The notes under the pieces: model-generated
The model's input: only the letters and a program-made list of their open reading frames with translations
Database searches by the model: none
Told to the model about the DNA's origin: nothing
Assembly: GCF_010681825.2 (NCBI RefSeq)
Contig: NZ_CP066776.1
Span: 1,984,001 to 2,048,000 of the forward strand
From: Sulfuriroseicoccus oceanibius
GTDB lineage: Bacteria; Verrucomicrobiota; Verrucomicrobiia; Verrucomicrobiales; SLCJ01
Direction of reading: 5' to 3'
DNA length: 64,000 nt
Shown: positions 1-64,000 of the stretch, one piece after another
How positions within the stretch are numbered: the stretch's first letter is position 1
How the letters are laid out: each line of letters starts with the position of its first letter
Program-made: the position numbers and the translations under genes

Positions 1-2
1 GT

Positions 3-1127
3 GTTGCGGCTGAACCGCTGAAGGTCTTCGTATTAGTCGGTCAGTCGAACATGCAAGGGCATGCGATGGAGGAGACAGTTGAGCACATCGGAATGGACCC
101 GCAGACGGCACCGTGGCTTGAGCGACTGAGGGATAAGGATGGAAAGGCAAGGGTCTACTCCGATGTTCCGGTGTCCTATTTGTCGGATCGCGGGGTGAAG
201 CGGGGGGCACTGACGACTGGGTTTGGTGCGGATGATCGAAAGATCGGGCCTGAGCTGACCTTTGGCATTTGGATGCACCTGGAGTTAGGCGAGCCGGTTT
301 TGCTCATCAAGGCGGCATGGGGAGGTAAGAGCTTACACACCGATTTCCGGCCGCCGAGTGCGGGTGCTTATGAGTTTAGTGAGAGGCATCAGGAGTTGCT
401 CACCAAGCAGGGAAAAGACATCGAGAAAGTTGAGACCGAGCAGAGAGAGGCATCGGGGTATTATTATCGACTGACGGTTGATCACGTGAAATCCGTGTTG
501 GCTGATATTGGCAAGGTGTACCCGGAATACGCTTCGGAGCATGGGTACGAGCTGGCCGGTCTGGTGTGGTTTCAAGGATGGAACGATATGGTGGATGCGA
601 ACACGTACCCGGATCGGGAGGCGGCTGGAGGTTATGATGAATACACGCGTTTGTTGATGCACCTGATACAGGATTTGCGGCGTGATTTGTCGGCACCTGA
701 GCTGCCGGTGGTGATTGGTGTGATGGGCGTTGGTGGTCCAACTGCGAGTTACGGGCCTGACCAGCGGCGTTATGTGAGAATGCACCAGAACTTCCGCGAC
801 GCGATGGCAGCTACGGCTGCATTACCTGGGTTTGAGGGAAATGTGGTGGCGGTACGGTCTGAAGAGTATTGGGATCCCGAGTTGGGGGCGTTGGTAGCCC
901 GGGATGGGAAGCTGCGTTATGAGGTGAAGCAGAAGAAGCTCCACGGTAAGGAGGCGCAGGCGGCGCTCGATGTTCTGCGCGCGGATGAGTTTTCTCAAGC
1001 GGAGCTTGAGACGTTGAAGAAGGGGGTGTCGAACTACCCGTTCCACTATTTGGGATCGGCGAAGATCCTGGGTGGGATTGGGATTGCTTTTGCTGAGGCG
1101 ATGCTGGAGTTGATGAAGGTCAAATGA
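3..1127 (+). CDS. Sialate O-acetylesterase-like SGNH hydrolase (SASA domain), 5' truncated by window edge
   Basis: The reading frame is open from the first bases. It already reads VFVLVGQSNMQG before the first internal ATG (position 51), so the true start lies outside the window. GQSNMQG is the block I nucleophile-serine motif of the SASA/CE6-type carbohydrate esterases. Further on come the WFQGWNDM segment (block with conserved Gly/Asp) and NYPFHYLGSA near the C-terminus, which carries the probable catalytic His. The family removes acetyl groups from sialic acids or plant polysaccharides, usually outside the cytoplasm. The signal peptide would lie in the missing part. The substrate cannot be read from sequence. 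A sialidase begins near the other end of the window, but it is 61 kb away, so a joint role is only a guess. Confidence 0.85.
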   Translation, partial: VAAEPLKVFVLVGQSNMQGHAMEETVEHIGMDPQTAPWLERLRDKDGKARVYSDVPVSYLSDRGVKRGALTTGFGADDRKIGPELTFGIWMHLELGEPVLLIKAAWGGKSLHTDFRPPSAGAYEFSERHQELLTKQGKDIEKVETEQREASGYYYRLTVDHVKSVLADIGKVYPEYASEHGYELAGLVWFQGWNDMVDANTYPDREAAGGYDEYTRLLMHLIQDLRRDLSAPELPVVIGVMGVGGPTASYGPDQRRYVRMHQNFRDAMAATAALPGFEGNVVAVRSEEYWDPELGALVARDGKLRYEVKQKKLHGKEAQAALDVLRADEFSQAELETLKKGVSNYPFHYLGSAKILGGIGIAFAEAMLELMKVK

Positions 1128-1260
1128 TGAGAGGCATCCCACGACGCGGCATTTAGACAGGATTCACATGATGATCATGAGCCCATTGTCATGATTTGAG
1201 GCGGGCGTGAGTTGATTTGCAGTGAGGTTGATCACCAGGTGCGTAAATCTTTGGGGCTTT

Positions 1261-1595
1261 GCGTGAGTATTCCCAAGAGTGCGGCTGTGCCGGATGGGGT
1301 TGGTTTGCCGACCAGAGGGTCGGCGTTCCAGTTGGCGCCTCAGGCGGATAGGGCGGCGACTCCGTAGTTGAGCTTTGCGTCTTTGCTGCTCTGCGTGAGT
1401 ATCCTCTGAAGTGCGGCTGCGCCGGATGGGGGTGGTTTGCCGACCTGGAGATCGGCGTTCCAGTTGGCGCCTCAGGCGGATAGAGCGGCGACTCCGTAGT
1501 TGAGCTTTGCGTCTTTGCGTCTCTGCGTGAGTATCCCCTGAAGTGCGGCTGGGCCGGATGGGGTCGGTTGGCCGACCAGAGGGTCGGTGTTCCAG
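1261..1595. repeat. 132-bp tandem repeat, about 2.5 copies
   Basis: Copies begin with GCGTGAGTAT at 1261, 1393 and 1525, an exact 132-bp spacing. Each carries GTGCGGCTG, GCCGGATGGG, a gccgacc/ggtcggc hairpin and a GCGTTCCAG box. The junctions contain runs like CTTTGCGTCTTTGCGTCTC. The gap 1128-1623 holds nothing else that looks coding: reading frames through it are short and follow the repeat. Confidence 0.85.
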
Positions 1596-1623
1596 ATAAA
1601 GAGGCGCTCAGGATGAGGGGGCG

Positions 1624-2046
1624 TTAGCGGAAGAGCTGGAGCTGGTCGAGGAGGTAGCTGATGGCCCAGCCGGCGAATGCGAGCGAGCCGGCGACCATGA
1701 GCAAGGTGACGAGCGCCTGTTTGATGCGGTCGTTGCGGCGCTGGTTGCGTTCGGAGTACCTGAGGCCGCCCTCGACGTGGCGGCTTGGGAGCGGTTCGTC
1801 GTCCATTGGCAGCAGGTCGCGTTCGCGGATGCGGCGTTCGGCTTCGCGGGTGGGGGCACCGGCGATTTTTTGTTCCAGCTCCCTGACCTTCGAGCGGACT
1901 TTGTCGACTTCGTCGTCGATGTTGAACAAATCCGGGTGGTCTTTCACGGCCGATGCGCGCACGTCGTGGCGGATCCACGAGGTCTTCTGCTGGTTGCTCT
2001 TGGTTTTCAGGCGGGTGCTGAAGCGTGAGCGGCGGATGTTCTTCAT
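1624..2046 (-). CDS. Small tail-anchored membrane protein, function unknown
   Basis: 140 residues. There is a basic N-terminus (MKNIRRSRFSTRLKTK), then a charged, probably helical stretch (DDEVDKVRSKVRELEQKI) around residues 43-62, another charged region, and one hydrophobic segment at about 112-132 (ALVTLLMVAGSLAFAGWAI) next to the C-terminus. It has no signal peptide, so the topology is probably a cytoplasmic domain anchored by its tail. It lies 66 bp downstream of another tail-anchored coiled-coil gene on the same strand and is probably co-transcribed with it. The frame is long and GC-skewed like a real gene. I do not recognise the family. Confidence 0.6.
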   Translation of the reverse strand: MKNIRRSRFSTRLKTKSNQQKTSWIRHDVRASAVKDHPDLFNIDDEVDKVRSKVRELEQKIAGAPTREAERRIRERDLLPMDDEPLPSRHVEGGLRYSERNQRRNDRIKQALVTLLMVAGSLAFAGWAISYLLDQLQLFR

Positions 2047-2112
2047 GGCGTCGATTGGTGGGAGAGGGCGTGAGGCGAATCCATCTGGTTGTGATGGATC
2101 GTTTCACTGTTA

Positions 2113-2820
2113 TTAGGCTCCGGGGAGCAGTGTGGTGATGACGACGTAAACGAGAGCGGCGACGATGAGTGGCAGGGTGAAGGCAAAGCCGGCCTTCAAC
2201 CACGCTTCAAAGCTGCCGTTGGCCAGTGGTGAGCTTGAGGCGGTGCCGGTGGCGGACTTGTCCTCGGGTTTACCGAGGGCGAGGCGTGCGATAACTTCGT
2301 CGTGGTCCTGCTCGGCGTCTTCCAGAGCGGACGTGGCTTTGAGCAGTTCGTCGCGCAGCTGGCTACGCGACCACTTCTCAGGGGTCAGGCCTTCGATCAG
2401 ATCGAGGTGACGGTTGAAGCTTTTTTTGGCGTGCTCGAGTTGTTCCAAGCGCTTGCGGGCCTGGTAGGTCTCACGGTCTAGCCGTGTCATGCAACGGTTG
2501 ATTTTCTCGGTGATTTCGACGCGGCCCTTGGTGAACTTTTCCTGGCGGACACGCAGCTCTTCGAGTTCCGACTGATGGCGTTCGAGTTCCTTTTGTTTGT
2601 GGCGCAGTTCGAGCAGCTGCTCCTGGGCTTCGTGGAGCTGTTCGCCGAAGTTCTCATCGACCGCGGCTTTCTGGCTCGATTTGACGGTGCCCTTGGAGGT
2701 TTCCTCGGTGAACACAGGGTCCTTTGGTAGCGACGATGTGTTTTTCTCCGAGCGGGACGATCCGAGTGGTAAATGACCGTCGGTGGTGGACGATGGGGCG
2801 GTGGGGTTTGGAGTACTCAT
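2113..2820 (-). CDS. Coiled-coil protein with C-terminal membrane anchor, function unknown
   Basis: 235 residues. The first 55 are Ser/Thr/Pro-rich and probably disordered. Residues about 55-170 are a long charged coiled coil (EAQEQLLELRHKQKELERHQ), and the last 25 form one hydrophobic segment (AGFAFTLPLIVAALVYVVI). The arrangement suggests a cytoplasmic rod anchored to the inner membrane. It is transcribed away from parB, with a 272-bp AT-rich shared upstream region, and towards a second, smaller tail-anchored protein. A link to chromosome partition or the cell envelope is possible only from location. No enzymatic motif is seen. Confidence 0.6.
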   Translation of the reverse strand: MSTPNPTAPSSTTDGHLPLGSSRSEKNTSSLPKDPVFTEETSKGTVKSSQKAAVDENFGEQLHEAQEQLLELRHKQKELERHQSELEELRVRQEKFTKGRVEITEKINRCMTRLDRETYQARKRLEQLEHAKKSFNRHLDLIEGLTPEKWSRSQLRDELLKATSALEDAEQDHDEVIARLALGKPEDKSATGTASSSPLANGSFEAWLKAGFAFTLPLIVAALVYVVITTLLPGA

Positions 2821-3069
2821 GGCGCGATTTTGGTAAGGATGCGTGTTGGCGCTTGCGGTTAGAGGGCTCCGGTTTCCGGGTGCCTCACAAGTGTATTTGA
2901 GTCAATGGGATAGGGCGTTTGAGAGAATGCTTAGATAATTGAATAATATGGATAACTTAATTAAGTCCAGTGTTTTCTGATGGGGCTTGGTAGGGTGATT
3001 TTTGTGGTGCGTGAGGTGGTGGATTTCGGGCGATGCAAATCGATGCAATGAGCGTTGCAATTCGAGGAG

Positions 3070-3087
3070 GCGGAGAGTAGACTCCGC
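3070..3087 (+). promoter_or_regulatory. Hairpin just before parB start
   Basis: GCGGAG and CTCCGC (6-bp stem, 6-nt loop) end 5 nt before the parB ATG. The only purine-rich Shine-Dalgarno-like stretch (GAGGAGGCGGAG) is partly inside the stem and too far from the ATG for normal pairing. It could limit translation; this is inference only. Confidence 0.35.
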
Positions 3088-3092
3088 GACCT

Positions 3093-4028
3093 ATGGCAAA
3101 GCAGGCTCTCGGAAAAGGACTTGGTGCATTGATCAAAAAACCGTCGAAACCAGGCACGGCGAACAATGTGTCGGCGAATGGTGTTGTATCCGCGCAGGAA
3201 GAGGTGCAACCCGGTGAGCGTGTGGAGAAAGTGGCGATCGGGCGTGTGGTTCCGTCGCCATTTCAGCCGCGTAAGGTTTTCCGCGACGACCAGCTTGAGG
3301 AGTTGAAGGAGTCGATCAGCCAGCATGGAGTGATCCAGCCGCTGATTGTGCGTGAGGTGGACGGCAAACTTGAGTTGATCGCGGGTGAGCGTCGCTGGCG
3401 TGCCAGCCAGGCGCTTGGGTTGAGTGAGGTGCCGGTGGTGCGTCGTGAGGCCAGTGACCGCGACGTGTTGGAGATGGCGCTGATTGAGAACCTGCAGCGT
3501 GAGGATCTTGATGCGATCGAGGAAGCGCGAGCGTTCCAACGTTTGGCTGAGGAGTTCTCGCTGCGTCAGGAAGACATTGCCAAGCGTGTGGGCAAGAACC
3601 GTGCGACGGTGGCCAACGCGATCCGTTTGCTGGATTTGGCGCCTGAACTGCAGACCCAGGTATCGCAGCGCATGCTGAACACAGGGCATGCCAAGGTATT
3701 GCTCGGGGTGAAAGATTTGGAAGCCCAGGTGCTGCTCGGGCATGAGGTAATCCGGCGCAAGTTGTCGGTCCGAGCGACCGAGCGTCTGGTGGCTGAGTTC
3801 CAGCGCAGCAAGTCGGGTGACGATGCCAAGCCGAAGGCCGGGCGCTCCTGTGAGGACCAGCTGCCGCCGCAGTACCGTCAGATTGCCAACAATTTGCGTG
3901 AGCGCTTTGCAACGCACGTGTCACTCAACCATTCGGCCAAGAAAGGTAAGATTGAGATCGAGTATTACGGCGAGGACGATTTGTCCCGCATCCTCGATTT
4001 GCTCGGGATGGGTAACGAGGAATTGTAA
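3093..4028 (+). CDS. parB: Chromosome partition protein ParB (Spo0J family)
   Basis: 311 residues, normal ParB length. The MAKQALGKGLGALI N-terminus is the typical ParA-interacting start. PFQPRK sits at 56-61 and the CTP-binding/arginine box GERRWRAS at 98-105. LIENLQREDL (130-139) leads into the helix-turn-helix (about 155-180, QEDIAKRVGKNRATVANAI), then TGHAKVLLGV, and a C-terminal dimerisation segment from about 255. ParB loads at parS sites as a CTP-dependent clamp and acts with ParA in segregating replicated origins. No parA is adjacent: upstream is a divergent coiled-coil gene and downstream a AAA+ ATPase. No canonical parS 16-mer was seen in the window. Confidence 0.96.
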   Translation: MAKQALGKGLGALIKKPSKPGTANNVSANGVVSAQEEVQPGERVEKVAIGRVVPSPFQPRKVFRDDQLEELKESISQHGVIQPLIVREVDGKLELIAGERRWRASQALGLSEVPVVRREASDRDVLEMALIENLQREDLDAIEEARAFQRLAEEFSLRQEDIAKRVGKNRATVANAIRLLDLAPELQTQVSQRMLNTGHAKVLLGVKDLEAQVLLGHEVIRRKLSVRATERLVAEFQRSKSGDDAKPKAGRSCEDQLPPQYRQIANNLRERFATHVSLNHSAKKGKIEIEYYGEDDLSRILDLLGMGNEEL

Positions 4029-4154
4029 CTCCCTGAGCGGGAGTGGTGAACGGTGAGAGGCTTTGTCGAAAGGACGCGATGTGTCCGGGCGAGCCGGATT
4101 GGTGGGTGTATTTTTTTCTTAAGAATGAGTGGAGCAGGTGATAGAAGCGAGGGC

Positions 4155-5555
4155 ATGTCTGAATTGGACGCTCTTCGTCAACAGGTGGCGGCTGCCCCCC
4201 GGGATGCCGGGTTGTGGTTTGCCTTGGGTCGGCAGTGTTTGGAGGACTGGGCGCTGGACGAGGCCCAGGCTGCATTTGAGTCTGTGCTGGAATTGGAGCC
4301 CAAGCATGTGGGGGCGCAACTCGAGCTGGCGCGCACGTTGAGTTTCAGCGGAATGAGTTCTGCGGCGATGGTACGAGTGGAGGCGGTTTTGCAACACGAT
4401 CCATTTTGCGTGGAGGCGATGTTGTTGATGGCACGGATTTTCTGGCAGGACGGTGACGGGGAGTCGGCGCGGCTGTGGTTGCGCAGGGCGTCGACGGTTG
4501 ATGCGTCGGTGCGTGACCGTGCACTGGAGCGCGAGTTGTCCGAGACGATGATTGCGTCGGACGACGAGATGGACGGGCAGTCACCCGCGCCACGGCCTGC
4601 GGGCAATGGCAAGCGTGGACGCAAGTCCAACGAGGGTGCGGTGGACGACGACGATGACGATCCGTTCGGTGATTTTGACGCGCCGACGTGGGAGGAGTCG
4701 TTCCAGATGAATGATTTCGAACGGCCTGCGTTGCGTTTTGAGAACGTGTTGGGTCATCCGGAGGTGAAGCGCGAGCTTGGGATGAAGCTGGTTTATCCGG
4801 CGCGTAACCCTGAGTTGTTCCGCCGCTACGGCAAGGCGGTGGGCGGCAGTGTGATTCTCTACGGGCCTCCAGGCTGTGGCAAAACCCAGCTCGCCAAGGC
4901 AACCGCCGGTGAGATTGGTGCGCGGTTCTTTACCATCAGTCCGCACCAGTTGCTGGATATGTACGTCGGTGGCTCTGAGCGCAATATGCACCATCTCTTT
5001 GATTTGGCGCGCAAGGATGCTCCGTCGGTGATCTTCCTCGAGGATATCGATTTGCTGGTGGCCGATCGCTTCCGCCAGCGCGGCAGTGGTGCGGGCAACC
5101 AGCGCGGATTGCTGCAGCAGTTGTTGCGCGAGCTGGACAACAGCGACGGCAAGAACAACGGGGTGCTGATCATTGGCTCGTCGAATGCGCCGTGGAACCT
5201 GGACCTCTCGGTGAGCCGTCCCGGGCGCTTTGACCGTGCGCTTTACGTGGGGGCTCCGGATTCAGCGCAGCGTGAGGTGTTTATCCGCCGAATGGTGGAG
5301 AACAAACCGTGCGAGGCGTTGGACACCGCATTGATCGCGAAGAAGACGCGCGATTTCACTACCTCCGACCTGGACGCGCTGATCGATGCGGCGCTCGACA
5401 ACGTGCTCGCTTACGCGATGGAAACCGGCGACGAGCGGCCGATGAACACAGCGGACTTCCTCGACGCGCTGGAGCGGGTCAAGGGATCGGTGCCGCTTTG
5501 GTTCAGTCGGATGAAGCAGGACGGCGGAACCATGCCATCCGGCTGGGAGGTTTGA
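4155..5555 (+). CDS. TPR-containing AAA+ ATPase (CDC48/spastin-like single AAA module)
   Basis: 466 residues from the chosen ATG. An upstream in-frame ATG at 4125 and a longer open frame exist, but the TPR region begins cleanly here and GAAGCGAGGG precedes it. Residues about 10-125 are helical TPR-like repeats (AGLWFALGRQCLEDWALDEA). An acidic linker with a run of Asp spans about 155-180. The AAA+ module has Walker A GPPGCGKT at 237-244, Walker B IFLEDID at about 293-299, sensor-1 SSNAP and arginine fingers in SRPGRFDR (354-361), then a helical lid. It is probably an ATP-driven remodelling or unfolding factor recruited through its TPRs. It follows parB by 126 bp. The substrate is unknown. Confidence 0.85.
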   Translation: MSELDALRQQVAAAPRDAGLWFALGRQCLEDWALDEAQAAFESVLELEPKHVGAQLELARTLSFSGMSSAAMVRVEAVLQHDPFCVEAMLLMARIFWQDGDGESARLWLRRASTVDASVRDRALERELSETMIASDDEMDGQSPAPRPAGNGKRGRKSNEGAVDDDDDDPFGDFDAPTWEESFQMNDFERPALRFENVLGHPEVKRELGMKLVYPARNPELFRRYGKAVGGSVILYGPPGCGKTQLAKATAGEIGARFFTISPHQLLDMYVGGSERNMHHLFDLARKDAPSVIFLEDIDLLVADRFRQRGSGAGNQRGLLQQLLRELDNSDGKNNGVLIIGSSNAPWNLDLSVSRPGRFDRALYVGAPDSAQREVFIRRMVENKPCEALDTALIAKKTRDFTTSDLDALIDAALDNVLAYAMETGDERPMNTADFLDALERVKGSVPLWFSRMKQDGGTMPSGWEV

Positions 5556-5563
5556 CTTAGAGT

Positions 5564-5905
5564 TTGCTAGTGTGCTGGTTTGCAGTTTTCAGAGGGGAAC
5601 TGCGGAGGGGCTTTGATCGGCCTGCGGGTGTGCCTTTTGGTATGGCGGATCCGCAGGCTTGGCCGTTTGTGGTGGGCGGGGGATCTCCCAGGGTGTGGTC
5701 GCCTAAGGCTCCCGTCACCCTGGGCTGGTTTGCATTTCCCCTGCGGGGAATGAACGGTGGCTCGGGTGTGCAATTGGGGAAGTGCTAGCTGCGCTCGGAT
5801 TGGAGGATGTCGACAAGAATGTCGACCCACCAGTGATGGGTGGCTGCGGCGAGGGTTCCGATTGGGAGGCGATCTGTAATGATCCGCGAGCATCTGTGAC
5901 TTAAA
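5564..5905. repeat. Dispersed ~300-bp intergenic repeat, copy A
   Basis: This segment matches 6972-7245 over most of its length (GGTGTGGTCGCCT, GCTCCCGTCACCCTGGGCTG, TTTCCCCTGCGGGGAATG, GTGTGCAATTGGGGAAGTGC, then a GTCGAC hairpin) and partly matches 11883-12240. It ends with the short motif ATCCGCGAGCATCTGTG. The rest of the gap up to 6094 holds a GTGACGGTGTCCTCACCGTC-type inverted repeat near 5929-5955 and another GTCG..CGAC hairpin near 6012. I see no coding region in it. Confidence 0.8.
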
Positions 5906-6103
5906 TGCGGACGGGCGTCGAGGAATGGAGTGACGGTGTCCTCACCGTCCGGGGAAGCGGAGTTGAGTGTGTGGGGAGAGAATGGTCGCTGCGCTCCTGT
6001 GGCAGAATGAGTCGCCGGGGACGTCGAGTCTCCAGAGTCTATCCGTTATGGCGGTAGTAGATTTGTGTCGCTTCTCGCGCTGGTGGGGTGGTAATTGGTG
6101 GGT

Positions 6104-6964
6104 ATGCGTTGGTTTTTGATGACGGCTTTGAGCTCATGGATTGCGTTGGGGGCTGCGCTGGGGTGTGTTGACCGGCATTTACCGGAGGGGATGAAGTCGG
6201 TGGAGGATGCACTTGGTCAGGCCAAGTGGGTGGTGGTAGGGCAGCCGAAGGTAGCGACAGTGCACTATTTTTTGAATGGAGAACGGGTCACCGCAGAGAG
6301 TGCATTGGCGCATCTGCGGGCTGGTGATGTGAACGTGGAGGCGGCGTATCGCGTGGTTCTGAAAGTGGGAATGGTGGTGCGAGGGGAGCTTGAGGAAGAC
6401 GAGCTCACGGTGGGCTGGCGTGAACGGTTCAATGGCCATTTCCGAATCCCACGCCATGCGATGAGGCAGCCGGGTGTTTGGTATTTGATGGGGGACGCGT
6501 TGGAGCAGAACGGCTCGCAGCCAGTTTTCTGGACAGGGGGATTACCTCCTGGTGCTGGTAAGGGGGAGGCGAAATTGGTGGAACAAGAGCTTGTGGCGGA
6601 GATGGCGGCTCTACCGGTTGATCGCTATTTCGATCTAGGGGAGGATTTGTTGGCGCCGGTGTTGTGGCATGACGAGCCATCGGGGATCGACCGGTGCCAC
6701 GTGCATGACGAAGCGTTGAGCAAGGTTGAGGTTCCGGTGCGATATGGGGATGGGGTGGGTCGGATAATCTCGGCTCCGGACGATGTGGCGGAGCGTCAGT
6801 TTCCTTTTGCGCGTCGGTGGGTACGGGCGGTGGGTAAGCCTGGGTTGGTTCCGATTGAGAAGGCTTTGGTGTGGCGTTGCGGGGCTTGTGGTGATGCCGA
6901 GCGCCGTTGGAGGGCCGAGCACGGGGTTTCCAATGGTGCCTTGTTAAGGTTGCCGCAGCCGTGA
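6104..6964 (+). CDS. Secreted protein of unknown function with C-terminal CxxC
   Basis: 287 residues from the ATG that gives a clean signal sequence (MRWFLMTALSSWIALGAALG followed by Cys). The leader could be a signal peptidase I or an atypical lipoprotein signal. The mature part starts with a Cys and contains KWVVVGQ and YRVVLKVGMVVRGEL, a beta-rich pattern, then a second half of unclear fold and a terminal WRCGACGD motif. The start pattern loosely resembles netrin/TIMP-like modules, but the match is weak and should not be relied on. The gene stands alone between two copies of a dispersed repeat. Confidence 0.6.
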   Translation: MRWFLMTALSSWIALGAALGCVDRHLPEGMKSVEDALGQAKWVVVGQPKVATVHYFLNGERVTAESALAHLRAGDVNVEAAYRVVLKVGMVVRGELEEDELTVGWRERFNGHFRIPRHAMRQPGVWYLMGDALEQNGSQPVFWTGGLPPGAGKGEAKLVEQELVAEMAALPVDRYFDLGEDLLAPVLWHDEPSGIDRCHVHDEALSKVEVPVRYGDGVGRIISAPDDVAERQFPFARRWVRAVGKPGLVPIEKALVWRCGACGDAERRWRAEHGVSNGALLRLPQP

Positions 6965-6971
6965 GGAGTTT

Positions 6972-7245
6972 TCTGGTGTGTTGGTTTTCAGTTTTCAGAG
7001 GAGATCTGCAGCGGGGATTGATCGGCCTGCGGGTGTGCTTGATGCGGGTGACGGCGTCGCTGGCTTGGCCGGTTGGATGGTGGGCGGGTGATCCCAGGGT
7101 GTGGTCGCCTGAGGCTCCCGTCACCCTGGGCTGGTTTGCATTTCCCCTGCGGGGAATGTATGGCGGCGCGGGTGTGCAATTGGGGAAGTGCTCGCTGCGC
7201 TCGGATTGGAGGATGTCGACAGGAATGTCGACCCACCAGCGATGG
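6972..7245. repeat. Dispersed ~300-bp intergenic repeat, copy B
   Basis: Near-identical in long blocks to 5564-5840, in the same orientation relative to the + strand. It ends in the GTCGACAGGAATGTCGAC hairpin followed by CCACCAGCGATGG. Each copy directly follows a + strand gene (the AAA+ ATPase and this secreted protein), with only a few bases between stop codon and repeat. Confidence 0.8.
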
Positions 7246-7660
7246 GGGGCGTCGAGCCTCCGGTGGTTGGCGCTTACGGTTTGTTCCTGCGCTTGCTGCA
7301 TCTGTGATTATCCGCGATCATCTGTGGCCTGGATGCGGCCGAGCGTGATTGAGTGGAGTGACGATGTCTTAACTGTCTGGGGCGGCGGCGTTGGGTGTGA
7401 GATTGTAGAAGTGGTCGCTGCGCTCCTGTGAGAGAATGAGTCGACGGGGACGTCGAGCCTCCGATGTCTGGTTTTGCTGGAGCGGTCGAAGGCTGGATGG
7501 AGTGACGGTGTCTTCACCGTCCGAGCGGGGGAGAGGATGCTCGCTGCGCTCGGGTTGGAGGACGTCGACAGGAATGTCGACCCACCAGCGATGGGGGGCG
7601 ACGCTCCGGAGATTGCTACTTACGGTTCGTTCCTGCGCTTGCGGCATCTGAGGCAACTGA
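7246..7660. repeat. Cluster of short hairpin repeats
   Basis: It holds ATCTGTGATTATCCGCGATC-type motifs near 7300, GTGACGATGTC/GACGGTGTCTTCACCGTC elements near 7360 and 7503, a GTCGACGGGGACGTCGAG hairpin near 7440, and another GTCGACAGGAATGTCGAC plus CCACCAGCGATGG near 7566. No gene is supported here: the short open frames simply follow the repeats. Confidence 0.7.
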
Positions 7661-7697
7661 AAACGCCCTCGATCCACGGCTGGGATCGAGGGCGTTT
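7661..7697 (-). terminator. Strong hairpin terminator
   Basis: A perfect 15-bp stem (AAACGCCCTCGATCC / GGATCGAGGGCGTTT) with a 7-nt loop, flanked by A and T runs. It lies 43 bp past the stop of the reverse-strand squalene-cyclase-fold gene, so it probably ends that operon. Confidence 0.85.
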
Positions 7698-7739
7698 CGG
7701 GTGGGTGAGGTAGATCCTCTATGGCCGAGCAGAAGCTCG

Positions 7740-8924
7740 TTAGAGGCTGTGGTAGATGTGCTCGAGAGTAAGCATCATGTACGCGGTCGAGAGGGTTGGG
7801 TTGTCTTCCATCCAGCGGTTCGAGGCATCGTTAGTCCACGATCCATTTGGCTTCTGGAGGCTGAGCACTTTGAGAGCCAGGTCTTTTTTCCAGTCGATCT
7901 TGGTTCCATCTGCGGTTTGGATGGTGTCGATCCCGGCCTTGGTCAGGCCCTTGGACATGGTGTGGAAATAGTAAAACAAGCCTTGGGCGCCCATGTTCGG
8001 GTTCTCCTCAATGGTGTAGTTCTTGGTGACCCAATCGGTGACCGCTTTGACGCGTGGATCGTCTTTGTCGACTTCGGCGTAGATGAAGCTGAGCAATCCG
8101 GCGTAGCTCATTGAGCCGTACGAGCGCAGAGCGGTGCGTCCGTTAGGAAGTTCTTGTTCACCGGCTTTTGAGTCGCCTGGGAAGTAGACGAACCCGCCGC
8201 GGTTGTCTGGATCGCTGCTGGCGAACTCCTGGTCGTTGGTTTCCTCGAGGTTTTGGGTGCGGCTGACGAACTGAATCGCGGCGTCCCAGTTGAGTTCCTT
8301 GGCGGCGTCATCGCCTTCGTCTTGGAAGCGTTGGCGGGTGTGGCTGAGGGCTTCCAGAGCGAAGTGTGTGTTGGAGAGGTCGGAGTGAGGGTAGGTGCCA
8401 CCGTAGCCGATGCCGCCGTCGTATGGGCTGTCGGTTTCGCCGATGGTGTCGAAGTCCGACTGCTGGGCGACGATGTAGCGGGTGGCCTTGAGGGTTTGCT
8501 CCTTGTACTTGTCGGTTGGTTCGGCGAGCAGAGCCATCACCGACAGGGCGGTGTTGTAGACGTTCATGCCCTTGACGTAGATTCCGCCGTCTTCTTGTTG
8601 GTTGGCGAGGATGAAGTCGTAGGCCTTGCGGGCGAACTCAGGCGTGGTTTGTGGGTTTTCCCGCGCCGGGTTGTTCATCACGGCGGACAGAGCGATTGCT
8701 GTGAGAGCTGGGAGTTGTTGGATGCTCCATGACCCGTCCTCGGCTTGGGTGGACTCGAGGTAGGATGAGCCACGGTTCAGCGCTTGTTCGATTTCGAGCT
8801 TCAGCGAGAGGCGCTTGTCCATCTTGGCGGCCTGTGGTGCGGTGGCGTTGTCCGCAGCCGTGGCGGTGATTGGCAGGGCGACCAATGAGGCGGCGAGAGC
8901 TGCGCAGGTGATAGCGGTTTTCAT
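7740..8924 (-). CDS. Secreted prenyltransferase/squalene-oxidase-repeat protein
   Basis: 394 residues. Signal peptide MKTAITCAALAASLVALPIT, cleaved near TATA/ADN. The body has repeated terpenoid-cyclase/QW-like motifs spaced along an alpha-toroid: TQAEDGSWSI (about 60), NQQEDGGIY (about 112), YDGGIGYGG, and LQKPNGSWTND near the end. Families with this fold outside the cytoplasm are not necessarily cyclases. The catalytic DxDD motif of squalene cyclases is not visible, so a binding or structural role is as likely as an enzyme. It is 72 bp downstream of a YdjY-domain gene on the same strand, probably one transcription unit ending at the hairpin below 7700. Confidence 0.82.
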   Translation of the reverse strand: MKTAITCAALAASLVALPITATAADNATAPQAAKMDKRLSLKLEIEQALNRGSSYLESTQAEDGSWSIQQLPALTAIALSAVMNNPARENPQTTPEFARKAYDFILANQQEDGGIYVKGMNVYNTALSVMALLAEPTDKYKEQTLKATRYIVAQQSDFDTIGETDSPYDGGIGYGGTYPHSDLSNTHFALEALSHTRQRFQDEGDDAAKELNWDAAIQFVSRTQNLEETNDQEFASSDPDNRGGFVYFPGDSKAGEQELPNGRTALRSYGSMSYAGLLSFIYAEVDKDDPRVKAVTDWVTKNYTIEENPNMGAQGLFYYFHTMSKGLTKAGIDTIQTADGTKIDWKKDLALKVLSLQKPNGSWTNDASNRWMEDNPTLSTAYMMLTLEHIYHSL

Positions 8925-8996
8925 AATGATTCAGGCGTATGGGAAGATGGTTTGGGAGATTGCCGGCGAGGACAGTGAAAAATTTGCCACACGAGG

Positions 8997-9803
8997 TCAA
9001 TCTTTTGCGTGTGACGATTTGGTGGATTCCGGTTGTTTTGCCGGGGCGAATTGAATGGTCACCTTGGTGCCGACTTCCGGGATGACATCCGGATCTCCGA
9101 CCCAGGTTTGGCCGGCGACGTCTTCCTTGGGCAATGGGTTGAGGATGCAATCGTAGGCGAGTCGTGTACCGACCATGGCACCCCCCATGTCGGGAACTTT
9201 GGCCCCCATTTCCTCAGTCGATCCGGTGAAGACCCAGTAGTTGGACGCCTGAGAGTAGGGCACCCATTCCTCGGGTGTTGCTCCTTGGCGCACCAGCATG
9301 GATTCCAGCGGTGCGGTGTGGTCTTTGCCATCGACCGTCCAGCTCACAGTGACTTTGACGTGTGCTTTCGGGTTGGCGGGTGGGTACACCGGTGGTGGGA
9401 GTTTCTCTCCGGGGCGGTAGGGTTTGTCCAGCGGCTTGGCAAAGGTTTCCTGCGAGGTTTCGAAATGGTTGAGCAGGAGCGCGGTCTGAAGTTGGACCGG
9501 CAGGATTTCTGTGATGAAGATTGCCTCGTGGACACGTCCGTTGACGTGGGTGACGGGGAACTCGATCAGCCCTTCGGTCATGTTTACCTCCGCGGGGAAC
9601 GAGATCGTGCGCTTTTCTGCATCGATGGTGACTTCACCGATGCGGTAGATGTGATCCGCGACCTTTTCCGGCTGAACCAGCGCTTTGATCTCGGGTTTGG
9701 TGGCTGGGGCCTTCTCGGTGGTTCCCGCCGGAGCGTCGTCGTTGGCGGAGGCAACGACGGACGAGATCAGCAATGCGGCGGAGAGCGAGCGTGCGGGCAT
9801 CAT
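8997..9803 (-). CDS. Secreted YdjY-domain protein
   Basis: 268-269 residues from the ATGATG pair that starts a signal peptide (MPARSLSAALLISSVVASA). The open frame extends further upstream, but that part lacks any signal-like feature. After a Pro/Ala linker the segment HIYRIGEVTIDAEKRTISF and ITEILPVQLQTALLL matches the YdjY domain, a beta-rich domain of unknown function common in Planctomycetes and Verrucomicrobia. The C-terminal half is probably a second beta domain. It is first in a two-gene unit with the squalene-cyclase-fold protein and divergent from the NatAB-type exporter. Confidence 0.75.
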   Translation of the reverse strand: MMPARSLSAALLISSVVASANDDAPAGTTEKAPATKPEIKALVQPEKVADHIYRIGEVTIDAEKRTISFPAEVNMTEGLIEFPVTHVNGRVHEAIFITEILPVQLQTALLLNHFETSQETFAKPLDKPYRPGEKLPPPVYPPANPKAHVKVTVSWTVDGKDHTAPLESMLVRQGATPEEWVPYSQASNYWVFTGSTEEMGAKVPDMGGAMVGTRLAYDCILNPLPKEDVAGQTWVGDPDVIPEVGTKVTIQFAPAKQPESTKSSHAKD

Positions 9804-9903
9804 GAGGACAAGGTAAGCGGAGATTGGCGTGGGTGCAGATGAAAACGACGGTCGCAGGCTGATTTGTTCGTGTTCTGGGTTCGATTCCAAGCGTTGAATT
9901 CGG

Positions 9904-10704
9904 GTGATGGGCGCTTGTACGGCGGGCGGCGTGGTGCATGATGTCGGCGTGATTTCGCTGAGCCATGTAACCAAACAATTCCAAGCAACGCGCAAGGCGG
10001 ACGCTTGTGAGGCGGTGCGTGATGTGTCATTTGACGTCGAGAGTGGCAAGGTGACGTGTTTGCTCGGGCCGAATGGATCGGGCAAGACGACGTTGTTGCG
10101 GATGCTGGCGGGTGTGATGACGCCGACTGCCGGCGAAGTGGTGGTGGCAGGGCACCGGTTGCCGGGCGAGTTGGCCGAAGTCCAACGGGTCGTCGGTTTT
10201 GTGACGGGATCGACCCGGCTTTATGGCAAGCTTACCGGGCGCGAGATCTTGCGTTACTTTGGTAAATTGCACGGCATCGAGCGCAAGCCTCTCACCGCGA
10301 GGATCGCCGAGTTGATCGGGTTGCTGGACTTGGGAGAATTTATCGACAAGCGGGTGGACACGCTTTCGATGGGGATGCGCCAGCGGGTGTCGATCGCCCG
10401 GGCGCTGATCCACGACCCGCGCGTGGTGGTGCTCGACGAGCCGACCGCGGGGCTGGATATTTTGTCATCGCGTGCGCTGATGGATCTGATGCTCAGCTTA
10501 CGTGACCAGGGGCGGACGGTGCTTTGTTCGACCCATCTGATGGGTGAGGTGAGTTTGATCGCTGACCGTGTGGTGATCATCCACGAGGGAACGATTCGCT
10601 TCGACGGTGAGCTGACCGAGTTGTACGAGAAGGCGGGGGACCGCAACCTGGAGCATGCGTTTCTCGAGGTGCTTGGAATTGAAAAGAAGGAGGTGCAGGC
10701 GTGA
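9904..10704 (+). CDS. natA: ABC transporter ATP-binding protein, NatA-like
   Basis: 266 residues from the first ATG. A GTG at 9949 just before ISLSHVTKQF is an equally likely true start. Walker A is LLGPNGSGKTT, the signature LSMGMRQRVSIARAL, Walker B VVVLDEPTAGLD, with an H-loop in STHLMGE. Its length and sequence fit the NatA/CcmA group that powers ABC-2 exporters. The next gene, which starts inside its stop codon (GTGA overlap), is the NatB-like permease, so the two are translationally coupled. The exported substrate (sodium, a drug or another) cannot be told from sequence. Confidence 0.88.
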   Translation: MMGACTAGGVVHDVGVISLSHVTKQFQATRKADACEAVRDVSFDVESGKVTCLLGPNGSGKTTLLRMLAGVMTPTAGEVVVAGHRLPGELAEVQRVVGFVTGSTRLYGKLTGREILRYFGKLHGIERKPLTARIAELIGLLDLGEFIDKRVDTLSMGMRQRVSIARALIHDPRVVVLDEPTAGLDILSSRALMDLMLSLRDQGRTVLCSTHLMGEVSLIADRVVIIHEGTIRFDGELTELYEKAGDRNLEHAFLEVLGIEKKEVQA

Positions 10705-11882
10705 GTTCGTTTTCGATGGCTTGGACGGTTCTGCGCAAAGAGCTACTGGAAGCGTTGCGTGATCGGCGGACGATTGTGCTGACGATTTTCGTACCGTTGA
10801 TCCTGTACCCACTCATGGTCGGGTCGTTCGGTTTTTTCACTGGAAAAAAGCAGCTCGACGATCAGTCGCGGGCGCTGGCTGTTCGGGTCGCTGGTGATGG
10901 GGCGGATCAGGTGGAGTCGGTGCGTGCGGATCTGCAGCGGCTGTCGGATGCAGCGGGTGAGGATGCTCGTTATGTGGGGGCGGAGCATCCGCTGCGCCGC
11001 GGGGCGGATGCGGTGGTCCACGTGGCACCGGTACCTCACGGGCTGGCGCTCAATGTGGAATATCAATCGACTTCCGAGGGCCGGGCCACCCGGCTGCGGG
11101 TTGGTGAGACCCTCCGCGACCTGGTGCGGGAACATGAGGCCAGAAGGCTGGCCGAACTAGGGCTGGAGAAAGCCCAGATCGAGCCGATAACCGTGGTGTG
11201 GACTGATGTGGCAACGCCGGCGGTGGCGCATGGGCGCGAGGCTGCGGGGATGCTGGTCTACTTTTTGTTGTTCTTATCGTTCACGGCCTGTCTTTCCGTG
11301 GCGATCGACGTCGGTGCCGGGGAAAAAGAGCGCGGGACGATGGAGACCTTGCTGACCACTCCGGCCAACCGCGGGGCGTTGTTTGCCGGGAAGTTGATGG
11401 CGGTGGTGATTGTCGGTTGTTCGTCCGTTTTCTTTTCGGTGCTGGGAATGGGCGGGATGGTGATGTTCGGGGCGACGCAGAGTCCGCAGTTGGCAGCTTT
11501 GGTGGGGGGCTTGCTTCATTGGGAAGCGCTTGCAGTGGCGGTGCCGATGTTGTTGTCCGGAGTCTTGTTGTTAGCGTCGTCGACGCTGGCAATTTCGCTG
11601 CGGGCTGAAAGTGCGAAACAAGCGCAGGCAACGATTGCTCCGCTGCTGATGGTGGTGGTGATCGTGTTGATCGCGGGAGCGACGCCGGCGGTGCGCTTGG
11701 ACTGGAGCACGGTGTTTGTGCCGGTGTTGAACCTGGCATTGTCCGTGCGCGCATTGATCACAACCGAGGCGAACCAATGGGTGTTGATCGCAATTGCCGA
11801 GGTTGTAACGATCGCGGGGATCGTGGTGACGATCCGACTTGGAGCGAGAGCGTTGCGCAGCGAGAGGGTGTTAGGAAGGTAG
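10701..11882 (+). CDS. natB: ABC-2 family permease, NatB-like
   Basis: 393 residues, GTG start overlapping the natA-like stop by 4 bp. One membrane helix lies near 26-46, followed by a soluble domain of about 125 residues. Five more helices follow at about 176-200, 222-255, 275-300, 315-335 and 360-380. The DVGAGEKERGTMETLLTTP motif after the second helix is characteristic of NatB/ABC-2 permeases. Together with the preceding ATPase it forms a half-size exporter that probably works as a dimer. A repeat begins within a few bases of the stop. Confidence 0.85.
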   Translation: MSSFSMAWTVLRKELLEALRDRRTIVLTIFVPLILYPLMVGSFGFFTGKKQLDDQSRALAVRVAGDGADQVESVRADLQRLSDAAGEDARYVGAEHPLRRGADAVVHVAPVPHGLALNVEYQSTSEGRATRLRVGETLRDLVREHEARRLAELGLEKAQIEPITVVWTDVATPAVAHGREAAGMLVYFLLFLSFTACLSVAIDVGAGEKERGTMETLLTTPANRGALFAGKLMAVVIVGCSSVFFSVLGMGGMVMFGATQSPQLAALVGGLLHWEALAVAVPMLLSGVLLLASSTLAISLRAESAKQAQATIAPLLMVVVIVLIAGATPAVRLDWSTVFVPVLNLALSVRALITTEANQWVLIAIAEVVTIAGIVVTIRLGARALRSERVLGR

Positions 11883-12345
11883 AGTTTGCTAGTGTGCTCG
11901 TTTGCAGTTTTCAGTGGGGATGAGAACTGCGGTGGTGTTTTCGACGGCCGGCGGGTGGCCGGGTGAGCGCGACGGAATCGGTGGCTTGGCCGGTTGGGGG
12001 AAGTCGGGAAGTCGGGATAGGACGGATAGGACGGATAGGACGGATAGGACGGATAGGACGGATAGGACGGATAGGACGGATAGGACGGATAGGACGGATA
12101 GGACGGATAGGACGGATAGGACAGGCGGCGTGAGGGAGGATGTCGACAGGAATGTCGACCGACCAGCGACGGGTGGCTGTGGCGAGTGCCTCGAATTGGA
12201 GGCTATCTGTGACCATCTGCGAGCATCTGTGGCCTTGATGTGCAAGCGAATGCTCGCTGCGTTCGGGGGGGATCGAGTCGACGGGGACGTCGAGCCTCCA
12301 AGGGGACGTGATCCTCCAAACGGAGCGAAGGGCTGAGCGACTCAT
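11883..12345. repeat. Dispersed ~300-bp repeat, copy C, interrupted by a minisatellite
   Basis: It starts with the same TTTGCAGTTTTCAG motif as copy A. It then has CTTGGCCGGTTGG, the 9-bp array (listed separately), GATGTCGACAGGAATGTCGAC, ATCTGTGACCATCTGCGAGC and a GTCGACGGGGACGTCGAG hairpin near 12275. The whole gap between natB and the helicase gene is this material and it shows no credible gene. Confidence 0.75.
12016..12122. repeat. 9-bp minisatellite (GATAGGACG)n, about 12 copies
   Basis: An essentially perfect 9-bp array. Because 9 is a multiple of 3 it stays open in all frames and reads Asp-Arg-Thr or Val-Leu-Ser repeats. That explains the long open frames here, which have no other coding signs. 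Confidence 0.95.
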
Positions 12346-12372
12346 CTGTGACCATCCGCGAGCATCTGTGGC

Positions 12373-14850
12373 CTATACACGGACGAGCTTGAGATTGGCG
12401 GGGCGTTGGAGGTCGTGGGGCAGGGCTGGGGCGAGGTTGAGGCGGGAGTCATCGCCGAAGCGCTCGAGGATATCTGCGGCGCAGTGTTGGAGTTCGCGCC
12501 AGCGTTCCCAATCGTAGTCGGGCGCGTGGTGGATGTGGCGCATGAGTGAGAGCCATTCGATGCGGGCGCGTTCGAGGTCACCGGGCCCGAGTTGGTCGAG
12601 CTGGTTGAAGTCGGGACGTCGACCGTCGAGCAGCCAGGCCATCAGGCAATCCGCGGCACCTTCGCCGAAGCCGGGGGGAAGTCCGAGTTCCAGATAGCCG
12701 GGGTAATTCAGCGCACCGTAATGTTTGCGGCAGACGGCGCCCAGGCGGTCGGCTCCTTCCGACGCCACATCGGTGAAGCGGTGGCCGGCGCGCAGGTTGG
12801 CCAAATGCCAGACGAGTTCGCTGCAGAGGTAATCGCTTTCTTCGAGTGCCGCTGCGATTGCCAGCCCCTCGCCGCGTTGGAAAAACGAAAAGACCACACC
12901 GCGTCGGGTGGGGACGCCGTGGTGGTCGATCAGTGCCAAGCGTCGCCACGCGCGCAGTGGTGAGTTGGCTGGTGCAGTGCGCACATCGCCGGTTTCCGGG
13001 TCGATGAAATCAGTGACCGAGTCGAGTTCGCGGACGCGTTGCGGTGGATCGAGCAATGCTTTGCCGTGGCTGTCGTGGATGGCTTCGACCCGGATATTGG
13101 CCAGATCGAAGATGCCGGTGATGGTGGTGGGCTGGACGATCAGGTCGTGCAACTGGAGCCCAGGCGTGGTGCGTGCCACTTGTTTTGCGAGTTGCTTCGC
13201 CAACTGTGGCCCATCGGCGTGGGTGCCGAGCAGGCGTTGGTTGAGCTTGGCGAACTTACGCACCGCCTTGGTAGCGCGGAAGCCATCGGGGTGATCCTGA
13301 TCCCCGGACGAGGTGGCGAGGACGACGTGTTTGACGTAGCGCCAGCCGGTGGAGGACGATTTGCTTTCGAGTCGCTTGATCACGCCGAGAGCGAAGTGAG
13401 CATCGACGACGGCAGAGAGTTGGAGTGAGGGTTTCCAGCCGCGCTTGGTTTTGCTGAGGCAGCGCGCCAATGGGGTGAGCTCCGGCTCGTCCTCGATGGC
13501 ATCCCATTCGCCCGAGCTGGCGAGGATCTCGCGTCGTTTCGGAGCGGTGGCGTAGGGGGACTTCTCCTCGCTGGGAGCGTGCGTTTCTTCGGTGTCGCTT
13601 TCCTCAAACCCGAGGCGGATGGTTTGTTCGCTGAACAAGCGGGCACAAAGCTCCGTGGCAGCGGCAAAGGGAGATCCGCCGTGGGCTGCCTCGCGGTCCA
13701 TGATGCGCAACAGAGTCGGCCAGTCGACGACGTTGGTGCGGCGCAGAGCCTCGGCGTGGCCGTCGGCTGGTTTTGGTGAGTCTCTGGTGGTGATGACGTA
13801 GCCTTGTTCGTCCAATCCACGGCGTCCGGCGCGGCCGAACATTTGGAGCAATTCGTCCGGCGCGATGTGGCGGATGTACGGGCCTTCGCGGTAACTGCGA
13901 GCGGTGACAAAGACCGAACGTACCGAGAAGTTGATGCCCGCGGCGAGGCCGGTGGTCGCCACGATCACGCGCAGCTGACCGGCTTTTGCCAAGGGTTCGA
14001 TCAAGCCGGCGCGCACCGGATAAGGCAGGCCGCTGTGATGGTAGGCGACCCGTTTGCCCAGCAGCGAGACCAGCTCGGCCGGGCAGTCCTTGCGTCCGTG
14101 CTGGGGTACGTTGAGCGGTTTGTCCTCGGGTAGTGCTGATGCGATCTGACGGGCGATCTTTTCCGCGTTGCGGCGGTGGGGCGCGAAGATCAACAATGGC
14201 GCCATGTCGCTCATGCAGACGCCGACGGCGAGCTTGGGCAGCAATCCAGTGATGGATTTGGGTGCGAAACGAGGGAGCAGTTCGACGGGTTGTTCGTCGA
14301 GGGGGACGGGGCGTTCGCTGACGCGGACCAACTTCGGGCTGCGGCCGATGCGCTCCATCCACGCGGTGATGTGCTGTGGGTTGGCGACCGATCCGCTGAG
14401 CAGGAGCAACTGGGTGTCCTGAGGGGCGAGCGCGATCATCAGCTCGTAGTTCAAGCCGCGCACGCGGTTGGCGATCATTTGGTACTCGTCGATGACCAGC
14501 AGCGCGGGGCCATTGCCGTCGATGATTTGTTCGCGCAGGGTTTCGAGCGTGGCGACGACGACCGGGGCGTTGATGTTTTTGGCGACGTCACCGGTGGCGA
14601 TGCCGCAGTTCCAGCCTTTGCGGGTCCACTCGGTGAACTTGTCATTGGCGAGCGCGCGGGTGGGGACGGTGTAGACGGCTTGTCCCTGGATGTCGCGGGC
14701 TTCGACGAGCAACTCAAAGATCTTGGTTTTGCCGGCGCCGGTGGGGGCATCGACGACGACGTCGTGGCCCGAGCGCAGGGCGTGCACGGCGTCTTGCTGC
14801 CAGATGTCCGGGATTTCCAGCGCACTGAGGTTGGCAAATGGGTCGTCCAT
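12373..14850 (-). CDS. Ski2-like DEAD/DEAH-box helicase
   Basis: 825 residues. Motif I is APTGAGKT (about 35-42), Ia TRALANDKF, motif II LLVIDEYQM (DEYQ rather than DEVH/DEAH), motif III LLSGSVA, and motif VI QMFGRAGRRG. The middle motif VATTGLAAGINF is typical of Ski2/Brr2/Hel308 enzymes. The C-terminal about 400 residues carry no domain I recognise and may be a winged-helix/ratchet part. It probably translocates on RNA or single-stranded DNA using ATP. It is a lone gene; the DEYQ box and unannotated C-terminal half leave its pathway open. Confidence 0.85.
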   Translation of the reverse strand: MDDPFANLSALEIPDIWQQDAVHALRSGHDVVVDAPTGAGKTKIFELLVEARDIQGQAVYTVPTRALANDKFTEWTRKGWNCGIATGDVAKNINAPVVVATLETLREQIIDGNGPALLVIDEYQMIANRVRGLNYELMIALAPQDTQLLLLSGSVANPQHITAWMERIGRSPKLVRVSERPVPLDEQPVELLPRFAPKSITGLLPKLAVGVCMSDMAPLLIFAPHRRNAEKIARQIASALPEDKPLNVPQHGRKDCPAELVSLLGKRVAYHHSGLPYPVRAGLIEPLAKAGQLRVIVATTGLAAGINFSVRSVFVTARSYREGPYIRHIAPDELLQMFGRAGRRGLDEQGYVITTRDSPKPADGHAEALRRTNVVDWPTLLRIMDREAAHGGSPFAAATELCARLFSEQTIRLGFEESDTEETHAPSEEKSPYATAPKRREILASSGEWDAIEDEPELTPLARCLSKTKRGWKPSLQLSAVVDAHFALGVIKRLESKSSSTGWRYVKHVVLATSSGDQDHPDGFRATKAVRKFAKLNQRLLGTHADGPQLAKQLAKQVARTTPGLQLHDLIVQPTTITGIFDLANIRVEAIHDSHGKALLDPPQRVRELDSVTDFIDPETGDVRTAPANSPLRAWRRLALIDHHGVPTRRGVVFSFFQRGEGLAIAAALEESDYLCSELVWHLANLRAGHRFTDVASEGADRLGAVCRKHYGALNYPGYLELGLPPGFGEGAADCLMAWLLDGRRPDFNQLDQLGPGDLERARIEWLSLMRHIHHAPDYDWERWRELQHCAADILERFGDDSRLNLAPALPHDLQRPANLKLVRV

Positions 14851-14877
14851 TGAGGTAGAGGCTGCGATATGATTCGA

Positions 14878-14928
14878 TGCTCACGCAGAGACGCTGAGGC
14901 GCAGAGTGATGGGGGGGGCGCTAAGCTT
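14878..14928. repeat. Short palindromic repeat with poly-G tract
   Basis: CTCACGCAGAGACGCTGAGG, with GCGCAGAG, is the reverse-type copy of the CTTTGCGTCTCTGCGTGAG motif seen in the tandem repeat near 1500. A run of eight Gs follows at about 14911-14918. The rest of the space to 15019 holds a fragment ending in CCGGCCCACCAGCGCG, like the dispersed hairpin family. Confidence 0.45.
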
Positions 14929-15019
14929 GGAGGTGAGGGACGTGGGCAAGAATAACATTCCGCCGGCGATTTGGCGGGTTGTGGGAGGTTACGAATGCCG
15001 GCCCACCAGCGCGTTGGGG

Positions 15020-15967
15020 CTATGCCTTTGAGGCGTCGCGCAGGGCTTGGCGCATGACGTGGATGTCCGGATCCTGGCCGAACCAGATGGCGAATGCGGC
15101 GGCGCCCTGATGGAGGAGCATGTCGCTGCCATTGGCGATGCGCGCGCCATTGCCCTCCGCGGCACGCAGCAGCGGGGTTTTCGGCGGGGCGTAGATCATG
15201 TCGAAGACAAGATGGTGCGGCAGGATCATCTGAGCGGGGAGCGGGGAGCCTTCACCTGGTTTCATGCCAACCGATGTCGCGTTGATGATGAGGTCGGTTT
15301 CCTCGAGTTCTTCCGCGAGTCGGCCTGGTTCGTCGAGTCCCACCGCGCACAAGCGCTCGGTGGCGCCGTGGAGTTTGTCGTCGGTGAAGTGTGGGCGCAG
15401 TTGCTCTTCGAGCTCCTGGATTTTGCTGACCGTGCGGTTGATGAGCACGAGGCGTTCGCATTGGTCGAGCGCGCATTTCACCGCGGCGGCGCGACCGGCT
15501 CCGCCACCGGCACCGACGATGGTGATGCGCAGGTCACGCAAGTCGATGCGGAAGGCATCGCGGATGGCTTCGGCCATGCCGATGCCGTCTGTGTTGAAGG
15601 CGTAGGTTTTGCCGTCGTCGGCGAAGAGAATGGTATTGGCGGCGCCCATGGCGGTGGCGGCGTCGTCTGCGACATCGGCGGCGGCCAGTGCGGTGGCCTT
15701 GTGGGGCACGGTGACATTGACGCCGATGAACCCGAGGGCCCGCAGTTGAGCGAAGAGAGATTCAAACGAGTCGACGCTGGCTGGGACGTGGAGTTTGACG
15801 TAGCGGGCGTTGATCCCTGCTTTGTCGAGCGCGGGTTGGTGCATGGCCGGCGAGAGCGAGTGGGCCACGGGATCGCCAATCACCGCGAGACGCGGAGCCG
15901 GATCGGTGGGGGCTTTGCCGGAGGCCTGCCAGGAATTGAGGTCGTCGAGGGTGAGAAGGGTGCTCAT
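15020..15967 (-). CDS. aroE: Shikimate dehydrogenase
   Basis: 315 residues from the ATG of MSTLLTLDDL; a TTG 14 codons upstream is less likely. It catalyses NADPH-dependent reduction of 3-dehydroshikimate to shikimate in aromatic amino acid synthesis. SLSP (37-40) and NVTVPHK with catalytic Lys90 bind substrate, NTDG (about 125-128) holds the catalytic Asp, and VGAGGGAGRA (151-160) with NRT (177-179) is the NADP-binding loop. It is somewhat longer than the usual 270-285 because of an N-terminal extension. It is a single gene, not in an aro cluster here. Confidence 0.93.
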   Translation of the reverse strand: MSTLLTLDDLNSWQASGKAPTDPAPRLAVIGDPVAHSLSPAMHQPALDKAGINARYVKLHVPASVDSFESLFAQLRALGFIGVNVTVPHKATALAAADVADDAATAMGAANTILFADDGKTYAFNTDGIGMAEAIRDAFRIDLRDLRITIVGAGGGAGRAAAVKCALDQCERLVLINRTVSKIQELEEQLRPHFTDDKLHGATERLCAVGLDEPGRLAEELEETDLIINATSVGMKPGEGSPLPAQMILPHHLVFDMIYAPPKTPLLRAAEGNGARIANGSDMLLHQGAAAFAIWFGQDPDIHVMRQALRDASKA

Positions 15968-16150
15968 GATGGGAGGGGATCGCGCTCGATGGTTGGCTAG
16001 GATGATCAACGGTTTGCCTGGAAATGCAAGATCGGGAGCGGTTGGGGATCGGTACTTGTTTAGTGGGGCTGGATAATGCTAGAAACGCCAAGCCTGTCGA
16101 CTCCTTGTGCAGGCAGTGCTCAAGCTTAATACTTAACAAGACAAACAATA

Positions 16151-16651
16151 ATGAATCAGCAAGCAATGCCACCCGTTCCCCAGCAGAAGAGTGGCGCCGG
16201 CAAATGGTTGATGGGCTGTGGGATTGCAGCAATCGTCGTGCTCATTGCGGTGGGCGGACTCGCCTGGTGGGGGATCAGCAAAGCCAAGGATTTTGCCAAG
16301 GATTTTGCCAACGAGTGGGGAGACAATTTTCCCGTTGGAATGGCTGCCATGGCGGTGAAGTTTGATCCGCAGTATGAGCTGCGCGAAAAGGATCCGGCTG
16401 CGGGTACTCTGACGGTAGAGAACAAATCGACCGGTGAGGTTTCCGTGTGGCGCATGGGAGGATCTGATGAGGAGAACAAAACCTTTTATATGATCGACGA
16501 CAAAGGGCGCCGTGTGGACATGAAGCAAGGCGAGCACAGCCCTGGGGAATCGATCTTCACGGTGGGTGAGGTGATTGAGACCTCCGAGCCATCTGCTGCA
16601 GATGGCGGAGTAGACGCTACGACCGGGGAAGATCCGGCGCCGATGCCCTAA
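16151..16651 (+). CDS. Single-pass membrane protein of unknown function
   Basis: 166 residues. A short Pro/Gln-rich N-terminus (NQQAMPPVPQQKSGAGK) is followed by one hydrophobic helix (residues about 18-42, LMGCGIAAIVVLIAVGGLAWW) and a polar domain that ends in an acidic, probably disordered tail. The N-terminal pattern of a Pro/Gln-rich tip before a GKWLMGCG-type helix is common in small Verrucomicrobia/Planctomycetes membrane proteins. It lies upstream of pdxJ with a 112-bp gap and may or may not be co-transcribed. The family is not recognised. Confidence 0.6.
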   Translation: MNQQAMPPVPQQKSGAGKWLMGCGIAAIVVLIAVGGLAWWGISKAKDFAKDFANEWGDNFPVGMAAMAVKFDPQYELREKDPAAGTLTVENKSTGEVSVWRMGGSDEENKTFYMIDDKGRRVDMKQGEHSPGESIFTVGEVIETSEPSAADGGVDATTGEDPAPMP

Positions 16652-16763
16652 TACCATTTAAGCGGTCAATCTGAATAAGCGCTGCTTGTCGATCTGTGCA
16701 GCTTTTCCCTACGGGCGGTGATCTTCTGATTGCCGCCCGATTTTTGTGGGCCGATAGTGTGGG

Positions 16764-17549
16764 ATGCAATCCGAGACGAACACTGGATCCCAACCACTGA
16801 AACTTGGTGTGAACATCGACCACGTGGCGACCCTGCGTCAGGCCCGTTACGCGACGATGCTCGACAACCACAATGCCGAGCCCAATGTCGTGATGGCCGC
16901 ATTTGCCGCGGTGGAAGGCGGTGCCGACTCGATTACCATGCATCCGCGTGCGGATGGCCGCCACGTCCAGCTCAGCGATGTGGAAGCCGTGCGTGCCGAG
17001 GTGGATGTGCCATTGAACATGGAAATGGGCAACACCCCGGAAATGGTCGAGGCCGCCCTGCGCATCAAGCCCGACTACGTTTGCCTGGTGCCGGAAACGC
17101 GTGAGGAACTGACCACCGAGGGCGGACTGGATGTGGTGACGCATGCCGCGGCGTTGCGCGAATCGTTGCCGAAGCTTCAGGCTGCTGGGATCGAGGTGAG
17201 TTTGTTCATCGACCCGGTGGACGAGCACGTGCGGATGGCGGCGGAACTGGGTGCGGAAATGATTGAGCTTCACACCGGGGCGTTTGCCAACCACTTGGGT
17301 GAGGAGCGCGAGGCCGAGCTTGAAAGGTTGAAGGCAGCGGCTGAGCTCGGACATTCGTTGGGCTTGCAGGTGAATGCGGGTCACGGGATCAACTACCAGA
17401 ATCTGGAGGATTTGTTTGCCGTGCCGCATTTGGCTGAGCTGAATATCGGACACACTTTGGTGTCGCGCTCGGTTTTCGTTGGGTTGGTGGAAGCGGTGCG
17501 TGAAATGCGTGAGGGGATGGATGCTTACCCAACCGGAGGCAACGCGTGA
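16764..17549 (+). CDS. pdxJ: Pyridoxine 5'-phosphate synthase
   Basis: 261 residues. It condenses 1-deoxyxylulose 5-phosphate with 3-amino-2-oxopropyl phosphate to give pyridoxine 5'-phosphate (DXP-dependent B6 route). LGVNIDHVATLRQAR (14-28) is the conserved start. The active-site loop reads HPRADGRH, where many PdxJ have HLREDRRH; the His and first Arg are kept. NMEMGNTPEM, PETREELTTEGGLD and GHGINYQN follow the family. The stop overlaps the acpS start by 4 bp (GTGA), the same pdxJ-acpS order known from many bacteria. Confidence 0.95.
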   Translation: MQSETNTGSQPLKLGVNIDHVATLRQARYATMLDNHNAEPNVVMAAFAAVEGGADSITMHPRADGRHVQLSDVEAVRAEVDVPLNMEMGNTPEMVEAALRIKPDYVCLVPETREELTTEGGLDVVTHAAALRESLPKLQAAGIEVSLFIDPVDEHVRMAAELGAEMIELHTGAFANHLGEEREAELERLKAAAELGHSLGLQVNAGHGINYQNLEDLFAVPHLAELNIGHTLVSRSVFVGLVEAVREMREGMDAYPTGGNA

Positions 17550-17932
17550 CCGCAGGCGTGCGTGGCATTGGGATCGACTTGATCGAAGTCGAGCGGATTC
17601 GTCGTGGGCTTGAGCGTCACGGCGAGCGATTTGTCGCGCGCGTGCTGACTGAGGTCGAGCGTGGTTATTGTTTGCCGATGGCGGACCCTGCGCCGCATGT
17701 GGCGGCACGGTTTGCGGCGAAAGAAGCGGTGGCCAAAGCGTTGGGCACCGGGATTGGTGCCGGCGTGCACTTGAATGAAATCGGCGTCGTGCGTGATGAC
17801 GCGGGTGCGCCGTCGATCGAGCTGAGCGGCGAGACCGCGGAGACATTTGCCACCATGGGCGGCGGCCGGATGTTGATTGCGCTAAGCCATACGAAAGACC
17901 ACGCGATCGCGCAGGCGATGTGGGTGGGGTGA
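17546..17932 (+). CDS. acpS: Holo-[acyl-carrier-protein] synthase
   Basis: 128 residues, GTG start inside the pdxJ stop. It transfers 4'-phosphopantetheine from CoA to a serine of acyl carrier protein. GIDLIEVERI (8-17) contains the Mg-binding Asp, RFAAKEAVAKALGTGI the second metal-ligand Glu and CoA-binding Lys, and SHTKDHAIAQAM the C-terminal family block. Translational coupling with pdxJ is likely. Confidence 0.94.
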   Translation: MTAGVRGIGIDLIEVERIRRGLERHGERFVARVLTEVERGYCLPMADPAPHVAARFAAKEAVAKALGTGIGAGVHLNEIGVVRDDAGAPSIELSGETAETFATMGGGRMLIALSHTKDHAIAQAMWVG

Positions 17933-17961
17933 TGGCCGCGACGGTCATGAAGAACGACGAC

Positions 17962-18628
17962 AAGAGAACGGGACGGAGCAGAGGGCTACGGCAGGAGTGC
18001 CGTAGGTCCATCGGGGAATGGTGGATGAGCGGGGTGCGGTGGAGCGACCTCGCTCTTGAGGGGGAGCGGTGACTGTTGGTGGTCGGTGTGCTCTCCTCGT
18101 TGTGGATGTGCTGTGGGATCTTTGGGGCTTTGCGTGAGATCCGGTTTTGGACGGCGCGTTCTTTGATGATGGGGACGGCGCCGCACGATTGTGGGCAGGA
18201 ATGCCGACCCACCAGCGCTGCGCGCGGGGCGCAGCGGATGATGGGTGCGATAAGAGAACGGGACGGAGCGGGTGGCTACGGCAGGAGTGCCGTAGGTCCA
18301 TCGGGGAATGGTGGATGAGCGGTATGCGATGGGGCGACCTCACTCACGAGGTGGGGCGGTGACTTTTGGTGGTCGTTGTGCTGTCGCAGGTATTTAGCGT
18401 GCTCTGGGATCTTTGGGGCTTTGCGTGAGATCCGGTTTTGGACGGCGCCGCACGATTGTCGGCAGGAATGTCGGCCCACCAGCGCTGCGCGCGGGGCGCA
18501 GCGGTGCGGATGATCGGTGCGATAAGAGAACGGGACGGAGCGGGTGGCTACGGCAGGAGTGCCGTAGGTCCATCGGGGAATGGTGGATGAGCGGTTTGCG
18601 ATGGAGCGGCCTCACTCTTGAGGTTGGA
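17962..18628. repeat. 282-290-bp tandem repeat, about 2.3 copies, with internal hairpins
   Basis: AAGAGAACGGGACGGAGC recurs at 17962, 18252 and 18534. Each unit has a perfect 8-bp hairpin (CTACGGCAGGAGTGCCGTAG), then GTCCATCGGGGAATGGTGGATGAGCG in pieces, a TTTGGGGCTTTGCGTGAGATC box, a GTCGGCAGGAATGTCGGCC-type hairpin and a gctgcgc/gcgcagc hairpin. The gap between acpS and the EF-hand gene is entirely this repeat. The last copy runs up to the EF-hand stop codon. Confidence 0.88.
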
Positions 18629-18629
18629 A

Positions 18630-19400
18630 TCATTCCCCGCTGTCGGGCTGCTTGTGATTGGGCTCCGCAGGTTTGTTTTGTTTGGCTTGGCGGGCTTTGC
18701 GCATGGCGGCGCGTTCTTCAGCGTCGAGTTGGCCGTCCTGATTGGTATCGAAGCGCTGCATTTGGCGGCGTCGGCGTTCGGGGTGGATCCGTTGATCGTC
18801 GGGGCTTCGGTCGTTGATGCGTGGGCGATCCGGGTGTGGTCCGCGTCGTTTTCGTTGGCGTCGTTCCTTCTCGATCCGTTCCTCCATTGCTGCACGGGCG
18901 GCTTTGCGTTCGGTTTCGTTGAGTTTGCCGTCGCCGTCGGCGTCGAACTCCTTGATGAGCCTTTGGCGCATCTCATTGCGGCGTTTTTCGGCGTGCGCTT
19001 TGGCCTCGGCTTTTTCCTCCGAATTGAGTTTGCCGTCGCCATCTTTGTCGAAGCGGTTGAGCAGGCGTTGCTTCGAGCGTTGGTGCATTCTGCGGCGTTC
19101 TTCCTGGAGTTGCTTACGTTCAGCTTCATTGAGTTTGCCGTCGCCATCCAGGTCGGCGGCGGCGCGCAGGCGGCGCATCATTTCCGCGCGCTCGGGAGAC
19201 GGGCCTCGGTGTGGACCTTTGCCGCGGGCGTGAGGTGGTGGTCCGCCGCGTCCGTCGCGAGGTGGGCCGGCGTGGGGTGGCTGGCCAGGTCGGCCGTCCG
19301 GGCCGGGATGATGGTCTACGGGCTCGGCGTTGGTCGATGCCATGAGTCCGCAGGCGAGCAGCGATGAGACGATGCGGGTAAGAGTAGATGAGCGAGGCAT
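18630..19400 (-). CDS. Secreted EF-hand calcium-binding protein
   Basis: 256 residues. Signal peptide MPRSSTLTRIVSSLLACGLM, cleaved near STNA/EPV. A Gly/Pro/His-rich linker precedes four canonical EF-hand loops of the DxDGDGxL type: DLDGDGKLNEAE, DKDGDGKLNSEE, DADGDGKLNETE and DTNQDGQLDAEE. Between them are strongly basic helices (KRRNEMRQRL, EKERRQRKRRG). Such proteins are frequent in marine Verrucomicrobia and Planctomycetes; their targets are unknown. Ca2+ binding is well supported, anything more is not. It is transcribed toward the tandem repeat. Confidence 0.8.
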   Translation of the reverse strand: MPRSSTLTRIVSSLLACGLMASTNAEPVDHHPGPDGRPGQPPHAGPPRDGRGGPPPHARGKGPHRGPSPERAEMMRRLRAAADLDGDGKLNEAERKQLQEERRRMHQRSKQRLLNRFDKDGDGKLNSEEKAEAKAHAEKRRNEMRQRLIKEFDADGDGKLNETERKAARAAMEERIEKERRQRKRRGPHPDRPRINDRSPDDQRIHPERRRRQMQRFDTNQDGQLDAEERAAMRKARQAKQNKPAEPNHKQPDSGE

Positions 19401-19562
19401 GATGAAAGCTGGGTGGTCCGCTTTGGACGATCATTGGCGCTGGAGCGGATGTGTCAATCCAGAGCCGGCGGTAAATCCGGTGCAGGGGGGGAACCCGTGA
19501 GTGGCGGACAGGTTGCGAAAAAATCTCTCCGCCATTCCGTCAACTTGACCGCTCAAATGGAA

Positions 19563-20495
19563 TTACGCGGCTTCGCGCAGGCGGGTGCGGACGATGTTGG
19601 AGGTGATGTCGCCGGCGAAGACCAGCGCGGCCCCGAGTAGCACGAAGAAGAACATCTCGTCGTAGTAGAGTCGTGCGCGGGCTTCATCGATGAGAAGGCC
19701 TAGCGACGGGATGCCAACGAGTCCGAGTACGGTGGCTTCGCGGACGCAGGTCTCCCAGCGGTAGAAGAAATAGACCAGCACCCGGTTGAGGCTGGCCGGG
19801 AAGATGGCAGAGACGACGGCTTGGGTTCGGGTGCCGCCGACCATCATTTGGGCCGACGACGTGCCGGCGGGGAAGTTTTCTATCACTTCGGATCCGAGAC
19901 GACCGAGGATTCCAATGTTGTGGATGGCGAGTGCAAGGATCAGAGCCCACAGGGACGGGCCAAAGATGGAGAGCAGGAGGAATGCGTAGATGTATTCCGG
20001 GATGGCGCGGGTGAGCAGGAAGAGCGCACGGGAGATGCCTCGTACGATTCCCCAGCCGACTCGGATTGGCGCCGGTGAGTTGCCATGGAATAGCCCGTAG
20101 GGATGAGCAGTGGCGAGAGTCGACGCCGCAATGGGCGAGATCAATGCGGCAGCGGCGGCGGCGATCATGATGCCGATTGTGGCGATGCCAAAGGTGCCGG
20201 TCACCGCTGAGGCGCCGTGTTCGGCAAATAGTTCGGCGGCCCATGGTCCAAGGTCTGCCCATGAGTCGCTTTGGCGCACCGGATAGGGGACGAGCTCGTC
20301 GAAGAACCGCTGGGCGTTGCGTCCGCCCAATGCTTCGATCAGGTCGGGGACGTCGGAGGCAAGCGCCAAAAATGCCCAGATCACAAAGCCCCCGAAGATG
20401 AACGCACTGATCCACAGAAAGCGGTCGCGGTTGCGCGAGGCTTCCAATTGGTCGAGCCGGGACTCGATGGTGGTTTCTGTGGTGGCTTGTGGCAT
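19563..20495 (-). CDS. phnE: Phosphonate/selenate-type ABC transporter permease (second PhnE-like)
   Basis: 310 residues. Hydrophobic segments lie near residues 31-50 and through the C-terminal two thirds. A binding-protein-dependent permease EAA-type region (ALILALAIHNIGILGRLGSE) contacts the ATPase. It is last of a reverse-strand unit selA-phnD-phnC-phnE-phnE, 6 bp after the other permease. In phosphonate systems PhnE forms the membrane channel. The presence of selA at the head of this unit argues for an oxyanion of selenium rather than phosphonate as cargo. Confidence 0.85.
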   Translation of the reverse strand: MPQATTETTIESRLDQLEASRNRDRFLWISAFIFGGFVIWAFLALASDVPDLIEALGGRNAQRFFDELVPYPVRQSDSWADLGPWAAELFAEHGASAVTGTFGIATIGIMIAAAAAALISPIAASTLATAHPYGLFHGNSPAPIRVGWGIVRGISRALFLLTRAIPEYIYAFLLLSIFGPSLWALILALAIHNIGILGRLGSEVIENFPAGTSSAQMMVGGTRTQAVVSAIFPASLNRVLVYFFYRWETCVREATVLGLVGIPSLGLLIDEARARLYYDEMFFFVLLGAALVFAGDITSNIVRTRLREAA

Positions 20496-20501
20496 GCGCG
20501 G

Positions 20502-21401
20502 TTAGTGGAGCGGCTGACTGGTGAGTCTGCGGCGGATGCGGATGTTCCAGATTTCGAAGAGGACGAGAGTGACGAGCAGGACGTAGAGGTAGGTCCAGGT
20601 TTCGTTGAAGTAGAGGTTTTCGAATGATTGGCGGATGTAGAGGCCGAGCGATTCGACGCCGAAGAACCCAATGACGGCGGACGAGCGCAGCGCACATTCG
20701 AAGCGGTAGAATGCGTATGAGAGGAGGTCGGGGATGGCGCCTGGAACGACGCCGGTGAAGAATGCGTGGGTGGGGTTGGCCCCGACGGCACCGAGATACG
20801 AGGCGGGGGCGAGGTCTTGCTCGTCGAGGATTTCACCAAATACTTTGCCGAACGTGCCGGCGAATGGAATCGCGATGGCGATGGTTCCCGTGAGTTCCGT
20901 CAGGCCGAAGGCGGCGAGAAAGAGCATGGCCCACAGCAGTTCGTGAACCGAGCGCAGAAGGGTCACGAGCAAGCGGACACCTGTGTTGAGCGGTGCGTAC
21001 CACCGACGGGCTGCTGGTGGGATGATGCCGAGGTCACGCCACCATGAGCGGGCGCTGAGAAAGCCAAGAGCCAGTCCGGCGGGCAGAGCGATGGCGAGCG
21101 CACCGGCCGCGACGCGGATCATGGTGACCACTCCGAGCAGGGCACGCTGGGCAATGGGTTTGGCGTTCGCGCCGACGGCATCGTCCTGGTATTCGGTGGC
21201 TGGATCCAGTGCGGCGGAGAAGAACTGCCCGGCGGTGACGAGGTATTCGCGCGAGGTTTTCAACTCCGACGCCTCGAGTCCGAGCAGACGGTAGCAGAGC
21301 ACTAGCGTGATGATGCCAAGCACGAGCAGCCCGCGGCGCGGTCCGATCCATTGGCGGATGGGAAGCCGGGGGGGGGCTGACGATGACGATGGACTTGGCA
21401 T
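20502..21401 (-). CDS. phnE: Phosphonate/selenate-type ABC transporter permease (first PhnE-like)
   Basis: 299 residues with a Ser/Pro-rich N-terminus (encoded by a C9 run), then a membrane helix near 26-42. A periplasmic-type stretch follows, and a core with several helices including LLWAMLFLAAFGLTELTGTI and IAIPFAGTFGKVFGE, the EAA-like loop. It is paralogous to the next permease, so the channel is probably a heterodimer. It starts 9 bp after phnC ends. Confidence 0.85.
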   Translation of the reverse strand: MPSPSSSSAPPRLPIRQWIGPRRGLLVLGIITLVLCYRLLGLEASELKTSREYLVTAGQFFSAALDPATEYQDDAVGANAKPIAQRALLGVVTMIRVAAGALAIALPAGLALGFLSARSWWRDLGIIPPAARRWYAPLNTGVRLLVTLLRSVHELLWAMLFLAAFGLTELTGTIAIAIPFAGTFGKVFGEILDEQDLAPASYLGAVGANPTHAFFTGVVPGAIPDLLSYAFYRFECALRSSAVIGFFGVESLGLYIRQSFENLYFNETWTYLYVLLVTLVLFEIWNIRIRRRLTSQPLH

Positions 21402-21410
21402 ACGGGCGGG

Positions 21411-22199
21411 CTAGGCGTCTGCGGTGAGTTCTTCGGCGCTGAGGTCGTAGAGCGTCTGAGTGTCCGCCTCGGTGAGGGCGCTGCCGGGTTTGTCGATGAC
21501 GACGTGCCCTTTGCGCAGGCCGATGACGCGCGGGAAGAACCGTTTGGCGAGCTCCAGGTTGTGGAGGCTCATGACCAAGGTTGCGTTGTGGCTGTCTGCC
21601 AGCGTTGTGAGTAGATCGACCAAATCCTCGGCGCGGGCCGGGTCAACGGATGAGACCGGTTCGTCGGCGAGAATGGATTGCGGGTTCTGGAACAGAGTGC
21701 GCGCGATGGCGACGCGTTGTTGTTGTCCGCCGGAAAGAGAGGACGTGCGCTCGAAGAGCTTCTGACCGATCCCGACGCGTTCGAGGTGTTCGAGGACGCG
21801 GAGCCGGTCGGCGCGGGACGGGAAGGTGAGTTTGCGGAGAGTCGAGGCGAGCGATTGGCTGCCGACGCCGCCGAGGACGATGTTTTGAAGAACGGTGAGG
21901 TTGTCGATGACGCCGAGCGACTGGGGGATCCAGCCGATGGTTGTGCGCAGCTTGCGCAGGTCCTTTGGAGTGAGTCCGGTGGTTGATTTCCCGTGGATGA
22001 GAACGCTGCCGGACGTTGGAGCGAGCGATGCGTTGAGCAGCTTGAGCAGCGTGCTCTTACCGCTGCCGCTGGGGCCGATGAGCGCCACCCGGTCGCCGCG
22101 CTCGATGGTCAGATTGATTTCGTCGAGCGCCAGGGTGGACTTGAACTGCATGGACGCCGACTCGAGAACGAAAGATGGATGGGTATTGGTGGCGGCCAT
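21411..22199 (-). CDS. phnC: Phosphonate/selenate-type ABC transporter ATP-binding protein (PhnC-like)
   Basis: 262 residues from MAATNTHPSF; an upstream in-frame start at 22244 is less likely. Walker A is IGPSGSGKST (about 41-50), signature LSGGQQQRVAIAR, Walker B SILADEP, followed by SSVDPA and the H-loop SLHNLEL. This is the PhnC subgroup of importers. It powers the adjacent permease pair. A 205-bp space with no gene separates it from phnD upstream. Confidence 0.88.
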   Translation of the reverse strand: MAATNTHPSFVLESASMQFKSTLALDEINLTIERGDRVALIGPSGSGKSTLLKLLNASLAPTSGSVLIHGKSTTGLTPKDLRKLRTTIGWIPQSLGVIDNLTVLQNIVLGGVGSQSLASTLRKLTFPSRADRLRVLEHLERVGIGQKLFERTSSLSGGQQQRVAIARTLFQNPQSILADEPVSSVDPARAEDLVDLLTTLADSHNATLVMSLHNLELAKRFFPRVIGLRKGHVVIDKPGSALTEADTQTLYDLSAEELTADA

Positions 22200-22404
22200 G
22201 GGACAAAGTCGGCGGTAGAATGGGACGCGGTGCGCTGGGTTCAATGTAGCGTGCGCTGGCGCATGTCAATGGCGGGCGGATGGCCGTGGTCGCAGAAGGA
22301 CTTTGCCCATTCACCGGTTGTCTGGTCAACTGGTCTGACTACGAAAATGCCGACCGCCAGAGTCCCGGAGTGGAGACCTGACGATCGGCAGAATCATGAG
22401 AGGA

Positions 22405-23334
22405 TTACCGGATTTCGCCGATGGAGCGAGCGGTCTCTTCGATGCCATTGAAGTCCTCGTTCTTGGCTTCGATGATGCCCGAGCGGTTGATTGCGTCGCC
22501 GACGACCTTGGCGTCTGCGGAAATCAATGCGGCCTGGAGCTTGTCGATGAATCCTTCACCGAAAACTTCATTGAGCGCAGGGTGTGCGGTGAAGTTGTAG
22601 TCCGCGTAACCAGGGGTGACCCAGATGATGCGGCAGACCTTCGGGTCGATGTCTCCGTTGGCGACCATTTTGTCGTAGGTCTTGTAGTTGATGGCACCTG
22701 CCTGGAACTGACCCTGGGCAACCTGAAGCGCGGTCTTGTCGTGAGCGCCGGAGAAGCCGACTGGCTGGGTGAAGAAGTCCTTAGGCATTTTGCCGGTGTT
22801 CTCCTTGATGAAGAAGCTTGGCATGAGGAAGCCGGAGGTCGAGCTGTTCGAGCCGAAGGTGAACTTGAGGTCGGCGATTTCGGCTGGGAAGGTGTCGCTC
22901 TTTTCGAGGCCGGTGCTCTCGTGGGCGATGAAGTAGGACTTGTAGTGAGGGTCCTCGGTGCCCTGGGCGATGGCCACAGCGCCGTCAACCGCAGCACGGG
23001 CGCGCACGCCGGTGAGACCGCCGTACCACACGAGGTGGAAGTCGCCGGACTTGAACTTTTCCACCGAATCGGTGTAGTCCACGCTTGGAGCGAAGGTCAC
23101 CTTGACGCCGAGTTCCTCGGAGAGGTGGTCGACGAGGCCCTGGAATTTATCTGCCTGGTTGGTGGTCTTGGTGTCTGGGATGGCGGAGATTACCAAGGTT
23201 GCGTTCTCGGCGGATGCCTTGGTGGTGTCGTTACCGGTGGATTCTTCGCTGGCTTTGTTACATTGGCTCAGCACCAGAGTGGAGGCAGCTGCGGCAGTGG
23301 CAGCAACGGCTTTTAGGATCTGTTTGGTTTGCAT
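22405..23334 (-). CDS. phnD: Putative selenate ABC transporter substrate-binding protein (PhnD family)
   Basis: 309 residues. The leader MQTKQILKAVAATAAAAS is followed by LVLSQC, a near-lipobox with Gln at -1, then a Ser/Thr/Glu linker. The mature part has the PhnD fold: LVISAIPDTKTT, FQGLVDHLSEELGVKVTF, FHLVWYGGLTGVRAR, FTFGSNSSTSGFLMPSFF and INYKTYDKM. NCBI names the subgroup found beside selenocysteine genes 'putative selenate ABC transporter substrate-binding protein'. This copy sits directly behind selA, which supports that reading. Selenate or selenite is inferred, not proven. Confidence 0.82.
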   Translation of the reverse strand: MQTKQILKAVAATAAAASTLVLSQCNKASEESTGNDTTKASAENATLVISAIPDTKTTNQADKFQGLVDHLSEELGVKVTFAPSVDYTDSVEKFKSGDFHLVWYGGLTGVRARAAVDGAVAIAQGTEDPHYKSYFIAHESTGLEKSDTFPAEIADLKFTFGSNSSTSGFLMPSFFIKENTGKMPKDFFTQPVGFSGAHDKTALQVAQGQFQAGAINYKTYDKMVANGDIDPKVCRIIWVTPGYADYNFTAHPALNEVFGEGFIDKLQAALISADAKVVGDAINRSGIIEAKNEDFNGIEETARSIGEIR

Positions 23335-23363
23335 GATTCTGTGTTAGATGGGTGGGGCGTGGA

Positions 23364-23398
23364 GCCCATGTGATCCTCACATGTTTGGCGACATGGGC
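23364..23398 (-). promoter_or_regulatory. Mutually exclusive hairpins between selA and phnD
   Basis: GCCCATGT and ACATGGGC (8 bp) can pair across the element. An inner CATGTG/CACATG stem uses part of the same bases, so only one can form at a time. It lies about 30 bp before the phnD start and lacks a U tract. It could control translation of phnD or process the transcript. Confidence 0.4.
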
Positions 23399-23422
23399 AA
23401 GGGAGGAATGGTTAGGATTTGG

Positions 23423-24880
23423 TCAGACTGGCAGTTTGACCAATGACTGGAGCACCTCGGTGAGGGACTCGTCTTGGAATGGGAACACGGTGCGCAGGTT
23501 GATCTCGACCAGGTTGTTCTCGATGTAACCGACTGTCGGGTGCTGCGGGTGTGTGCGCAGTGCCGTGATCAAGGCGTCGGCGCTGTGGCCCGTGGACGTC
23601 GCGTCGAGCTGAATGGCGACCGATGGGGCGGACGAGCGCGGCATCGTTCCACCGCCGGTGCGCGACGTGGATTCGACCCGGCGAACACGGATGCCCGCAG
23701 CCTCCAGGGGGGCGCTGATTTGAGCGATGATGGCGTCGGCGCGCTTGATGAGCGATTCGATTGGGGTGGAAAGCATGGTGACCACCGGGATGTCGGGGAC
23801 GATGCCTGATCCGTCGGTGGTGGATGCCTCGAGGTAGGCGGATGCGGTTTCCTGGAGGGTGGCGAGGATGGACTTGTCGCAGCGAACCGCGCGGAAGAAC
23901 GGATCCTTTTTGATCCCGGCGATCATGCGTGCATTGCCTGCGATGATTCCTGCCTGAGGGCCGCCGAGAAGCTTGTCGCCCGAGAAACAAACCAAGTCCG
24001 ATCCGTTGTCGAGGGATTCGATCGGGGTGGGTTCGTGTTCGATTGGGGCGAGTTGGTCGGTCGCCATGACACTGCCAGAGCCCAGATCGTGGAGAAGCGG
24101 TAGGTTGTGTTCGCGAGCCAATGCGGAGAGCTCCGCGTGGTCGACGTCTGCGGTGAACCCGCCGATGTAGAAATTCGAGCGATGGACCATCAGGATCAGC
24201 GCAGTGCGTTCGTTGATCGCATTGCGGTAGTCGTCGAGGTGGGTCTTGTTCGTCGTTCCGACTTCGCGCAGCGTGGCGCCAGAGCATTCGAGGATCTCGG
24301 GCACGCGGAAGCCTCCGCCGATCTCCACCAGCTCGCTGCGGGAAATGATGACTTCATTGCGCTTAGGTGTGGTGAGGTGGCGTAAGGCCAGCATCACGGC
24401 TGCCGCGCAGTTGTTGGTTGTGGTGGCCGCTTCGCTTTGACATAGCGTGGCGAGTGCGAGTTCGGCGAACTCACCGCGTTTGCCTCGTTTCCCCGTGGCC
24501 AGGTCGAATTCCAAATTGGTGTATTGCCCGGTGAGTGCTGCCAGTGCGCTGGTGGTACGGGCTCCGAGTGGCGAGCGCCCGAGGTTGGTGTGAATCATCA
24601 CACCGGTGGCGTTGATCACCGGCTTGAGGCGCATGTTGTCGATGCGGGCGACTTCGCGTTCCACCTCGGCGAGGATCTGCTCGCGCGGTTGGCAGGTGCC
24701 GGATTCAAGAGCTGCAGCGCGGGCGTTCTCGATCACGCCACGCACGGCTTTCACCAGGATAGGGTGGGGAAGTGAGGAGCGCTTGCGCAGCGATACGACG
24801 ACTTTATCAATCGACGGAAGTTCGCGTAGGTTGACGTTGCGACTTTGGGGCGACGACGTAGTGGAGCTGGAGTCTGTCAC
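23423..24880 (-). CDS. selA: L-seryl-tRNA(Sec) selenium transferase
   Basis: 485 residues, GTG start (no closer ATG). The PLP enzyme converts Ser-tRNA(Sec) to Sec-tRNA(Sec) using selenophosphate. LPSIDKVV, VINATGVMIHTNLGRSPL (89-105), the PLP lysine in CFSGDKLLGGPQAG (Lys303) and DLGSGS are all as in SelA. Its presence implies that the organism makes selenocysteine; selB, selC and selD must lie elsewhere. It heads a unit with a PhnD-type binding protein and ABC importer 88 bp downstream. A structured leader precedes it. Confidence 0.95.
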   Translation of the reverse strand: MTDSSSTTSSPQSRNVNLRELPSIDKVVVSLRKRSSLPHPILVKAVRGVIENARAAALESGTCQPREQILAEVEREVARIDNMRLKPVINATGVMIHTNLGRSPLGARTTSALAALTGQYTNLEFDLATGKRGKRGEFAELALATLCQSEAATTTNNCAAAVMLALRHLTTPKRNEVIISRSELVEIGGGFRVPEILECSGATLREVGTTNKTHLDDYRNAINERTALILMVHRSNFYIGGFTADVDHAELSALAREHNLPLLHDLGSGSVMATDQLAPIEHEPTPIESLDNGSDLVCFSGDKLLGGPQAGIIAGNARMIAGIKKDPFFRAVRCDKSILATLQETASAYLEASTTDGSGIVPDIPVVTMLSTPIESLIKRADAIIAQISAPLEAAGIRVRRVESTSRTGGGTMPRSSAPSVAIQLDATSTGHSADALITALRTHPQHPTVGYIENNLVEINLRTVFPFQDESLTEVLQSLVKLPV

Positions 24881-24895
24881 TGGAGGAATGAGGAG

Positions 24896-24976
24896 GTTCT
24901 TGGCAAATGGGACGAATGATCCCTGGGGTTTCTTATACAGGAACCGTTCGATGCGCCAAGAACGACCGTTCCAGGG
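24896..24976 (-). promoter_or_regulatory. Structured selA leader, pseudoknot-like
   Basis: Two inverted repeats interlock: GTTCTTGGC (24896-24904) with GCCAAGAAC (24955-24963), and CCCTGG (24921-24926) with CCAGGG (24971-24976). The order a-b-a'-b' allows either a pseudoknot or two alternative hairpins. It lies 15-96 nt upstream of the selA start codon. In E. coli the selAB leader contains a SECIS-like element; whether this one acts alike is unknown. Confidence 0.45.
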
Positions 24977-24998
24977 AGGCGAGCTTTGTTTGCAATTG

Positions 24999-26231
24999 CT
25001 AACGTCCTACGACGTCGGGCGCGAGGAGCGCAAGTACCGTCAGCATGTAGCCGGTGCCGTAGGGCTTGTGGTAGGAGTAGAGAGGGTAGTCCCACCAGGT
25101 GCCGTCTGGTTCCTGACGCTTGAGTAACAGGTCGAGAAGATGGTTCTTGTAGAACTCCTGCTTCTCTTCGGAGAGGAAGTGGTTGTTCAACGCGGCGTAG
25201 TACATCCCGTAATAGTAGAAGTAGCCGGATGTTTTGAAGTGGGATTCGTGTGGGATGGGCTTTTTCAGTGCCAAGGCCAACCACCCCTCGCGGGTGATGA
25301 GGCGGTCCATCCAGTCGATGACCTCTTGTTTCGAGATGATGGTGTCGGCACCCTGGTGGATGGCGAGTGCTGCGTTGCAGGCAGGGGTGCGTGCCAGTGA
25401 TCCACCTGGACGGTTGATGGTGATGCGCGGAGCCATCCGGTGGGGTAGCGAGTAGATGTACGATCCGTCGGCGATGCGTGAGCGCAGAATGGTGCGGACG
25501 CCGTTTTGAATCATCTCATCGGGGACTTCGACGCCGATGGACTGGGCGTAGGCGAGGGCGATGAGAACAGTGCCGGTCGAGAAACTGGTGGGGTCTGCGT
25601 CCGGACGCTGGGATGCGTGGTCGGCGTAGTAGCCCCAGCCCGATTTCAGCGTCTGGTAACGCTTCAGCAGGTCGATCTGGCCGGCGATGACTTCTTTGAT
25701 CTTTTGCTGCTTGGGCTCGTCACCTTCGGCTCGGTGGTAGAGGGCGACCAAACCCTTGATGCCGTAAGCGTGGCCCCAGATGTTGTAGATGGTTTCCACG
25801 CGGCCGCGGCGCAGGACGGGAAGGCGGTCGAGCAGGTAGGCTTCCGCTTTGTCGAGTGCTGCATTGACCTCCGGGGTGTCCGGTGCGGCGGCGCAAAGTC
25901 CTTCCACGACGAGACCGGTGGTGGCACAGGTGAACGCGTAATGTGCACCTGGCACTGGAGCTGCAATGTTGAGCCCCTTGGTTTGCTTGTGTGAGCCCCA
26001 GGCGCCGCTTGGCTGCTGCATGCGGAGCATGGCGGCAACCGCTTTGTCGCGGGCTTCGATGATTTGGGCATCGGTGACTTCGGGAGCCTTGCCAGGACGT
26101 GGAATGGAATCTTCGGTCGGCGGCTGGTAGGCGTCGTGGGTTGCCGGCAGTTGCGGCAGGTCGACGATCACCGGGCCCGCGGTGGCGATGGCAGGAATGC
26201 ACAGAGCCAGGCTGAGAATACGGCGGATCAT
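24999..26231 (-). CDS. Secreted prenyltransferase/squalene-oxidase-repeat protein
   Basis: 410 residues from MIRRILSLALC, which gives a good signal peptide (cleavage near IATA/GPV). The longer frame adds 24 residues with no signal character. Alpha-toroid repeat motifs include MQQPSGAWGSH (about 70), LKSGWGYYADH, a KTSGYFYYYGMYY block and RQEPDGTWWDYP near the C-terminus. It is a distant relative of the 7740-8924 protein. It lies 75 bp downstream of an HlyD-like adaptor on the same strand, with a strong hairpin in between. An enzymatic role is not shown. Confidence 0.82.
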   Translation of the reverse strand: MIRRILSLALCIPAIATAGPVIVDLPQLPATHDAYQPPTEDSIPRPGKAPEVTDAQIIEARDKAVAAMLRMQQPSGAWGSHKQTKGLNIAAPVPGAHYAFTCATTGLVVEGLCAAAPDTPEVNAALDKAEAYLLDRLPVLRRGRVETIYNIWGHAYGIKGLVALYHRAEGDEPKQQKIKEVIAGQIDLLKRYQTLKSGWGYYADHASQRPDADPTSFSTGTVLIALAYAQSIGVEVPDEMIQNGVRTILRSRIADGSYIYSLPHRMAPRITINRPGGSLARTPACNAALAIHQGADTIISKQEVIDWMDRLITREGWLALALKKPIPHESHFKTSGYFYYYGMYYAALNNHFLSEEKQEFYKNHLLDLLLKRQEPDGTWWDYPLYSYHKPYGTGYMLTVLALLAPDVVGR

Positions 26232-26263
26232 AGGTGCTCCGAAATCAAGTGATGGGGAGGGAT

Positions 26264-26292
26264 GCCGGACCGGTGAAAGCCACCGGTCCGGC
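26264..26292 (-). promoter_or_regulatory. Perfect 12-bp intercistronic hairpin
   Basis: GCCGGACCGGTG pairs with CACCGGTCCGGC around a 5-nt loop. It lies between the stop of the HlyD-like gene and the start of the squalene-cyclase-fold gene. Neither side has a T run, so it is more likely an mRNA processing or stabilising hairpin, or a weak terminator. Confidence 0.55.
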
Positions 26293-26306
26293 GAGGGGAA
26301 CAATTG

Positions 26307-27851
26307 TTATTTGGCGATCACATCGCCTTCTTCGAGGCCGGAGAGAATCTCGACCTGATTGTTGGCGGTGCGATGGTAGGTGACAGGTACGTCGGTCGTG
26401 GTGTCGTCTTCGTTGATTTTGACCACGTAGCGAACCAGTCGGCCATTCTCGAACTTGCTCTTGAGGTGGGAGGTCGGAACGACCAGTGCCTCAGGGTTCG
26501 AGTAATCAACCAAGGTCGCGGTGACCGCCATGCCAGCGTTGACCGGTGGCAGGGAATCGTCAGCGAAGGCCTCGGTGCCGTCGTTGATAGCGAGCTTGAG
26601 TTGGTAGTGCTGGTCTGCGCCAACCGTTGGGCTCAGCGAGTCGATATTAATGCCGAAGCCCACCTGAGGGGCTGCGGCAAGTACCGCGTAGCGCGAGGTG
26701 TCGGCATCTCCGCTGCCACCGCGCCAGTTGATCTGGGAACGCCATCCCTCATGAAGCTTGGCGTCGATGAAGCCAGGCTTGCCGGCAGGCACGACCGTAG
26801 CGAACACGGAGTGCACACCGAGCCCGCGGCCAACCTGCTGGTTGCGGATCATATCGCCGATGCGGGGCGGAGCTGAATCCCCGGACCAATCGCCGTAGAG
26901 GACGATGCCGTCCACTGGGGCAACCAGAGCGGTGAGGGCTTCACGGTCTGCCTTGAGTTCTGCGAGCTGCTCTTCCGACTGTGCGAGCGAGCGCTGAGCG
27001 GACTCGAACTCGAGGGTCTTTTGTTTCAGAGCAGCAGGGAAGTCGATCTTCGCCTTTTCGTGGGTGATGGTCGTGCGCTTGAGGTCTTGGGTGGCCTTTT
27101 GGATGCTGCGAGGGATCTCGACTTCGAGCTTACGCTTGGCACCGATTTCGGCACGACGGAGGTTGAACTCACCGTTGTCGACCTGCCACTTGATGCGCTT
27201 GAGAACGATTTCCTCGGTCTCCTCGGTGAGGTCGTCTTCGACGTACATCTTTTCCAACTGGCGCAACTCTTCTTGAGAGTAGGCGAGATTGCGCTTGCTA
27301 TTGATGACCGAGCGCTTGGCTTCCTCTTTTTCGATCGGAATGGTGGTTTCCATCAAGTAGTCGAAGTCGGCCTTGGCTTGTTCCAGGGCGGCTTCGGTTT
27401 CTTCCATGGCGATCGGTGTGAGTTTTGTGGTGGCGTCGAGGTCGAGTTTCGAGCGCTTCAATCCGAGCTTTTGCAACTCGATCGATTTCTCCAGAGACTC
27501 GATTTGGTCGTCGAGTGAACTGAGGTCGAATTCAACGATGGACTCACCCTTTTTGATCGAAGATGCGTGTGGCGCGATGTGGGTGATGCGCAAGGTGGTG
27601 AAGCGTTTTGGCGAAGCCATCAATGGGTAGGCTTCAGCCGGCATCAGTGTGCCGTTGATTGCGATGCGCTGGGAGAACTCGTCCTTTTTCACCGTGTAGC
27701 TGTCTTTGCGCACGGCGGCTTCGGATTGAGCAGGAGCGGTGGCTTCCGTGGTTGGCTTCGCTACCTCTGCGGCCTCATTGGCGAGGGCTGGTGCGGTAGG
27801 AATCAGAAGCGCGGCTGCTGCTAGCAGGTTGAGGGTTCGTTGGGTGGACAT
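26307..27851 (-). CDS. HlyD-like periplasmic adaptor/efflux fusion protein
   Basis: 514 residues from MSTQRTLNLL, which starts a signal peptide (PTAPALA/NEA). A lipoyl/barrel half-motif (HIAPHASSIKKGESIVEFD) near residues 90-108 is followed by about 200 residues of charged coiled-coil hairpin. Then come LVAPVDGIVLYGDW, the second half of the lipoyl domain, and a beta-barrel C-terminal part with ALVVPTSHLKSKFENG. This is the membrane-fusion-protein layout of MacA/HlyD adaptors. No transporter is adjacent: the next gene downstream is a secreted toroid protein. Confidence 0.78.
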   Translation of the reverse strand: MSTQRTLNLLAAAALLIPTAPALANEAAEVAKPTTEATAPAQSEAAVRKDSYTVKKDEFSQRIAINGTLMPAEAYPLMASPKRFTTLRITHIAPHASSIKKGESIVEFDLSSLDDQIESLEKSIELQKLGLKRSKLDLDATTKLTPIAMEETEAALEQAKADFDYLMETTIPIEKEEAKRSVINSKRNLAYSQEELRQLEKMYVEDDLTEETEEIVLKRIKWQVDNGEFNLRRAEIGAKRKLEVEIPRSIQKATQDLKRTTITHEKAKIDFPAALKQKTLEFESAQRSLAQSEEQLAELKADREALTALVAPVDGIVLYGDWSGDSAPPRIGDMIRNQQVGRGLGVHSVFATVVPAGKPGFIDAKLHEGWRSQINWRGGSGDADTSRYAVLAAAPQVGFGINIDSLSPTVGADQHYQLKLAINDGTEAFADDSLPPVNAGMAVTATLVDYSNPEALVVPTSHLKSKFENGRLVRYVVKINEDDTTTDVPVTYHRTANNQVEILSGLEEGDVIAK

Positions 27852-28055
27852 GGAGGAGTGGACGGTCTGGACTTTTGTTTGAATGTGAAAACGCACGGAA
27901 TTGCCCGGGATAGTAGGGCCAAGCGCGCGAACAGCAGCAAAAACGACTGCTGGTCGGCGATTTGTTCACTTTGTTTCGCTCAAAATGAACAATCGCGGAA
28001 GGTCACGGGATGCCCGCGCTGAAATGAGCGGCAGGGCGATGGCGGACGCTGGCGC

Positions 28056-28574
28056 TTAGGCGCGGCGGCGACCCTTCTCATAGAGAAGGTTTTTCGGCAG
28101 GGTGTAGCCGTGTTTGTTCATGACCTTCGGCTTGCGCAAGGCGAGCGCGAAGAAGATGCCGAGAACCACAATGATGCCGCTGTTGAGGGCGATGCTCAGT
28201 GGGTAATCCATCGATTGGTCCGAGAGCTTGCCAAAGCAGCCACAGTTGATGTCCAGATCACGGGACCACGCCATGCCAATGGCAACGGTGAAGGTGATCA
28301 TCATGGCGATCAACGAGAACAACGTGCCCAGTGGGAAAAGGTTGAACAAAAGCAGCACGCCGAGCACCACCTCTGCGGTAGGCACACTAAGCGCCACCCA
28401 TTCAGCAAGCGGTCCGTCCACCAAGTGGTAGTTGATCACCGCATCATGAAAACGCTGCAGGTCTACCATCTTGAGTGCGCCGGAAATGAGGAAAAATCCC
28501 GCCATGAGCACACGGGCGACGAGTAGTACCTTCTTGGGCGTTTGTGATGGGGTGGGTTGGTGAAGAGGTGCCAT
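28056..28574 (-). CDS. DoxX/MauE-family membrane protein
   Basis: 172 residues with four predicted membrane helices (VLMAGFFLISGALKM, VVLGVLLLFNLFPL, LIAMMITFTVAIGMAW, IIVVLGIFFALAL). The motif DINCGCFG after the third helix is characteristic of MauE/DoxX-like proteins, where the Cys pair is thought to take part in electron transfer to thioredoxin-like partners. The C-terminus is basic. No partner thioredoxin is adjacent. It is divergent from a + strand gene across a 204-bp promoter region. Confidence 0.8.
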   Translation of the reverse strand: MAPLHQPTPSQTPKKVLLVARVLMAGFFLISGALKMVDLQRFHDAVINYHLVDGPLAEWVALSVPTAEVVLGVLLLFNLFPLGTLFSLIAMMITFTVAIGMAWSRDLDINCGCFGKLSDQSMDYPLSIALNSGIIVVLGIFFALALRKPKVMNKHGYTLPKNLLYEKGRRRA

Positions 28575-28778
28575 ATCGGAAAATCAACAATCACGGGCAC
28601 GGCGCCGCGCATCGTCTGCCGGCTCGTGCGTTGCAAGCGTTCCTCAGGATCACGGCGTTGGCAATGCCGGATTTGGTTGAATTGGTAGCGGCTGGCGAAG
28701 TTCTCTCGATGACCTGACAACGTAGATTTAAGGATCCTTTGTTTTGGCTAGTGACAGCAGCCAAATCCGCGCCATCTT

Positions 28779-29072
28779 ATGGGCGTGAGCGAATCCAACC
28801 CATCAGCCGACAGTACCCCAGCCACCGAGAACTCCCGCCAGCACGGCATTCAGCCGGTGGATGCGCTGTTGACTGAAATGGACGTCGCCAACCACGAGGT
28901 GGTCGCAATTTCCACCGAGCACCTCACGCACAAAATGGTGCAGAAAGCGCGCAAGGGGCGTCAGCTTACCCGCAATGTGCAGAACAAGGTGCTCAACGCG
29001 GTCAATGCTCTGCGCAAGGAGCGGGGCGACGAGCCACTGAAGATGACCGACCTCTTCACCTACAAAGGGTGA
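28779..29072 (+). CDS. Small HTH-like protein, possible XRE-type DNA-binding fold
   Basis: 97 residues. After a disordered N-terminus, residues about 28-85 read as five helices with the spacing of an XRE/Cro-like domain: PVDALLTEMDV, EVVAISTEHLTHKMVQKARK, QLTRNVQNKVLNAVNAL. It is basic overall. It ends 21 bp before ytoQ, so the two are likely co-transcribed. The HTH reading rests on pattern only. Confidence 0.6.
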   Translation: MGVSESNPSADSTPATENSRQHGIQPVDALLTEMDVANHEVVAISTEHLTHKMVQKARKGRQLTRNVQNKVLNAVNALRKERGDEPLKMTDLFTYKG

Positions 29073-29093
29073 GCCGCTTCCTGCGGGAAACAA

Positions 29094-29564
29094 ATGGATC
29101 GCGCCATGAACTCGATGCATTGGAATGTTTATCTGGCCGGTGAAATCCACACCGACTGGCGTAGCGAGTTGAAACAGGCGGCTGCCGACCTTCCGATCAC
29201 ATTTCTCGAGCCGGTGACCGACCATGCGTCGAGCGATGACTGTGGTGCCCGAATTCTCGGAGGGGAGAGTGATCCTTTCTGGCATGACCGCAAGGGCGCG
29301 GGCGTGAATGCGATCCGTACCCGTCCGATGATCGAGCGGGCCGACGCGGTGGTGGTTAAGTTTGGTGACAAGTACCGTCAGTGGAATGCGGCATTTGATG
29401 CGGGGATGGCGGCTGCGTTGGGCAAGCCTTTGATTGTCGTGCACCCGGATGAGTTCCGTCACGCGCTCAAGGAAGTGGACGCGGCGGCCTGTGCGGTGGC
29501 CTCCGATGTGAACCAGGTGGCGGAGGTCTTGCGTTACGTGGTTTGCGGTGAGCTCCCACGTTAG
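29094..29564 (+). CDS. ytoQ: YtoQ family protein
   Basis: 156 residues from the first ATG. Family members start at the equivalent of MHWNVYLAGEIHTDWR, so the ATG at 29115 is the likelier start. TFLEPVTDHASSDDCGARIL, NAIRTRPMIERADAVVVKFG and QWNAAFDAGMAAALGKPLIV match YtoQ closely, a nucleoside 2-deoxyribosyltransferase-like fold of unknown biological role. The HTH-like gene precedes it. Confidence 0.9.
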   Translation: MDRAMNSMHWNVYLAGEIHTDWRSELKQAAADLPITFLEPVTDHASSDDCGARILGGESDPFWHDRKGAGVNAIRTRPMIERADAVVVKFGDKYRQWNAAFDAGMAAALGKPLIVVHPDEFRHALKEVDAAACAVASDVNQVAEVLRYVVCGELPR

Positions 29565-29594
29565 GTGGTGGTTTTAGGTTTAGGTTGTTAGAAA

Positions 29595-29626
29595 GCTCGA
29601 TCATCCCTTTTGGCGGGAGGTCGAGC
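29595..29626 (+). terminator. Possible terminator after ytoQ
   Basis: GCTCGA/TCGAGC stem with an inner TCCC/GGGA pairing, followed 9-14 nt later by TTTTT. It is plausible as the end of the small HTH/ytoQ unit, but the stem is imperfect. Confidence 0.4.
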
Positions 29627-29935
29627 CAAGCGCGTTTTTGCGCCGAGGGAGTCCAATGCCTGCGTCATTTGTCTGACTGTGTTTCATTGAAATTAATAGC
29701 TTCTCACGTTTGAGAAGAAGCTTGTTTAATGGGGCTTCAAAAGCATTCCTAACGAGTCGTATGATTCTTCGTTAGAAAAAATGACTGTAACGAAAATGAT
29801 GAATTCGCAATTACTCAACGTCGCCACTGCGCTGGTTTGAGGCCGGAGTTTCGTTGATTCGCTAGCTCCTTTGCCGTTCAGGCTGAAAGCGTGAGGTGGT
29901 GGAATCCCCGAAACAACAACCCCTCGATAACAACA
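29627..29935. other. AT-richer leader before the giant surface protein gene
   Basis: No gene is seen. It has an inverted repeat CTTCTCACGTTTGAGAAG at 29700-29717 and AACGAGTCG...TTCGTT near 29750-29772, plus AT-rich stretches that could hold the promoter for the 8.9-kb gene downstream. The 45 bases before the chosen ATG form an in-frame extension without signal-peptide character. Confidence 0.5.
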
Positions 29936-32900
29936 ATGAGCGTTTTTAGAAGTGCGGTGCGTGGCATCGTATCAGCGTCGGTCATGGCATCTGCTTGCAG
30001 TGTCGGGACCTTGCACGCGAGCAATGACAATGACTGGTGGTTCATGGGCCCGGTCGGTGGCAAGTTCCAGGTTCAGGCTGGCCAGCCCTATGTGGTGGTG
30101 CGTGCTGTGGATGCAGGTAGTCCGGCGGAAGCCGCGGGACTGCAGGTGGGCGACTACATTATGGGCGCGTACGGGCGCAATTTCCTGACCACTGGAGGAT
30201 CGACGGCAGGTTACAAAGGAGCGCCACAAGGGTTGGCGGAAGCGATTGAGCGCGCTGAGGCGAGTGACGGCCAGATGGAGTTGACCGTGTTGCGTCCGGG
30301 CGTGGGGGCGGTGGATCTGACTGTGAGCCTGCCGGTAGCCGGTGCATTCGGTGCGGCCTACCCTCTGGGGAGCACCAAGTTTGATTCGATTTATCAAGAG
30401 GCTGCATCTGAGATCCACTCGCATGTGACTGGGTCCAGTGATGCCAACATGGGTTACATGACGGGCTTCTACGGGCTGGTGTTGATTGCCGATCCGAACT
30501 GGAACGATACCACTGGGGCCAAGCCGTACCGTCTGTCGGTGGACAAATTGAAGGACCGTTGCGTGACGCTGATCAACAACGCGATCCTCGTGCCGGCGGA
30601 AGAGACCAACATGGACGGCACGCCGAACGATGGTTCGGAGAACGATAGCGATCCTAACGACAACAACTATGTCGGTCCGGGATTGGAAAACTGGGACCTT
30701 TCGGTGTCGGCGATGTATCTGGCGGAGTACCGCAAAAAGACCGGTGATACATCGGTGGATGCTGCGGTGCAACGTGCGGCCGACGCGTTGGCCAACCGGA
30801 TTCAGACCTGGCAGCAACCTCCTTATGGTGGGAACAATGGTCCGACCAAGGTGGGATTGATGGGGCATGGTGGTGTGGTTGGGGATTACCCACACATCGG
30901 TTACTCGGGGATCAATATCATCAACGCGCATGCGATGGCTGCATTGGCCATGCTTGAGCAAGCTGGCGCAACGGTGGATGACACCAAGATGCAGGCCAGC
31001 TGGAATTGGGTGAAGGGGACTACCACGCTCAACAACGGTGCCGATGATGGAAACATCGGTTATGCTTGGCAGCAGGGTGGGTATGATTCGGGCGGGCGTA
31101 CGGCAGGGGTTGCGTATGCGATGTCGGTTTACGGCGGGCTCAACCAGTCTGACCAAGGAGTGCTGACCCGGATGAAGGATTATCTTTCGCGCCAGTGGCA
31201 GCGGATGCAGCACACCCACGCCTACACCGTGGGTGGTAACCAGTTCTATCAGTTTGTGTTGCCATATCTGCCTGACCGCGATCAGCGCTTCATCATGGAG
31301 AACCAGCGTATGTTCTACCATTTCCACCGCAAGGTGGATGGAACGCTGGGTTACTTCGGTGGGCGCGAGAACAACGGTGGTGACGGCTATGTGAATACCT
31401 ACCGGGTGGCTCTGACCAACGTGGGGATTGCACAGGCAGTCGCTAGTGGTGGGCTCACCACGATCGCACCGCTCGATAACACAAGAATCCACGCGGAGTT
31501 CCAATCGCCATTCCTGACCTGGCCGACACTTGATGCTCGCAAGGTGGAGCTCGACACGCAGTCGCAGGCCTTCACTGTGGATATTACCGACTACCAAGGG
31601 ACGTCATTGCAGCCTGCCGATTACACGGCGACTTGGACCCATGTTTCGGGACCGGGGACCGCGACGTTCACGTCGGCCAATACTCCGAGCACGACGGTGA
31701 ACTTCCCGCAGGACGGGACCTATCGCATCCAACTCGAAGTGGTGAAGGGGAGTTACACTCTGACCGAGCCGATCGATGTGGTTGTCGATACGTCGGTTGA
31801 TCCTATTGGCTATGTCTTGGGTAAGGCGCGTCAGCGGATCTATACCGGTATCTCCGGCTTGGCCGTGAGCGATCTCACAGGAAGTGCAAACTATCCTGAT
31901 TCACCTAACGCGACAGGAACATTGACGGCGCTCGATTCGTCGGGCATCGGCGACAGTCTGGGACAGCGGATCAGCGGCTATCTGGTGGCTCCATCATCGG
32001 GGGCGTACACATTCTACGTGGCGGCCGATGACTCGGCTGAGTTCCGTCTCAACTCCGCTGGAACCGATCCAGCCGGTGCTTCGACCATTTGCTCGGTGAA
32101 TAGCTGGGTTAGCCAGTACAACTGGACGGCCAACGCATCGCAGACAAGCTCGGCGGTGACATTGACCGAAGGGCAGATGTACTATTACGAAGTGCTGCAC
32201 AAAGAGGGTGGCGGAGGCGACCACGTGGCCGTGGCTTGGACCGGTCCAGGAATCGCGAGTCCTACTGTGATCTCCGGTGATGTGTTGGCAGTGGCTGATA
32301 CGGTGTCAATTGTTGCCCAGCCTGAGGCCCAGACCACAACCTTGGGCGGATCAGTGAGCTTTGACATCAGTGTCGAGGGGGATGGTCCGTTTATCTACGA
32401 ATGGATCTCAGGCTCCACCTCGTTTGGCGTGGGTTCTTCTTCGTCGTTGTCGCTTGAGAACGTTGGCGCAGGTCACGCAGGGGACTACTACTGCGTGGTG
32501 ACATATCCTGGTGGCTCGCTGACCTCAGCTACCACAACGCTGACCATTACCGATGCTGGAATTCTTGCTGGCGGCGGATTGTGGCGTGATCAGTTCGACG
32601 GCATCGGTGGTGGTGCGATTACCGATTTGACCGGTAACAGCAATTACCCTCGCTTTCCTAGCTCCGGTGGCGTGATCACCAATGCGGAAAGTGCCAGCGG
32701 CATTGCCGATTCGTACGGGGCCCGTTGGACGGGTTGGGTTCGTCCGGATGTAACCGGAACCTATTACTTCTACATCACTTCGGACGATGCTTCGCAGTTG
32801 TGGCTCTCGACCGATGATCAACCTGCGAACAAGGTGCAGATTGCGAGTGTCGGTGGCTACACCGGTGCGCGTTCGTGGTCCTCTGGTGGTCAGTCGGTTG

Positions 32901-35900
32901 CGATCAGCTTGGTGGCTGGTGAGCGGTACTATATTGAAGTGCTGCACAAGGAAGGTGGCGGCGGCGACCACTGCGCGGTCGCATGGCGCAAGCCGGGCGA
33001 TGCGGTGCCTGCCAATGGTTCGGCGCCTATCCCAAGTCAGTACCTCGAGTACTTCACTGGTGGTGTGCAGGGCTCGTCGGTGACGATGCCTCCTACTTTT
33101 GGAAGTACCTCGTATGCAATGAGCGTGGCGGAGAACTCTGGTGTGGGTGTTTCGGTGGGAACCGTGAGCGCTACTGATGCCGGTGGCAATACGCCGCTTA
33201 CGTATTCGATCACTGCAGGTAACACCGGCTCGATGTTTGCGATCGATTCCAGCACCGGTGAAATCACTACCGCAGGGGATCCTGATTATGAGTCGCTGGA
33301 CAGCTATTCGCTGACCGTGCGTGCGACGAATACACTGGGCGAAAGCGGCCAAGCCACCGTGAATGTTGCGGTGCTCAACCGTTTGGATGGCACTGGTAGC
33401 TGGGAAGTCGGTGTGGATGAAGGGACTCCGGTCGCTCTGAAATATGCGACCGGATTGGCTGGCAACACGACTGCCAGCGTGGATCTGTCCGCGATCAGTG
33501 GTGATGCCACTTATGAGTTCCTTGTTGATGCTGAAGATAACGGTCAGGCCGCACTGAATGTGTTGGCCGCGAATGGCTGGAGCCTTCGCTTTGAGCAGTG
33601 GAACAACACCGCTCGCCTCGGGATCACTCAGTCCGGCGTGGCCGACTGGCAATTTACCGCCGAGAGCGGGCAGTCGCTGGTTTCTCCATACGGGCGTCAG
33701 GTGCACATGGTTTACGTCGTGGATACCACTGCGGGAGAAACCCGTTTGTATGTCGATTCGGTGCTTGTCGGACGATTGAACCGCACGCCAAATCTGGCGA
33801 ATGCTGCGGCAACGCTGGGTGATACGGGCATGCGCAACGACGCGGAGCCGGGGATTCTCGGATTTGCCGCTTATAACAGCGCACTCGATGCTACAGAAAT
33901 TCAAGCCCACTATGATGATTGGCGCGGCGATGTGCCTAATGCGGCTCCGGTTGCTGACGACGCGACCTTCGCGCTCGATGAACAGCAAGTCGCCGGAACC
34001 GTGGTCGGCACAGTGACCGCCAGCGATACCAACGCGGGCGATGCGTTGACCTTTGCCATCACCTCGGGCGACCCTGCTGGTGACTTCGTGATCGATGCCG
34101 TTACCGGTGAGATCACGACTGCCGCGGAGTTGAACTACGACCTGGCAACCCAGTACGTGCTGGGTGTGACGGTGACTGATATCAACGGGCTCAGCGATAT
34201 CGCGACCGTGACGGTGAACGTCAACAACCTGCCTGGCGGGGTTTCCGACTGGGAACTTGCGGTGGATGCCGGAGCAACAGTGCTGCACAAGCGCACGGCT
34301 TCGGTTCCTGGCAACTCGACAGTGAATGTGGACCTCTCCGCAATCTCCGGTGACGCGACCTATGAGTTTGTCGTGGATTCGGTGAACTATGGTCAGGTCT
34401 GGGGTAATTTGTTGGCCGCCAATGGTTGGCAGTTGCGCAACGAACAGTGGAATAACACCAACGAGCTCGGTGCTACCTTGAGTGGCAACGCCGACTGGAG
34501 GCTGACGGCCGAGACCGGTCAGTCTGTGGCAACCCCATACGGACGCGTTGCACACATCACCTATGTGGTGGACACCACGGCCGGCGAGTTGCGCGCATAC
34601 GTCGATGGTGTGTTGGTTGGTCGATTGAGCCAGCAGCCTAACTTGAGCAATGCAGCTGCAGTGCTTGGATCCGCCAATGTGCGTAACGATAGCGAGCCGG
34701 GTATCCTGGTCTTTGCTGCTTACAACAGTGCCTTGGATGCTGCGGAAATCGCCGCTCACTCCGACGCTTGGTTTGGTAATGAGCCTGCCAACGCGGCTCC
34801 AACTGCGAATGATGGCTCGTTCTCGGTTGCTGAAAACCAGCCTGCTGGTACTGCGGTGGGAACGGTGAGTGCCACCGACCCGAATGCGGGCGATGTGCTT
34901 AGCTATGCGATCACCGCAGGTAACGCGGGGGGCGAATTCGCCATCGATGCCGCCACCGGAGCGATCACGACTACCGCAGCATTGGATTACGAGGCTGCGA
35001 GTGTCTACGCATTGACCGTGACTGTGACCGATAGCGGTGCGCTTAGCGACACGGCTGCGATCACCGTGACCGTGACCGATGAGAACGAAGCGCCGGTGGC
35101 AACTGGTGGATCGAGCTCGTTGCCGGAGAACGTGATTGCTGGATCGGCTGTCGCGACCGTCGCCGTGAGCGACGTGGATGCTGGCGACAGCGCGAGCTTC
35201 GCCATCACCAGTGGCAACACCGGTGGTGCGTTCGCAGTCGATGCAGCTGGTAACATCACCACAGCGACAGCTCTCGATTACGAAACCACCAGCAGCTACG
35301 CATTGGTCGTGACCGTCACCGATAACGGTGGCCTGACCGATACGGCAGCGCTGAACGTCAATGTGACCAACGTGAACGAGGCACCGGTTGCGACCGATGG
35401 CTCGGGTAGCCTGGCGGAAGACGCAACCGTGGGATCGGCCGTGGCGACCGTCGCGGTGAGCGATCCGGATGCCGGCGACAGCGCAAGCTTCGCCATCACC
35501 AGTGGTAACACCGGCGGTGCATTTGCCATCGATACGGCTGGTAATATCACCACCGCAACAGCGCTCGATTACGAAACCACCAGCAGCTACGCGTTGGTAG
35601 TGACCGTCACCGACGGTGGTGGCCTGACCGACACGGCGGCTGTGAACGTCAGCGTGACCAACGTCAACGAAGCGCCAGTGGCCAGCGATGGCTCGGGCAG
35701 CGTGGCGGAAGACGCGACTGTGGGAACCGCAGTGGCTACCGTCGCGGTGAGTGATCCGGATGCGGGCGACAGCGCAAGCTTCGCCATCACCAGCGGTAAC
35801 ACCGGCGGTGCATTCGCAATCGATGCTGTAACCGGTGCCATCACCACGGCTGCTGCATTGGACTACGAAACCACCAACAGCTACACGCTCGGTGTGAGCG

Positions 35901-38830
35901 TGACCGATGGCGGTGGATTGACCGACACAGCAACAGTCAATGTGTCAGTGACCAACGCCAATGAGTCGCCGGTCTTCGCCAGTGATCCAATCGTGGCGGC
36001 GGACGGAACAGCGTTGGTTGCTTATACCGGCACCCTGGCTGGCAGCGCGAGCGACCCGGATGCCGGCGACACGCTGAGCTTCAGCAAGGTCTCGGGGCCA
36101 GCCTGGCTCTCGGTTGCTACTGATGGTGCGCTCTCGGGAACACCGGCTGTCAGTGATGCATGGCTCAACTCGTTCACCGTCGAGGTGAGCGATGGCAACG
36201 GCGGCACGGCTCAGGCAACCCTTCAGATCACCGTGGCGGCTACCAGCGTGGTGCTCTTCGACGACTTCGAAGGATATGACGTGGAGAACCCATCGGACTT
36301 CTCGGTTGGCGGCACGCCGACAGGAAACTGGACGGCAAGCAACACGGCGTCGAACGCGACCCGTATCTTCGACACCCCGAACTACGGCGGCACCCGCTTG
36401 TGGATCAGCAACGTCGATGGCAGCAGCATCACCAGCTCTGGTGCGACGGTTGCGGAAAACACACACTACAGCTTGTCTGCGGTGCTGTTGACCGAGACGG
36501 CAACAGCCGGGCGCACGCTGAATGCAACCTACGACGTGCTCGTCGGTCAGGATGCGGCATCGGCCACCAGTATCATTGGCGGACCACAGGCTGTGGTGAC
36601 CAATGGAGATGACTGGCAGACGCCGGATTCGAAAGATGACCATGTGTTCACCCAGAGCTTCCAGACCGGAGCGCTCAACCCGGGAGACCAGTTGTTCGTG
36701 CGCTTCACTCGCGTGGGCACTGCGGTGACTGGTGGTTGGTTTGGTGTGGACGACGTGATGGTCGACACCGTGGGCGCCAACAGCGCACCAGTAGCAAATG
36801 ACGCCACCTTCGCTGTGGCTGAAAACGAAGCGGCTGGCGCGGCTGTGGGAACCGTGACCGCAACTGATGCGGATACGGCCGATACGCTCAGCTATGCCAT
36901 CACCGCGGGTAACGACGGTGGTGAATTCGCCATCGACAGTGCGACCGGTGAGATCACCACGACCGCTGTGTTCGATTACGAAACCGCTGCCAGTTATGCA
37001 CTGACCGTGACGGTCACCGATGGCAGTGCCGCAACCGACACCGCGGCTGTGACCGTCAACGTGACCGACGTCAATGAAGCGCCGGTTGCTGAAGATAACA
37101 GCGGCAGCCTGGCGGAAGATGCGACAGTTGGTGCTGCGGTGGCAACCGTGGCGGCCAGCGACGTCGATGCCGGATCCGTGCTCAGCTACGCGATCACCGC
37201 GGGTAACGAGTCGGGTGCATTTGCAATCGATGCCGGAACTGGTGCGATCACCACGGCTGCGGCTCTCGATTTCGAGACCACTCCAAGCTACGCGTTGACC
37301 GTCACCGTGACGGATAACGGAACACCAGCACTCAGCGACACCGCTGCGGTGGCTGTGACCGTGACCAACGTCAACGAGGCACCGGTTGCCAACGATGGCA
37401 GCGGCAGCGTTGATGAAAACGTCAGCGTCGGCACCGTGGTGGCAACCGCTACCTCATCGGATGTCGATGCCGGTGACACGCTCAGCTATGCGATTACCGC
37501 TGGTAACACCGGTGGTGCGTTCGCAATCGACAGCAACAGCGGTGTGATTACCACGGCCGGAGCGATCGATTACGAAGCGGTGAGCAGTTATGCGCTGACC
37601 GTGACGGTGACAGATGCCGGTGGCTTGAGCGACACCGCTGTGGTGAACGTGAGCGTGAACGACATCAACGAAGTGACCGCGCCAGTGGTTGCGACGGGAG
37701 TTGCCAGCGCGGTGACCCAGACATCGGCCGATGTGGCCTACACCATCAGTGATGATGGAGGCGACGCACCGGCAGTGACTGTCTACTACGGTGAGACCGA
37801 CGGCGGCCAAGTGGCTGGCAACTGGAGCAACAGCATCGCCCAGGGCAACCAGGCGGCAGGAAGCTACAACGCCGCGCTTACTGGGTTGACCGCAGGCACC
37901 ACCTACTACTTCACCGTCCAGGCCAGCAACAGTGCCGGCACCGTGTGGGGCAGCAGTGGATCATTCACTACTGAAGCAGATACCTCGCCGAAGTTGGTGC
38001 GCACCACCGTCAGTGCGGTGAGCAGCAGCACGTGGACGACCGTGGATCTCGGTCAGAGCTACAACTCGGCAGTGATCGTGGCGACTCCGATCTATCCAAA
38101 CATTAGCACGCCACCAGTGGTGACCCGCATCCGCAATGTTAGCGGCAGCAGCTTCGATCTCAAGATCGACCGCGCCGACGGGCTGACCGGTGAGGTGACC
38201 ATTGATGTGTCGGTGATCGCTGTGGAGGAAGGGGTCTACACCCAGGCCACCGACGGCGTGACCATGGAAGCGGTGAAGTACACCTCGACCGTGACTGCGG
38301 AGAACAACAGCTGGGTGGCGGAAGCCCGCGCGTACCAGAACAGCTACACCAATCCGGTGGTCGTTGGTCAGGTGATGAGCGCGAACGACGCCAACTGGTC
38401 CGTGTTCTGGAGCATGGGGAGCTCGCGTCAGAACCCAGTGGATGCCTCGAACTTGAACGTAGGCAAGCACGTGGGTGAAGATCCGAATGCGACCCGCGCT
38501 GATGAGACCATTGGTTACATCGTGATCGAGTCCGGCAACGGAACGATCAACGGAGTGGCCTACGAGGCCGGGTTGGGTGCGGATAACGTGCGCGGCTTCG
38601 ATAACAGTTCGGCTCCATACACCTATGACCTGAGCGGAACGCTGGGCAGCGCGAGTGCCGCCGCCCTGAGTATCTCGGGTATGGACGGTGGTGACGGTGC
38701 ATGGGCGGTGCTCTCGGGTGCGAATCCGATCACGCCGACAGTGCTTGGCCTGCACGCCCTCGAAGATCAGATGGGCGACAGCGATCAGAGGCACACCACT
38801 ACGCAAGTAGGATACCTCGTGTTCGAGTAA
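29936..38830 (+). CDS. Giant secreted/surface protein: DUF6288 + PA14, LamG, cadherin and FN3 domains
   Basis: About 2,964 residues from the ATG that opens a signal sequence (MSVFRSAVRGIVSASVMASA, cleavage near LHA/SND). A PDZ-like stretch (DAGSPAEAAGLQVGDYI) leads into a DUF6288-type alpha-rich region (about 30,400-31,500). Next are PA14 (31,805-32,300), an Ig-like domain (to 32,545), a second PA14 (32,570-33,060), a cadherin repeat, LamG-like, cadherin, LamG-like, then four cadherin repeats (34,790-35,960). A CADG-like domain (to 36,240), a beta-sandwich domain, three cadherins (36,780-37,675), an FN3 domain and a 285-residue C-terminal domain (KLVRTTVSAVSSSTW) complete it. Cadherin repeats end in the DxNEAPVA calcium motif. 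It is probably a Ca-stabilised adhesin or carbohydrate-binding surface protein. No PEP-CTERM, LPXTG or other sorting signal is visible at the C-terminus. Confidence 0.88.
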   Translation: MSVFRSAVRGIVSASVMASACSVGTLHASNDNDWWFMGPVGGKFQVQAGQPYVVVRAVDAGSPAEAAGLQVGDYIMGAYGRNFLTTGGSTAGYKGAPQGLAEAIERAEASDGQMELTVLRPGVGAVDLTVSLPVAGAFGAAYPLGSTKFDSIYQEAASEIHSHVTGSSDANMGYMTGFYGLVLIADPNWNDTTGAKPYRLSVDKLKDRCVTLINNAILVPAEETNMDGTPNDGSENDSDPNDNNYVGPGLENWDLSVSAMYLAEYRKKTGDTSVDAAVQRAADALANRIQTWQQPPYGGNNGPTKVGLMGHGGVVGDYPHIGYSGINIINAHAMAALAMLEQAGATVDDTKMQASWNWVKGTTTLNNGADDGNIGYAWQQGGYDSGGRTAGVAYAMSVYGGLNQSDQGVLTRMKDYLSRQWQRMQHTHAYTVGGNQFYQFVLPYLPDRDQRFIMENQRMFYHFHRKVDGTLGYFGGRENNGGDGYVNTYRVALTNVGIAQAVASGGLTTIAPLDNTRIHAEFQSPFLTWPTLDARKVELDTQSQAFTVDITDYQGTSLQPADYTATWTHVSGPGTATFTSANTPSTTVNFPQDGTYRIQLEVVKGSYTLTEPIDVVVDTSVDPIGYVLGKARQRIYTGISGLAVSDLTGSANYPDSPNATGTLTALDSSGIGDSLGQRISGYLVAPSSGAYTFYVAADDSAEFRLNSAGTDPAGASTICSVNSWVSQYNWTANASQTSSAVTLTEGQMYYYEVLHKEGGGGDHVAVAWTGPGIASPTVISGDVLAVADTVSIVAQPEAQTTTLGGSVSFDISVEGDGPFIYEWISGSTSFGVGSSSSLSLENVGAGHAGDYYCVVTYPGGSLTSATTTLTITDAGILAGGGLWRDQFDGIGGGAITDLTGNSNYPRFPSSGGVITNAESASGIADSYGARWTGWVRPDVTGTYYFYITSDDASQLWLSTDDQPANKVQIASVGGYTGARSWSSGGQSVAISLVAGERYYIEVLHKEGGGGDHCAVAWRKPGDAVPANGSAPIPSQYLEYFTGGVQGSSVTMPPTFGSTSYAMSVAENSGVGVSVGTVSATDAGGNTPLTYSITAGNTGSMFAIDSSTGEITTAGDPDYESLDSYSLTVRATNTLGESGQATVNVAVLNRLDGTGSWEVGVDEGTPVALKYATGLAGNTTASVDLSAISGDATYEFLVDAEDNGQAALNVLAANGWSLRFEQWNNTARLGITQSGVADWQFTAESGQSLVSPYGRQVHMVYVVDTTAGETRLYVDSVLVGRLNRTPNLANAAATLGDTGMRNDAEPGILGFAAYNSALDATEIQAHYDDWRGDVPNAAPVADDATFALDEQQVAGTVVGTVTASDTNAGDALTFAITSGDPAGDFVIDAVTGEITTAAELNYDLATQYVLGVTVTDINGLSDIATVTVNVNNLPGGVSDWELAVDAGATVLHKRTASVPGNSTVNVDLSAISGDATYEFVVDSVNYGQVWGNLLAANGWQLRNEQWNNTNELGATLSGNADWRLTAETGQSVATPYGRVAHITYVVDTTAGELRAYVDGVLVGRLSQQPNLSNAAAVLGSANVRNDSEPGILVFAAYNSALDAAEIAAHSDAWFGNEPANAAPTANDGSFSVAENQPAGTAVGTVSATDPNAGDVLSYAITAGNAGGEFAIDAATGAITTTAALDYEAASVYALTVTVTDSGALSDTAAITVTVTDENEAPVATGGSSSLPENVIAGSAVATVAVSDVDAGDSASFAITSGNTGGAFAVDAAGNITTATALDYETTSSYALVVTVTDNGGLTDTAALNVNVTNVNEAPVATDGSGSLAEDATVGSAVATVAVSDPDAGDSASFAITSGNTGGAFAIDTAGNITTATALDYETTSSYALVVTVTDGGGLTDTAAVNVSVTNVNEAPVASDGSGSVAEDATVGTAVATVAVSDPDAGDSASFAITSGNTGGAFAIDAVTGAITTAAALDYETTNSYTLGVSVTDGGGLTDTATVNVSVTNANESPVFASDPIVAADGTALVAYTGTLAGSASDPDAGDTLSFSKVSGPAWLSVATDGALSGTPAVSDAWLNSFTVEVSDGNGGTAQATLQITVAATSVVLFDDFEGYDVENPSDFSVGGTPTGNWTASNTASNATRIFDTPNYGGTRLWISNVDGSSITSSGATVAENTHYSLSAVLLTETATAGRTLNATYDVLVGQDAASATSIIGGPQAVVTNGDDWQTPDSKDDHVFTQSFQTGALNPGDQLFVRFTRVGTAVTGGWFGVDDVMVDTVGANSAPVANDATFAVAENEAAGAAVGTVTATDADTADTLSYAITAGNDGGEFAIDSATGEITTTAVFDYETAASYALTVTVTDGSAATDTAAVTVNVTDVNEAPVAEDNSGSLAEDATVGAAVATVAASDVDAGSVLSYAITAGNESGAFAIDAGTGAITTAAALDFETTPSYALTVTVTDNGTPALSDTAAVAVTVTNVNEAPVANDGSGSVDENVSVGTVVATATSSDVDAGDTLSYAITAGNTGGAFAIDSNSGVITTAGAIDYEAVSSYALTVTVTDAGGLSDTAVVNVSVNDINEVTAPVVATGVASAVTQTSADVAYTISDDGGDAPAVTVYYGETDGGQVAGNWSNSIAQGNQAAGSYNAALTGLTAGTTYYFTVQASNSAGTVWGSSGSFTTEADTSPKLVRTTVSAVSSSTWTTVDLGQSYNSAVIVATPIYPNISTPPVVTRIRNVSGSSFDLKIDRADGLTGEVTIDVSVIAVEEGVYTQATDGVTMEAVKYTSTVTAENNSWVAEARAYQNSYTNPVVVGQVMSANDANWSVFWSMGSSRQNPVDASNLNVGKHVGEDPNATRADETIGYIVIESGNGTINGVAYEAGLGADNVRGFDNSSAPYTYDLSGTLGSASAAALSISGMDGGDGAWAVLSGANPITPTVLGLHALEDQMGDSDQRHTTTQVGYLVFE
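35098..35970 (+). repeat. Three near-identical 291-bp cadherin units inside the giant gene
   Basis: Units begin at 35098, 35389 and 35680 (exact 291-bp steps, 97 codons) and share long identical blocks such as GACAGCGC and TTCGCCATCACCAG. The similarity at DNA level implies recent duplication or conversion within the array, unlike the more diverged repeats on either side. Confidence 0.85.
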
Positions 38831-38855
38831 TCCATTACGCTAGCAGCGAAACCTT

Positions 38856-38893
38856 AATCACCCGTCACTGGAGCGATCCAGTGGCGGGTGATT
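38856..38893 (+). terminator. Terminator of the giant gene
   Basis: AATCACCCGTCACTGGA pairs with TCCAGTGGCGGGTGATT (one G-T pair) around GCGA, then GTTTATG. It begins 26 bp after the stop codon. Confidence 0.85.
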
Positions 38894-39300
38894 GTTTATG
38901 AGCGGGGCGACTGGTGGTGGCTTTTTGGGAACCGCAGATGGCGCTGATTTGCGCGGAAGGGGGATGACGGTGTTTCGAGTGGAGTGACGGTGTCCTCAAC
39001 GTCGGGTGAAGTGCGCGGTTAGCGATAGGGGGGGGAGAGGTCGCTGCGCTCCGGCCTGGATGTCGACGAGGACGTCGAGCCTCCAAAAATGTGACGGACT
39101 GCGACTGGCGTGACGGTGTCCCCACCGTCGGCAGTGGGTGGCGAGCGTCGAGCGCTTTGGCGGGACGTGGCATTTGGTTGCCGCGAAGTTGAGTCTGCTG
39201 GCCAAAGCGGCTGGAAAGGTTGGGCGCAAATGGTTCTGCGGCCACCGTCCTTCGGTGTTGATGTGCTTCAGCGATGGTTAGAAATCGCTGAGCCGTGAGT
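38894..39300. repeat. Dispersed hairpin repeats
   Basis: It holds a GTGACGGTGTCCTCAACGTC element near 38985, a run of eight Gs near 39027, a GTCGACGAGGACGTCGAGCC hairpin near 39063 and GTGACGGTGTCCCCACCGTC near 39112. These match the families at 5.9-7.6 kb and 12.2 kb. No gene is supported. Confidence 0.7.
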
Positions 39301-39445
39301 GAAACGACGAGCCCGCGTGGTCGCTGAAGCCGTGCGGGATTTGTTGTGCCCAGAAGGTGTGGTGATCCGGGCGAAACCGCGTGGAATCGGTCCATTTGAG
39401 GGAGAATCTGCGGGAATTGGCGGAGGCGGAGTGAAATGGCTTGCC

Positions 39446-39640
39446 GATGAGCTGCCGGGTGCGCAGAGTATCGCGGATGGTTAGAAATGATGCGTGTCCC
39501 GGTTTTACAAGCAGATGAGCTGTCGGGTGTGCAGGGTGTCGCAGATGGTTAGAAATGATGCATGTCCCGGTTTTACAAGCAGATGAGCTGTCGGGTGTGC
39601 AGGGTGTTGCAGATGGTTAGAAATTATGCGTGTCTCGGTT
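39446..39640. repeat. 68-bp tandem repeat, about 2.9 copies
   Basis: TTAGAAATGATG/TTAGAAATTATG recurs at 39481, 39549 and 39617 (exact 68-bp steps), with GATGAGCTGTCGGGTGTGCAG and GTCCCGGTTTTA in each unit. A degenerate partial unit leads in. It borders the AT-richer island that starts near 39,660. Confidence 0.88.
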
Positions 39641-39766
39641 TTAAACGTGCTGCATAAAGCCTGCGGGATGCCCGATCTTCATTATCTCTGGCTCAAAATG
39701 CGTCAGATCTCACTGCAGAGATGACGGAGATCCAAAACATTTTGGTTGAAAACGCGGCTCCCCGGA

Positions 39767-40594
39767 CTACTCAACTATTTTCACTCGTTCCATCCTCTTG
39801 ATTGCAAATACTCGATCAGCCCGCCTGAGGTAGCAATACCCTTCCACACACAGAGAGTACCCCACCTGCTTTAGGCCAGTCGGCTTAATCGAGCGCTTAC
39901 TCCTCGTCCCATCGCGTTTGGAGTAACTAAAAGCAATTACTAAGCTCTCAGATACAGCGTATGTAATGAGCTCCAACCGATCAGAAAAAGCCGGCCTATT
40001 TACAGGGGGAATGTATTTACCACCAGTTGACACATCTCTCCCACCGTGTGCCTGACTATGGCACCTCACACATAAATATTCTAGGTTGTCGAGTCGATGA
40101 CTCCCCCCACGAGACACGGGAACAGTGTGATGAACATGTTTCTCAACGTTCACCTTCATGCACTTTTGGCAAAAATTTCCTAACTGATCGACCAATAAAC
40201 GTTTCCTATCCTCCCAATCAGGAGGAGTCTCAGGCCAATAATCATATAAATACTCTATAAGGTCCCGGAAAGACTGAGCTTCACGGTTAAGGACCTTTAT
40301 CTGCCAAGGTATATCATTTAATCTGCCTCTATAGAAACTCTCATCTAGCCCCCCCCAACCCCAAAGAACCTTCAGCTTATATTTAAAGGTGCTTATCTCT
40401 GCAATCTTTGCTTCTGCTTCACGCTTCTCCGCACTTAGTGCTGCAATCTGCCTCGACGCTTCAGATAGAGACCACAACAAACGATTGAAGCATTCAATAT
40501 GATATTGGACTCCATTTGTCAGGACTTTGCTACCACAACTGGAGCACCCGTCCCTACAAATTACACATATTTGATCACCCAACAGGTCAGTCAT
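39767..40594 (-). CDS. Zinc-ribbon/coiled-coil/HNH nuclease with C-terminal WYL-like domain
   Basis: 275 residues. The N-terminus is a LIM-like zinc site (Cys10, 13, 17, 20, His32, Cys35). A charged helix follows (about 42-75). The HNH core has CQKC at 142-145, HVHHTVPVSRGG with His155/156, Asn170, and LCVRCHSQAH with two more zinc cysteines. Residues about 205-275 fit a WYL-like ligand-sensing fold (SLVIAFSYSKRDGT ... IKPTGL ... RVFAIKRMERV). HNH domains cut or nick DNA or RNA; WYL domains act as sensors and are common in phage-defence regulators. The gene is AT-richer than its surroundings and lies in a repeat-bordered island. Defence is a reasonable guess, not shown. Confidence 0.78.
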   Translation of the reverse strand: MTDLLGDQICVICRDGCSSCGSKVLTNGVQYHIECFNRLLWSLSEASRQIAALSAEKREAEAKIAEISTFKYKLKVLWGWGGLDESFYRGRLNDIPWQIKVLNREAQSFRDLIEYLYDYWPETPPDWEDRKRLLVDQLGNFCQKCMKVNVEKHVHHTVPVSRGGSHRLDNLEYLCVRCHSQAHGGRDVSTGGKYIPPVNRPAFSDRLELITYAVSESLVIAFSYSKRDGTRSKRSIKPTGLKQVGYSLCVEGYCYLRRADRVFAIKRMERVKIVE

Positions 40595-40770
40595 ATTTTA
40601 CTTAGATGTGAAGTGCCCCCGCTGAGGGGGGGGAGGGGGGGATGCGCGAAGTTCGGAGAGATCATTACTCTCACCTTCGTGATCTCCCGGGTTGCTGCGG
40701 GGGCGTTAACCGTGCTCGAAAGTGTTGAAGCCTCCACCGAAGCCAGCGGAGGTGCATTACGCTTAAAGAT
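40595..40770. other. Short spacer with G8-A-G7 tract
   Basis: Upstream of the HNH gene lies CCCCCGCTGA followed by G8, A and G7 (about 40626-40641), then a GCCTCC...GGAGGT hairpin near 40731-40755. The G tracts could form a four-stranded structure in the promoter. No gene is seen. Confidence 0.45.
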
Positions 40771-41304
40771 TTACCGTGGGAGTTTGATTTCCGAGGAAAT
40801 CTTTTGAGCAAAATGTGGCTGACGGAATCTTGGGCACACCACAGTAACCTCTATGCAGATTCCCTCAAGGGCGCGCATGGCAACAGTGACGTACCGCCCC
40901 GGCTTGGTTTTTGGTAAGTAGAAGCTCTTGATGGTGTTGAAGCCCGACATTTGGACGGTTCTCTTATGTGTCTTTATCGAGCCCTTCGTGTACCCTCCCC
41001 TGCCGAGCTTGTGCTCAAGCATCAAGTCGTGCAGCTTACTAGCGTCCTCCGGCTTCTCGTTGATTGCAGGTCCGTTGAACACCTTGATAGCCACGAACTT
41101 GTCCCATTTCCCGTCACCGGTCCAGTATGTTGCAGTCTCAAGTACCGCGCCGCCTTTAGTTTCAGTGCTTACCCTAGTCGGGGTGGGCGATTGAAGCTCA
41201 ATGCCTGACACGGGGAATTTGATGGTATGCTCACCGGCAAAGGCTGAGACGATGCCCCCAAGAGTGAGAACGATAGCGATGGCGACGGGGAGTACTATTT
41301 TCAT
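40771..41304 (-). CDS. Secreted protein of unknown function
   Basis: 177 residues from MKIVLPVAIAIVLTLGGIVS, a signal peptide cleaved near AFA/GEH; ten further codons upstream are open but non-signal-like. The mature part is small and mixed: FPVSGIELQSPTPTR, KWDKFVAIKVFNGP, then basic GRGGYTKGSIKTHKRTVQM. It shows no known motif. It lies on the same strand as, and 176 bp upstream of, the HNH/WYL gene; a shared transcript is possible. Confidence 0.6.
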   Translation of the reverse strand: MKIVLPVAIAIVLTLGGIVSAFAGEHTIKFPVSGIELQSPTPTRVSTETKGGAVLETATYWTGDGKWDKFVAIKVFNGPAINEKPEDASKLHDLMLEHKLGRGGYTKGSIKTHKRTVQMSGFNTIKSFYLPKTKPGRYVTVAMRALEGICIEVTVVCPRFRQPHFAQKISSEIKLPR

Positions 41305-41869
41305 GGGCTGCCAGACTACGCCGAAGGACCACACAAGGCAAGGTTAACGATACCACGTGTGGGATGCATGGTAAATATGGCTGAGCAAGAGCCAAACTCC
41401 GTTTAATCTAATAGCAATCGCAACATTACTGTACATAGCCCTACCCACAGCACCTACCCAGCGTTTTGCACTTTTTCGCCAGCAAACACACCAATCCCTT
41501 TACCTCGACGGGTGTAGAAGCCACGTAAACCGCCCCTACGGCTAGACAAACGAAGAAACCGATACAGGCATTTTCGGGGATCAGTAGCGTGGGTTGTGCT
41601 TGTTTGTTAGCATCGGTGTGCCAGTGGGTTGTGAACGTTTTGCAGGGGTGCTGTTGGCCGTCTGGAATCGGGATTTTGGTGTTTGTTTTGTGTTAGGTTG
41701 ATTTTGGGGGGGCGTGAGTTGCATTCTTTTTGTCTGGCATAAACTAACATCTGATAAATTCTGGACAGGATTCCGATCCTCCTCATAATCAAAGGCCTCG
41801 AAACCCAAAAAAAGAGTTATCGATAATCTAAATACTGAATCGAATCAGGCGAGCCAACAAGATTGGCCG
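41305..41869. other. Non-coding, AT-richer region before proB
   Basis: No credible gene: short open frames here lack coding signs. It contains several T- and A-rich blocks, a G7 run near 41705, TTGCATTCTTTTTG and TAAACTAACATCTG near 41720-41755 as a possible promoter, and a run of seven As near 41807. The proB frame is already open from 41789. Confidence 0.5.
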
Positions 41870-42703
41870 ATCGAAAAAACCGTTCACGCCGACCGGATTG
41901 TCATCAAGATTGGCACCGGCGTGCTTACAGGTGATGATAGCGTGGTTCTGGATGAGCCCGCGTTTCTTGAAATCGCCCGGGCGGTTGCTCAACTTAAGAG
42001 CTTTGGCTTCAAGGTCATTCTGGTTTCCAGTGGTGCGGTTGGAGCGGGGGTCACTGAGTTTGGTTTGAAGAAGCGGCCGGACACGGTGGCCGAGACCCAG
42101 GCATTTGCTGCAATTGGTCAGTCCAATCTGTTGTCTCTCTACCGTCAGCACCTCAGTACGTGGGATCTTCACGTGGGGCAGATGTTGCTAACTTACTCGG
42201 ATTTGAAGTCCGAGAAACGCAGGGCCCGTGTGATGCGCACGTTGGAAGCGTTGCTTGAGATGGACTCTGTGATTCCTATCATCAACGAGAACGACACGGT
42301 GGCTCCTGAGCATGAGAAGTTTGATGGTAATGACATTGTGGCTGCAAACATGGCGGCGCTTTGTGGTGCCAGCCGCTTGCTAATGCTGACGACTGTCGAC
42401 GGATTGCTTGCGCGTAACGACGATGGCAGTCAGAAGCTGGTACGTGAGGTACACGACGTGGAGGAGGCCCTGGCATTGGTGGAGGAGTCCAAGGGGACGC
42501 TCTCGGTGGGGGGGATGGCGAGTAAGCTGGACGCGGTACAATTTGCGCTCAATCACGGGGTTGAGACGTTTATTGCCAATGGCAAGCATGCGAGCCAGAT
42601 CCCGGCTTTGATCGCGGGGGACTATACCAAGCGGACGCGTTTCCAGCCGGACTTCGAGCCGGAAATGACCTCCGAAGAGCCGGCTATCACTGCATTGCCA
42701 TAA
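41870..42703 (+). CDS. proB: Glutamate 5-kinase, no canonical start codon found
   Basis: It phosphorylates glutamate to gamma-glutamyl phosphate, the first step of proline synthesis. The conserved N-terminus VHADRIVIKIGTGVLT is encoded before any in-frame ATG, GTG or TTG. The first such codon (GTG 41921) would delete the Lys-containing IKIGT strand. The frame is open back to 41789, so initiation must use a rare codon (an ATC at 41870 or 41819) or a frameshift/sequence error exists upstream. Inside are VLVSSGAVGAGVTEFG-like (VILVSSGAVGAG), NENDTVAPE, NDIVAANMAALCGASRLLMLT and GGMASKLDA. It lacks the C-terminal PUA domain, as in the short ProB group. It is followed 30 bp later by proA. Confidence 0.85.
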   Translation: MEKTVHADRIVIKIGTGVLTGDDSVVLDEPAFLEIARAVAQLKSFGFKVILVSSGAVGAGVTEFGLKKRPDTVAETQAFAAIGQSNLLSLYRQHLSTWDLHVGQMLLTYSDLKSEKRRARVMRTLEALLEMDSVIPIINENDTVAPEHEKFDGNDIVAANMAALCGASRLLMLTTVDGLLARNDDGSQKLVREVHDVEEALALVEESKGTLSVGGMASKLDAVQFALNHGVETFIANGKHASQIPALIAGDYTKRTRFQPDFEPEMTSEEPAITALP

Positions 42704-42733
42704 CAAGGACAATCGAACCAGCGAAAGAATACG

Positions 42734-43996
42734 ATGAGTATCGAAACACAAATCACGGAAATGGCGCAGGCGGGGAAGCGTGCGTCGCGCCGGGTGGCCG
42801 CATTGGACACCGCGGAGAAGAACCAGATCCTCGAAGCGATTGCCGATGGGCTAGAGCGCTCCACGGCTGAGATTATTGAAGCGAATGCCAAGGATTTGGC
42901 GGCTGCCGAAGAGAATGGTCTGAGCTCGGCGATGATCGACCGGTTGACGCTCGATGACGGGCGGGTCAAAGCGATTGCCGACGCCGTGCGGCAGATTGTG
43001 AAGCTGGATGATCCGGTGGGTGCAGTGATCGACGAGTTTACTGGTGCGCAAGGGATTGAGATCCGCAAAGTGCGCTCACCAATTGGCGTGATCGGGATCA
43101 TCTTTGAGAGTCGACCTAACGTGACGGTGGATGCTGCCGTGTTGTGCTTGAAGTCGGGCAATGCGACCATTCTTCGTGGTGGTCGGGAGGCGATTCATTC
43201 CAACACGGCACTGGCCAAGGTGATCAACGAGAGTGGATGCGCGGCAGGGTTGCCGGAGAATGCGATCCAGCTCATTCCTTTCACCGACCGTGCGGCGGTG
43301 CCTGCGTTGTGTCAGGCGGATGAGTCGGTTGATCTGATCATCCCCCGGGGAGGCCGCGGTTTGATCGAAGCGGTTATTTCCTGCTCGCGGGTGCCGGTGA
43401 TCAAGCATTTGGACGGCATCTGTCACGTTTATGTGGCGGCGAGCGCGGATCCTGAGATGGCGAAGTCGATCGCATTGAATGCGAAAGTCCAGCGCCCAGG
43501 TGTATGCAACGCAATGGAGACTTTGTTGGTGGACCGCGGATCCGCTGATCAATTGCCGGGGATCGCGGCGGCATTGCACGCCGCGGGTGTGGAGTTGCGT
43601 GTGGATCCTGAGGCAGCTGATGCCATTGGTGATGCGGCTCCAACGGTTGCCGCGACTGAGGATGACTGGCACACCGAGTACCTGGATCTGGTGCTGAGTG
43701 TGAAGGTGGTCGACGGTGTGGATGCGGCGATTGACCACATCAACCACTACGGATCTGGTCACAGCGATGGTATCGTCAGCGGGGATGCAGGCGAGGTGAA
43801 GCTCTTCCTTGCTGGAGTGGATTCATCGACTGTTTATCACAATGCGTCGACCCGTTTCACGGATGGGGAGATGTTTGGCTTCGGGGCGGAGATCGGGATT
43901 TCCACCGATAAGCTGCACGCCCGTGGTCCGATGGCGCTGCCTGAACTGACGACATATAAATACGAGGTGCACGGCACCGGCCAGGTGCGCGGCTAG
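42734..43996 (+). CDS. proA: Glutamate-5-semialdehyde dehydrogenase (gamma-glutamyl phosphate reductase)
   Basis: 420 residues, typical length. It reduces gamma-glutamyl phosphate to glutamate semialdehyde with NADPH, the second step of proline synthesis after the adjacent ProB. IGVIGIIFESRPNVTVDAA, the Gly-rich IIPRGGRGLIEAV and the catalytic Cys in QRPGVCNAMETLLVD are as in the family. HTEYLDLVLSVKVVDG and GFGAEIGISTDKLHARGP complete it. Confidence 0.96.
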   Translation: MSIETQITEMAQAGKRASRRVAALDTAEKNQILEAIADGLERSTAEIIEANAKDLAAAEENGLSSAMIDRLTLDDGRVKAIADAVRQIVKLDDPVGAVIDEFTGAQGIEIRKVRSPIGVIGIIFESRPNVTVDAAVLCLKSGNATILRGGREAIHSNTALAKVINESGCAAGLPENAIQLIPFTDRAAVPALCQADESVDLIIPRGGRGLIEAVISCSRVPVIKHLDGICHVYVAASADPEMAKSIALNAKVQRPGVCNAMETLLVDRGSADQLPGIAAALHAAGVELRVDPEAADAIGDAAPTVAATEDDWHTEYLDLVLSVKVVDGVDAAIDHINHYGSGHSDGIVSGDAGEVKLFLAGVDSSTVYHNASTRFTDGEMFGFGAEIGISTDKLHARGPMALPELTTYKYEVHGTGQVRG

Positions 43997-44022
43997 CTGC
44001 CATCCACTTGAGCTAAAAGCGA

Positions 44023-44057
44023 AGCAGCCGCATTCCCGATCTGGGAGTGCGGCTGCT
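44023..44057. terminator. Bidirectional terminator between proA and the symporter
   Basis: AGCAGCCGCATTCCC pairs with GGGAGTGCGGCTGCT (one mismatch) and is followed by CTTCTTT. It sits between two converging genes. Confidence 0.85.
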
Positions 44058-44087
44058 CTTCTTTAATGGGGGGACAAAGGGGAGGAA

Positions 44088-45422
44088 TTAAAGAGCGGAC
44101 TCGTCTTTGAGGATCTGAGATTCGCCCTCGCTTTTACCAATGATCACTGCGGCGCAGGAGTCGCCGAAGACGTTGACGGCAGTGCGTGACATGTCGAGCA
44201 ATCGGTCGACAGAGAACAGCACGGCAATGGCGGCTTCCGCGCCTTTGATATCCACGCTTTGCATGATTACCACGATGGCGACCAGTGATGCGGATGGTAC
44301 ACCCGCCACGCCGATCGAGGTGAGCAGGGCGAGCAGTACAATGCTGAACTGAGTGGCCAACGTGAAGTCGTAGCCGAGCACTTGGGCGATGAACATTACC
44401 GCCACACACTCATAAAGCGCGGTGCCGTCCATGTTGACGGTGGCACCGAGGGGGAGGGTAAAGGACGAGACGCGCTGGGAGACTTTGGCGTTTTCCTGGA
44501 CGCATTCCATGGTGACGGGCAGCGTGGCGGATGACGATGCTGTGGAGAATGCGGTCAGCAAGGCGTCGCGCATCGCGCGGAAGTGGCGAACCGGGTCGAC
44601 GCGTGCAAGCAGGAGGAGTAAAAGCGGCATGGCAACCAGGAAGTGGGTGGCGAGAGCCGCCAAAACGGTCACAAAGTAGCGGCCAAGCGCGTAGAAGATC
44701 TCACCGCCTGCAGCGGCAATGGTTGGTGTCACCAATCCGAACACACCGATCGGGGCGGCGAGCATCACCCAGTGGGTGAGGGTGATCATGATATCGTTGA
44801 CCCCTTGGATCACGTGCTGCATCGTTTGCCCCATCGATCCGTCGAGGCGGGTCATCGCGATGCCGAAGAGGATGGAGAACACGATCAGTCCGAGCATCTG
44901 CCCCTGGCTGGCGGCGAGGATGATGTTCGGTGGGAACATGCGTTTGAAGATATCAGCAATCGGTGCGAACCCGTCCTTCTTGGCCTGCTCCACCCGCTCC
45001 AGTTTCTCCTTCGAGGCTCCTGCGTCCTCCAGATTGGCGGCTTCCTGTTCAATAGCTGCCTTGATCGTGGTGTTTGGCTTTCCGTCCTCCAGACCTGGCT
45101 TGAGGGTGTTCACCGCAGTGAGGCCGATGCAGACCGCGATGAGCGAGCTGAGTGTGTAGAGGAGCAGGGTCTTGCCGCCAAGTCGGGCGAATCCTTCTAC
45201 TTTGCCCACGCCGCCGATCCCACTGATGATGGACGACACCACCAGGGGGACGATGATCATCTTGAGGGCGTTCATGAAGATGTCGCCGACAAACTTGGAT
45301 CCGGTGATGAAACCTTGGTGGACTGCGGATTCGGTTGGCACTGTGCGTAGCCATGCCCCGGCGATGACTGCGGCAATGAGTGCGATGAGGATCTGCCAGT
45401 GAGGTTTCTTAAGGTGTTTCAT
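44088..45422 (-). CDS. Dicarboxylate/glutamate:cation symporter (DAACS family)
   Basis: 444 residues, eight transmembrane helices and two re-entrant hairpins expected. FSTASSSATLPVTME is the serine-rich HP1 loop, GATVNMDGTALYE the NMDGT helix-7 motif with cation ligands, and SVDRLLDMSRTAVNVFGDSCAA the helix-8 substrate site with the Asp and Arg that bind the carboxylate. It imports glutamate, aspartate or C4-dicarboxylates with H+ or Na+. A 70-residue charged insertion after helix 3 (KPGLEDGKPNTTIKAAIEQE) is long compared with GltP. It is convergent with proBA, which uses glutamate. Confidence 0.93.
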   Translation of the reverse strand: MKHLKKPHWQILIALIAAVIAGAWLRTVPTESAVHQGFITGSKFVGDIFMNALKMIIVPLVVSSIISGIGGVGKVEGFARLGGKTLLLYTLSSLIAVCIGLTAVNTLKPGLEDGKPNTTIKAAIEQEAANLEDAGASKEKLERVEQAKKDGFAPIADIFKRMFPPNIILAASQGQMLGLIVFSILFGIAMTRLDGSMGQTMQHVIQGVNDIMITLTHWVMLAAPIGVFGLVTPTIAAAGGEIFYALGRYFVTVLAALATHFLVAMPLLLLLLARVDPVRHFRAMRDALLTAFSTASSSATLPVTMECVQENAKVSQRVSSFTLPLGATVNMDGTALYECVAVMFIAQVLGYDFTLATQFSIVLLALLTSIGVAGVPSASLVAIVVIMQSVDIKGAEAAIAVLFSVDRLLDMSRTAVNVFGDSCAAVIIGKSEGESQILKDESAL

Positions 45423-45790
45423 TACAGGAAGATATGCGCGGATCTGCGCCGAAATCGGCTATGTCTGCGAGAGGTTGGTTGATTGAGTGTCCATGAAACC
45501 GCCTCCGGATCAAGCGTTCAGCAGGCGGTTGTGCTTGAAATTTCAGAAAAGTTTTTCCGTGTATCGGAGGCGTCACTTTCGGGGGAGTTGATTAAGTTTT
45601 GTTAATCGGTGTAACTGCTTGGTGGTGAGTGTTTCCGGTTAGCTTGTGAAAAATTTCACAAATACTTCTTGCGGATGCGTGGCGATGCTGAAAAAGTGCG
45701 CGGTCTTCGGGTGGAGAGAGTTCCGGTTGTGCCGGATTTTTTCCACCCGCCCAAATTTCGATCAACGCCAGATTCGACCCGTTATCCACC
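45423..45790. other. ATP synthase operon upstream region
   Basis: No gene is seen and no atpI or other precursor gene precedes atpB. It holds TTGATT at 45588 with TAACTG 18 bp on as a weak promoter match, a perfect CRP-like palindrome at 45644-45661, and one DnaA-box-like TTATCCACC next to the start codon. Confidence 0.55.
45644..45661. promoter_or_regulatory. CRP/FNR-type palindrome upstream of atpB
   Basis: TTGTGAAAAATTTCACAA is a perfect inverted repeat with the TGTGA-N6-TCACA core of CRP-family sites, 130 bp before the atpB start. It probably places the ATP synthase operon under a CRP/FNR-type regulator. Confidence 0.6.
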
Positions 45791-46660
45791 ATGCTCACAG
45801 GCATCGCGAACTCCATCAGCTTGCTCCCACTTGCGGCCGTAGACCGTAAGGCAGTTTCCGCATTCCCTCACATCGACGGCTTGTCGTGGATCACCAACTC
45901 GATGGTGGTCAGCGTGCTGGTGATGGTCTTTATTTTGGTTCTTGCTCGATTGGTGAGCAAAGATCTGAAGAAGGTTCCAACCGGTGCCCAGAACCTGGCC
46001 GAGGCGTTCATTGAGACGCTCTACAATTTCATCGAGAGTATCGTGGGTAAGAGCATCGCTCCGCGTGCGTTCCCTCTGCTTGCGACTTTCTTCTTCTTCT
46101 TCCTTTTCGCTAACTGGTTCGGTTTGCTTCCAGGTGTCGGCACCGTGGGCGTTTACCACGCGAACGAGGCTGGTGTGATGGAATTCAACCCATTGCTCCG
46201 TCCGACCGCTGCTGACTTGAACGCGGGCATCGGTATTGCTCTGGTTTTCTTCGTGCTGTGGCTTGTGATCTCCATCCAGGAGACTGGCGTGAAGGGGTTC
46301 TTCGCTCACTTGTTCGCTCCAAAGGGTAAGTCCGCGAACAAGTTCATGATGGGCTTCCTTGCTTTGATCTTCCTTTTCGTTGGCTGCTTGGAAGTGATCT
46401 CGATCTCGATCCGCCAGGTGTCCCTCCCACTGCGAATTTACGGTAACGTGTTCGCCGGTGAGAACCTGCTGCACGAGATGAGTGCTCTCGGTTACAAGAT
46501 GGGCCTCAATGATATGGTGGCCTGGGCGATGGCCGCAGTCGTTCCGATTCCATTCTTCTTCCTTGAGATCCTCGTCGGCTTCCTGCAGGCGGTCGTGTTC
46601 ACCCTCCTTTGCGCGGTGTACATCCAGCTCTCGACCACCCACGACGAAGAACATCATTGA
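45791..46660 (+). CDS. atpB: ATP synthase F0 subunit a
   Basis: 289 residues. It is the stator half of the proton channel. It carries about five or six helices. The essential Arg lies in VSLPLRIYGNVFAGENLL (equivalent to Arg210 of E. coli) and the last helix is VGFLQAVVFTLLCAVYIQLS. The N-terminus faces the periplasm. First gene of atpBEFHAGDC, with a probable CRP-like site upstream and no Shine-Dalgarno sequence. Confidence 0.95.
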   Translation: MLTGIANSISLLPLAAVDRKAVSAFPHIDGLSWITNSMVVSVLVMVFILVLARLVSKDLKKVPTGAQNLAEAFIETLYNFIESIVGKSIAPRAFPLLATFFFFFLFANWFGLLPGVGTVGVYHANEAGVMEFNPLLRPTAADLNAGIGIALVFFVLWLVISIQETGVKGFFAHLFAPKGKSANKFMMGFLALIFLFVGCLEVISISIRQVSLPLRIYGNVFAGENLLHEMSALGYKMGLNDMVAWAMAAVVPIPFFFLEILVGFLQAVVFTLLCAVYIQLSTTHDEEHH

Positions 46661-46766
46661 TCCTTTTCGTAAAACGAAACCAATTTCCTTGTCGGGACCA
46701 TGTGTAATAAAAGTGTGGGCGGCAGGGAATACACCTGAAACACAACCAACTAACTGATTAATTATT

Positions 46767-47036
46767 ATGATCGAAATGCTCCCTATCCTCGCTGAGGCAG
46801 GTGCTGAGGCTGCAGACGCAGCTGCTAAGGCTACCGACCCTGCAATCGCTAAGTACGCAATGGCTGCTGCAGGTTCCGCTGCTGCACTTGCGATTGGTTT
46901 CATCGGCGGCAAGGCTGCTGAAGCTACCGGCCGCAACCCAGGTGCTGCTGGTCCTGTTCTTACCATCGCGGTTCTCGGCATGGCACTTGCTGAGGCTATT
47001 GCGATTTACGCTCTCGTGCTTGCTTTCGTTAAGTAG
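46767..47036 (+). CDS. atpE: ATP synthase F0 subunit c
   Basis: 89 residues, two membrane helices joined by a polar loop (GKAAEATGRNPGA). It begins with an extra 26-residue Ala/Asp-rich N-terminus. The ion-binding carboxylate is the Glu of ALAEAIAIYALV. No Ser follows it and no Gln occupies the first-helix position of Na+-type rings, so this is a proton-type c subunit by inference. A strong hairpin follows the gene. Confidence 0.94.
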   Translation: MIEMLPILAEAGAEAADAAAKATDPAIAKYAMAAAGSAAALAIGFIGGKAAEATGRNPGAAGPVLTIAVLGMALAEAIAIYALVLAFVK

Positions 47037-47086
47037 TAACGAGCGTTGCGCGACGAGGCTCCGCCTCTGAGCGCGATCCCAATTTT

Positions 47087-47118
47087 CCGGGTGCCGGTGC
47101 ATCGGTGCCGGTACCCGG
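47087..47118 (+). promoter_or_regulatory. Hairpin after atpE
   Basis: CCGGGTGCCGG and CCGGTACCCGG (one mismatch) enclose a 10-nt loop, with a small GAGG/CCTC hairpin just before. There is no U tract. It may stabilise or process the mRNA so that subunit c, needed in many copies, is made in excess. Confidence 0.5.
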
Positions 47119-47214
47119 ATCCTCCTTCTCTTAAACATCTAACCACAACGGACCGCGCGACTTTGATAGGTGTCCGTTCGACGACTTTCCCAGAATCACC
47201 GCAAATCCACTGAT

Positions 47215-47760
47215 ATGACTCTTTTCACCACCAGCATTCTCGCAGCCGCGCCGGCAGCCAACGAAGGTATCGCCGAGGGCTTTGGAATTAATGGGCCGGC
47301 CATTCTGGCTCAGGTGATTCTTTTCCTCATCGTTTACCTGATCCTCAAGAAGTTCGCATTCGGTCCAATCGGGGCGATGCTCGAGGAGCGCCGCAAGACC
47401 ATTGAGGCAGCTCAGTTGAACGCAGAGAAGATCCGTAAGGACCTCCAGGCTACCGAGAGCAAGATCGAGGAAATGCTCCAGAGCGCCAACTCGGACTCCG
47501 AGCGCCTGATCAACGAGGCCAAGGAAAGCGCCGAGAAGCTTGGCGACCAGCGCAAGCAGCAGGCTGTGGCAGAAGCACAGGCAATCATCGAGAAGGCCAA
47601 CAAGGCATCGGAAGCCGAGCGCGCCGCGATGATGAACGAGCTCAAGGCCGACTTCGGTAAGCTCGTCGTTGCAGCCACCTCCAAGGTTGCAGGCAAAGAG
47701 CTTAGCGCCGCCGACCAGGAGCGCATCTCCCGCGAAACCGCTGCCGACCTCGCTCAGTAA
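47215..47760 (+). CDS. atpF: ATP synthase F0 subunit b
   Basis: 181 residues from MTLFTTSILA (an upstream in-frame start at 47170 lacks support). One N-terminal membrane helix (AILAQVILFLIVYLILKKF) is followed by a long charged helix that dimerises as the peripheral stalk (EERRKTIEAAQLNAEKIRKD). It lies between the c and delta genes as usual. Confidence 0.93.
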   Translation: MTLFTTSILAAAPAANEGIAEGFGINGPAILAQVILFLIVYLILKKFAFGPIGAMLEERRKTIEAAQLNAEKIRKDLQATESKIEEMLQSANSDSERLINEAKESAEKLGDQRKQQAVAEAQAIIEKANKASEAERAAMMNELKADFGKLVVAATSKVAGKELSAADQERISRETAADLAQ

Positions 47761-47808
47761 CCGACTCGCGATCATCGCAACCCATTCTCAACCGACCCAC
47801 CGCCTGAT

Positions 47809-48207
47809 ATGAAAGTTTCCAAGGAAGCACGCCGCACCGCCCGCCAGCTCTACACACTGGCATTCGAGAACGGCCGTTTGAGCGACGACCGCGTGCGCAC
47901 GATTCTCGGCAAGCTTCGCTCGAACCCACCACGCAACTATGCAGGCGTGTTGATGGCCTTCGAGCGTCTTGTGCGCTTGGAGAAAGAGCGTCATCACGCG
48001 GTGGTCGAGAGCTCGACCGATTTGAGTGATTCCCTTCGCGCGGAGATCACCGAAAGCTTGGTCAAGAAGTACGGTGACCAGGTCACCTTCGAATACAAAG
48101 TGAACCCGGATCTGATCGGCGGCGTCCGCGTCAAGCTGGGTAGCAACGTTTGGGACGGCAGTGTCAAAGCTCGTCTCGACTCCCTCGCAAAGTCCTTCGG
48201 TGTCTAA
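47809..48207 (+). CDS. atpH: ATP synthase F1 subunit delta (short)
   Basis: 132 residues against about 175 in E. coli. The N-terminal helical part is present but compact (SKEARRTARQLYTLAFENGR), and the C-terminal motif GGVRVKLGSNVWDGSVKARL is the conserved OSCP/delta end (GGxxxxxGxxxxDxSxxxxL). It holds the catalytic head to the b stalk. The length suggests loss or trimming of part of the N-terminal six-helix bundle. Confidence 0.88.
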   Translation: MKVSKEARRTARQLYTLAFENGRLSDDRVRTILGKLRSNPPRNYAGVLMAFERLVRLEKERHHAVVESSTDLSDSLRAEITESLVKKYGDQVTFEYKVNPDLIGGVRVKLGSNVWDGSVKARLDSLAKSFGV

Positions 48208-48270
48208 TTGGTGCCGACCAGATTCTCAGATCACTTACTCCAAATTTTTACTCTCTAACGAACAAAAGCC

Positions 48271-49806
48271 ATGAGCAATATCCTTCAGGAACTCGAAGCG
48301 GAAATCAATGGACTCAAGTCCAATGTGACCCAAAGCAATGTCGGTATCGTCCGCGAAATCGGTGACGGTGTCGCCAAGGTGGAAGGTCTCAGCGACGTTC
48401 AGTTGAACGAGATGATCGAATTCCCAGGTGGAATCACCGGTCTTGCGATGAACCTCGAGGAAAGCGAAGTGGGTGTCATTCTTTTGGGTGACTACAAGAC
48501 ACTTGCTGAAGGCGACGAGTGTAAGACCACCGGCAAGCTTCTTTCGGCTCCTGTGGGTGAGGCTCTCCTCGGTCGCGTGGTCGACGGTCTCGGCGCTCCG
48601 ATCGACGGCAAGGGCGCGATTGAGGCCTCCGCTTACTACCCGGTTGAGAAGATTGCTCCTGGTATCATTAAGCGTAAGTCGGTTTCGGTTCCTGTGCAGA
48701 CCGGTATCATGTCGATCGACGCGATGATCCCAGTGGGTCGTGGTCAGCGTGAGTTGATCATTGGTGACCGTTCGACCGGTAAGACCACCATCGCGGTGGA
48801 CACCATCATTTCCCAGGCAAACCAGAACCGCGCAGCGGAAGAAGGTCGCCTCAAGGACCACAAGCCAATGTACTGCATCTACGTGGCAGTTGGTCAGAAG
48901 CTCGCCAACGTGGCACGTACCGTGAAGACCCTCGAAGACGCGGGCGCCATGGAGTACACCACCGTGGTTTCGGCATCGGCTTCGGACCCTGCAACCATGC
49001 AGTACCTCGCTCCATACACCGGTTGCGCAATCGCCGAGTACCTGATGGATCAGGGCAAGGACTGCTTGATCGTGTTCGATGACCTTTCCAAGCACGCTGT
49101 GGCTTACCGCCAGGTTTCCCTCATTCTTGGCCGTCCATCCGGTCGTGAGGCATACCCAGGTGACGTGTTCTACCTTCACTCACGCCTTCTCGAGCGTTCC
49201 GCACGTCTTTCGGAAGCTGCAGGTGGTGGCTCGCTTACCGCACTTCCTATCATTGAGACCCAGGCTGGTGACGTTTCCGCTTACATTCCAACCAACGTGA
49301 TTTCGATCACCGACGGTCAGATCTACCTTGAGTCGGACCTCTTCAACCAGGGTATCCGTCCGGCGATCTCGGTTGGTCTTTCGGTTTCCCGTGTGGGATC
49401 CGCTGCTCAGACCAAAGCGATCAAAAAAGTGGCTGGTACCACCAAGCTCGACCTCGCTCAGTTCCGCGAACTCCAGGCCTTCGCTCAGTTCGGATCGGAC
49501 CTCGACGCAGGCACCAAGGCCAAGCTCGACCGCGGTCAGCGCATCGTGGAACTCTTCAAGCAGGACCAGTACTCGCCAAAGAGCATGGAGATGGAAGTTG
49601 CAGTGCTCTTCGCCATGCAGAACGGCTACTTCGACGATGTCGCCGTGGACAAAGTGCGCGACTGCCAGGCCAAGATGGAAGAATTCCTCACCAACCGTAA
49701 GAGCGACCTTCTTGAGCTCATCGGTAACGAGAAAGCTCTCACCGACGACGTGAAGAGCGGACTCGAGGCAGCGCTCAAAGACTTCAAGAGCGGCTACAAG
49801 GCCTAA
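48271..49806 (+). CDS. atpA: ATP synthase F1 subunit alpha
   Basis: 511 residues. Regulatory nucleotide-binding subunit of the F1 hexamer. P-loop GDRSTGKTT, the VSxSR-like region [14 protein letters not shown] with the arginine finger, and [12 protein letters not shown] are all as in the family. Usual domain order: N-terminal barrel, nucleotide domain, C-terminal helices. Confidence 0.97.
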
Positions 49807-49898
49807 TTCCTTATCGAGCGGGGAGGGTGGTAACGAAAGCCACCCTCCCTGGTCAATTCCACCCCTTTCAGAAACCACTGCAATCAATTAGCTGATCC

Positions 49899-50765
49899 AT
49901 GGCAAACATGCGAGACATCCGCCGACGCATCAAGTCGGTGAAAAACACCGCGCAGATCACCCGCGCAATGGAGCTGGTGGCCGCTTCGAAAATGAAGAAG
50001 GCCCAGGACCAAGCGGTTGCGGGCCGATCCTATGCCGGGATGCTCAACAACGTACTGGCAAGTCTCACCGAGCAATCCGAGGAGATCACCAGCCCGTTGA
50101 TGGAAAAGCGCGAGGGGGGCAAGACGCTCGTCGTGCTCGTCAGCACCGACAAGGGACTCTGCGGTGGCCTCAACACCAACCTCTTCAAGAAGGTCCTCGA
50201 CGAGGCCAACGTGCCTGCCGACGCTCAGTTCGTGAGCGTGGGTAAAAAGGGCCGCCGCTTGATCGCCAAGCTGCAGAAGGAGCTCGTGGCTGACTTCGAA
50301 GTGAAGGACCCGGTTCCTTTCGGTGAGACCAAGTTGCTCGCCCGCTTCCTTACCAAGCAGTTCCTCGAAGGGAAAGTGGACCGCGTGCTCGTGGCCTACA
50401 ACCACTTCGTCAACACACTGAGCCAGAAGCCGACCATCGTGCCTCTGCTTCCGCTGTGCCCGGAGAACCTGCAGGAAGTCACCTCCGAGGGGGCGACTGC
50501 TACCGATCAGGAATACATCTTCGAGCCAAGCCAGGACGACGTGTTCGAGCACTTGCTGCCTCTGTTCGTGAACTTCACCACCTACCAGTTGGTGGTCGAG
50601 GCTCGCGCATCGGAACACTCCGCACGGATGGTTGCGATGAAGTCGGCTACCGACAACGCCAAGGGAATGATCAAGGATCTGACCCTGGAGTACAACAAGC
50701 TGCGCCAAGCTGCCATTACCGCGGAGCTCCTCGAAATCTCCGCCGCAGCCAAGGCAATGGAATAA
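49899..50765 (+). CDS. atpG: ATP synthase F1 subunit gamma
   Basis: 288 residues. Central rotor stalk. The start MANMRDIRRRIKSVKNTAQI and the end SATDNAKGMIKDLTLEYNKL form the coiled coil, with a Rossmann-like middle containing STDKGLCGGLNTN. Confidence 0.96.
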   Translation: MANMRDIRRRIKSVKNTAQITRAMELVAASKMKKAQDQAVAGRSYAGMLNNVLASLTEQSEEITSPLMEKREGGKTLVVLVSTDKGLCGGLNTNLFKKVLDEANVPADAQFVSVGKKGRRLIAKLQKELVADFEVKDPVPFGETKLLARFLTKQFLEGKVDRVLVAYNHFVNTLSQKPTIVPLLPLCPENLQEVTSEGATATDQEYIFEPSQDDVFEHLLPLFVNFTTYQLVVEARASEHSARMVAMKSATDNAKGMIKDLTLEYNKLRQAAITAELLEISAAAKAME

Positions 50766-52325
<1,560 letters not shown>

Positions 52326-52365
52326 TCCAGCGGGTTGAATTCAACGACCAACGTAGTCTGAAGAA

Positions 52366-52779
52366 ATGAGCATGCTTCTTAAGATCGTCACCCCGGAGAG
52401 CACATTCTTCTCCGGTGAAGTGGAGGGCGCGGTTGTCCCCGGTATCGTTGGGCAGCTCGGTCTTCTTCCAAACCACGCTCCGATGGTGACCACCATGGAG
52501 CCTGGTGAGTTGACCTACACCCAAAACGGCGAGAGCAAGACGATCGCCGTGGGTGAGGGCTTCATCGAAGTCACTCAGGACCATGTGTCGATCCTCACTG
52601 ACCTTGCGGTCACCCATGCGGACATCGACCTGGCTGCTGAGGAAGACGCGATCGCTCGCGCCAAGCGTGCGCTGGAGAACGCAGATCACACCCCAGAGGA
52701 AGTGGCTGCAGTCCGTGCATCGCTTGCCAAGTCGCTGGTGAAGGTTGGCCTCAAGCGCCGCCAGAACCGCAGCATCTAG
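52366..52779 (+). CDS. atpC: ATP synthase F1 subunit epsilon
   Basis: 137 residues. N-terminal beta barrel (LKIVTPESTFFSGEVEGAVV, GQLGLLPNHAPMV) and a C-terminal helical hairpin (DLAAEEDAIARAKRAL) that can block rotation. Last gene of the operon, followed by a terminator. Confidence 0.94.
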   Translation: MSMLLKIVTPESTFFSGEVEGAVVPGIVGQLGLLPNHAPMVTTMEPGELTYTQNGESKTIAVGEGFIEVTQDHVSILTDLAVTHADIDLAAEEDAIARAKRALENADHTPEEVAAVRASLAKSLVKVGLKRRQNRSI

Positions 52780-52798
52780 CGCCGGTTGTAACTCAAAC

Positions 52799-52837
52799 AA
52801 AACGCCCGCCTTCGGATCTTCCGGAGGCGGGCGTTTT
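52799..52837. terminator. Bidirectional terminator after atpC
   Basis: AAAACGCCCGCCT pairs with AGGCGGGCGTTTT around a loop, with A and T runs on both sides. It serves the atp operon and possibly dapF, which converges from the right. Confidence 0.92.
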
Positions 52838-52955
52838 TCGTATGAGTTGCGCTACGCGCGGGAACAAGTTTTGCCAAGGCCATGCTTGGCGATCCAGATG
52901 CACGCCTTTGCTTATTTGCGAAGACGCGCTCTGGTGCCTGGCGGATCGGCAGCGA

Positions 52956-53777
52956 TTAAATGGAGATCGTGCCGTCGAAGACGAAGTCGGCCGGGCCGAT
53001 CAGCTTCACGTTGCGGTAGTTGCCATCGGCGTCTTTCTCGAACTCCACCTTGAGGGTGTCTCCGCCTTGGACGTCTACGGCGATTGGAGAGGCGGCTCCG
53101 GTGAGTTGGTGGTGTACCAATGCGTTGGCTACGACACCGGTTCCGCAGGCGAGGGTTTCACCTTCTACTCCGCGCTCGTACGTGCGGAGGCGGATGTGGC
53201 CGTTTTCGATCACGTGGTGGATGTTCGCGTTGGTGCCGGCAGGAGCGAAGTGCTCATGGAATCGGAGTTCGCGTCCGACAGCTACGATGTCGACTGCAGT
53301 CACGTCAGCGACCGGCAGTACGACGTGAGGCACTCCTGTGTTCATGAAGTGAACGGTTTGCGGTGTGCCGGAGAGAGAGAGTTCGATATCGGATTCGATG
53401 TCGAATGGGTCAGACATGTCGATACAGACATCCTCGCCGGGGAAGGTGGCAACCAACGGTCCTGCGATGGTGTCGAAGCTGATTTCATCTTCGAACTCGG
53501 TGGTGAGGTTGCGGGCGAAGCGTGCGAAACAGCGTGCACCGTTACCGCACATTTCCGCTTCACCACCGTCCGCGTTGTAATAGCGGAAGCGGTATTGGCT
53601 GGACGAACCTTCGACCGGCTGTTCGATGGCGAGCATGCCGTCGGCGCCAACGCCGCGGTGGCGGTCACAAAGGCGTTCGATTTGCTCCTTGGTGAGGTCG
53701 TCGTAGATGCCCGATCGGTTGTCGATGACGACGAAGTCGTTGCCGGCTCCGTTCATCTTGGTGAAATGGATCTCCAT
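52956..53777 (-). CDS. dapF: Diaminopimelate epimerase
   Basis: 273 residues from MEIHFTKMNGAGND; 25 upstream codons are open but unlike the family. It interconverts LL- and meso-diaminopimelate for lysine and peptidoglycan. The two catalytic cysteines are in MCGNGARC and LACGTGVV, and NDFVVIDNR is the start motif. Confidence 0.94.
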   Translation of the reverse strand: MEIHFTKMNGAGNDFVVIDNRSGIYDDLTKEQIERLCDRHRGVGADGMLAIEQPVEGSSSQYRFRYYNADGGEAEMCGNGARCFARFARNLTTEFEDEISFDTIAGPLVATFPGEDVCIDMSDPFDIESDIELSLSGTPQTVHFMNTGVPHVVLPVADVTAVDIVAVGRELRFHEHFAPAGTNANIHHVIENGHIRLRTYERGVEGETLACGTGVVANALVHHQLTGAASPIAVDVQGGDTLKVEFEKDADGNYRNVKLIGPADFVFDGTISI

Positions 53778-54023
53778 GGCGTTGTCGGATGGGTTGGGGG
53801 ATTTAGCGTTCGAAAAGTGGGTCATTGTCTCAACTGTTGCGTTTGGATGCAATGATTTGCGTCAAATCTCGGAAGGATTGGGTTTGGGACAGAGCCGAGG
53901 ATGGCGCACAGGCAATTCACCTCATTGATGTGGGTTTCCTGTAGGGCCTGCCACGGTGGATGCTTGATTGATCGCGAAGCGGTCCAATCATGTGCATCTT
54001 GTTAACCCTGTCTAAAAAGCAGA

Positions 54024-54857
54024 TTACGCTCGCGCGGACTTGGCAGCGTCGATGAGTGGTTTGGCGAAGTCGTGGACAATCTGAGCCAGGTTGTCGGCGT
54101 CGGCGTTGTCGATGACGGTGCGCACGATTGCGGATCCTACGACCACGCCATCGGCGGACTTGGCGACCTGGGCCGCTTGTTCTGGTTTGGAGATACCAAA
54201 GCCGACGCAAACAGGGACGTCGGTGTGCTTTTTCAACACGGCGACCTGTTCGTCGAGCCCTTCGGCAAGAGACTCCTGCACCCCGGTGACGCCCTCGCGT
54301 GAGACGTAATAGATGAAGCCGTCTGCGGTGGCGCAGACCTCTTCGAAGCGTTCTTCAGGCGTGGTTGGAGCGATCAAGCGGATAGGCGACAAGCCTTTGC
54401 TCTGCGCGAGTTCCACGTTTTTCGCCGCTTCGTCTGGTGGCAGGTCGAGACAAAGGATCCCGTCCGCTCCTGCCGCTGCGGCATCGCGATGGAAGTCTTC
54501 AAAGCCGTAGGTGTAGACCGGGTTGAGGTAGGTGAAAAGCACCAGTGGGATCTCGGACTTCTCGCGGATGGCGCGGATCATGTCGAGTACGCCGCGGGTC
54601 GTGGTGCCAGCTGCCAGTGCTTTCTCGGCCGCGATCTGGTTGACCACGCCGTCGGCGAGAGGGTCGGAGAAAGGAATGCCCAGCTCGATCACGTCGGCAC
54701 CGGCTTCTTCCAGCGCGAGCACGATCTCGACGGTCTTTTCGGCATTCGGGTGACCTGCCGCCAGGTAGGCTACAAACGCCGCTTCGTTGGCGTCAGACAA
54801 CTTGGTGAATGTATCGCGCAGACGCGATGAGGTGATGGAATCTGGTGCGGATGGCAT
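54024..54857 (-). CDS. trpA: Tryptophan synthase alpha chain
   Basis: 277 residues. It cleaves indole-3-glycerol phosphate to indole and glyceraldehyde 3-phosphate. FVAYLAAGHPN, VIELGIPFSDPLADG with the catalytic Glu and Asp, ILCLDLPPDE, YVSREGVTG and CVGFGISKPEQA follow the family. The trpB gene is not next to it here. Confidence 0.95.
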   Translation of the reverse strand: MPSAPDSITSSRLRDTFTKLSDANEAAFVAYLAAGHPNAEKTVEIVLALEEAGADVIELGIPFSDPLADGVVNQIAAEKALAAGTTTRGVLDMIRAIREKSEIPLVLFTYLNPVYTYGFEDFHRDAAAAGADGILCLDLPPDEAAKNVELAQSKGLSPIRLIAPTTPEERFEEVCATADGFIYYVSREGVTGVQESLAEGLDEQVAVLKKHTDVPVCVGFGISKPEQAAQVAKSADGVVVGSAIVRTVIDNADADNLAQIVHDFAKPLIDAAKSARA

Positions 54858-54885
54858 GGCGCAAATCTAGCAGTGTTGCCGCCAG

Positions 54886-55003
54886 CATCAACCGCAGATC
54901 ACCACGTGCAGCGAGGGTATTTTTTCTGCGGTCGATGCGATATTTGTGTGTCCGCAGATGGACAGAATGAGGGGGATGATGAGGGAGCTTCCGCAGATGT
55001 GTG
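54886..55003. repeat. Upstream flank with TCCGCAGATG motifs
   Basis: CCGCAGATC near 54894, TCTGCGG near 54926, TCCGCAGATGGACAGAATGA at 54950 and TTCCGCAGATG at 54990 share the 8-base core and companion GACAGAATGAG text with the array at 55499-56005, placing related repeats on both sides of the GxxExxY gene. Confidence 0.6.
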
Positions 55004-55056
55004 GGATTGGGGAGATTTTTCTGTTTTTGTGTAATGTGGTTTGTTAGTTGGTTTTT

Positions 55057-55482
55057 ATGACTGGAGTTTTGAAGGGGAGTCGGTCGGCGGGTGGCGATCC
55101 TGAAACGTATGCGATTATTGGTGCGGCAATGGCGGTGCACAGTGAGCTGGGGAGGGGCTTTCTGGAACAGGTGTACCAGCAGGCATTGGAGCAAGAGTTC
55201 TTGGCTCGTGGGATTCCGTTTTTAAGGGAGGTTGAGATTCCCATTAACTACCGAGGAAGGCCTCTTGGGGTGAGTTACAGAGCGGACTTCTTGTGCTACG
55301 AATCCGTGATCGTTGAGACCAAGGCTCTGGTAGAGCTTCAGGGGGTGCATGATTCGCAGGTGATCAATTACCTCAAAGCGACCGGACTGAACCGGGGACT
55401 GCTGCTGAACTTCGGGACACCGGCACTGCAGTACCGAAGGCTAGTCTATGAACTGAAGGAGCCACCTGCGCCACAAAAATGA
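55057..55482 (+). CDS. GxxExxY protein (PD-(D/E)XK nuclease-like fold)
   Basis: 141 residues from the ATG at 55057. It contains GRGFLEQVYQQAL, the signature motif of the GxxExxY family, then VSYRADFLC and VIVETKA, which supply the Asp and Glu-x-Lys of a PD-(D/E)XK-like core, and QVINYLKATG and LLLNFGTP at the end. Family function is unknown. Members occur in many copies and variable sites across Bacteroidetes, Cyanobacteria and Planctomycetes. Here the gene is flanked by copies of the same TCCGCAGATG/ATCTGCGGA repeat, with no other gene partner. Confidence 0.85.
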   Translation: MTGVLKGSRSAGGDPETYAIIGAAMAVHSELGRGFLEQVYQQALEQEFLARGIPFLREVEIPINYRGRPLGVSYRADFLCYESVIVETKALVELQGVHDSQVINYLKATGLNRGLLLNFGTPALQYRRLVYELKEPPAPQK

Positions 55483-55498
55483 TTTGCGAACCGGGTAC

Positions 55499-56005
55499 TT
55501 GGGTTGGTCCGCAGACGGGCGAGACGGATCAGGATGCAGAGTAGAGTCCGCAGATGAGTAGGATGGGAAAGATATAGGATGTCAGTCCTTGATGTTAGGA
55601 AGGGGGGGTATTGAATCCAAATCCCTACCATCTTGGCTATCTGCGGACAGTAACTAAAATCTTGCATATCGGGAACATCTGCGGACCCGACAGTTGGGTT
55701 GGTCCGCAGATGAGCAGAATGTGAAAGATGTGGGATGTTGGCCCTTGATGTTTGGGGGGGGGGCATTGAATCCAAATCCCTAGCATCTTGCTTATCTGCG
55801 GATAGTAACGAAAATCTTGCTCATCGTGAACATCTGCGGACCCGACACTTGGGTTGGTCCGCAGATGAGCAGGATGGAGAAGATAGGGGAAGTCCTTTTC
55901 AGGTCTGTGGGGAGCAAGCCCTTGGGACCATAATCCTCATCATCCTGTCTATCTGCGGAGAGTTATGGAAATCCTTGCTCATCCTGAGCATCTGCGGACT
56001 CCTCT
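55499..56005. repeat. 155-bp tandem repeat, three copies
   Basis: CCGCAGATGAG starts at 55548, 55704 and 55859 (steps of 156 and 155). Each unit carries the motif once forward (TCCGCAGATG) and twice reversed (ATCTGCGGA), with ATTGAATCCAAATCCCTA between, so units can fold into large hairpins. The second unit has a G10 run at 55754-55763. The array runs up to ftsK; no gene is present. Confidence 0.88.
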
Positions 56006-56027
56006 TCTCGGGCATGCGCTGATCGCG

Positions 56028-58604
56028 CTACGCGTAGCGGCTGAGGTCTACGAGGATTTCGCGGGGTTTGGCGCCTTCGCTTGGGCCTAGGACTCCGCGT
56101 TGTTCGAGGATATCCATCATGCGTGCGGCGCGGTTGTAGCCGATGCCGAGGCGGCGCTGGATGTGCGAGGTGGAGGCCCGCTTGTCCGAGGCGATGATCT
56201 GTAATGTGCGTTCGATCAACTCCTCGTCTTCGTCACTGACGCTTTCCTCGCTCGCATCCGGGTTGTCGATGGCTTCCTGAATGGTCTCCTCGAACTTTTG
56301 CTCACCCTGTGATGCGCAGTGGGCCACGAGTGCGCGTACTTCCTCGTCGTCGAGGAATGCGCCCTGGGAACGAACGAGTTTCGCCGAGCCCGGTGGCAGG
56401 AAGAGCATGTCCCCTTTGCCCACGAGTTTGTCGGCGCCAGAGGTATCGAGAATCACCCGCGAGTCGATCTTGGACGACACTTGGAATGCGATACGGGTTG
56501 GAATGTTAGCCTTGATGATGCCGGTCACGACGTCGGCGCGCGGGGTCTGGGTGGCGACGATGAGGTGGATGCCTGCGGCACGGGCTTTCTGCGCGATACG
56601 GGCGATCGCCTGTTCGACCTCTGCGGGTGCGGTCTGCATCAGGTCGGCAAGCTCGTCGATGATGACAACGATGTAAGGGATCCGATCTGGGATCGGGGCG
56701 TCTTCGTTGAAGAGGTCGTCTTCTTCCGGATCGGGTGGGGTGATATCACCTTCTTCCAGTGCGCGGGCGAGATCTTCGATGGCGTCCTCGTCGACTTCTT
56801 CGCTTTCTGGTTCTTCGATTTCGAATTCGTTGGCGGGAACGTCCTTTTTGACCGGCTCGCGTTTGTTGAACGTCTCAAAGTTACGCACCCCGACCTTGGC
56901 GAACATTTGGTAGCGGCGCTCCATTTCGTTCACCACCCAGCGCAGCGCGAGCAGTGTCTTCTTCGGGTCGTTGACCACAGGCACCACGAGGTGGGGGAGG
57001 ACATTGTAGTCCGCCATTTCCACGACCTTGGGGTCGATCATGATGAAGCGCAGGTCGTCCGGTGAGAACTTGTAGAGGATCGATGTGATGATCGAGTTGA
57101 TACAGACCGACTTACCTGCACCGGTGGCACCAGCCACCAGCAAGTGAGGCATGGCGGCCAAGTCGCCGATCACGGCATTGCCGTAGACGTCTTTGCCAAG
57201 GGCCAATGGGATCCGCTTCTTCGGGTCGGAGAACTTTTCGTCCTCGAGCAGCTCGCGCAACTGGACCAGAGTCTTGTCGTCGTTGGCGATCTCGATGCCA
57301 ACGGTGTCCTTGCCCGGGATTGGGGCGATGATGTTGATGCGCTCGGCGCGGGTGGCGCGGGCCAGGTCCGCTTCGAGTGCGGTGATTCGGTTCACGCGCA
57401 AGCCACGGCCTGGGTAGATTTCGTAGCGGGTAATGGTCGGGCCGCGGGTGATGTCGCCAGGCGTGACTTCGATACCGAAGGTCGAGAGTGTGTCGACGAT
57501 GATGTCCTGAGTTTCGGTCAGTTGGCTGGTGTCGGCAGGAGATGCTGCGGCGTCTTCGTCGTAACTCAGCAACGAGAGCGGTGGCAGTTCGTAGTTGGGG
57601 AACTCTGCGCTCTCGAGTCCTGCGGCAGGGCGGTTGGTGAACTCAAGTTTTCCTGTTTGGGAGACGCCGTTGTTCGACCGGCGGGTCGAGGCGTCGATGA
57701 TCTTGCGTTTCGGTGCGTACTTGAGAGGCAGCTCTTCGGTTGGTGCGTCGTCGTCCTCGTCGTCGGCGAATGAATCGTCTTCGGGGATCGGCTCGGGTTC
57801 AGGCTGCTTCTTTTTGCGCGGGGCGCGCTTTCGCTTAGGTTTTGGAGGCTCTACGATATCGGCATCTTCCTCTTCTTCTTGCAACGCTTGGCGGATGCGC
57901 TCGCGGCGGTCTGCACGACGTTCCGAGCGCTCGGCAAGGGTTGTGTTAATCCACGCCAGTCCGCTGCGGATCGCGCCGCCAAGTTGGTGCATGAAGGTCA
58001 ACGGATGAAATCCGGTGAGCAAGATCAGGCACACCATGTAAAGCATGGCGAGTACTAATGATGCGCCAATTGTGCCCAAAAGCGCTTGCAGGATGGTGCC
58101 GCCAATGAGCTCGCCAAACATCCCTCCCGGAGTGGCGGTGAGCTTGTGGAAGACTGTGTTCTTCTCCTGTAGGAAGTAGGGTTGCAGGTGCAATAGAGCG
58201 CAGCTGCACAGGATGAGTCCCGCCGCCCCGGTCAACATGCGCGGTCCGATGCGGATGTGAGCGATCAGTTTGGCAGCGCCAAACCAGACCATCACCGCGG
58301 GAATCAAAAATGCCGACGCTCCAAAGAGCAGGTAAAGCGCGAGTCCCGCCAAGGCCCCGACCGGGCCAACGAAGTTCTCCGCAGGGGAGACGGGTTCCGA
58401 GTACTTGTTGAGCTTGGTCCATGCCGGAAGGTCTCCGGTGTCGAAGGACACGAGTCCGAGGAAAAGCAGAAGCGCGACTCCGATCATCAGAACCGCCACC
58501 GCATCGTTCTTGGCTGCGGAGGAACCATGCTCTTCGGTGCTCTTGGGAGGGCGCCCGGGGCTGGTTTTTCGCGTCGTGCGTTTTTTGCTGGTTCTTGCCG
58601 CCAT
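56028..58604 (-). CDS. ftsK: DNA translocase FtsK/SpoIIIE
   Basis: 858 residues from MAARTSKKRTTRK; the longer frame adds an unsupported 21. N-terminal region with about four membrane helices (residues about 30-200), then an acidic/Lys-rich linker (EEEEDADIVEPPKPKRKRAP). The motor has Walker A VAGATGAGKS, FIMIDPK and Walker B YIVVIIDELADLM. An acidic insertion (EIEEPESEEVDEDAIEDLAR) precedes Walker B. A winged-helix gamma domain (STSHIQRRLGIGYNRAARMM) at the end reads orientation sequences. It pumps DNA at the division septum. Confidence 0.95.
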   Translation of the reverse strand: MAARTSKKRTTRKTSPGRPPKSTEEHGSSAAKNDAVAVLMIGVALLLFLGLVSFDTGDLPAWTKLNKYSEPVSPAENFVGPVGALAGLALYLLFGASAFLIPAVMVWFGAAKLIAHIRIGPRMLTGAAGLILCSCALLHLQPYFLQEKNTVFHKLTATPGGMFGELIGGTILQALLGTIGASLVLAMLYMVCLILLTGFHPLTFMHQLGGAIRSGLAWINTTLAERSERRADRRERIRQALQEEEEDADIVEPPKPKRKRAPRKKKQPEPEPIPEDDSFADDEDDDAPTEELPLKYAPKRKIIDASTRRSNNGVSQTGKLEFTNRPAAGLESAEFPNYELPPLSLLSYDEDAAASPADTSQLTETQDIIVDTLSTFGIEVTPGDITRGPTITRYEIYPGRGLRVNRITALEADLARATRAERINIIAPIPGKDTVGIEIANDDKTLVQLRELLEDEKFSDPKKRIPLALGKDVYGNAVIGDLAAMPHLLVAGATGAGKSVCINSIITSILYKFSPDDLRFIMIDPKVVEMADYNVLPHLVVPVVNDPKKTLLALRWVVNEMERRYQMFAKVGVRNFETFNKREPVKKDVPANEFEIEEPESEEVDEDAIEDLARALEEGDITPPDPEEDDLFNEDAPIPDRIPYIVVIIDELADLMQTAPAEVEQAIARIAQKARAAGIHLIVATQTPRADVVTGIIKANIPTRIAFQVSSKIDSRVILDTSGADKLVGKGDMLFLPPGSAKLVRSQGAFLDDEEVRALVAHCASQGEQKFEETIQEAIDNPDASEESVSDEDEELIERTLQIIASDKRASTSHIQRRLGIGYNRAARMMDILEQRGVLGPSEGAKPREILVDLSRYA

Positions 58605-58833
58605 GGAGGATTGGTGTTGGAGCCGGATGGGGAATGAGTGCGTATCATTGTCCGATCCGCGGCCCATTTCTAGTCAAGGATCGGATTATTTGGAAAGGTA
58701 AAGTTTTCGCGGGGTATGGTGGGCTGTTGAGGTGCGGAGGGATTTCAGCGCCGGTGAGATGAGGAATTTCCGACCCGGGCTAGACAGTTGGAGCGATGTC
58801 TGATTATAAGAGCCGGACTCCCGTCGCCTCGTC

Positions 58834-59562
58834 ATGACCTCTTTGATTTCATTTGCCCGCCACCTTGTGCTTCAATCTCCGATGGATGCGCAATCCAATG
58901 GTGGGGGCACTGTGGGCGATGATGGGTTTGACGAAGCCGAGCGCTGGCTGGACGCCGCGCGGTCCGGGGATCGCCAGGCATTTCACCACTTGGTCGAGCA
59001 TTCCAGGGCGCGGGTGTACGGGGTGATCGTGAACATGGTGCGCAACGAGGCGGATGCGTTGGATCTTACCCAGGAGACGTTCGTCAAGGTTTGGCGAGGG
59101 TTGCCCGGGTTCGAGGGGCGTTCGCGTTACTCGACGTGGCTCTACCGCATCGCTCACAATGTGACCTACGATTTCCTGCGTGCGCGCAAGAGCCGGGGTG
59201 GCCCCGGGGGGGGGGATGAGTTGGACGAATCTTTGTTGAGGCCGGACCGAATGGAAGCTTCCGCACCGACCGCTCCAAGGGCATCCGATTCTCCGGATGA
59301 ATTGGCCGATCGTGGGGATTTGCGTGCGTTGATCGCATCATTGATGCAGCAGTTGAGCGATGACCACCGCCAGGCCTTGCTTTTGCGCGAGGTGCAGGGA
59401 TTGAAGTACGAAGAAATCGCCGGTGTCATGGACTGCACCACCGGTACAGTGATGTCGCGGTTGTTCTACGCACGAAAGAAAATGCGTCAACTGCTCGAAC
59501 CTTACCGTGACCTGCTAGCCGATAGCGGACTCTCGATGCCCACAGGCACGCCAGAAAAGTGA
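58834..59562 (+). CDS. ECF sigma factor (RpoE-like)
   Basis: 242 residues from the first ATG; an in-frame ATG at 58882 is also plausible. Region 2 contains DALDLTQETFVKVW and RYSTWLYRIAHNVTYDFLR, region 4 QALLLREVQGLKYEEIAG and TGTVMSRLFYARKKM. The linker between them holds a run of ten Gs (59206-59215). The next gene is a membrane anti-sigma factor, so release from that protein is the likely control. The target regulon is unknown. Confidence 0.92.
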   Translation: MTSLISFARHLVLQSPMDAQSNGGGTVGDDGFDEAERWLDAARSGDRQAFHHLVEHSRARVYGVIVNMVRNEADALDLTQETFVKVWRGLPGFEGRSRYSTWLYRIAHNVTYDFLRARKSRGGPGGGDELDESLLRPDRMEASAPTAPRASDSPDELADRGDLRALIASLMQQLSDDHRQALLLREVQGLKYEEIAGVMDCTTGTVMSRLFYARKKMRQLLEPYRDLLADSGLSMPTGTPEK

Positions 59563-59625
59563 ACTCCTTTTGAATAATTCCGGAATCCGATCCGACATAC
59601 CTTCGCATCCCACCTCACCTGATCA

Positions 59626-60291
59626 ATGAAGCCTACCGAACAACAGCTAGCCGAATGGATTGACGGCACCTTGCCGCCCGATGAACTGCGTCAGCTGGAA
59701 GCCTGGTTGGATGAGAACCCGGCGGAGCGCGATGAACTTGAGGCGATGCGGGCTGCCGGGCGCGCGGTGGGCGCGACACAGGGTGTGCCAGACGAGATTC
59801 CGGCGGCCGAGTTCTTTATGCATCAGTTGGAACGACGGATCGATGCAGAATCAAGCGGCCAGCCGATTGGTCCTGCTGATTCGCAGGCTCCGGCGGCAAC
59901 GGTTACCAAACTGCCTTGGATGCGGTTGGTGATTCCTCCGATTGCTGCGGCAGCGGTTGCTGTGACTGCGGCGGTACTTACGATCCGCTATCAGAACGAC
60001 CAACAGCAGAGCAGAGAGGGGCAGGCCGTGGCGCCGGTCATGGCAAGTGTGGATGAGAAGCCCCGGGTCTACGCGCCACGGGACGAAGTGGTGGTAAATT
60101 CCTATTATGAGTCCGGTGCGGACGCGCAGGTGGTTGTTCTCGAAGGGCTGCCGGAGGTGGATGCTTCGATGCAGATTTCCGGCTTTGGCCGTGATTCGCT
60201 CGACCGCGGCATGTGGGCCGAGTTGAGGAAGTCTGGCGAGACGGAGGTCACAGGAACGGATGAACCAGAGGAGGGCGGGAAACCGAACTAA
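59626..60291 (+). CDS. Probable membrane anti-sigma factor
   Basis: 221 residues. An N-terminal anti-sigma-like helical part (EQQLAEWIDGTLPPDELRQL) without a zinc-binding HxxxCxxC. One membrane helix lies near 105-125 (LVIPPIAAAAVAVTAAVLTI) and a C-terminal extracytoplasmic part. It is 63 bp after the sigma gene and 2 bp before a secreted-protein gene, so the three form one unit. Confidence 0.8.
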   Translation: MKPTEQQLAEWIDGTLPPDELRQLEAWLDENPAERDELEAMRAAGRAVGATQGVPDEIPAAEFFMHQLERRIDAESSGQPIGPADSQAPAATVTKLPWMRLVIPPIAAAAVAVTAAVLTIRYQNDQQQSREGQAVAPVMASVDEKPRVYAPRDEVVVNSYYESGADAQVVVLEGLPEVDASMQISGFGRDSLDRGMWAELRKSGETEVTGTDEPEEGGKPN

Positions 60292-60293
60292 GC

Positions 60294-60860
60294 ATGGCGC
60301 GACTTTTTGCGAAAACGATGAGTACGGGACGAAAGCTTGTTTTCACAGCATTGGCCGCGGTGTCGATGTGGAGCCCTGCAGCTCTGGCGGACCCAGTGGC
60401 GGATGATGGCGCGGGTGCCCAGCCGCTGGCCGAAGCCCGGATGGAGACCGACGCGGTGGTTTGGTCGGGGTTGTTTTTTGCCGGTAGCGCGGCCGACGCT
60501 CAGCAGAAGGGGGAAGTGCCGACAGAACTGGCAGCGGAGTTGGTCGCTACCATGAAGCAAGTCGAGGCTCTGCACGCGGAAGATTATCGATTGCTCGGAG
60601 CTGCCACTCAGGATGTGCTGCGTGAGTACGATTCGTGGGTGCTGCCCTCGGATGTCTTCTTCATCAAGCTCGACTCTCTCGGCCGTGCCGAGGATGGTGC
60701 GCTCAAGGCAATGCTACAGGTTTGGCAGCAAAAGGACGTGCTGATGAAAGCGTCCGTATCGCTGCGTCCGGGCCGTCCGTTCTTTGTTCGTGGTCCAAAG
60801 TGGGGAGATGGGCATATTGTACTCGCTCTTCTGTTGCAGGATGACAGGGATGCGCAATGA
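60294..60860 (+). CDS. Secreted protein of the sigma/anti-sigma operon, unknown function
   Basis: 188 residues from the ATG 2 bp after the anti-sigma stop; an ATG at 60318 (MSTGRKLVFTALAAV) gives a tidier signal peptide. Cleavage near LA/DPV. The mature part is helical (AQQKGEVPTELAAELVATMK). No motif is recognised. Its position suggests the signal sensed or output of the ECF system. Confidence 0.6.
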   Translation: MARLFAKTMSTGRKLVFTALAAVSMWSPAALADPVADDGAGAQPLAEARMETDAVVWSGLFFAGSAADAQQKGEVPTELAAELVATMKQVEALHAEDYRLLGAATQDVLREYDSWVLPSDVFFIKLDSLGRAEDGALKAMLQVWQQKDVLMKASVSLRPGRPFFVRGPKWGDGHIVLALLLQDDRDAQ

Positions 60861-60954
60861 TAGGCAGTGGACTGACGGGTTGAGGCCCGGCGGTTGAATC
60901 ACAGGCGCCCGTTGCCGGGCGCGCAGGAATCCATTCCCAACCCACTACCATCAC

Positions 60955-62238
60955 ATGAAAATTGTTGTCGCTTATTCGGGTGGTCTCGACACATCGGTGC
61001 TCGTGACCTGGCTCAAGGAACATTACAACGCTGAGATCTACGCTTACTGCGCCAACGTGGGCCAGGAAGAAGAGCTCGAAGGCCTCGAAGAAAAGGCGAT
61101 CAAAACCGGCGCGACCGAGTGCTTGATCGACGACCTTTGCGAGGAGTTCGCAGCGGATTACATTTACCCAATGTTCCAGGCAGGTGCGATCTACGAAGGC
61201 CGCTACCTTCTTGGAACCAGCATCGCCCGTCCATGCATCGCCAAGGGCATGGTCGAATACGCACGCAAAGTGGGTGCCACCGCGATCGCTCACGGTGCAA
61301 CCGGCAAAGGCAACGACCAGGTGCGTTTCGAGCTTTCCGTCGCCGCGCTCGCTCCGGACATCGAAATCATCGCCCCATGGCGCATGCAGGTCTTCCGCGA
61401 CAAGTTCCCAGGCCGTGCGCAGATGATCGCATACGCAGCCGAGCACAACATTCCAGTGCAGGCCACCGCGAAGAAGTCCTACTCGATGGACCGCAACCTG
61501 CTTCACATTTCCTACGAGAGCGGCGTGCTTGAAGATCCATGGTACGACGGTTCGACTCCTGCCGACCGCGACATGTACCTGCTCACCACCTCTCCAGAGG
61601 AAGCTCCGGATCAGGCCGAGTACCTTCAGTTGCTCTTTGAAAAAGGCAACATCGTCGGCCTTCAGGTGGATGGTATTGCTGACTACGCAGCCAAGGTCGG
61701 CGTGAGCTCGACCGGTGAAAAGGACGGCTACACGCTCTTCACTCCATACGGTGTGATGAAGATTTTGAACTTCCTCGCCGGTAAGCACGGTGTGGGTCGT
61801 GTCGACATCGTCGAGAACCGCTTCGTCGGCATGAAGAGCCGCGGTATCTACGAGACCCCAGCGGGTACCATCATGTTCGAAGCTCACCGTGATCTCGAGA
61901 CCCTCGTGGTCGACCGTGAAGCGATGCTCGTTCGCGATGAGTTGATTCCTCGTTACTCGCAGATGGTGTACAACGGTTTCTGGTTCGCTCCTGAGCGCGA
62001 AGCCCTGCAGGCTCTCGTCACCGAGACTCAGAAGTCCGTCACCGGTGAAGTGCGCGTGAAGCTCTACAAGGGCAACGTGATCTGCGCTGGTCGTCGCTCG
62101 CCTAACAGCCTCTACAGCGAAGATATCGCAACCATGGAGGAAGATCCAACACAGGCATACAACCAGGACGACGCTACCGGCTTCATCCACTTGAACGCTC
62201 TCCGTCTCAAGCTCCAGGGCTTGTCGAAGAACGTCTAA
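60955..62238 (+). CDS. argG: Argininosuccinate synthase
   Basis: 427 residues. It joins citrulline and aspartate using [20 protein letters not shown] is the ATP pyrophosphatase P-loop, ANVGQEEE and [10 protein letters not shown] bind citrulline, [15 protein letters not shown] binds aspartate, and [12 protein letters not shown] and EIPAG-like (YETPAGT) blocks follow. No Shine-Dalgarno sequence precedes it. A terminator lies after it. Confidence 0.97.
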
Positions 62239-62273
62239 GTCAGGCGCTCGCTAGACCTGACTAGTTTATCACC

Positions 62274-62304
62274 CGCCCATCGGTCGCATGTCGACCGGTG
62301 GGCG
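62274..62304 (+). terminator. argG terminator
   Basis: CGCCCATCGGTCG pairs with CGACCGGTGGGCG (one G-T pair), followed by TTTTTTTT. Confidence 0.93.
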
Positions 62305-62359
62305 TTTTTTTTGTAGAGAAATCCAACGTGCCACAGCTGATCGGACGGGTGGTAGTTTT

Positions 62360-62380
62360 CTGGTCTGAAGATAAGACCAG
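62360..62380. promoter_or_regulatory. Inverted repeat upstream of the sialidase
   Basis: CTGGTCT and AGACCAG are separated by 7 bases, in the space between argG and the sialidase gene, about 143 bp before its start. It resembles a GntR-type half-site spacing and could be an operator or a small hairpin. Confidence 0.35.
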
Positions 62381-62522
62381 GTGAGGTGGCTGGATCAGTG
62401 GAGAGAATCTCTGGTTTCCAACGTAGCTGGGCCGTTATAACTCGGGCGGGTGCGTGTGATTGCAGCTTTGGCAACGGTGCCATTGGCGCTGTCGCGCTAC
62501 TTGCTGGATTGATTGATAAGTT

Positions 62523-64000
62523 ATGAAAGATCGTTCGTTTATTACCAAGTGCCTAACGGGCTGTGCGACCTTGGGTGTGGTTTCGTTGATGGCATTGAGT
62601 GCGTCGCCGTTGCAGGCGGAGATTGAAGAAATCGATGTGCGGGAGGTGACCATTCCTGTGATGATCCGCAAAGACTTCAACCCAGTGCTCGGGATGAATG
62701 TGAAGCTGGATCAGGCGGAGACGGAGATTTCCTTCGCGATGAAGGTGGGGGGAGTGAATCCCCAGTTCATCGAAGAGATTGCCGTTTACAAAGCGGTGAT
62801 CGATGACAAGAGCGGCGCGGTGCGGGACAATGTGGATCCGAAGCCGGAAGCGCTTCTTGGGGCAATCGCTGGCAGTGACGTGCGCAAAGGACGCGCCATG
62901 ATCAAGTGTGAGGAGGTTGATCTTCAGGAAGGAGACAACCATTTGTGGGTGAGCGTAAAGCTGAAGCCAGAGGCTCCGATCGAGCGATTTGTCGAGTTAG
63001 AGGTGACCGATGCAAAGACTCCAACAACGAAGCGCTTCCGCCTGGACGATGCGGCGAGCAAGCAGCGGATTGGTGTGGCAATTACCTATCCGAGTTTCCC
63101 TGTGAAGGTGCAGAAGACGGAATCTCGAAAAGTGCTCGAGGAGCGCGTCTCCAAGTTCTCGCGGATTCCAGGGATGGTGGTGACGAAAAAGGGGACGATC
63201 GTCGCGACCTTTGACAACCGCTACCACCACAATGGCGATCTCCCGGCGGACATCGATGTGGCGGTGAGTACGTCGCGCGATGGCGGTCAGACGTGGTCGG
63301 ACGTGATCACCTGCATTAATGCACGCGATCTACCTGGCATCGGTCATGGCGTGGGGGATCCTGCGATTCTGCTCGATGAATCCAACAACCGCATCTGGAT
63401 TGCGGGACTCGCGGCTCCGAAGACCGGTCACCCGATTTGGAAGAGCGAGCTGGGTTCGGCTGATCCGTCGAACTGTGGACAGTTCGTTCTTACCTACAGC
63501 GACGACGAAGGTGTGACGTGGTCGGATCCGATCAACATTACCGCAGATGTGAAGCGTCTCGATGACCCGGACACCAAGGAGTGGGGATGTTTGTTCCAAG
63601 GCCCTGGCAACGGGATCTGCATGCGTGACGGCACCTTGGTGTTTCCTGGCCAGATCTGGGGTGCCAAGCACATGGGCGTGCTGGTTTACTCGAAAGACAA
63701 CGGCAAGACCTGGACGAGCTCCAAAGCGATGGAGTTCGGTGGCTCGGAGTCCACGGTGGCTGAGTTGTCCAATGGCGATCTGATGCTCAACACGCGTGAA
63801 GGCGCTGGGGGACTGCGTCAGGTGGGCGTGACCGACGACCTTGGCGAAACGTGGGAGAAGCACGACAGCGTGAAGTCGAAGAAGGGGCAGCTGCGTCAGC
63901 CGGTGTGTCAGGCGATTATGGTGTCGTTGTTCAACGAAGCTGGAAAGTACAACCTGGGCACGAGTGCCCGTCACGTGATGTTCTTCTCCAACCCGAATGC
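62523..64000 (+). CDS. Exo-alpha-sialidase (BNR-repeat), 3' truncated by window edge
   Basis: 492 residues seen, open to the window end. Signal peptide (CATLGVVSLMALSASPLQA). A beta-sandwich N-terminal domain spans about 25-170. RIPG with the first active-site Arg lies near residue 214, and four Asp boxes follow: STSRDGGQTW, TYSDDEGVTW, VYSKDNGKTW and VTDDLGETW. TFDNRYHH and GDPAILL are typical of bacterial GH33. It cleaves terminal sialic acids outside the cell. The remaining catalytic residues lie beyond the window. Confidence 0.88.
   Translation, partial: MKDRSFITKCLTGCATLGVVSLMALSASPLQAEIEEIDVREVTIPVMIRKDFNPVLGMNVKLDQAETEISFAMKVGGVNPQFIEEIAVYKAVIDDKSGAVRDNVDPKPEALLGAIAGSDVRKGRAMIKCEEVDLQEGDNHLWVSVKLKPEAPIERFVELEVTDAKTPTTKRFRLDDAASKQRIGVAITYPSFPVKVQKTESRKVLEERVSKFSRIPGMVVTKKGTIVATFDNRYHHNGDLPADIDVAVSTSRDGGQTWSDVITCINARDLPGIGHGVGDPAILLDESNNRIWIAGLAAPKTGHPIWKSELGSADPSNCGQFVLTYSDDEGVTWSDPINITADVKRLDDPDTKEWGCLFQGPGNGICMRDGTLVFPGQIWGAKHMGVLVYSKDNGKTWTSSKAMEFGGSESTVAELSNGDLMLNTREGAGGLRQVGVTDDLGETWEKHDSVKSKKGQLRQPVCQAIMVSLFNEAGKYNLGTSARHVMFFSNPN

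What the first reader, a model, noticed from the sequence alone, without database searches (positions are those of the whole stretch)
39767..40594. Zinc-ribbon/HNH/WYL fusion protein in an AT-richer island
A LIM-like zinc site, HNH nuclease core and WYL-like sensor in one 275-residue protein is an unusual domain set. WYL domains often sense nucleotides or nucleic-acid ligands in phage-defence loci. It lies in an island bordered by tandem repeats and lacks recognised partners, so it could be a one-gene, ligand-gated nuclease.
Basis: partly seen in the sequence, partly recalled or inferred. Interest (0 to 1): 0.6.

Follow-up and report, generated by a model that had tools for sequence, protein, structure and literature searches.

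The report
Mobile zinc-HNH-WYL nuclease, probable phage defence
A horizontally acquired bacterial gene encodes a DNA-cutting (HNH) domain fused to a sensor domain of a kind that elsewhere binds single-stranded DNA; its two full-length relatives ride on a phage and on a mobile island carrying restriction genes, so it is probably a small stand-alone defence or weapon nuclease, of a type mentioned only once before and apparently never tested.

Summary
The 275-residue ORF at 40594-39767 (-) has an N-terminal CxxC/HxxC zinc site, a predicted coiled coil, an HNH core (Pfam 3.4e-11) and a C-terminal WYL domain (Pfam 2.5e-9). A confident model of residues 110-275 (pLDDT 83; WYL part about 95) matches the WYL folds of BrxR, CapW, PafBC and DriD. 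'LIM-like' is right only loosely, because just one zinc site is conserved.

Two full-length homologues (32-34% identity) keep the order of domains, the HNH residues and four WYL arginines that contact ssDNA in Pif1 and PafBC. One lies in a 12.3-kb integrase island at a tRNA-Thr gene of a Victivallis MAG, beside a BglII-like endonuclease and a restriction helicase. The other is an antisense, AT-rich gene beside the tape-measure gene of a phage. The congener lacks the gene.

In the window it is a solitary acquired gene beside proBA; the 'island' is about 2.5 kb and its tandem repeats belong to a repeat dispersed through this genome. Best reading: a dimeric HNH nuclease whose WYL domain recognises ssDNA, carried as anti-phage or inter-element cargo. 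WYL-HNH fusions were noted in 2014. Nuclease activity, ligand and defence are untested.

The parts
39767..40594 (-). Complete gene: 275-aa zinc site / coil / HNH / WYL protein
   Evidence: ORF and translation; full-length homologues; GC 0.455 and GC3 0.446 against about 0.60/0.70 around it
40490..40567 (-). N-terminal zinc-binding site, residues 10-35 (C10-x2-C13 ... H32-x2-C35)
   Evidence: the four ligands are invariant in three homologues; no Pfam hit; inferred zinc site
40259..40486 (-). Predicted helical/coiled-coil region, residues about 37-112, likely oligomerisation
   Evidence: helices 33-80, 95-103, 109-118 in the low-confidence model; inference
40214..40246 (-). Conserved YDYWPETPPDW motif directly before the HNH core (residues 117-127)
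   Evidence: YD...PPDW invariant in three homologues; related motif before HNH in L006 and L058, shorter YP-DW form in haloarchaeal HNH proteins
40046..40171 (-). HNH nuclease core, residues 142-183 (C142/C145/C175/C178 zinc, H155-H156, N170, H179, H183)
   Evidence: PF01844 3.4e-11; residues invariant; strand-strand-helix in the model
39776..39976 (-). WYL domain, residues 207-273, with basic groove R234, R257, R261, R267
   Evidence: PF13280 2.5e-9; pLDDT about 95 and Foldseek matches to BrxR, CapW, PafBC, DriD; arginine mapping
39446..39643 (.). Tandem array (68 bp x 2.9) downstream of the gene: a dispersed intergenic repeat of this genome, not specific to the gene

Best explanation
A horizontally moving, probably single-gene nuclease carried as cargo by phages and integrative elements. 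Proposed mechanism: the N-terminal zinc site and coiled coil hold the protein as a dimer (inferred). The C-terminal WYL domain binds single-stranded DNA, or a similar polyanion, in its arginine groove (inferred from the conserved arginines and from Pif1, PafBC and DriD). The neighbouring HNH core then cuts or nicks DNA (inferred from an intact active site). ssDNA exposed during phage replication or DNA damage would thus place or switch on the nuclease, giving defence against phages or competing elements. Shown here: gene, domain order, conserved catalytic and groove residues, WYL fold, mobile-element setting of both homologues, AT-rich composition in all three settings. Not shown: activity, ligand, defence.
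For: HNH and WYL above the Pfam cut-offs in all three homologues. HNH and zinc residues invariant at 32-34% identity. Model of the HNH-WYL half at pLDDT 83, with best matches to BrxR, CapW (including the ssDNA-bound entry), PafBC and the DriD-ssDNA complex. Closest WYL by sequence in the PDB is the Pif1 helicase WYL (1.6e-6). The five arginines named for ssDNA contact in DdPif1 (R464, R491, R495, R498, R501; a model, PMC9964779) map to R234, R257, R261, A264 and R267, so four of five are kept; PafB arginines with the matching spacing are needed for ssDNA binding (PMC11804915). Relatives of the HNH module carry zinc ribbons in place of WYL, for example Zn_ribbon_Top1 at 8.6e-14 in L006. Context: Victivallis copy in a 12.26-kb island with perfect 41-bp repeats at tRNA-Thr, an integrase, a BglII-like REase and an Mrr/ResIII helicase; phage copy antisense beside the tape-measure gene, 0.39 GC against about 0.63. 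Sporadic occurrence and no copy in the congener.
Against: No defence gene lies near the window copy. Only two other full-length members were found, so the context rests on two loci. The position of PafB R211 / DdPif1 R498 is Ala in this protein (Lys in the Victivallis copy). Cargo on phages and islands can also be selfish or serve the element rather than the host. The full-length model was poor (pLDDT 45), so the N-terminal half and any dimer are unproven.
Confidence: 0.5

Rival explanations
1. Selfish free-standing HNH endonuclease (homing-like): the gene spreads by cutting alleles that lack it, and the WYL domain only helps to bind DNA.
For: Solitary AT-rich gene in three unrelated settings, one of them within a phage structural region; HNH endonuclease families of phages match its HNH.
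Against: The phage copy is antisense to the structural genes and the window copy is beside proBA and repeats, with no sign of insertion in a conserved coding target; a WYL sensor fold is not typical of homing enzymes (own knowledge); the Victivallis copy sits among restriction cargo.
Confidence: 0.2
2. Small-molecule-gated effector nuclease: the WYL domain senses a nucleotide signal and switches on the HNH.
For: WYL was first proposed to bind nucleotides or nucleic-acid fragments and to regulate defence (PMC4012209); PADLOC WYL profiles of CRISPR-associated signalling match (2.1e-10).
Against: No nucleotide cyclase or CRISPR gene was identified beside any of the three copies; structural and sequence neighbours of the WYL domain bind ssDNA.
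Confidence: 0.15
3. Accessory DNA-repair or recombination nuclease of mobile elements or hosts, with ssDNA binding guiding structure-specific cutting; no role in conflict.
For: WYL occurs in Pif1 helicases; HNH nickase-like fold match (4h9d, weak); the Victivallis copy is next to element replication-type genes.
Against: Sporadic and AT-rich distribution; absent from almost all relatives; no conserved repair partner.
Confidence: 0.13

Closest known systems
WYL-HNH fusion proteins listed by Makarova et al. 2014 (PMC4012209)
   Same: WYL domain fused to an HNH endonuclease in one polypeptide, proposed there as a ligand sensor coupled to an enzyme of defence
   Different: Only one clause in the paper, and its supplementary list was not available here. 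This protein adds a zinc site, coil and YDYWxxxPPDW motif, and its relatives are shown on a phage and an integrative island
WYL sensors that bind ssDNA: PafBC, DriD, CapW, and the Pif1 helicase WYL
   Same: WYL fold and four of five groove arginines
   Different: No HTH or helicase; the output domain is an HNH nuclease; one groove arginine is Ala
Stand-alone HNH restriction enzymes such as McrA-type Type IV enzymes (6ghc) and haloarchaeal YP-DW HNH proteins
   Same: HNH core with the same Cys/HH/N/H pattern
   Different: WYL replaces a modified-base reader; no modification dependence known
L006/L058-type proteins of Verrucomicrobiota (membrane segment, DYW-PPxW motif, HNH, C-terminal zinc ribbons)
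   Same: Same HNH module with the DYW...YPPxW motif; L006 also has N-terminal zinc sites
   Different: Topoisomerase-type or other zinc ribbons in place of WYL; membrane segments
IscB (NCBIfam NF040563)
   Same: HNH stretch similarity (4.6e-10)
   Different: 39 bits against a cut-off of 175; no RuvC halves; not a member

Membership tests
HNH endonuclease (PF01844) | Profile match above the curated cut-off | tested here: met
   43.5 bits against 21.4
HNH endonuclease (PF01844) | Catalytic His/Asn/His and structural Cys4 intact | tested here: met
   H155-H156, N170, H179, C142/C145/C175/C178 invariant in three homologues
HNH endonuclease (PF01844) | Metal-dependent DNA cleavage | not testable with these tools
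   needs protein
WYL domain (PF13280) | Profile match above the curated cut-off | tested here: met
   37.5 bits against 21.8; also in both homologues
WYL domain (PF13280) | Sm-like barrel fold | tested here: met
   pLDDT about 95 for this part; Foldseek probability 1.00 to BrxR, CapW, PafBC, DriD
ssDNA-binding WYL (PafBC/DriD/Pif1 type) | Groove arginines conserved | tested here: inconclusive
   4 of 5 kept, A264 replaces the fifth
ssDNA-binding WYL (PafBC/DriD/Pif1 type) | ssDNA binding | not testable with these tools
   needs EMSA
LIM domain | Two adjacent zinc sites (eight ligands) | tested here: not met
   only C10, C13, H32, C35 conserved; no Pfam LIM hit
RNA-guided IscB | Full IscB profile with RuvC parts | tested here: not met
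   39.1 bits against 175, HNH stretch only
WYL transcription regulator of defence islands (BrxR/CapW) | N-terminal winged HTH with WYL | tested here: not met
   no HTH found; HNH instead
Known anti-phage system in PADLOC 2.0 | Full-length match to a defence protein model | tested here: not met
   only partial HNH or WYL stretches matched
Anti-phage defence gene | Mobile-element or defence-gene context | tested here: inconclusive
   2 of 2 homologues on mobile elements, 1 of 2 beside restriction genes; the window copy itself has no such context
Anti-phage defence gene | Protects a host against phage | not testable with these tools
   needs plating assays

The most novel reading that the evidence does not exclude
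A family of one-protein immune nucleases in which a WYL domain directly senses ssDNA from phage replication and switches on a covalently attached HNH nuclease, traded between phages, integrative islands and bacterial chromosomes. In the published parallels read here, WYL sensing of ssDNA acts through transcription (PafBC, DriD) or helicase activity (Pif1).
Probability: 0.25. Interest if true: 0.72.

Novelty: new variant of a known kind. Interest (0 to 1): 0.42.

Why it matters
WYL domains are known as ssDNA or nucleotide sensors that control transcription of DNA-damage and phage-defence genes. A WYL domain fused directly to an intact HNH nuclease would be a minimal sensor-effector device that can be tested with one gene and a few point mutants. 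The family defined here (zinc site, coil, YDYWxxxPPDW, HNH, WYL) on a phage, an integrative island and a chromosome gives concrete material for that test. No paper naming such a fusion 'HNH-WYL' was found in the library searched.

Tried and rejected
Full-length structure prediction with two sequences failed (pLDDT 45) and was not used beyond helix hints; it was replaced by a model of residues 110-275 from eight sequences. Early viral scans with one or two sequences, and a DNA pattern for YDYWxxxPPDW, found nothing; a WYL-only alignment then found the phage homologue. The last viral scan found the same contig only. An HNH-wide viral search gave 25 HNH proteins, none matching the WYL part. tblastn against phage and plasmid records gave HNH-only or WYL-only matches; no record covered 80% of the query. 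The haloarchaeal plasmid HNH proteins examined show no WYL-like C-terminus. The idea that the gene sits in an integrated element here was tested: no shared 13-mers between the two sides of the gene and no integrase within about 180 kb. The idea that the flanking repeats are part of the system was rejected: they occur at dozens of unrelated places. An IscB relation was rejected. The search beyond Verrucomicrobiota was limited: the one genome-contig scan used narrow patterns, and whole-genome searches could only be centred in this phylum, so 'rare' applies to the Verrucomicrobiota genomes drawn (at least 800) and not to all bacteria.

Full report
Observation. The ORF at 40594-39767 on the minus strand encodes 275 residues. 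Pfam finds HNH (3.4e-11) and WYL (2.5e-9), both above curated cut-offs. Nothing is recognised in the first 140 residues, but a CxxC...HxxC site and a helical stretch are visible. The gene is 0.455 GC with GC3 0.446, against about 0.60 and 0.70 around it. There is one copy in the genome, and the genome has one other WYL gene, an ordinary HTH-WYL regulator.

Homologues. In Verrucomicrobiota genomes (several overlapping draws, at least 800 genomes) only one other genome has the full protein: a MAG named Victivallis vadensis, 34% identity, E 2.8e-37. A third copy is in viral contig IMGVR_UViG_3300042691_052989, 32% identity. In all three, C10, C13, H32 and C35 of the zinc site, the YD...PPDW motif, the four Cys and H155, H156, N170, H179, H183 of the HNH, and R234, R257, R261, R267 of the WYL domain are invariant. 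Such conservation over two thirds sequence divergence argues that the zinc site, the nuclease and the groove are in use.

Structure. Residues 110-275, folded with eight sequences, gave pLDDT 83 overall and about 95 for the WYL part. Against the PDB the best matches are BrxR, CapW, PafBC, ssDNA-bound CapW and the DriD-ssDNA complex; the best HNH match is the Gme HNH nicking enzyme at E 0.085, which is weak alone but agrees with Pfam. Among predicted viral proteins both WYL and HNH proteins match, but none is a fusion by name.

Ligand. By sequence the nearest solved entry with a WYL domain is bacterial Pif1 (1.6e-6). PMC9964779 names five arginines for ssDNA contact in its model of DdPif1; aligned here, four are kept and the fifth is Ala264 (Lys in the Victivallis copy). 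PMC11804915 shows that arginines of the same spacing are required for ssDNA binding by PafB. Relatives of the HNH module have topoisomerase-type or other zinc ribbons where this protein has WYL. Together this favours nucleic-acid recognition over a small-molecule signal, without proving it.

Context. The Victivallis copy is in a 12.26-kb island (L010 4199-16457) bounded by perfect 41-bp repeats, one in a tRNA-Thr gene, with a tyrosine integrase at one end, repeated AAAAGCAATCAA motifs near both ends, an HTH protein, replication-type proteins, a BglII-like endonuclease and a 1525-aa Mrr/ResIII helicase with eleven tandem repeat units. The phage copy is antisense beside the tape-measure gene, with portal and S49 protease genes in the same contig, and has 0.39 GC where its neighbours have 0.62-0.64. 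The Victivallis gene is also AT-richer than its island (0.352 against 0.426). The window copy stands alone between a 2979-aa repeat protein, a small exported protein and proBA. The congener G001 keeps proBA but has another gene upstream and no copy of this gene. The DNA downstream of the gene is a mosaic of repeats dispersed through the genome.

Interpretation. The safest statement is: a horizontally mobile, probably dimeric HNH nuclease with a WYL sensor of the ssDNA-binding type. Defence is the most likely role, from the restriction neighbours in one case, the phage-cargo position in another, and the general association of WYL with defence (PMC4012209), but a homing-like or repair role is open. 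The fusion as such was listed in 2014, so this is a new variant rather than a new kind.

Limits. Three family members only; the search outside Verrucomicrobiota was shallow; the N-terminal half was not modelled well; all function is inferred.

Noticed in passing
L010:4199-16457: 12.26-kb integrative island in a Victivallis MAG at tRNA-Thr, with perfect 41-bp att repeats, arm-type AAAAGCAATCAA repeats near both ends, integrase, replication genes and restriction cargo.
   Followed up: yes
L010:4638-9215: 1525-aa Mrr_cat_2/ResIII helicase with eleven tandem 71-aa repeats (INT_rpt matches); unusual long repeat tail on a restriction helicase.
   Followed up: partly
L057:8564-9514: PEP-CTERM protein with FGE-sulfatase fold encoded inside a phage structural module between portal and S49 protease genes; possible lysogenic-conversion gene.
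   Followed up: partly
L006:145-1839 and L058:952-1977: Proteins combining membrane segments, the DYWxxYPPxW-HNH module and C-terminal zinc ribbons (Zn_ribbon_Top1 in L006): a wider HNH family with exchangeable C-terminal modules.
   Followed up: partly
L013:145-1779 and L014: WYL domain fused to ankyrin-like repeats in a 544-aa protein of two genomes of the Victivallis class.
   Followed up: no
window 12015-12122: Twelve perfect copies of a 9-bp unit GGATAGGAC, with an ORF reading DRT repeats.
   Followed up: no
window 55051-55482 and 55546-55999: PDDEXK_3 (GxxExxY-type) protein next to a 155-bp tandem repeat array.
   Followed up: no
window 29891-38830: 2979-aa exported protein with cadherin-like repeats and a 291-bp internal tandem repeat.
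   Followed up: no
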